Positions 1 through 32,275 of a stretch of DNA of 32,275 nt are shown here, in pieces. Made by a program: the position numbers and the translations under genes. The stretch is from positions 1 to 32,275 of the forward strand of contig JAPLQK010000089.1 of assembly GCA_026399735.1 (NCBI GenBank), given 5' to 3'. The notes under the pieces are model-generated. The model was not told the origin of the DNA, ran no database searches, and was given only the letters and a program-made list of their open reading frames with translations. The first letter of the stretch is position 1. The number at the start of each line of letters is the position of its first letter. Source of the DNA: Pseudomonadota bacterium. Its GTDB lineage: Bacteria; Pseudomonadota; Gammaproteobacteria; Burkholderiales; Gallionellaceae.

Positions 1-828
1 ATCGGCGATGTCGATGAAGCCGACCATCGGGCTCATCCACAGAATCAGTTCTTCAGAGCAGCGTGACAAATGCGTCATGATCAGCGCAGCGCAGGCAGTG
101 AATTCGATCGCGAAATCGCGGTCGGAAACGGCATCCAGCGAATTTTCGCACACGCCGTCGAAACCGAGCAGGTCGGCGACCATTTCGCGATTGATCGGGT
201 AGCTGGTGCCGGCCAGTGCTGCAGCACCCAAGGGCAAGCGGTTTACGCGGCGGCGCGCATCCTGTAAACGCTCCGCATCGCGTTTGAGCATCTCGTAATA
301 CGCCATCAAATGATGTGCGAAGCTGATCGGTTGTGCGACCTGCAAATGGGTGAAGCCCGGCATGATCGTGTCGGTGTGCGCATCCGCCAGATCGAGAAAC
401 GAATTTTGTAACTTATTGATTAATAATAATAAATCGTCAATCGCGCTGCGCAGGTATAATCGCACATCGGTCGCCACCTGATCGTTGCGGGATCTGCCGG
501 TATGCAAGCGTTTCCCGGCGTCTCCAACCAGTGTCGTCAGACGTTTTTCGATATTCAGATGCACGTCCTCCATATCCAGCGACCAGACAAAATCGCCGCT
601 GATGATTTCAGCTTCGATTGTGGACAGTCCGCGGCGGATATCGGCTAAATCCGACACGGCGATGATGTCGCAGGCTGACAGCATTTGCGCGTGCGCCAGG
701 GATCCTTTGATGTCGAACAGCGCCAGTTTTCGGTCGAAATCCACCGAAGCGGTATAACGTTTGACCAATTCTGCGACGGGTTCTGAAAATCGGCCCGACC
801 ATGTGTCATTATCTTGTATGCTTGCCAT
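1..828 (-). CDS. argH: Argininosuccinate lyase, partial (C-terminus beyond window)
   Basis: Reverse-strand translation from ATG at 828: [50 protein letters not shown]...[26 protein letters not shown]; open to the window edge. Not in the ORF track because it runs off the edge. Confidence 0.95.
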
Positions 829-874
829 TGTCAAAAATCCAGATGCGAGTTAAAGCAGAAAGAAGGTTTCCGCC

Positions 875-1921
875 ATGAATGAGGCGCGCAGTATAAAACA
901 AAATCCTCTGTCCGATGCGTTGCCCAACTTTCGCAACCTCGGTGTGACGTTGCGCATTTTGTTGCTTGGCAACGGTATGGCGCTGATTGCTGCCTTGTTG
1001 CAGGCTAACGGATGGGCGGATGTGGCGTTGCAGAGCATGCAGATTGCAACTTTGCTCACGCCTGTGATGTTGAGTAGTTTGCTGCTGCTGTGGCTGGCTC
1101 AACCCTGGTTAAAATACCTTCCCTGCTGGCTTGGCGTGCTGGTGGTTAATGTTGTGGTTGGTTCCATAACCTTGCTGACCTGTTATTTTGGCGGCGAATT
1201 ATACCGCCCGGTGCCTGATACAAGCGGCTATTTTGACATGATGCGCTGGCTGTTGCTCAGCACGGCAATGTGCAATCTGTTGCTGATGTATTTCAGATTG
1301 CGTGCTCAGGTGTTGTTACACGCATTGCACGATGCACGTCTGCAAGTGTTGCGTGCACGCATCAGGCCGCATTTTCTTTACAATACGATTAACGCCGTGC
1401 TGGGTGTTGTGCGCAGCCAACCCCGTAAAGCTGAAACGGCGCTGGAAGATATGGCCGATTTGTTTCGTATGGCGATGTCGGATGAGCAGGACCTGGTGCC
1501 ACTACATCGGGAAGTCAGGTTATGCGAGCAGTATCTTGCGCTTGAGCAATTGCGTATGGGCAGCCGGTTGAGCGTGGATTGGCAAATTCAGGACATGCCC
1601 GATGATGCGCAGCTTCCTGCCTTGCTGTTACAGCCGTTGCTGGAGAATGCCGTGTATCACGGTATAGAATCACTGATTGAAGGCGGTTGCATACAGGTAT
1701 TGTTGCGCCGCGCCGGCGGGATGTTGCAGATTGTGGTGGAAAATCCATGCATGCCTGGCGGCGATGCGTTGTCACATGCGGGAAATAAGATCGCCTTGCA
1801 AAATATACGCGAACGCCTTTCACTGATGTTTGATGCGGAGGCGAGTTACCGGGTCGACAGCGGGAAAAATTATTATCGGGTGGAAATTACTCTGCCATAT
1901 ATCGGGGAGCTGGCAAAATGA
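875..1921 (+). CDS. algZ: LytS/AlgZ(FimS)-type sensor histidine kinase
   Basis: Multi-TM N-terminus, then the His_kinase motif RPHFLYNTINAVLGVVR and LLLQPLLENAVYHGIE; overlaps a LytTR regulator by 4 nt; divergent from argH as in the pseudomonad argH-fimS-algR locus. Confidence 0.85.
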   Translation: MNEARSIKQNPLSDALPNFRNLGVTLRILLLGNGMALIAALLQANGWADVALQSMQIATLLTPVMLSSLLLLWLAQPWLKYLPCWLGVLVVNVVVGSITLLTCYFGGELYRPVPDTSGYFDMMRWLLLSTAMCNLLLMYFRLRAQVLLHALHDARLQVLRARIRPHFLYNTINAVLGVVRSQPRKAETALEDMADLFRMAMSDEQDLVPLHREVRLCEQYLALEQLRMGSRLSVDWQIQDMPDDAQLPALLLQPLLENAVYHGIESLIEGGCIQVLLRRAGGMLQIVVENPCMPGGDALSHAGNKIALQNIRERLSLMFDAEASYRVDSGKNYYRVEITLPYIGELAK

Positions 1922-2679
1922 GTACGGTAGAACTGGCCTTGCGCGTATTCATTGTGGATGACGAGCCGCCCGCACGCAACCGCTTGCGCGAGTTGTTGAT
2001 CGATTGCAATGCGCAGTTGCACCTGGAGGTCACAGGCGAGGCGGCTAACGGTCAGGAGGCATTGGACAAATTGATGGACACGCCTGCCGATGTGGTGCTG
2101 TTGGATATTCGTATGCCGCAAATGGACGGCATCGAACTGGCCGGGCATTTGCAAAAGTTGCCTTACCCGCCGGTGATTATTTTTACGACGGCTTATGACA
2201 GCTACGCGATCAAGGCTTTCGAGTTGCACGCCATCGATTATCTGCTCAAGCCGATACGGCTGGGGCGTCTGTTTGATGCGCTCAGCCGCGCGCGCACCGC
2301 TGTGCCGTTACAGATTGAGGTGCTGCGCGAATTATTGCCTGAACCGCGCCGGCATCTCGCCATTCATGAGCGTGGAAAAATACATCTGATTCCTGTTGAA
2401 CAGGTGCTGTTTCTGCGTGCCGAGTTGAAATACATTACGGTGCGCACGCTTGATCGTGAATACCTGATTGAGGAATCGCTGACGGCACTGGAAAAGGAGT
2501 TTGCTGCGCGCTTCGTGCGCATTCATCGCAACTGTCTGGTGGCAAAGGAAGCCATCGAAGGTTTTGAACGAGGCGGTGATGAAGGTGATAGCAGCGGCTG
2601 GCTGGTTAAACTGAAAAGTTTGCCGGAGGCGCTGGCGATCAGCCGCAGGCAGCAGTACATCGTGAAAGAGTTTGGTTGA
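1918..2679 (+). CDS. algR: LytTR-family response regulator (AlgR-like)
   Basis: REC domain (IVDDEPPARNRLRELL, DVVLLDIRMPQMDGIELA) plus C-terminal LytTR domain (VEQVLFLRAELKYITVRT...FVRIHRNCLV). Confidence 0.88.
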   Translation: MSTVELALRVFIVDDEPPARNRLRELLIDCNAQLHLEVTGEAANGQEALDKLMDTPADVVLLDIRMPQMDGIELAGHLQKLPYPPVIIFTTAYDSYAIKAFELHAIDYLLKPIRLGRLFDALSRARTAVPLQIEVLRELLPEPRRHLAIHERGKIHLIPVEQVLFLRAELKYITVRTLDREYLIEESLTALEKEFAARFVRIHRNCLVAKEAIEGFERGGDEGDSSGWLVKLKSLPEALAISRRQQYIVKEFG

Positions 2680-2701
2680 TTCGGCACGCATGCATTGCGG
2701 T

Positions 2702-4123
2702 CTATTTTTTTGCACTCGCCTGCATCATGTCACGCAGTTCACGCAAATCTGACTCGATGATGGAAAGCTGATAAAAACTCCCGCCCGCCCGTTTCGCCAG
2801 TTCCAGTTGCTGCATTGCGCCATGCAGATTGCCCTGCCAGGCATAGCTGTAGGCCTGTGCCTGATGCTGTTCGAGTGGTTTGTTTAGCTGGCTGTAGCAG
2901 TGTGCCTGCAGGTCGTAGAGTGTGACGTCGGTGGGATGCAGTGTGATTTGCTCAATGAGCAGTTTAACTGCGGTTTGCGCCTGATTGCTCTTTAACAGCA
3001 GATCGGCGTAATCGTAAATCAGTGCGAGATGCCGGGGGAATTTTTGCACGGCGGTATGGTAAAAATCCAGCGTGTCCGGATCACCGGCGGCGTGTTTCAC
3101 CTTGCCGGTTAAGGTTTCAAGCATGGCGTCGTTTTGCGTCGTGGTTTGTTTTAACAGTACGGACAGTTCCTCTTTGGCGCGTTCGGTTTCCTTGTTGCGC
3201 AACAGTGCGGTTACCAGACCATATTGCTGTGCAATCTGATTGCCGTGTTTATGCATGGTCAGCGCATCGCTGAAATAACTGATGGCGTCCTGAGCGGTTT
3301 TTTGCGATCCGATGAGCTTGGTGCGTACCAGCTGGAAATCAAGACTGTCTGGCAGCAGGCGGTACGGTTGTTTGCTCACCCGATTTTCAATATCGGCGAT
3401 ACGGTCGCTGGTGACCGGATGGGTGCGCAGATAGTTGGGTGCATTGCCATCGATCAGACGGGTCGCATGTTGCAGACGTTCGAGGAATTCCGGCATGGCG
3501 TGCGTGTTGAAACCGGCCTTCAGTAAGGTTTCAAAACCGATGCGATCCGCTTCCTGTTCATGTTCACGGGTGAAATCGAGTTGTTTTTGCATGGCGTGTG
3601 CCTGCACACCGGCAATAGCGGCTTGCGAGGCCTGGGCGTTGCTGCGCGCTGCCAGAATTGCAACCGCAATTGCGGCCATTGAGGCCATCGTATCACCTTG
3701 TTGAGCTGCCACCATCCGTGCCAGATGATGCTGAGTGACGTGGGCGATTTCATGGGCCAGCACGGAGGCCAGTTCTGATTCGCTCTCTGTAATCAATAGC
3801 AGGCCTGCATTGACACCGACAAAGCCACCAGGCAGGGCAAAGGCGTTGACGCTATAGTCATTCACGGCAAAAAATTCGAATTCGAGTGAAGGTTCGTTGC
3901 AGAATTCAACTAGTTTGTTGCCGGTTTGATTGAGATATTCGTTGATTTCCGCATCATTCAGATACTGTTTGCTGGCGCGTATCTGCATCATGCTCTGCTG
4001 GCCGATTTGACGTTCCTGTATCGGGTTGATCGCAGCCTGCGACACATCGCCCAGATCAGGTAATCCGTCGCCCGATGCGCAGTGGGAAAAGCATAATAAA
4101 AGCGTCAGCATCAATTTTTTCAT
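2702..4123 (-). CDS. bepA: M48-family metalloprotease with C-terminal TPR region (BepA/YfgC-like)
   Basis: Signal-peptide-like N-terminus, HEIAHVTQHH zinc motif, NAFALPGGFVGVNAGLL, C-terminal helical repeat region. Confidence 0.85.
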   Translation of the reverse strand: MKKLMLTLLLCFSHCASGDGLPDLGDVSQAAINPIQERQIGQQSMMQIRASKQYLNDAEINEYLNQTGNKLVEFCNEPSLEFEFFAVNDYSVNAFALPGGFVGVNAGLLLITESESELASVLAHEIAHVTQHHLARMVAAQQGDTMASMAAIAVAILAARSNAQASQAAIAGVQAHAMQKQLDFTREHEQEADRIGFETLLKAGFNTHAMPEFLERLQHATRLIDGNAPNYLRTHPVTSDRIADIENRVSKQPYRLLPDSLDFQLVRTKLIGSQKTAQDAISYFSDALTMHKHGNQIAQQYGLVTALLRNKETERAKEELSVLLKQTTTQNDAMLETLTGKVKHAAGDPDTLDFYHTAVQKFPRHLALIYDYADLLLKSNQAQTAVKLLIEQITLHPTDVTLYDLQAHCYSQLNKPLEQHQAQAYSYAWQGNLHGAMQQLELAKRAGGSFYQLSIIESDLRELRDMMQASAKK

Positions 4124-4227
4124 AGCCGATATGTTATCAGATTCTGCATCCTGCTTCCTGCGCTGGACTTTACTGCAAAAAATGCGCAGAATTCGCCCCC
4201 AGTCAAATGTACCCCAGGAATAAACAC

Positions 4228-4542
4228 GTGAGCAGTTTTAAAAATATTACCGTTACCGAATTAGTGACAATGTTGCAACAGCATGATTTAAAGTTAATCG
4301 ACGTGCGCACGGATGCGGAAATTTCCCGTGGCAAGATCCCGCAGGGTGAAGTGTTGCCGCTGCATTTGTTGCCGTTGCGTATGCATGACTTACAAAAAAG
4401 CGCGAAGACGGTCTTTTATTGCCAGATGGGCGGACGTTCGTCGCAGGCTGCCGCCTTTGCAGCCGGGAATGGATTTACCGATGTATACAATCTGCAAGGC
4501 GGGATTACCGCCTGGGCGCACGCGGGAATGCCGATCGCATGA
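4228..4542 (+). CDS. Rhodanese-like sulfurtransferase domain protein
   Basis: LIDVRTDAEISRGKIPQGEVLPLHLLP and active-site loop FYCQMGGRSSQAA. GTG start at 4228 preferred over the ATG at 4207 because AGGA lies 8 nt upstream of the GTG. Confidence 0.8.
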   Translation: MSSFKNITVTELVTMLQQHDLKLIDVRTDAEISRGKIPQGEVLPLHLLPLRMHDLQKSAKTVFYCQMGGRSSQAAAFAAGNGFTDVYNLQGGITAWAHAGMPIA

Positions 4543-4841
4543 CGGACAAGCCTGTGATGGAACCACTGGCCATTCGATCAGGCGAGCAAACTGCCACGTC
4601 GCAGGCAGAGCGCATCCCGTTTGATGCAGAACTGGATGTGCGTCAGTTGGCTTGTCCAATGCCGGTTCTGCGATGCAAGAAATCGTTGTCGACTATGAGC
4701 AGCGGCCAGGTGTTGCGTATTCTGGCGACCGACAAGGAAGCGCCGAAAGACTTCGAGGTATTCTGCCGCCAGACTGGCAACGAATTGCTTTCATCCGCTG
4801 AGCAGAACGGCGAGTTCGTTTTTTACTTGCGTCGTCGTTAA
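4539..4841 (+). CDS. tusA: TusA/SirA-family sulfur carrier protein
   Basis: LDVRQLACPMPVLRCKKSLSTMSSGQVLRILATDKEAPKDFEVFCRQTGNELL; ATGA overlap with the upstream rhodanese. Confidence 0.82.
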   Translation: MTDKPVMEPLAIRSGEQTATSQAERIPFDAELDVRQLACPMPVLRCKKSLSTMSSGQVLRILATDKEAPKDFEVFCRQTGNELLSSAEQNGEFVFYLRRR

Positions 4842-4859
4842 AAATTACTGCCGCAGCCT

Positions 4860-4884
4860 GCCCCCGAATGTCGTCATCGGGGGC
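4860..4884. terminator. Hairpin between convergent tusA and valS (8-bp perfect stem)
   Basis: GCCCCCGA-ATGTCGTCA-TCGGGGGC, stem 4860-4867/4877-4884; no clear U-tract on either side. Confidence 0.45.
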
Positions 4885-4917
4885 CGCCGCTAACCGAAAA
4901 CGGTTAACTGTAAACTG

Positions 4918-7725
4918 TTATCCCAGTTTTGCTCGTTGCGCTTGCAGTTGCACAAGCACTGCGCCAAAATCGGCCATGCGTTTTTTCTCCTGCTCCACCA
5001 CCGCTGCCGGCGCACGGGCGACGAAGCTCTCATTGCCCAGCTTGGCTTCGGTCTTGGCAACTTCATTGGTGAGCCGTGCAATTTCCTTGTCCAGTCTTTC
5101 GCGCTCTGCCGGTACATCGATTTCGACTTTTAGCATCAGTTTGAAATTGCCGACGATGGCTACTGCCGCGTCGCCCTCGGGCAGATCTGCTGCGATCTGC
5201 ACTTCGCTGAGTTTGGCCAGTGCGCTGATGTAAGGCGCGAGCGCTTCGAGCGTTTTGGCATCGCCTGATACAATCAGCGGCACGCGTGCTGCGGGCGACA
5301 AGTTCATTTCGCTGCGCAGGCTGCGGCAGGCATTGACGATCTCCTGTAGCAACGCAATTTGTTCTAGTGATGCCGGATTGATCAACGTGGCATCGGCCAG
5401 CGGATAGGCTTGCAGCATGATGCTGTCGCCGGTTTTGCCGGCCAGCGGGGCGACCGCTTGCCACAGCTCTTCGGTTATAAACGGGATGATCGGATGTGCC
5501 AGACGCAGCATGGTTTCCAGCACGCGCACCAGCGTGCGGCGAGTGGCGCGCTGTACGGCGGGATTGCCAGAGGCTATCTGCACCTTGGTCAGTTCCACAT
5601 ACCAGTCGCAGTAGGTGTTCCAGACCAGTTCATAGACGCAGCGTGCCGCCATGTCGAAACGGTAGTCGGCGAAATGCTGTGCCATCTCGGTCTCGGCTTG
5701 TTGCAGCAGGCTGATCATCCATAAATCGGCGGCGGAATATTCCAGCGGCTGCGACTCGTCGAGACCGACGTCTTGTCCATCGCAGTTCATCAGCACGAAG
5801 CGGGTCGCGTTCCACACCTTATTGCAGAAATTGCGATAGCCTTCGCAGCGCTGCATGTCGAACTTGATGTCGCGGCCAGGGGATGCGAGCGACGAGAAGG
5901 TGAAGCGCAACGCATCGGTGCCAAAGGCCGGGATGCCAGCCGGGAATTCCTTTTTGGTACGCTTCTCGATCTGTTCCGCCTGTTTTGGATTCATCAGGCC
6001 GGTGGTGCGCTTCTTGATCAGCCCATCCAGCGTAATTCCATCAATCAAATCAATAGGATCGAGTACATTCCCCTTGGACTTGGACATTTTTTGTCCTTCC
6101 GCATCGCGGATCAGTCCGTGCACATAGACGTCCTTGAACGGGATCTTGCCGGTGATATGTTTGGTCATCATCACCATGCGCGCCACCCAGAAGAAGATGA
6201 TATCAAAACCGGTGACCAGCACGGAGGAGGGTAAATACTGTTTAACGAAGTCGTTCTGCTCCTCGAAGGATTTGCCCTCGACCCAGTCCAGCGTGGAGAA
6301 CGGCCAAAGCGCGGAGGAGAACCAGGTGTCCAGTACGTCGTTGTCGCGGTCCAGTTGCCCGGCATAGCCAGCCTGATCAGCTTGCTGGCGTGCTTCGGCT
6401 TCGCTTTGCGCGACGAAAATTTCGCCATTCACACCATACCATGCCGGAATCTGATGTCCCCACCACAACTGGCGCGAAATGCACCAGTCCTGAATGTTGT
6501 TCAGCCACTGGTTATAGGTGTTGACCCAGTTCTCGGGATGGAACTTGATCTCGCCGGAGGACACGCATTCCAGCGCCTGTTCGGTGATGCTACGCCCTTC
6601 GGGACCGGCTTTGCTCATTGCGACGAACCACTGGTCGGTGAGCATCGGTTCGATCACCACGCCGGTGCGATCGCCTCTGGGCACCTTGAGTTTGTGCTTT
6701 TCGGCCTTTTCAAACAGGCCGGCCATTTCCAGGTGTGTGCAAATGAGCTTGCGCGCGTCGAAGCGATCCATGCCGCGATATTTCTCGGGTGCCTGATCGT
6801 TGATTTTTGCGTCCAGCGTCAGAATGCAAATCATCGGCAGTTGATGGCGCTGTCCTACCGCATAATCGTTGAAGTCGTGTGCAGGGGTGACTTTAACCAC
6901 GCCGGTACCGAATGCCTGGTCCACATAGTCGTCGGCGATAATGGGGATGGTGCGTGCGCACAGTGGCAATGCGACTTCACGCCCGATCAGATGCGCGTAG
7001 CGTTCATCTTCCGGGTGCACCATCACCGCGACGTCGCCCAGCAACGTTTCGGGGCGGGTGGTGGCGACGGTCAGGTGGGTCAGGCCATGTAAGGTGTCAA
7101 TTTGGGCCAGCGGATAACGGATGTGGTACATGAAGCCGTCTTCTTCTTCCTGCACCACTTCCAGGTCGGATACGGCGGTGTGCAGTTTCGGGTCCCAGTT
7201 CACCAGACGTTTGCCGCGATAGATCAGGCCTTCGTTATACAGGCGCACAAAGGTTTCTGTAACCGACTGAGACAGACCTTCATCCATCGTGAAGCGTTCG
7301 CGCGACCAGTCAGGCGAGGTGCCCAGGCGGCGCATCTGGCGGGTGATGGTGTCGCCGGAGAATTTCTTCCATTCCCATACTTTTTCGATGAATTTTTCAC
7401 GACCCAGGTCGTGGCGCGAAATGCCTTGCGCATCCAGCTGGCGCTCCACGACGATTTGCGTGGCGATGCCTGCGTGATCGGTGCCCGGTTGCCACAAGGT
7501 GTTGTCGCCGCGCATCCGGTGATAGCGGGTCAGCGTGTCCATCAGGGTCTGGTTGAATCCATGCCCCATGTGCAGTGTGCCGGTTACGTTCGGTGGTGGC
7601 AGTTGGATGCAGAAAGATTCTGTTTTTTCAGAATCAGTGCCGGCCTTGAAATAGCCTGCTGCTTCCCATTTGGGATACCAGCGCGCTTCGATGTCTTTGG
7701 GTTCAAAACTTTTGGTGAGTTCCAT
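4918..7725 (-). CDS. valS: Valyl-tRNA synthetase
   Basis: [26 protein letters not shown]...[31 protein letters not shown]...[12 protein letters not shown]. Start ATG at 7725, not the ORF-track start at 7845. Confidence 0.97.
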
Positions 7726-7776
7726 GGCAATACCTTGATGGCGAACAGAGGGGTTCGAGCTTTTATGAAGGGGGCG

Positions 7777-7782
7777 ATTATA
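7777..7782 (-). promoter_or_regulatory. Candidate -10 box (TATAAT) of a valS promoter
   Basis: Reverse strand CTTGGCTGTATAATCGCC, perfect TATAAT about 52 nt upstream of the valS ATG; no good -35 hexamer identified. Confidence 0.4.
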
Positions 7783-7863
7783 CAGCCAAGAGACTGTGAT
7801 CAGTTTCCGGTTTCCTGTTTTGAGTGTCCGGTTTTGCGGTCTCAAACAGCGAACTGTAAACGG

Positions 7864-8214
7864 CTAACGATTTATAGCTGGGTTATTCAGTGCGTCGCGC
7901 AGTAGTTGGGGAAGCTCTGCCTTGAATTCGCTGACGGCCAGATCAACGGCCAAACGTTGCAGCTCTTCCAGTTGTTTATTGAGTTTGCGGGTAAATACGG
8001 TCTCAAGGTGGATTTCGAGCTGCTGCAACAGTTGTTGCATTTCCTCCGCGTTCAGCGCGCGCGCGGGTTTATTTTCAACAGGAGCAGGGTGATCTTTCTC
8101 GTCGGGATTAGAGACTATTTCAAACAGGATCGGCAGTTCATCTGGCGAAGCGTCATCGACAACTTCGGTGAGTACCGGTAAATTATTTTTATAATCAATA
8201 TGTTGGGCTGGCAT
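7864..8214 (-). CDS. Uncharacterised protein (116 aa) between holC and valS
   Basis: MPAQHIDYKNNLPVLTEVVDDASPDELPILFEIV...LQQLEIHLETVFTRKLNKQLEELQRLAVDLAVSEFKAELPQLLRDALNNPAINR; start 2 nt after the holC stop; acidic N-terminal half and amphipathic-helix-like C-terminal half. Confidence 0.75.
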   Translation of the reverse strand: MPAQHIDYKNNLPVLTEVVDDASPDELPILFEIVSNPDEKDHPAPVENKPARALNAEEMQQLLQQLEIHLETVFTRKLNKQLEELQRLAVDLAVSEFKAELPQLLRDALNNPAINR

Positions 8215-8216
8215 GA

Positions 8217-8642
8217 TCAAGCGGTCTTGGTCAGATCGAAGTGGCGCAATTCGTAGCCGCGATCACGATAAAACTTGTAGCGTTCCCGGCCCAGTCGGCT
8301 GTCTGCCTCATCGTTGCCGATAATTTCAATCAACCGGTCAAAACGGCTGAAAAAAGGCACGCACTCGCTATGCAGGCTGATCAGCATATCGTGGTGCGGA
8401 AATTTATCATTGTTAAAACTCAATATAACGGGTGTTTTTTCAGCATCCGCAGCATCATTGCGACAGTGCGGTATAAAGGCTGTGTCAGGGTAATGCCACA
8501 GCAGTTTATCCAGCGCCTCAAGGCTTGCGGCATCAGGCAGACTGATGCTGGTGTGTAAACCGTGCTGCATAGCCTTATGACTCAACTGGCAGGCGGTGCG
8601 CAGTTTGTCAGTTGAGCCGGTGTAGAAATCGACTTTAGTCAT
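8217..8642 (-). CDS. holC: DNA polymerase III chi subunit
   Basis: [28 protein letters not shown]...TFIPHC-like region, FDRLIEIIGNDEADSRLGRERYKFYRDRGYELRHFDL; directly downstream of pepA and upstream of valS (conserved neighbourhood). Confidence 0.9.
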   Translation of the reverse strand: MTKVDFYTGSTDKLRTACQLSHKAMQHGLHTSISLPDAASLEALDKLLWHYPDTAFIPHCRNDAADAEKTPVILSFNNDKFPHHDMLISLHSECVPFFSRFDRLIEIIGNDEADSRLGRERYKFYRDRGYELRHFDLTKTA

Positions 8643-9931
8643 TACTTCGCAGCGCGATTGATCAAATATTGCGTAAGCAAGGGGACTGGGCGACCGGTTG
8701 CACCCTTTTCCTTGCCGGACTTCCAGGCGGTTCCGGCGATATCCAGATGCGCCCATCGGTAGTCTTTGGTGAAACGTGACAGGAAACAGGCGGCGGTGAT
8801 GCTGCCTGCGGCGCGCCCGCCGATGTTTTGCATATCGGCAAAGTTGCTGTCCAGTTGCTGCTGATACTCGTCCCACAACGGCATGTGCCAGGCTTTGTCG
8901 TTCGAATACTCGCCTGCTTCAGCCAAGTCACGGGCTAACTGATCCTGATTGCTGAACAGTCCGCTGGCCACACCGCCGAGTGCGATGACGCAGGCCCCGG
9001 TGAGGGTGGCGATGTCCACCACGGTGTCCGGTTCAAAACGCGCCGCATAGGTCAGTGCATCGCACAGAATCAGGCGGCCTTCGGCATCGGTGTTGAGAAT
9101 TTCGATGGTCAGACCTGCCATGCTTTTTACGATATCGCCTGGACGGCTGGCTGCACCGTCCGGCATGTTTTCGCTGCTCGGGATTACCGCGACGACGTTG
9201 AGTTTAAGGGACATTTCAGCAATCGCCTGCATGGTGCCCAGCACGCTGGCCGCGCCGCACATGTCGTATTTCATCTCGTCCATCTCTGCGCCGGGCTTGA
9301 GTGAAATTCCGCCGGAATCGAAGGTCAGTCCCTTGCCAACCAGTACGACGGGTTTTTGCTTCTTATCGCCGCCGCGATATTCCAGCGTGATCAACTTGGC
9401 GGGCTGGCGACTGCCGTGCGTGACGGACAGCAAGGAATGCATGCCCAGTTTTTCCATATCCTTTTCTTCGAGTACGGTGACTTTGAGCTTGTGCGCCTGG
9501 GCCAGTTTCTCGGCTTGCTCTGCCAGATAGGTCGGGGTGCAGATATTGCCGGGCAGGTTGCCCAGATCTTTGGTGAGCTTCATGCCGTGTGCGATTGCGT
9601 ACAGCGCCGCATCCTTGCAGATGGTCTTTTGTAGTGCTGCAAAGGTGACGCGCAGCATGCCGAGAAACTGTTTGGCATTAAATTCTTCTGGCTTGCCCAG
9701 ACCTGTCAGTAACACGCGCTCGGCGGTCACGCCGGAAAGTGTATGGAGCATCATGGTGCTGTCGGCTTTGCCGGTCATGTCGCCGCGAGCAATCAGCCGA
9801 CTCAGCTGATGGTCGCTTGCCTGATCGAAAATGTGCGCTGCCGGGGATAACTGGCCACCCTCAAAGACACCTAAAACAACGCAAGCGCTACGCTGATTTT
9901 CCGGACTGCTTTGTTTTATGCTAAATTCCAC
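8642..9931 (-). CDS. pepA: Leucyl aminopeptidase (M17), GTG start
   Basis: [83 protein letters not shown] start (GTG at 9931) rather than the upstream ORF-track start. Confidence 0.95.
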
Positions 9932-9957
9932 GCGTCGCCCCTTATATTTTCGTTCCA

Positions 9958-11091
9958 ATGCCCGATTATCCGCAAACTGCCCACATAAAGTCAAAGTTGT
10001 TTCGCCGTGGACACTTTCATCGTACCCTCGTGCTTGAATTTGCCGGTAATGGTGCGCTGATTTTTGCAACTTTACTCGGCATTGTAGTGATCAGCCAGTT
10101 GATTCGTTTTTTAGGTGACGCGGTCAGCGGCAAGCTGGCGGTGGATGGCGTACTGGCACTGCTCGGTTTCAGTGCGTTGAATTACCTGCCGGTGCTGCTT
10201 TCGATCAGCCTGTTTATTTCCATTTTGCTGACTTTGTCGCGCTGTTATCGCGACAGCGAAATGGTGGTCTGGTTTTGTGCCGGGATTGGTTTGACGCGCT
10301 GGATACGCCCGGTATTGTGGTATGCGACTCCCGTCGTGATGGTGATTGCATTGCTGAGTCTGGTGTTGTCGCCATGGTCATTGAAAAAAGCGGACGAATA
10401 TAAAAACAAGCTGGAGAGCCGCGATGAAGTGGCGACGATCTCGCCGGGTATATTTCGCGAGTCAGGTCAGTCGGACAGGGTGTATTTTGTCGAGAAACTG
10501 GATGCAGGCACCGGTCGCATCAGCAATATTTTTGTGCGTTCAATTCAGAATGCCCAGCTGGGTACGATGGTGGCACGCGATGGATTTCAGGAAACCATGA
10601 AGAATGGTGACCGTTTTCTGGTGTTATTGAACGGTACGCGTTATGAGGGCAGACCGGGTCAGCGTGACTATCGTATTGTGGAGTTTGAACGTTATGCGAT
10701 GCGCATTGACAGTGTTGCGACCAAATCGTCTCTGCCTAATCTCCGCGCGTTGCCGACGCAGGCGCTGTGGCGCAATCCCACCAGCTGGAATTTATCCGAG
10801 CTGGAGTGGCGTCTGGGATTGCCTATCAGTGCTGCGGTACTTTCCTTGCTGGCGATTGCCTTGAGTTATGTCAATCCGCGGGCAGGGCGTTCGCTGAATC
10901 TGATTCTGGCGATCGTGTTGTATATGTTGTACAGCAACATGATCAGTGTGACCAATGCGTGGGTCGGTCAGGGTAAATTATCTCCCGGGATCGGGTTGTG
11001 GGGCATCCATGCGCTGATGCTGCTGATTACGGTGTTGTTGTTCTATTGGCGCATGTCGCTGTTTTCATGGCGCCGGGTATTCAGAAAATGA
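9958..11091 (+). CDS. lptF: LPS export permease LptF
   Basis: YjgP/YjgQ-family membrane protein divergent from pepA and 4-nt overlapping lptG. The true start may be downstream, e.g. TTG at 9997 ([20 protein letters not shown]). Confidence 0.9.
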
Positions 11092-12164
11092 AATTGCTGA
11101 CTCGCTATCTGGCCCGGGAAATATATGCCAGCATTGGTCTGGTGTTCGCAGCACTGCTGATGTTATTTGCCTTCCTCGATTTTATCCATGAGCTCAGCGT
11201 GATGGGCTATGGACAATACAGTCTGGGCTATGTGGTGGCGTTCGTCGTTCTGACCATCCCGGGGCATATTTACGAACTGTTTCCGGTGGCGGTTTTGATC
11301 GGTACGATCACCGCACTGGTGCAAATGGCAGCGCGTTCCGAGCTTACGATTTATCGCGCATCCGGTGCTTCGACTGCACAGATGTTGGGCGCGCTGTGCA
11401 AAATCGCATTACCCATGATTCTATTGAGTTTTATTTGTGGAGAATTGCTGTCGCCGCCCTCTGAACGCATGGCGCAGAAACTGCGCCTGAAGGCATTGAA
11501 TACTCAGGTTTCCTTGCAGGCGTTCCGCTCCGGTGTATGGGTGAAAGACGATCACAACTTCGTCAACGTCAGAAGTGTCATGCCTGACACCAGTTTATCG
11601 GATATTGACATATACACTTTTGATGAAACTTTTCACCTGAAGACGATCGTTAGCGCCAAACAGGCAAGCTACGCCAAACCGGGTACCTGGTTGCTGACAG
11701 ATGTGCTTCAGACTCGTTTCGACAAGAAGGGTGTCAGTATTCAAAACATGCCAAACCAGGAGTGGCAATCCGCGTTGACGCCGGGGATTCTCAGCGTGAT
11801 GCTGGTAGTGCCGGAGCAAATGTCAGCCTATGATTTGTACAAATACACTTCACATCTGAAGGAAAACAAGCAGCAGAGTGCACGCTACGAAATTGCGATG
11901 TGGAACAAGCTGGTTTACCCGTTCGCCTTACTGGTAATGATGGTGTTGGCGCTGCCGTTTGCGTCCTATCAGCGCCGCAGCGGCGGTATCAGCGTGATGA
12001 TCTTCATGGGTATTGTGCTCGGCCTGGTGTTTCATTTTGCCGGCCGTCTGTTTGCAAGTCTGGGCGCGCTCAATGACTGGCAGCCTGTACTCAGCGCGAC
12101 GGCGATAACGGGTGTGTTCCTGTTGATCGGTGCAATCATGATCTGGCTGGTGGAACGACGCTAA
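11088..12164 (+). CDS. lptG: LPS export permease LptG
   Basis: [40 protein letters not shown]...; second YjgP/YjgQ protein, ATGA overlap with lptF. Confidence 0.92.
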   Translation: MKLLTRYLAREIYASIGLVFAALLMLFAFLDFIHELSVMGYGQYSLGYVVAFVVLTIPGHIYELFPVAVLIGTITALVQMAARSELTIYRASGASTAQMLGALCKIALPMILLSFICGELLSPPSERMAQKLRLKALNTQVSLQAFRSGVWVKDDHNFVNVRSVMPDTSLSDIDIYTFDETFHLKTIVSAKQASYAKPGTWLLTDVLQTRFDKKGVSIQNMPNQEWQSALTPGILSVMLVVPEQMSAYDLYKYTSHLKENKQQSARYEIAMWNKLVYPFALLVMMVLALPFASYQRRSGGISVMIFMGIVLGLVFHFAGRLFASLGALNDWQPVLSATAITGVFLLIGAIMIWLVERR

Positions 12165-12200
12165 CGGGGATTGCTGACCGGGGCTGCCAGCGGCAAGATT

Positions 12201-12626
12201 TCAGGGTTGCGTTGTAACGGGTGCGATTGCCGGTGAGGGCGTAACGGCGCTGGCGGGTTGTTGCGCTTTCAATGCCTGATTCTGTTTGACCATCTGTCTG
12301 ATCTGCTCGCGTTTTTCAGGCGGTACCTGACTGAAGGCGCGATATTTTTCGCGCGCGGCCTGTCGCTGTTCGGGTGTCAGTTTGGACCATGCGGACAGGC
12401 GGCTCAGGAAACGGTGTTTCTCCTCAGCGTTGAGTTTTGGATAATGCTGTGCCAGACGCCTCAGGTTCTGTTGTTGTCGTTCGGGCAGGCTGTTCCATTG
12501 CTGATACACAGGCCACAGCGCCGCCTGTTCGGATGGCGGCAGCTTTTGCCACGGCTCGGAAGCGGCGTAGGACAGCGGGGCGATAAATGCGCAGCAAAGT
12601 GCAACAGCCGTGACCAGTTTACTCAT
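12201..12626 (-). CDS. DUF3106-like exported protein with five 18-residue repeats
   Basis: MSKLVTAVALCCAFIAPLSYA signal peptide, then LPPSEQAALWPVYQQWNS/LPERQQQNLRRLAQHYPK/LNAEEKHRFLSRLSAWSK/LTPEQRQAAREKYRAFSQ/VPPEKREQIRQMVKQNQA; overlaps the upstream gene by 8 nt. Confidence 0.8.
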   Translation of the reverse strand: MSKLVTAVALCCAFIAPLSYAASEPWQKLPPSEQAALWPVYQQWNSLPERQQQNLRRLAQHYPKLNAEEKHRFLSRLSAWSKLTPEQRQAAREKYRAFSQVPPEKREQIRQMVKQNQALKAQQPASAVTPSPAIAPVTTQP

Positions 12627-12951
12627 GCTGATCCACAAAGACTTCGATGGGCAATTCATCGGTCAGTATGTCGATATCCACAGGGACTTGCGAGTTTTGC
12701 CAGTATCCGAATGCCCCGACTGCGATAGCGGCGAGCAGAATGGTGGTTGCTACCCATTGTTGTGGCGTGTGTGGCATGTGCGCTCGATGGCCGATGGCGC
12801 TCAGTGAAAATACAGGCTCGGCAACCCGTTGTTTATGCAGCGCAAGAATGCGCGCCTCACGCAGTGAAGATAAAATTTGGGCGTCGAGCTGCTCCGAGCC
12901 TTGTGTGAGCAGTTTGGCGATCTGCTGGTGATCCAGTTTTTGGTTTTTCAT
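12619..12951 (-). CDS. DUF3619-like single-pass membrane protein (candidate anti-sigma factor)
   Basis: MKNQKLDHQQIAKLLTQGSEQLDAQILSSLREARILALHKQR... one TM segment WVATTILLAAIAVGAFGYW, short C-terminal tail; ATGA overlap with the sigma factor gene. Confidence 0.75.
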   Translation of the reverse strand: MKNQKLDHQQIAKLLTQGSEQLDAQILSSLREARILALHKQRVAEPVFSLSAIGHRAHMPHTPQQWVATTILLAAIAVGAFGYWQNSQVPVDIDILTDELPIEVFVDQHE

Positions 12952-13517
12952 GGTAGTTCTACTCCTGTTACTTCGAGTATTGCGGCTAGTGCGTGATTCG
13001 CTCTTGAACAGTGGGTTTTTACACTGCCCTCGGAGCAATTCATTGCTTTTGCAGTCTCAGCGGTATCCAATCCCTCCCAGTAACGCAGCAGGAAGGCTTC
13101 GCGTTGACGAGCCGGGAGATTACTTAATGCGTTTTCGATCAGTGCGATCGTTTGTTTTTGTTCAAATGCGGCATCCGGGATTGCGGGTGCGCTTTGATTG
13201 TCGCTGTCTTCAAGTACATCCAGCGGGTCGAATTCTTCTTCCGTGTGTTTCGGCTGGAATGCAGAAAAAAGTGTCGTCCAGTTCAAACGGACTTTCTGAC
13301 GGCGGCAATGGTCGCGTATGGTGTTTTGCAGAATGCGATGGAACAGCAGCGGCAGTTCTTCGGCCGGCTTGTCGCCATATTTTTCCGACAGCTTAAGCAT
13401 TGCGTCCTGGACTACATCCAGTGCCGTGTGACTGTCGTGCATGGCAAACACGGCGTGTTTGTAGGCGCGGCGTTCGATGCGACTAAGAAATTGGCCTAAT
13501 TCGGCTTGAGTTGCCAG
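12948..13517 (-). CDS. RNA polymerase sigma factor (sigma-70 regions 2 and 4), probable CTG start
   Basis: Region 2 ALDVVQDAMLKLSEKYGDKPAEELPLLFHRILQNTIRDHCRRQKVR; region 4 ALSNLPARQREAFLLRYWEGLDTAETAKAMNCSEGSVKTHCSRANHAL. From CTG at 13517: MATQAELGQFLSRIERRAYKHAVFAMHDS, with AAGGAG 6 nt upstream. Confidence 0.85.
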   Translation of the reverse strand: MATQAELGQFLSRIERRAYKHAVFAMHDSHTALDVVQDAMLKLSEKYGDKPAEELPLLFHRILQNTIRDHCRRQKVRLNWTTLFSAFQPKHTEEEFDPLDVLEDSDNQSAPAIPDAAFEQKQTIALIENALSNLPARQREAFLLRYWEGLDTAETAKAMNCSEGSVKTHCSRANHALAAILEVTGVELP

Positions 13518-13600
13518 TTGTTGCTCCTTGCATTAGGTTCAAATACTAGCAAATTATTCAACATTCTGCCATAGATCATGCGGATATACGCGGCAAATGG

Positions 13601-13629
13601 TTGACCAAAAGGCCGCTTGCTATTATCTT
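13601..13629 (+). promoter_or_regulatory. Candidate ilvB promoter
   Basis: TTGACC (13601-13606), 17-nt spacer, TATCTT (13624-13629). The ORF-track TTG start at 13601 coincides with this -35-like hexamer. Confidence 0.4.
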
Positions 13630-13666
13630 ATGCAGTTCTTTTCGAATTAATCATAGGGTGTTTGTC

Positions 13667-15376
13667 ATGGAAATGACCGGCGCGGAAATAACTATCCGTT
13701 GTTTGCAGGAGGAAGGGGTCGAATATTTATTCGGTTACCCGGGTGGTGCGGTGCTGCACATTTACGACGCGCTTTTTCAACAGGACAAGGTCAAGCATAT
13801 TCTGGTGCGCCATGAACAGGCTGCTGTGCATGCGGCTGACGGCTATGCGCGCTCATCTGACAAAGTCGGTGTGGCGCTGGTGACATCAGGTCCGGGGTTG
13901 ACCAATGCGGTGACCGGAATTGCGACGGCTTATATGGACTCCATTCCAATGGTGGTGATCAGCGGTCAGGTGCCAACCTTCGCGATCGGCGAAGATGCGT
14001 TTCAGGAAGTCGATGCGGTCGGTATTACGCGCCCTTGCGTGAAGCACAACTTTTTGGTCAAGGATGTGAAAGATATCGCCTCGACCATCAAGAAAGCATT
14101 TTACCTGGCCAAGTCGGGACGCCCCGGTCCTGTGCTGGTGGATATACCCAAAGACGTATCAGCCCATAAGACGGAGTTTACATACCCGGCCAGCGTCAAT
14201 ATTCGCTCTTATCATCCGCAAGGTCGCGGCGACAGCCAGCAGATCAGGCAGGCGGCGCAGCTGTTGCTGGAAGCGAAACGGCCCATGGTCTATGCGGGCG
14301 GCGGCGTGGTGCTGTCCGGTGCATCGGAGCAGTTGACCGACCTGGTTCGTTTGTTGGGTTTTCCTTGTACCAATACCCTGATGGGATTGGGCGGCTTCCC
14401 GGCTAACGACAACCAGTTCGTCGGCATGCTGGGTATGCACGGCACGTATGAGGCCAATATGGCGATGCAGCATTGCGATGTGCTGGTGGCGATCGGCGCG
14501 CGTTTTGATGACCGCGTGATCGGCAATGTCGAACACTTCGCCCAGGTGCCACGCAAAATTATTCATATCGATATCGATCCTTCTTCGATTGCCAAGCGCG
14601 TCAAGGTGGATGTGCCGATTGTCGGCGAATTAAAGCTGGTGCTGAATGAACTGCTGGATGTGTTGCGTGCCAGCCGTCAAAAGCCGGATGTGGAAGAGAT
14701 GGCAAACTGGTGGCGCCGGATTGAAGAATGGCGTGTGACAGGCGGCGGGTTGCGTTACAAAAACTCCAGTGAAATCATCAAGCCGCAATTCGTGATCGAG
14801 ACGCTGCATAAGCTCACCGGCGGTGATGCATTCGTCACTTCCGACGTCGGTCAGCACCAGATGTGGGCAGCACAATACTATAAATTTAATCATCCGCGCC
14901 GCTGGATCAACTCAGGCGGTTTGGGTACGATGGGCTTTGGTCTGCCGGCGGCAATGGGTGTGCAGCTCAAGCATCCGGGCGAGTTGGTGGCCTGTGTGAC
15001 GGGTGAGGGTAGTATTCAGATGAATATTCAGGAACTGTCCACCTGCAAGCAATATCATTTGCCGATCAAGGTGCTGTCGCTGAACAACGGCTATCTGGGT
15101 ATGGTGCGCCAGTGGCAGGAATTTTTCCACGGCAACCGGTTTTCGGAATCCTATATGGACGCCTTGCCGGATTTCGTGAAAGTAGCCGAAGCCTACGGGC
15201 ATATCGGTATTCGCATTGACAAACCATGCGATGTCGAACCTGCGATCATAGAGGCATTGTCGCGCAAAAACGATCTGGTATTTATGGATTTCCGAACCGA
15301 TCCGACCGAAAATGTGTTCCCTATGGTGCCGGGCGGCAAGGGTTTGTCTGAAGTCGTGCTGTCGGAGGACTTATAA
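13667..15376 (+). CDS. ilvB: Acetolactate synthase, large (catalytic) subunit
   Basis: MEMTGAEITIRCLQEEGVEYLFGYPGGAVLHIYDALFQ...HEQAAVHAADGYAR; ThDP-binding GEGSIQMNIQELSTCKQYHLPIKVLSLNN; AGGGTG upstream of the ATG. Confidence 0.96.
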   Translation: MEMTGAEITIRCLQEEGVEYLFGYPGGAVLHIYDALFQQDKVKHILVRHEQAAVHAADGYARSSDKVGVALVTSGPGLTNAVTGIATAYMDSIPMVVISGQVPTFAIGEDAFQEVDAVGITRPCVKHNFLVKDVKDIASTIKKAFYLAKSGRPGPVLVDIPKDVSAHKTEFTYPASVNIRSYHPQGRGDSQQIRQAAQLLLEAKRPMVYAGGGVVLSGASEQLTDLVRLLGFPCTNTLMGLGGFPANDNQFVGMLGMHGTYEANMAMQHCDVLVAIGARFDDRVIGNVEHFAQVPRKIIHIDIDPSSIAKRVKVDVPIVGELKLVLNELLDVLRASRQKPDVEEMANWWRRIEEWRVTGGGLRYKNSSEIIKPQFVIETLHKLTGGDAFVTSDVGQHQMWAAQYYKFNHPRRWINSGGLGTMGFGLPAAMGVQLKHPGELVACVTGEGSIQMNIQELSTCKQYHLPIKVLSLNNGYLGMVRQWQEFFHGNRFSESYMDALPDFVKVAEAYGHIGIRIDKPCDVEPAIIEALSRKNDLVFMDFRTDPTENVFPMVPGGKGLSEVVLSEDL

Positions 15377-15867
15377 TGCGCCATATTATTTCCTTGTTGA
15401 TGGAAAATGAAGCGGGTGCCTTGTCGCGTGTGGCAGGATTATTCTCGGCGCGCGGTTATAATATCGAATCGCTGACGGTAGCGCCGACTGAAGATCCGAC
15501 ACTGTCGCGGATGACCATCGTCACGAGCGGTTCGGATGCCATCATCGAACAAATCACCAAGCAGCTCAATAAGCTGATCGATGTGGTATCGGTGATGGAC
15601 TTGAGCGAAGGCGAACATATCGAGCGTGAACTGATGCTGATCAAGCTGCGTGCGGAAGGTGAGGCGCGTGAAGAGTTGAAACGGCTGACGGATATTTTCA
15701 GAGGCCGCATTCTGGATGTGTCGGATCATACCTACACCATCGAATTGACCGGCGCGCGCGTCAAGCTGGACAGTTTTATCGATGCAATCGGGCGTGATCT
15801 GATTCTGGAAACGGTACGTACCGGCGCTTCCGGAATCGGGCGCGGCAACCGGATTTTGAGTTTGTAG
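15376..15867 (+). CDS. ilvN: Acetolactate synthase, small (regulatory) subunit
   Basis: MRHIISLLMENEAGALSRVAGLFSARGYNIESLTVAPTEDPTLSRMTIV; 1-nt TAATG overlap with ilvB. Confidence 0.96.
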   Translation: MRHIISLLMENEAGALSRVAGLFSARGYNIESLTVAPTEDPTLSRMTIVTSGSDAIIEQITKQLNKLIDVVSVMDLSEGEHIERELMLIKLRAEGEAREELKRLTDIFRGRILDVSDHTYTIELTGARVKLDSFIDAIGRDLILETVRTGASGIGRGNRILSL

Positions 15868-15893
15868 AGTTTATAACTAATTGATTTTATTGA

Positions 15894-16934
<1,041 letters not shown>

Positions 16935-16949
16935 AAATCGAGAAGGGCT

Positions 16950-16992
16950 AAGGGGGAAGGGCGAAGGGAAAATTCCCCTGCTCTTCCCCCTT
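16950..16992 (+). terminator. Polypurine/polypyrimidine imperfect hairpin downstream of ilvC
   Basis: AAGGGGGAAG (16950-16959) is an exact reverse complement of CTTCCCCCTT (16983-16992); the stem extends inward as G-U, G-C, C-G, G-U. A second register pairs AGAAGGG (16941-16947) with CCCTTCT (16988-16994). Confidence 0.5.
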
Positions 16993-17088
16993 CTGCATTT
17001 TGTATTCTCAGTAAAAATGTTATTTCATCGTAGCAGTCTGAGCGGGTTAAGACTGGCGGTATGAGTATAAAACGGGTAATCTTCCGCT

Positions 17089-17832
17089 ATGGATGAATTT
17101 AATACACGCAAACCGATGAATTTACGCCGACGCGGCATTTATTTGCTGCCCAATCTGTTTACCACAGGTGCGTTGTTCGCAGGTTTTTATGCCATCGTGC
17201 AGGCGATGAACGGAAAGTTCGAACATGCGGCGGTGGCCATTTTTATTGCGATGGTGCTGGACGGTTTGGATGGGCGCGTTGCTCGTATGACGCATACGCA
17301 AAGTGAATTTGGTGCGGAATACGATAGCTTGTCCGATATGGTTTCATTCGGTGTCGCACCGTCTCTGGTGATGTACGAATGGGCATTGAAAGGCATGGGG
17401 AAATGGGGCTGGTTCGCTGCTTTCATTTATTGTGTTGCCACCGCGTTGCGTCTTGCGCGTTTCAATACCAACCATGAAATTATTGATAAAAATTATTTTC
17501 AGGGATTGCCCAGTCCCGCCGCCGCTGCGCTGGTGGCCGGCTTCGTCTGGGTGATGCTTGATTATGGATATGCCGGGGATTCCTTGCGCTGGTATGCTGC
17601 GGTCATTACGGTATTTGCGGGTTTGAGCATGGTCAGTAATTTGCCCTTCTATAGTTTCAAAACGATCAATATGCGTAAGAGTGTGCCATTTTTAGTGATT
17701 TTTCTTATCGCCTTGTTTTTCCTGCTTATTTTTAGTTATCCGCCGGGCGTGTTGTTTGGCCTGTTTTTGGTTTATGCATTGTCAGGCTTCGTGATGTGGT
17801 TTATGAAGAAGCGCAGCAAGCCCATTGCGTGA
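17089..17832 (+). CDS. pssA: CDP-diacylglycerol--serine O-phosphatidyltransferase
   Basis: RRRGIYLLPNLFTTGALFAGFYAIV; CDP-alcohol phosphatidyltransferase motif DGLDGRVARMTHTQSEFGAEYDSLSDMVSFG. Confidence 0.95.
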   Translation: MDEFNTRKPMNLRRRGIYLLPNLFTTGALFAGFYAIVQAMNGKFEHAAVAIFIAMVLDGLDGRVARMTHTQSEFGAEYDSLSDMVSFGVAPSLVMYEWALKGMGKWGWFAAFIYCVATALRLARFNTNHEIIDKNYFQGLPSPAAAALVAGFVWVMLDYGYAGDSLRWYAAVITVFAGLSMVSNLPFYSFKTINMRKSVPFLVIFLIALFFLLIFSYPPGVLFGLFLVYALSGFVMWFMKKRSKPIA

Positions 17833-17859
17833 GCAGATAAAATTCGTTATATTTATATT

Positions 17860-17940
17860 ATGCATTTTTCACGACAAATCTCTCAGCTTCACTCAACATT
17901 CAGCCTGATGGCTGCATTGCTGCTGCGCGGCGCGCGCTAA
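17860..17940 (+). CDS. Candidate leuA leader peptide (26 aa, three consecutive Leu codons)
   Basis: atgcatttttcacgacaaatctctcagcttcactcaacattcagcctgatggctgcattgctgctgcgcggcgcgcgctaa = MHFSRQISQLHSTFSLMAALLLRGAR*. Located 78 nt before the leuA ATG and too short for the ORF track. Confidence 0.5.
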   Translation: MHFSRQISQLHSTFSLMAALLLRGAR

Positions 17941-18011
17941 TCCCATACAAAAAATTTTAAGCATCAAGCGCGACTAATGAGATCGCGCTGGTTAATCTAT
18001 TCCACCAGGAG
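17933..18011 (+). promoter_or_regulatory. Candidate translational attenuator of leuA
   Basis: AGCGCG(A) at 17967-17973 can pair with CGCGCT at 17933-17938 (leader ORF end) or with TCGCGCT at 17983-17989. CTGGT at 17988-17992 can pair with ACCAG at 18004-18008, overlapping the SD AGGAG (18007-18011). Confidence 0.4.
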
Positions 18012-18017
18012 TTCAGC

Positions 18018-19553
18018 ATGACAGATAAATTGATTATATTCGATACCACCTTGCGCGACGGCGAGCAGAGTCCGGGGGCCGCGATGACCCGTGAAAAAAA
18101 GATCCGCATTGCACGTCAGCTGGAAAAGCTCGGTGTAGACGTGATTGAGGCAGGTTTTGCCGCGGCCAGTGTCGGTGATTTTGAGGCCGTCAAAGCGGTG
18201 GCTGAAACCATTAAAGGTTCAACGGTGTGTTCTCTTGCGCGTGCCAGCGAGAACGATGTCCGCCGTGCGGGTGAGGCAATACAGCCTGCAAAATCAGGCC
18301 GTATTCACACTTTTATTGCAACCAGCCCGATTCATATGCAGCACAAGTTACGCATGTCTGAGGATCAGGTGGTTGAGCGTGCGGTGGCCGCAGTGAAATG
18401 GGCGCTTGAATATACCGATGATGTGGAATTCTCCGCCGAGGATGCAGTGCGCTCGGACATGGAATTCCTGGTGCGCATCTTCGATGAAGTCATCAAGGCG
18501 GGCGCAAAGACGCTTAACGTGCCTGATACGGTCGGATATTCCATTCCGGCCGGGTGGGGCGAGCGCATCAAACAATTGATACAGCGCGTACCGAATTCCG
18601 ATAAAGTGATCTGGTCCACGCATTGTCACAATGACCTGGGATTGGCGGTGGCCAATTCCCTGTCGGCGGTGATGAATGGCGCGCGTCAGGTCGAGTGCAC
18701 CATCAATGGACTGGGTGAGAGAGCAGGTAATGCCTCGCTGGAAGAAATCGTGATGGCGGTGAAGACCCGCAGAGATGTGTTCAATCTGGATACGCGTATC
18801 GATACGACACAGATTGTGACAACTTCGAAGCTGGTTTCCAGCATCACCGGCTATCCGGTGCAGCCAAACAAGGCGATCGTTGGCGCAAATGCATTTGCTC
18901 ATGAATCGGGTATTCATCAGGATGGCGTGTTGAAGCATCGTGAAACCTACGAAATCATGCGCGCCGAAGACGTGGGCTGGAATGCCAACAAGCTGACTTT
19001 GGGCAAGCTGTCCGGGCGTAATGCGTTGCGATCGCGTTTTACCTCACTGAATATTGAGTTTGCGAGCGAAGAATCGTTCAATGCTGCATTCGTTCGCTTC
19101 AAGGAATTGGCAGACCGCAAGCATGAGATTTTCGACGAGGACTTGCAGGCGCTGGTCAGCGACGAAGCGATTGCGCAAGTCGATGAATATTACCGTCTCA
19201 CCTCATTGCGCGCGCATTGTGAAACCGGTATTTTGCCTGTGGCACGCGTTGTGATGAGCATCGGCAGTCAGTCGCATGAAGCCGAGATGCACGGCGGCGG
19301 GCCGGTGGATGCGACTTTCAAGGCGATTGAAAAAATCGTGCATAGCGGCACTGAGTTGCAGTTGTATTCGGTGAACAATATTACCAGCGGTACGGATGCG
19401 CAGGGTGAAGTGACAGTGCGTCTGGCCAAGGGCGGGCGTATTGTTAACGGGCAGGGTGCCGATACCGATATTGTGGTGGCTTCCGCCAAGGCCTACCTGA
19501 ATGCGCTGAACAAGTTGCACGGCAATGCTGAGCGCGCTCATCCCCAAGTCTGA
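18018..19553 (+). CDS. leuA: 2-isopropylmalate synthase
   Basis: [51 protein letters not shown]...[14 protein letters not shown]...[18 protein letters not shown]. Confidence 0.97.
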
Positions 19554-19573
19554 TCGCAAATTGCTCATCAGAG

Positions 19574-19603
19574 AAAAACGGCGCCCAGTGCGCCGTTTTT
19601 TTT
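19574..19603. terminator. Intrinsic, probably bidirectional terminator between leuA and the convergent PEP-CTERM gene
   Basis: AAACGGCGC-CCAGT-GCGCCGTTT followed by a T-run; the A-run on the other side gives a U-tract for the minus strand. Confidence 0.9.
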
Positions 19604-19618
19604 ATATCCTGGCTTGGA

Positions 19619-20269
19619 TTATGCGTCGAGATTCTTGCGACGACGTGCAGTGAAACCGATCAGTCCCAAACCGGTCAGCAGCAGGGCGCCGGTGGCAGGT
19701 TCAGGGACTGCGCTGCCGCCGGTGATAATATTGTCCACAGAAAAACCGTTGAATGTCGGGGATGCGCTTCCGCTGCTGGAAAAAGTGACTGAAGCAAGAT
19801 TGGTGAAAGCGCTGTTGAATAAATAACTTGTGAAATTCAGCGCGCCGGCCGCATTCGATGTCTTGTCGATCAGGAAGGATTGAGAGACCGATCCGCCGCC
19901 GCTCAACAGCGCAACAACATCGATCTGCGTCGGGATGTATTGGGGCGCGCCATATGGGTTAAAGTTAAAAGATCCTGCGCCGTCAAATCCAGTCAGGCTA
20001 AAGGCACCGCCGCCGGTCTGTGACATGGTCAGGGATGAAGGGCCATAGGGTGCAAGCACGAAATTGGTTCCGTTCACCGGGCAAGACCCGCTGCAAAATT
20101 GCGTGTTAACGATGAGCGAAGCTTGGCCGTTGAGAGAGAAATTAAAACCGCCTGAGGAAAAAGCGCCCATTGCATAGAGGGGAACATCTTCAAAGGTAAT
20201 GGTGTTCGCGTGACTTTGCACAGGCATGAATAAAACCAGCAATGCCAAGCCCAAACGGAAAAGTGACAT
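19619..20269 (-). CDS. PEP-CTERM sorting domain-containing secreted protein
   Basis: Signal peptide MSLFRLGLALLVLFMPVQSHA; C-terminus AVPEPATGALLLTGLGLIGFTARRRKNLDA (PEP motif, TM segment, Arg-rich tail). Start at 20269 supported by GGTGA upstream. Confidence 0.85.
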   Translation of the reverse strand: MSLFRLGLALLVLFMPVQSHANTITFEDVPLYAMGAFSSGGFNFSLNGQASLIVNTQFCSGSCPVNGTNFVLAPYGPSSLTMSQTGGGAFSLTGFDGAGSFNFNPYGAPQYIPTQIDVVALLSGGGSVSQSFLIDKTSNAAGALNFTSYLFNSAFTNLASVTFSSSGSASPTFNGFSVDNIITGGSAVPEPATGALLLTGLGLIGFTARRRKNLDA

Positions 20270-20392
20270 GAATTTCACCAAAAAATGACAGTTGAAAAAT
20301 TTCATTACGGACTGTAACTGAAATTTATTCGAAAGTAAAAAGCTAACAGGTTCATTGAGCAATAAATAATAGACTGACCGCATGCTTTATTT

Positions 20393-23158
20393 TTAGCCAC
20401 TATTCCTTAATCCCGTTGCAATCCCGTTGATGGTCAGGTGAATTGCGCGCTTCACCAGTTCGTTGTCTTCTCCTGCGCGGTGGCGTTCCAGCAGCGATAC
20501 CTGCAAGTGATTGAGCGGGTCGATATAGGGTGAACGTGTCAGCAGGCTGCGTGCGAACGCCGGATTGTCCTGCAACAGCGTGGTGTTGCCGGTAACGGCG
20601 AACAGCATTTCAACCGTATCTTCCCATTCGCTGTGAATTGCATTGAAAATACGTTCGCGCAATTCCACGTCTTCCACAAGGCCTGCATAGCGTGAGGCGA
20701 TCCCCATGTCTGTCTTGGACAGCACCATGTCCATATTCGACATCAGCCCCCGGAAGAACGCCCATTCCCTGTACATGGCTTGCAGTTGCGCCAAGCCTGC
20801 CTCGCCTTCACGGGCGATAAACTGTTTTACTGCGCTGCCAAAACCCAGCCAGCCCGGCAATAAGGTGCGGTTCAGACCCCAGCTGAATACCCAGGGGATC
20901 GCGCGCAAATCTTCAATGCGGTCTGAGGCTTTTCGTGCCGACGGGCGGCTGCCGATGTTGAGTTCGGCAATTTCGCGGATCGGCGTGGCGGTGAAAAAAT
21001 ATTCGGTAAATCCAGGTGTTTCATACACCAGTTTGCGATACGCCGCGAACGCATCGAGGCTCAACGCTTCCATAATGCGGTGGAATTCCGGCATCGTGCT
21101 GTCATCGCCGTGATGGTGCAGCAATGTGGCCTCCATCGTGGCGGCAATCAGCGTTTCGAGATTGCGCTGGCCGATCTCCGGGTTGGAGTATTTGCTGGAA
21201 ATCACTTCACCCTGTTCGGTGATACGAATCTGACCATTCACGCTGCCGGGCGGCTGTGCCAGAATAGCCGCATAGCTTGGACCGCCACCTCGACCGACAG
21301 TGCCGCCGCGCCCGTGGAACAGACGCAGTTCGATGCCATATTTGGCAAATACATTTACCAGTACCAGTTCGGCTTTATAGAGTTCCCAGTTGGCCGTGAC
21401 ATAGCCGCCGTCCTTGTTGCTGTCGGAATAACCCAGCATGACTTCCTGAGTGTTGCCGCGTTCAGCCAGCAACTGGCGGTAGTAGGGAATGGCAAACAGT
21501 TCGTCCATGATAGGCCCGCAGCTGCGCAGATCTTCGATGGTTTCGAACAGGGGGATGATGTTGACGTGCAGTGCATCGGCTTCAAGCAGTCTGACCTGTT
21601 GCAGCATCAGCGCCAGTTCCAGCATGTCGCTCACTGCATCGGTCTTGGAGATGATGTGATTGGGCAGTGCTGCTCGGCCAAAACGCTGATGAATATCTGC
21701 TGCTGCCAGCATGATGTTCAATTCGCTTCTGGCTATATCGGAATACTGTTCAAGGTTGACCATGAGCGGGCGGCCTGCCTGCAGCGTCCCGAGCAGGACT
21801 TCGCGGCGTGCTGCTTCGTCGAGATCGGAATAGTTTGAAGCGATCCCGCCATGAGTCAGCAACTCGCTGACGGTTTGTTCATGTATCGCGCTGTGCTGGC
21901 GCATGTCGAGCGGTGCCAGATGAAAGCCGAAAACTTCTGCAGAACGGCGCAGGTTGGAGAGTCTTCCTCGCGCCAGATATTCGGCGCCGTGCTGGCGCAG
22001 CGAATCAATCAGCACGGTCAGGTCGGCGATGAACTGTTGCGGGTTGGCATAGGGTTCAGCTTCTTTGTCGACAGGGGGCAGATGAGAAATTTCGTGACCT
22101 AGCTGTTTGGCTGTCGCAGACAGACGCGAATAAATCAGAATCAGCGCGCGCCGATAGGGTTCGTCAAGACGGCTGACGGCTTTGTCAGGCGAACTGTCTG
22201 ACAGTTGGCGCAGCTCATCGCTGATATCCGCCAGCCGGTCGGTCAGGGAAAGGCGTTGACCCAGGATATGCGTTTCTTTCAGGTAATGTTCGAGCGCTAC
22301 GGCAGAATGTTGTTGCACTGCGTATTGCATCACATCGTGCGTGACGAAAGGATTGCCGTCGCGGTCTCCGCCTATCCAGCTGCCTACCTTTAACAGCGCA
22401 GGAATCTGGATATTCTTGTCGAACCGTGCTTCCAGCTGTTTTTCCAGCTTGGCATAAATCTTGGGAATTTCATTCAAAAAGGTGTAGCGGTAAAACTCCA
22501 GACCATTCCTGATTTCGTCATGCACATTCAGTTTAGCAGTGCGCAACATGCGTGTCTGCCACAAGATCAGAATGAAGCGGCGCAAGGCATTTTCGTTCTC
22601 ATCGAGATCTTCCGGTGTCATATCCAGCCGGTCACGGTCGGACAGCAGGCTGGAGATAATCAGATGACAGTCGAGAATGCTTTTGCGCTGGACTTCTGTG
22701 GGATGTGCAGTCAGTACCGGCGAGATCAGCGCGCTGTTCAGGAATGCCTGCATGGTTTCTGCGGTAACCGGCTTTTTTTCGAGCCTGTCCAGCGCCAGCA
22801 GCAGGCTGCCGTCTTTCGGCGGGCTTCCGGCTTTCAGGTGGGCGCGATGACGGCGGTTGTGGTGTAAATCCTCGGCGATATTGGTCAGTTGAGAGAAGTA
22901 GCTGAAGGCGCGCACCACCGAGAGTGTATCGCCGGGTGTCAGTGCATCGAGCATCTGTTCCAACTGTTCTCCGTCCTGATCGTCCTGCGTCTTGCGAAAT
23001 CGTACAGCAGAGCGGCGCACGTTTTCGACCAGCAAAAATGTTTCTTCGCCTTCCTGTTCGCGCAGCGTGTCGCCCAGGATTCGGCCTAACAGGCGTACAT
23101 CCTCGCGGAATGGCAAGTCTTTACTGGAAATATCGGCAGGTGCAGAAAATAAGTTCAT
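20393..23158 (-). CDS. ppc: Phosphoenolpyruvate carboxylase
   Basis: [93 protein letters not shown]-terminal RNSG. Confidence 0.97.
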
Positions 23159-23231
23159 CACTGTATACACAAAATGGCGCGGCAGCCTCCGTGTTAGAAT
23201 GCACCGCGTAATTAATCACAAGGAAAATTCG

Positions 23232-24185
23232 ATGAGTCCAGCTTCCTCAACCTCACCCACTCCACTGGCTCGCCTGGTTATTGCGTCGCGTGAAAGCGCA
23301 CTGGCCATGTGGCAAGCCGAACACATCAGGGACAGATTGCGTGCATTATATCCGCAAACCGAAGTCAGTATCCTGGGCATGACCACACAAGGCGATCAGA
23401 TTTTAGATGTCAGTCTGTCAAAAATAGGCGGCAAGGGCTTGTTTGTCAAGGAACTGGAAACCGCACTCGAAGACGGACGTGCGGATTTTGCCGTGCATTC
23501 GTTAAAAGATGTGCCTATGGTTTTACCGACAGGTTTTGTACTGGCAGCGATCGGTGAGCGCGAAGACCCGCACGATGCGCTGGTATCCAATCTGTATGGC
23601 AGCCTGGCCGAATTGCCGGCAGGCAGCATAGTGGGTACATCAAGTTTGCGCCGCGAAAGCCAGTTGCGCGCGCGTTTTCCGCACTTGAAAATTGAACCGC
23701 TGCGCGGCAATGTACAGACGCGCTTGCGCAAGCTGGACGAGGGGTTGTATGCGGCGATCATACTTGCAGCGGCAGGCCTGAAACGTCTGGGTTTGTCGTC
23801 ACGCATACGCGCGATTATCAGCAGTGAAGACAGCCTGCCGGCGGTCGGTCAAGGTGCGCTGGGGATCGAATGTCGCGCCGACCGTGCTGATGTTGCAGCG
23901 ATGTTGCAACCGTTGCATCATGCCGGGACCGCTGCCTGCGTGCTGGCTGAACGCGCTATGAGTCGTGCGCTCAATGGCAGTTGTCAGGTGCCGCTGGGCG
24001 GATTCGCCGAGGTTCAAGGCGAGCAACTACGCATGCGCGGCTTTGTCGCAAGCACCGACGGTCAGCGCATGTTGCGTGCGGAAGCCGTGGGTGAAATTGA
24101 AAATCCGGAAGCACTGGGCCGCAAAATTGCAGGCGCTTTGCTTGCACAGGGGGCGGGTGAGATTTTAGCCGCATTGAATGGCTGA
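23232..24185 (+). CDS. hemC: Porphobilinogen deaminase (hydroxymethylbilane synthase)
   Basis: [22 protein letters not shown]...[29 protein letters not shown]...[37 protein letters not shown]; start at 23232 with AAGGAAAA upstream. Confidence 0.96.
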
Positions 24186-24936
24186 TAAACCGTTATCCGG
24201 TTTGAAAATTCTGGTCACGCGCCCGCGTGATCAGGCGCTGCAACTGGCGAAAGATATTGAGCAGGCGGGCGGAATCCCGTTGTTATTTCCGTTGCTGGAA
24301 ATAAAGCAGGTACCGGATATGCAGGTGCTTCAGGAACAAATCCTGAGGCTTTCACAGGCTGATCTTGCCATCTTTATCAGTCCGAATGCGGTGAAATACG
24401 GCATGGCGGCGATCCGTGCAACGGGCGGTTTGCCATCTGAACTCAGCATCGCCACAGTCGGGCAGGGGAGTGCAAATGCATTGCGCGAGCAGGGTGTGGC
24501 CGACGTGATCGTACCTGCGGAGCGATTCGACAGCGAAGGCTTGCTGGCACAATTGCCTGATGTTGCAGGATGGCGGGTGATGATATTTCGCGGGGATGGC
24601 GGACGCGAGTTGCTGGGCGATACACTCAAGGCGCGCGGTGCGATGGTGGAATATGTGACGTGTTACCATCGCAGCAAACTCCAACTCGATGTCGGTGAGT
24701 TATTGAATGCAGACGCGATTACCGTGACCAGCAGCGAGGCGTTGAGTCATTTGTGGCAGATACCGGACGACTTGAATCGGAAAATACTGTGCGATCGGCC
24801 TCTGTTTGTACCGCATCCGCGCATTGCAGGGTTGGCGCGCGGGCAAGGATGGACGGATGTGCATCAGACGGCTTCAGGGGATGACGGTTTGCTGTCCGGC
24901 TTGCTGGAATGGGCAAAAAACCATGATGAGGATTGA
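24178..24936 (+). CDS. hemD: Uroporphyrinogen-III synthase
   Basis: [37 protein letters not shown]...[11 protein letters not shown]; overlaps hemC by 8 nt. Confidence 0.9.
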
Positions 24937-24948
24937 GACCGCAAGGGT

Positions 24949-24994
24949 CTTCCCCGCACAACTAAGGGGCTGAGCCCCAAGTTGTTGCGTGAAG
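24949..24994. repeat. Long imperfect inverted repeat between hemD and hemX
   Basis: CTTC..CGCA-CAACT-AA-GGGGC-TGA-GCCCC-A-AGTTG-T-TGCG-T-GAAG. Confidence 0.6.
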
Positions 24995-25013
24995 GATTCG
25001 GGACTGAGGAGCT

Positions 25014-26102
25014 ATGAACGGAAAATCTGACAGCGAATCGAAAGAGCCGGAGGCGCAGCGCAAGACTTCGCTGGCCGACGTGTTTGCACGGATAAGCATT
25101 ACCCAGTTAACACTAGCGCTGCTGGTGGCGGTTTTTGTCTGGCAATGGCTGGACGGGCACAATGCAATTAACGACATGCGTGAGGAACTGGCGAAGAAAA
25201 TTGCCGAGATGGATGGCGCCGCTCACGCGAATGCGATTCTGATTGCGAAAAACCAGGATGAGGTGCGCGAGATGTCGGTCAAGGTGGCGACCCTTGAATC
25301 CTACTATGCACAGGCGCAGAGTCAGCGCGCCGCGCTGGAAACCTTGTATAACAATTTCTCGATCAGTCGTGATGAAACCGCGCTGGCGGATGTCGAACAA
25401 CTGCTGTTGATTGCAGGACAGCAATTGCAATTGCTGGGCAATGTGAAAGCCGCGCTGATCGCCATGGAGAGTGCGGATGCTCGCTTGCAGCGCATGGATC
25501 GGCCTGCTTTCAACGGATTGCGTAAATCGATCGGTCAGGACATAGATAAGCTGCGCGCGCTGCCCAAGGTGGACGTCGCCGGAATAAATATGAAAATCAA
25601 CAGGTTATTGTCATCGGTAGATGAACTGCCGCTGATCGACCGGCATCGTCCTTCAGAAAATGTCGCTGCGATGGTGAAAGCGCCTGTCGAAAATGAGGGT
25701 GGCTGGCAAAAAATCCTGAATGCTGTCTGGCTGGAGGTCAAACAGCTGGTACGGATCGAGAACACAGGCCTGACGCAAATTGTGTTGTTGCCGCCCAAAC
25801 AGGAGTTTTTTCTGCGCGAAAATCTGAAGATGCGTCTGATCTCGGCGCGCCTGGCCCTGTTGTCGCGCGATGAAGACAGCTTCAGGCAGGAGTTGAAAAC
25901 CGCGCAGCTTTGGACGAAGCGTTACTTCGATGTCAAATCGCCTGAAGGATCGCACATGCTGGATGAACTGGGCACGCTGGCCGCTGCGAGCATCGATATC
26001 GAGCTGCCGGATATCGGTTCCAGTCTGCAAGCGGTGCGCAGTTATCGCCTGAGTCACGAAAAAGCACCCGTCATGCTTCGCACACCAAAGGCTGCGAAAT
26101 GA
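25014..26102 (+). CDS. hemX: HemX-family membrane protein (uroporphyrinogen-III C-methyltransferase-like annotation)
   Basis: N-terminal TM (LTLALLVAVFVWQWL), coiled-coil, C-terminal HemX domain (VWLEVKQLVRIENT...FFLRENLKMRLISARLALLSRDEDSFRQELKTAQLWTKRYFD). Confidence 0.88.
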   Translation: MNGKSDSESKEPEAQRKTSLADVFARISITQLTLALLVAVFVWQWLDGHNAINDMREELAKKIAEMDGAAHANAILIAKNQDEVREMSVKVATLESYYAQAQSQRAALETLYNNFSISRDETALADVEQLLLIAGQQLQLLGNVKAALIAMESADARLQRMDRPAFNGLRKSIGQDIDKLRALPKVDVAGINMKINRLLSSVDELPLIDRHRPSENVAAMVKAPVENEGGWQKILNAVWLEVKQLVRIENTGLTQIVLLPPKQEFFLRENLKMRLISARLALLSRDEDSFRQELKTAQLWTKRYFDVKSPEGSHMLDELGTLAAASIDIELPDIGSSLQAVRSYRLSHEKAPVMLRTPKAAK

Positions 26103-26608
26103 AATATCTGATTTCTATTCTGGTGCTGTTTGCGGCGGCAGTCGCGTTGGGCACAATATTGCAGAATACCGCTTACGTGTTGCTGGTTTATCCCCCGTAT
26201 CGCATCGAAGTATCGCTCAAACTTTTTGTTGTACTGTTTTTGCTGGTATTCGGCTTCGGATACTGGTTGATTCATTTGTTGCTTGCCACTACGCAACTGC
26301 CTGATTTAGTACAAAAAATTCGGCAAGACCGTGCGCGGAGCAATGCGCGCAAGCTGTTGGACGTGGCGTTGAGGGCCTTTTTTGAAGGTCGTTACGCCGA
26401 AGCGGAGAAGGCCGCAACAAGAGCCATCAGGCATGGTGAGAGTTCCGTCTTGTATGAAATTATCGCAGCGCGTGCGGCGCATGAACAGAAGGCCTTTGAA
26501 CGGCGCAATGCCTATTTGTCTTTAGCCGAAAGCCATACTCAGGGCGAGTCCACGATGCGTATGCTGGTGGCTGCCAGAAACAAGTTTGATCAAAGCAATC
26601 CGCCATGA
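26099..26608 (+). CDS. hemY: HemY-like protein, short (169 aa; N-terminal HemY region only)
   Basis: Two N-terminal TM segments, then LLDVALRAFFEGRYAEAEKAATRAIRHGE...IAARAAHEQKAFERRNAYLSLAE; ATGA overlap with hemX; stops where a second helical-repeat half would be expected. Confidence 0.75.
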   Translation: MKYLISILVLFAAAVALGTILQNTAYVLLVYPPYRIEVSLKLFVVLFLLVFGFGYWLIHLLLATTQLPDLVQKIRQDRARSNARKLLDVALRAFFEGRYAEAEKAATRAIRHGESSVLYEIIAARAAHEQKAFERRNAYLSLAESHTQGESTMRMLVAARNKFDQSNPP

Positions 26609-26795
26609 AAAGCCGTTGGTGCGCTGCTTAATTGCCGAGCATCAAGTCATTCGCGACCGCCGGTCACTTTTTCTGATGCATTGGTTCAGGAAAAACCAGA
26701 GGCTCGTTATCCATGCCGTTCAAAGCGTTCGCGGCGACTGACCTTGCCGCTGTATCAGTGTTCTTGCATGTTGCAATGCCTGTTGTGCGCATGGC

Positions 26796-28712
26796 TCAAG
26801 ACAGTCCTGCAATCGTACAATTTCTGCCAGCCGCCTTGGCGGCATAAAGTCGCGTATCAGCCTGATGCAGCATCGCTTCGGGACTTTCCAGTCCTGCATT
26901 GTCAGTCAGACCGATGCTGACCGTCAGACGCAGTGGCTTACTCATGGCTTGCAGCGTCTGAGAAGCAACGTGCTGACGCAGGCGTTCTGCATACGAAAAA
27001 CCGGCTTTTACAGCGCTATCCGGACAGATCACCATGAACTCCTCGCCACCCACGCGACACACCACGTCCTGTTTTCGTGCCGCTTGCTGCAAACTTTTGG
27101 CGACCAGTTTGAGCGCTTCATCTCCGGTTTGATGCCCATAGGTGTCATTGACCGTTTTGAAGTGATCGATATCCACCATCATGCAGCAAACGGGGCGCCG
27201 TGCCCGACTCGCTAATGCCCATTCCTGTTCCAGACGCTCCATGGCGTAGCGACGATTCGGCAAGCCTGTCAATGCATCGGTCAGCGCCAGTTCCTGCAGG
27301 CGCTTATTGGATGTGGCCAGCTCATCGGCAAACTGACGCAACTGCAAACGATCCTCTTCCTGCGCTTCCTGCATCTGGATGATGCGTTGCGCCGAACGCA
27401 GTCTGGCTGCCAGAACTCTTGGATTGATCGGTTTGGAAAGATAATCATTTGCACCCGCTTCAAAAGCTTCAATCAACTTTTCAGCGCTGTCTTGTGCCGT
27501 GACAATGAACACATAAATTTTGTGCCAGTCAGGATTTTTACGCAGTGCACGACAAAACTCGATACCGTCCAGCTCGGGCATAATCCAGTCGCTGATAATG
27601 AGCTGTGGAGGGTTGGTTTTAACAATTTCCAAGGCTTCACGTCCGTTACAGGCCGTCGTTACGCTGTGTCCGGATTTTTCCAGCAAAGTCTTGTAAAGCA
27701 GCCGAATTGCCCGGTCGTCGTCTACCAGAAGAATTTGCAATTTGAACAGGACAGATTGTGAACCGGGCAGTGCATCAATACCGAGCAACTCGGATGTAAT
27801 CGAGGCCGCATTGAGTATTTCCTCAAAAGGCGGGAGAGCCGGCACATTGATATTGAGCAGCGCGCCCCATTCCGTCATGCCGTGCATCACACGATCGCCG
27901 ACTTCAATGAGGGCAGCGGTTTCAACACCTGCACGGGTCGCAAGCAACATGAGTTGCGGGATCAGGCGATAACGTTCCGAAGGTTTTGAGGTGCACACTG
28001 AAGCCAGTCGATCGGAAAAATGGAACAAGTGAAGCAGTCGCCAGTTACGTTCGCCCTCGCTAAATTCGCTGGTCTCGGGTTGCTCAATATGCAACGCGAT
28101 CTCCTGGAAGAGTTTGGGCATTCCCCAGTCTGACAACATCAAAGCCGTAATTTGATTGTGATTAAAACCGAACGCGTTGCGCTCAAGTTCCATGAGGCTG
28201 CTGGCGCTGCCGGATTGAGCCAGCACCTGTGAATATTCCTGCGGAAAAATGCTGGCGAGTGCCAGGCGACCAATCTGAGACAAAAGCCCGAGTAAGAATG
28301 CCTCATCTGCCACGCCGACATGCATTTTTTCCACAATAGACTGTGCAGCGATGCCGGTACAAACCGAATGCGCCCAGAATTTTTGATAATCAAATCCTGT
28401 GCATGCACCTGCGCGAAAGTCTTCTATCAGAGAAAGACCCAGCGCCAATTGGCGTACTGATTTGATGCCCTGTACTGTTACCGCCTCGATGATGGAGGTG
28501 ATCGGACGTCCCTCGCGATGGACAAGCAGATTGGCCACCTTGATGATACGCCCGGCCAGAACAGGATCGCTGTTGATGAGGCGGGCAATTTGTTGCGTCG
28601 TGGTATTTTCTTGATCTGCTAACTGAATAATCTGCAGCGCAACGCCGCGCGGCGAGGGCATCTGCCCATGCGACTTGAATGCCTCGAATTCATAATTAAA
28701 CAATGAATTCAT
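26796..28712 (-). CDS. HDOD - response receiver - GGDEF (diguanylate cyclase) protein
   Basis: HDOD: MPSPRGVALQIIQLADQENTTTQQIARLINSDPVLAGRIIKVAN; REC: ILLVDDDRAIRLLYKTLL...LIISDWIMPELDGIEFCRALR; GGDEF: DALTGLPNRRYAMERLEQEW...RKQDVVCRVGGEEFMVI. Confidence 0.88.
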   Translation of the reverse strand: MNSLFNYEFEAFKSHGQMPSPRGVALQIIQLADQENTTTQQIARLINSDPVLAGRIIKVANLLVHREGRPITSIIEAVTVQGIKSVRQLALGLSLIEDFRAGACTGFDYQKFWAHSVCTGIAAQSIVEKMHVGVADEAFLLGLLSQIGRLALASIFPQEYSQVLAQSGSASSLMELERNAFGFNHNQITALMLSDWGMPKLFQEIALHIEQPETSEFSEGERNWRLLHLFHFSDRLASVCTSKPSERYRLIPQLMLLATRAGVETAALIEVGDRVMHGMTEWGALLNINVPALPPFEEILNAASITSELLGIDALPGSQSVLFKLQILLVDDDRAIRLLYKTLLEKSGHSVTTACNGREALEIVKTNPPQLIISDWIMPELDGIEFCRALRKNPDWHKIYVFIVTAQDSAEKLIEAFEAGANDYLSKPINPRVLAARLRSAQRIIQMQEAQEEDRLQLRQFADELATSNKRLQELALTDALTGLPNRRYAMERLEQEWALASRARRPVCCMMVDIDHFKTVNDTYGHQTGDEALKLVAKSLQQAARKQDVVCRVGGEEFMVICPDSAVKAGFSYAERLRQHVASQTLQAMSKPLRLTVSIGLTDNAGLESPEAMLHQADTRLYAAKAAGRNCTIAGLS

Positions 28713-28823
28713 GAGGTTATAACCGAAGTGCAAAAACCGTTTTTATGGTGATCCTGTTTCATAAACGCATTGACCAAAAAGCCGGGATGGTCGGAATTAA
28801 ATCACACAAGCCGACTGATTTTA

Positions 28824-28841
28824 ATACGTGCTGCCACGTAT
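28824..28841. repeat. Perfect 7-bp hairpin downstream of the FixJ-like gene
   Basis: ATACGTG-CTGC-CACGTAT; no strong U-tract. Confidence 0.5.
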
Positions 28842-28856
28842 CCGCACCGATAACCC

Positions 28857-29483
28857 TTAATTTATAAGGAGATAGCCAAGTTTTGCAACTATCTGAAATA
28901 ACTCGTTAAAATTTGCAGTCCCGGCTTTGGTGCAGATATGAGAGCGATGTAATTCGACAGTACGGTAACTTACACCCAGCTTGATACCGATATCTTTACA
29001 AGACAAACCTTCAACAGAAAGCGCCAGTACTTCCCGTTCCCGTTCAGTCAGTTCGGACATCCTGGAAGTGAAATTCAGGCGTTCCTGTTCACTTTTCAAT
29101 TGAAGGAAATAACTTTCCAGGACTTGCTGTACACGATTGACCAACGCCCCTCCTTCCACCGGTTTTATAAAAAAGTCTTTGGCGCCCTCTTTAACTGCCC
29201 GGACAATGCGTGGCACATCGCTAAACGCTGTCAGAAAAATAACGGGCATGGAATTACCCGATTTTATCAGCGCCTGTTGCACTTCCAGTCCGTCCATGCC
29301 ACTCATTCGAACATCCAGCAAAATACACCCCCATCCTCCGGGATTGCGAGTAAGTAATGCTTCTCCGGACTCAAAATCCTCGACAGGGTAGCCGGACACC
29401 TCCAGCAAAGTAACCAGACCATGTCTTACGGACGCATCGTCATCAACGACATACACGACGGGTTGTATTTTACGGTTTGACAT
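28857..29483 (-). CDS. FixJ-like response regulator (REC + LuxR HTH)
   Basis: VVYVVDDDASVRHGLVTLLE...GCILLDVRMSGMDGLEVQ...LTEREREVLALSVEGLSCKDIGIKLGVSYRTVELHRSHI. Confidence 0.9.
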   Translation of the reverse strand: MSNRKIQPVVYVVDDDASVRHGLVTLLEVSGYPVEDFESGEALLTRNPGGWGCILLDVRMSGMDGLEVQQALIKSGNSMPVIFLTAFSDVPRIVRAVKEGAKDFFIKPVEGGALVNRVQQVLESYFLQLKSEQERLNFTSRMSELTEREREVLALSVEGLSCKDIGIKLGVSYRTVELHRSHICTKAGTANFNELFQIVAKLGYLLIN

Positions 29484-29486
29484 ATA

Positions 29487-31250
29487 TCAGGACTTTCTAC
29501 GATTGCTTTTCATTCTGCGCTCCATGTTGTGTGCACGCTGTTCTGCCGATATGGGCATCGTTTCATTGATGGTTTTTATGGAGAAATGAAAGGCTGTTTT
29601 ACCCTCAACGGGTCGATACCAAAGTTTGCCGTTGCAACTTTCGATCAGCGCACGACTGATGGAAAGCCCCATTCCCACGCCATTTAGCTTCGTCGTAAAA
29701 AAAGGGTCAAAAAGCTTATCTGCGGTTTCCATGATTATTTCCGGTCCATTATCGATTACTGTGATGATGACACTGTCCGGTTGATGTGAAACATGGAGGT
29801 TAATAGTGGGTGCGACTGAATGATCAGTATTTGATGAAGTCGCTTGCTGTGCATTCCATAATAAGTTCATCAGAACTTTTTCCACGCACAAGCGGCGTGT
29901 GTTGACACGAAACTCGCTGTGCGGGCATTCCAGTACAACAATTGCGCTGTTCTCGTTCATTGCCGCCTTGAATATTTTTATTGTGTCATGCAATACGCAA
30001 CTGAGTTCAAACTCTTCAGTCTCAAGTGTGCTTTGATGGATATTTCTCATCAAATTTCGCATCACATTTCCAGCGCGTTGAATCTCGGACACGCTCAATT
30101 GTATGACCTGATTCAGCTTTACTCGATTTATATTATCCATTTTAATCAGTCGCAATGCCGCTTCGCTGTAGCTCCCCGCAGCGTTGAGCGGTTGATTAAG
30201 TTCATGTGCCAATGCCATGACAGTCTGCGCAATGGCCTGCTGCTCCAGCAGCATATCGGCTTGCGCACGTAACTGTTTGAGTTCCAAAGCAGCCATTTTT
30301 TCTGGTGTGATATTTTCAATCACCGAAATAAAATAATCCGGCGAGCTATCCGGTTTTTTTGTCAGTGAAACAGTCAGACGCACCCAGACAATCGCACCCA
30401 GCTTGTGAAGATATCGCTTCTCCATCGAATACGTAGCAATTTCCCCGGTCAACATCAGCTTCGAATTGGCCAAATCCAGATTCAGGTCATCGGCATGTGT
30501 AATGTCCTGGAATGTCAGGTCCATCAACTCTTCTCTGCTGTAGCCGACGATTTGGCAAATCTTGTCATTGACGCGCAACCAGTTCCCACCCAAAGACACA
30601 TGTGCGATACCTACTGCTGCCTGATTGAATGTCGCCTGAAAAAGCGCGGCATTTTGCATTGCCTTGAGATCTGATTCCGCTTGAATACGCTCGGTTATAT
30701 CGTACAGAATCACCAGGTGAGTACCCGAGAAACCTTTCCCCAGCGGCGCTGCACTGACCATAAAAGTACGGCCCCGGCCATCCTTGCAATGAATGTTGAG
30801 TTCGAGGGGAACAAACGGACTCTCGCAGCGTGCTGCCGACTCAAAATTTATCTGCCAGCTATCAGTCACCCGCTGCCGGTATGCCGCGTCCGGGTACGCA
30901 AGCGGCCACCAGTCGGACAGCGTGGGGATATCATCCAGTGTATAGCCGACGGTTTGTATAAAAGCACGGTTGAGCATCACAATGCGGCCATGTTCATCGT
31001 TGATGGCCAGTGGTACCGGGGACGCCTCAAAGATTGCATGGCTGAACCCCTCGCTCATATTCAAGCCTGAGGCAATATGGGTGGCCGTTGATTCAGTCAG
31101 CAGATTATTTATGTTGATCATGTTGTGCTCTGGCAGATATGTTTTTTGTTGTATTTGCATTGCGAATACACTCTGAGACAGAAAGCCCGGCAGGAATTGA
31201 GTAATTTCATCAGATGACGCAGATTCCATCAGATTAACAGCAATTTTCAA
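29487..31250 (-). CDS. PAS-PAS sensor histidine kinase (FixL-like HisKA/HATPase_c)
   Basis: Two PAS regions (IFEASPVPLAINDEHGRIVMLN...; ATFNQAAVGIAHVSLGGNWLRVND...), H-box ALAHELNQPLNAAGSYSEAALRLI, N-box NLLWNAQQA, G-box GVGMGLSISRALIESCNGKLW. Start uncertain (TTG 31250 or ATG 31121). Confidence 0.88.
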   Translation of the reverse strand: MKIAVNLMESASSDEITQFLPGFLSQSVFAMQIQQKTYLPEHNMININNLLTESTATHIASGLNMSEGFSHAIFEASPVPLAINDEHGRIVMLNRAFIQTVGYTLDDIPTLSDWWPLAYPDAAYRQRVTDSWQINFESAARCESPFVPLELNIHCKDGRGRTFMVSAAPLGKGFSGTHLVILYDITERIQAESDLKAMQNAALFQATFNQAAVGIAHVSLGGNWLRVNDKICQIVGYSREELMDLTFQDITHADDLNLDLANSKLMLTGEIATYSMEKRYLHKLGAIVWVRLTVSLTKKPDSSPDYFISVIENITPEKMAALELKQLRAQADMLLEQQAIAQTVMALAHELNQPLNAAGSYSEAALRLIKMDNINRVKLNQVIQLSVSEIQRAGNVMRNLMRNIHQSTLETEEFELSCVLHDTIKIFKAAMNENSAIVVLECPHSEFRVNTRRLCVEKVLMNLLWNAQQATSSNTDHSVAPTINLHVSHQPDSVIITVIDNGPEIIMETADKLFDPFFTTKLNGVGMGLSISRALIESCNGKLWYRPVEGKTAFHFSIKTINETMPISAEQRAHNMERRMKSNRRKS

Positions 31251-31426
31251 TGCGCATCATCCGGGTGATGAATTATCAATTGTATATAACTATTTGTTTA
31301 ATATGTGTTAATTTATTTAATCCGCGGGCGGCAGATTTTCTGAAAGGCAATCCGGGGTACAGTGGAATTCGGGATTGGCTTCAACGAGCGTTCCCGGATT
31401 CCGCTTTGTTTCATACGGGCGGCACT

Positions 31427-32275
<849 letters not shown>

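What the first reader, a model, noticed from the sequence alone, without database searches (positions are those of the whole stretch)
12201..13517. Three overlapping genes resembling a sigma factor / membrane anti-sigma / periplasmic sensor module
Seen: sigma-70 region 2+4 protein, then a 110-aa protein with ~65 cytoplasmic residues, one TM and a short tail, then an exported helical protein. Gene overlaps are 4 and 8 nt, implying translational coupling. Knowledge: cell-envelope ECF systems such as CnrH-CnrY-CnrX and RpoE-RseA-RseB pair a sigma factor with a single-pass anti-sigma and a periplasmic sensor; CnrX and CpxP-type sensors are helical with LTxxQ-like motifs. Inference: DUF3619 would be an anti-sigma factor and DUF3106 its envelope-facing sensor. 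I know of no experimental characterisation of either family.
Basis: partly seen in the sequence, partly recalled or inferred. Interest (0 to 1): 0.75.

Follow-up and report, generated by a model that had tools for sequence, protein, structure and literature searches.

The report
Sigma switch with promoter inside gene
A three-gene bacterial stress switch (a sigma factor, its membrane-bound inhibitor and a periplasmic partner) turns out to be shared by most beta- and many gamma-proteobacteria, and in the beta group the DNA signal that the sigma factor is predicted to read is hidden inside its own protein-coding sequence, placed so that it would switch on its inhibitor.

Summary
In detail: sigma (12948-13517), DUF3619 (12619-12951) and DUF3106 (12201-12626), minus strand, overlaps 4 and 8 nt. 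The trio occurs in 222 of 226 betaproteobacterial loci and, in diverged form, in the 60 gammaproteobacterial loci examined. It is homologous to SigAb-AabA-AabB of Acinetobacter, called 'Acinetobacter-specific' in 2025, where AabA and AabB were shown to have anti-sigma activity. So DUF3619 as anti-sigma and DUF3106 as its periplasmic partner is well supported. A CnrX/CpxP-type fold for DUF3106 is not. New here: the promoter SigAb reads (GTCAAC-N17-CGTT) lies upstream of the sigma gene in 54 of 61 gamma loci, but in 223 of 226 beta loci it lies inside the sigma coding sequence (window 13082-13108), held by three fixed codons (CGT, CAA, CGT; background 13%, 38%, 13%). Two of the three beta exceptions carry it upstream instead. 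Beta operons start from a housekeeping-type extended -10 promoter. I infer that the beta sigma is made constitutively and induces its own inhibitor from this intragenic promoter. The same motif precedes a Lys/Ala-rich exported protein and a cytochrome c, in this genome and in relatives. Direct sigma-DUF3619 binding and transcription from the internal site remain untested.

The parts
12948..13517 (-). ECF-type sigma factor gene (PRK09047/SigAb family), probable CTG start at 13517, stop 12948-12950
   Evidence: NF006550 257.5 bits against cut-off 173
13082..13108 (-). Predicted intragenic sigma-dependent promoter GTCAAC(-35, 13103-13108)-N17-CGTT(-10, 13082-13085) inside sigma region 4 codons R-Q-R...R-Y; expected start of transcription about 13075, upstream of the DUF3619 start codon (12951)
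   Evidence: exact in 223/226 beta sigma genes with fixed CGT/CAA/CGT codons; synonymous-permutation null 4.9 of 172 against 169 observed
12619..12951 (-). DUF3619 protein, 110 aa: cytoplasmic N-terminal part (predicted anti-sigma domain), one TM, periplasmic tail
   Evidence: homologues
12694..12756 (-). Transmembrane segment of DUF3619 (about residues 66-86), followed by the periplasmic tail DIDILTDELPIEVFVD
   Evidence: read from the sequence; single TM by hydropathy in 59 of 61 gamma homologues
12201..12626 (-). DUF3106 protein, 141 aa: signal peptide and helical periplasmic domain with LxPEQR-type repeats
13543..13553 (-). Predicted housekeeping (sigma-70-type) extended -10 promoter of the operon, TTTGCTAGTAT (beta consensus TTTGnTAnnAT)
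   Evidence: exact consensus in 122/225 beta upstream regions against 1.1 in shuffles
13601..13629 (+). Divergent sigma-70-type promoter of the acetolactate synthase gene (ilvB), TTGACC-N17-TATCTT; its -35 reads GGTCAA on the minus strand and is not a sigma-operon element

Best explanation
This is a cell-envelope sigma / membrane anti-sigma / periplasmic-partner switch of the SigAb-AabA-AabB kind. The sigma factor is made from a housekeeping-type promoter. DUF3619 holds it at the inner membrane with its cytoplasmic segment, and its periplasmic tail talks to exported DUF3106, which stabilises or gates the complex. An unknown envelope signal frees the sigma, which reads GTCAAC-N17-CGTT promoters. 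In Betaproteobacteria one of these promoters lies inside the sigma gene itself, in the codons for region 4, and drives DUF3619-DUF3106, so active sigma induces its own inhibitor and not itself. Other predicted targets in this genome are a Lys/Ala-rich exported small protein and a class I cytochrome c. Shown here: homology, synteny, fixed promoter sequence and codons, relocation of the promoter between clades, motif recurrence upstream of the same target genes. Shown elsewhere, for the Acinetobacter homologue only: anti-sigma activity, the promoter consensus and autoregulation. Inferred: binding, topology of signalling, transcription from the internal promoter.
For: (a) SigAb scores 236.7 bits to the same NCBIfam equivalog as the window sigma (cut-off 173), AabB matches DUF3106 above cut-off, and the Acinetobacter locus L112 carries exactly GTCAAC-N17-CGTT upstream (PMC12153292). 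(b) AabA links to DUF3619 through L278 (7e-7 to AabA, 4e-6 to the DUF3619 profile). (c) All 60 gamma loci fetched have a small protein between sigma and DUF3106, nearly all with one TM; in L277, L282 and L290 it bears the HxxxCxxC zinc-finger anti-sigma motif with the same TM and tail, and L277 passes the zf-HC2 cut-off. (d) DUF3619-DUF3106 natural fusion in all 7 sampled genomes of one genus. (e) Motif upstream of sigma in 54/61 gamma loci (shuffles 0.02; reverse-strand control 1). (f) Motif inside the sigma CDS in 223/226 beta and 0/57 gamma; the two most synonymously constrained codons of the tested stretch, and the fourth, are those the motif needs. (g) Two of the three beta exceptions, L187 and L191, carry the motif upstream and sit inside the beta tree. 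(h) Same motif before the Lys/Ala-rich exported gene in 12 Gallionellaceae genomes and 6 other families, before cytochrome c genes in 8 Gallionellaceae genomes, and before a DegP-like protease in one; 51 strict sites against about 9 for the reversed-pattern control in 100 genomes.
Against: Nothing measured in a betaproteobacterium. Direct coupling analysis on 280 trios gave no sigma-DUF3619 signal above the sigma-DUF3106 control and no region-specific signal. AabA is not found by the DUF3619 profile directly (9.2 bits, E 0.24). The looser motif (GTCAACN15-17CGTT) is not enriched genome-wide in this genome (11 sites against 48 for the control); only the conserved sites carry weight. AabB alone also inhibited SigAb in E. 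coli (PMC12153292), which a simple RseB-like role does not predict.
Confidence: 0.83

Rival explanations
1. Same sigma/anti-sigma/periplasmic module, but the fixed codons in the sigma gene serve something other than a promoter read by this sigma: an RNA element, a binding site for another protein, or an antisense promoter (the reverse strand reads GTTGAC, like a sigma-70 -35).
For: No transcription data exist for the site. C. metallidurans rpoR shows more antisense than sense reads (PMC11647585), although I did not verify that rpoR is this gene.
Against: The constraint falls on exactly the bases of the experimentally defined SigAb -35 and -10 at the same 17-nt spacing and nowhere between. The same motif is upstream of the operon in gamma loci and in the two beta lineages that lack the internal copy. 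An antisense sigma-70 promoter would not need the CGTT end.
Confidence: 0.1
2. DUF3619 is not the anti-sigma factor; it is a membrane anchor or an activator, and the regulator is DUF3106 or another protein.
For: Coevolution test inconclusive. AabB expressed alone reduced SigAb activity (PMC12153292).
Against: [quoted passage not shown] three loci have a classical zinc-finger anti-sigma domain in this slot; the ATGA overlap with the sigma gene is nearly universal.
Confidence: 0.07
3. DUF3106 is a CnrX/CpxP/Spy-type metal- or misfold-sensing protein.
For: All-helical, LTPEQR motif resembling LTxxQ; weak sub-threshold Pfam hit to Metal_resist (E 0.0058); SigAb responds to copper (PMC12153292).
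Against: Confident model (pLDDT 85.9) with no PDB match at E<=0.001 and none to CnrX, CpxP or Spy; no His/Met/Cys conserved above 50%; no PDB sequence relative.
Confidence: 0.12

Closest known systems
SigAb-AabA-AabB of Acinetobacter baumannii (Bacon et al. 2025, PMC12153292)
   Same: Sigma factor of the same NCBIfam equivalog; overlapping gene order sigma, small single-TM protein, exported DUF3106 protein; the same promoter sequence GTCAAC-N16/17-CGTT.
   Different: SigAb operon is autoregulated from an upstream promoter; in Betaproteobacteria the motif sits inside the sigma gene and the operon starts from a sigma-70-type extended -10. Different predicted targets. The paper calls SigAb Acinetobacter-specific and names neither DUF3619 nor DUF3106.
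SigH-RshA of Corynebacterium glutamicum (Busche et al. 2012, PMC3489674)
   Same: Control layout: sigma gene from housekeeping promoters, anti-sigma gene from a sigma-dependent promoter inside the sigma gene.
   Different: Different ECF group, anti-sigma factor of another kind (linked there to the thioredoxin system), no periplasmic partner gene described there, no demonstrated codon-level conservation over a large clade.
CnrYXH of Cupriavidus metallidurans
   Same: Short single-pass anti-sigma factor and helical periplasmic partner; AabA is modelled to bind SigAb as CnrY binds CnrH (PMC12153292).
   Different: Gene order (sigma first here); no detectable sequence or fold relation of DUF3106 to CnrX; no conserved metal ligands.
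RpoE-RseA-RseB of Escherichia coli
   Same: Logic of sigma, membrane anti-sigma, periplasmic partner.
   Different: DUF3619 is half the size of RseA, DUF3106 has no RseB domain, different promoter sequence.

Membership tests
ECF (group 4) sigma factors | Sigma-70 regions 2 and 4 only, about 190 aa | tested here: met
   PF04542 and PF08281/PF04545 above cut-off, no region 3
SigAb / PRK09047 sigma family | NF006550 score above the curated cut-off (173) | tested here: met
   window 257.5; SigAb 236.7
SigAb-AabA-AabB system | Third gene encodes exported DUF3106 protein | tested here: met
   window 81.5 bits, AabB 38.1 bits, cut-off 24.3
SigAb-AabA-AabB system | Second gene homologous to AabA | tested here: inconclusive
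   no direct hit; linked through L278
SigAb-AabA-AabB system | Autoregulatory GTCAAC-N17-CGTT promoter upstream of the sigma gene | tested here: not met
   absent upstream in the window and most beta loci; present inside the sigma gene instead
SigAb-AabA-AabB system | Copper response and anti-sigma activity | not testable with these tools
   needs reporter assays
Class I (zinc-finger) anti-sigma domain | HxxxCxxC in the second protein | tested here: not met
   absent in window DUF3619; present only in L277, L282, L290
CnrX/CpxP/Spy-type periplasmic sensors | Structural match of the periplasmic protein | tested here: not met
   Foldseek against PDB, no match at E<=0.001
RseB-type periplasmic regulators | MucB/RseB domain in the third protein | tested here: not met
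   no such Pfam hit

The most novel reading that the evidence does not exclude
Across Betaproteobacteria the coding sequence for the DNA-binding region of a sigma factor doubles as a promoter that this same sigma reads, so the sigma's reading frame is the switch for its own inhibitor; the promoter moved there from upstream of the operon when the group split from other Gammaproteobacteria, turning a self-activating operon into a purely self-limiting one.
Probability: 0.78. Interest if true: 0.85.

Novelty: new variant of a known kind. Interest (0 to 1): 0.77.

Why it matters
It gives a function and a tested relative to two protein families of unknown function (DUF3619, DUF3106) present in most Betaproteobacteria. 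It shows that a sigma factor published as Acinetobacter-specific belongs to a widespread family with one conserved promoter code, so regulons can be predicted in hundreds of genomes. The intragenic promoter, frozen by three codons in 223 of 226 genes, is an unusually clean case of a regulatory signal overlapping a protein-coding signal and of a promoter relocating during evolution. It can be tested with synonymous mutations alone.

Tried and rejected
1) GGTCAA upstream of the operon first looked like the SigAb -35. Aligning 91 sites showed it is the -35 (CTTGACC) of the divergent ilvB sigma-70-type promoter with a TAnnnT -10: rejected. 2) Direct coupling analysis of sigma, DUF3619 and DUF3106 (280 trios, Meff 237): no signal above control. 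3) AlphaFold of the natural DUF3619-DUF3106 fusion: pLDDT 41, useless. A mixed alignment of fused and unfused proteins misaligned and was dropped. 4) PDB sequence searches for DUF3619 and DUF3106: nothing. 6) A search for more relatives of the zinc-finger middle protein found only the two genomes already held. 7) The other codon outlier in the sigma gene (Ser +28, AGC) is explained by the two-block serine code. 8) Literature: no paper names DUF3619 or DUF3106. C. metallidurans rpoR (Rmet_0910; a rpoQ rpoR double mutant has a thiol and copper phenotype) may be this sigma factor, but its sequence was not checked.

Full report
What is there. The window lies in a 2.38-Mb draft genome whose nearest named relatives are Gallionella. 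On the minus strand, divergent from ilvB-ilvH-ilvC-pssA-leuA and convergent with the lptF/lptG-like genes (ilv and lpt names by recognition), sit a sigma factor (12948-13517), DUF3619 (12619-12951) and DUF3106 (12201-12626), overlapping by 4 and 8 nt. The sigma reading frame has no ATG, GTG or TTG at its start; homology and AAGGAG point to CTG at 13517.

How general it is. In 200 Burkholderiales genomes the sigma (NF006550), DUF3619 and DUF3106 are found in 147, 144 and 146. Of 226 beta loci extracted, 222 have the three genes in the same order and strand; the sigma-DUF3619 overlap is 4 nt in 181 of 219. In 321 other genomes of the class, 81 of 85 with the sigma also have DUF3106 (Fisher p 4e-59). 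In 60 such gamma loci read in full the gene between them encodes a small protein, nearly always with one TM and a tail ending in DLxFYxWL-like residues, usually a diverged DUF3619.

What is known. The A. baumannii locus L112 has the sigma, a 106-aa hypothetical protein and a DUF3106 protein, all overlapping, behind GTCAAC-N17-CGTT. This matches the operon sigAb-aabA-aabB of Bacon et al. 2025 (PMC12153292) in promoter, gene order and sizes; I identify it on those grounds, not by locus tag. That paper shows by reporter assays that AabA, AabB and the AabA cytoplasmic domain reduce SigAb activity, that the promoter is -35 GTCAAC, 17 nt, -10 CGTT, and that SigAb is autoregulated and copper-responsive. 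It calls SigAb Acinetobacter-specific. Here SigAb scores 236.7 bits to the same equivalog as the window sigma (257.5; cut-off 173) and AabB is DUF3106 above cut-off. AabA is too diverged for a direct DUF3619 hit, but L278 bridges them.

Independent support for the roles. In L277, L282 and L290 the middle protein has an HxxxCxxC zinc-finger anti-sigma domain on the same TM and tail; L277 passes Pfam zf-HC2. In the 7 genomes of one genus with a match, DUF3619 and DUF3106 are one polypeptide, which places DUF3106 on the periplasmic side, joined to the DUF3619 tail. DUF3106 folds confidently as a helical domain (pLDDT 85.9) with no counterpart in the PDB and no conserved metal ligands, so the CnrX/CpxP comparison holds for position, not for family.

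The promoter inside the gene. Upstream of the sigma gene 54 of 61 gamma loci (60 plus Acinetobacter) carry GTCAAC-N16/17-CGTT within 1 kb (0.02 in shuffles; 1 on the reverse strand). Beta loci mostly do not; their operon has a conserved extended -10, TTTGnTAnnAT (122 of 225 exact, 1.1 expected), without a conserved -35, the hallmark of a housekeeping promoter. A genome scan for the SigAb motif then hit the sigma gene itself. In 223 of 226 beta sigma genes exactly GTCAAC-N17-CGTT lies in the codons R-Q-R-x-A-F-x-x-R-Y of region 4; 0 of 57 gamma genes have it. The needed codons CGT, CAA and CGT are used in 224, 224 and 225 of 226, against 13%, 38% and 13% elsewhere in the same genes. Over 145 codon positions in 172 non-redundant genes these are first, second and fourth in synonymous constraint (2.97, 2.92, 1.30 bits; median 0.18), while the codons between vary freely. 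Permuting synonymous codons within genes leaves the motif in 4.9 of 172 on average, at most 12; observed 169. Of the three exceptions, two (L187, L191, one genus) have the motif upstream of the operon instead and branch inside the beta clade. The -10 lies a median of 127 nt before the DUF3619 start. In the window it is 13082-13108.

Predicted targets. In Gallionellaceae the strict motif (or one base off it) precedes a Lys/Ala-rich exported small protein in 12 genomes, the window's own included (G000:C61:53443), and class I cytochrome c genes in 8, also including its own (G000:C71:56944). In 100 genomes across the order there are 51 strict sites against about 9 for the reversed-pattern control; the same kind of exported protein follows in six further families, and a DegP-like protease in one. 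The exported protein matches no Pfam family. Its make-up recalls the acid-shock protein Asr (from memory; a lead only).

Mechanism. Sigma made at a basal rate, held by DUF3619, gated by DUF3106; on an unknown envelope signal it transcribes exported protective proteins and, from within its own gene, its inhibitor pair. C. glutamicum SigH-RshA has the same wiring with an intragenic rshA promoter (PMC3489674), so the wiring has a precedent. What is new is the family-wide identification, the relocation of the promoter between two large clades, and its fixation by codon choice.

Limits. No beta member has been assayed, as far as I could find. Coevolution and the fusion model gave nothing. Phylogenetic relatedness inflates raw counts, but the gene is old (tree), neighbouring synonymous sites vary, and the upstream/inside exchange in one genus is an independent event.

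Noticed in passing
window 13515-13517: The sigma gene appears to start with CTG behind AAGGAG; no ATG/GTG/TTG start is available near the 5' end expected from homologues.
   Followed up: partly
L189, L200, L203, L368-L374: Natural fusion of DUF3619 and DUF3106 in every matching genome of one genus.
   Followed up: yes
L277, L282, L290: The DUF3619 slot is held by a zinc-finger (HxxxCxxC) anti-sigma domain on the same TM and tail: domain replacement or deep divergence.
   Followed up: partly
L328, L330, L333, L358-L360, L348 leader regions: A conserved short inverted repeat (GACAC-n-GTGTC) follows the -10 in the leader of the Lys/Ala-rich exported gene.
   Followed up: no
L240-L291 (gamma loci): In about 17 gamma loci the motif lies 430-900 nt upstream of the sigma gene, leaving room for a long leader, small RNA or extra gene.
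   Followed up: no
L225, L226, L227 downstream of the operon: RDD-like multi-TM proteins follow the operon; L227 lacks DUF3106 altogether but keeps the sigma, a 106-aa single-TM protein and the internal promoter.
   Followed up: partly
L230 (G000:C25) and L231 (G112:C21): Second, weaker DUF3106-like proteins elsewhere in this genome and a relative.
   Followed up: no
(G206, G264, G467, G472, G514, G518 and others): Several gamma genomes hold two copies of the sigma and two of DUF3106, apparently duplicated modules.
   Followed up: no
window 19622-20383: PEP-CTERM sorting-signal protein next to leuA.
   Followed up: no
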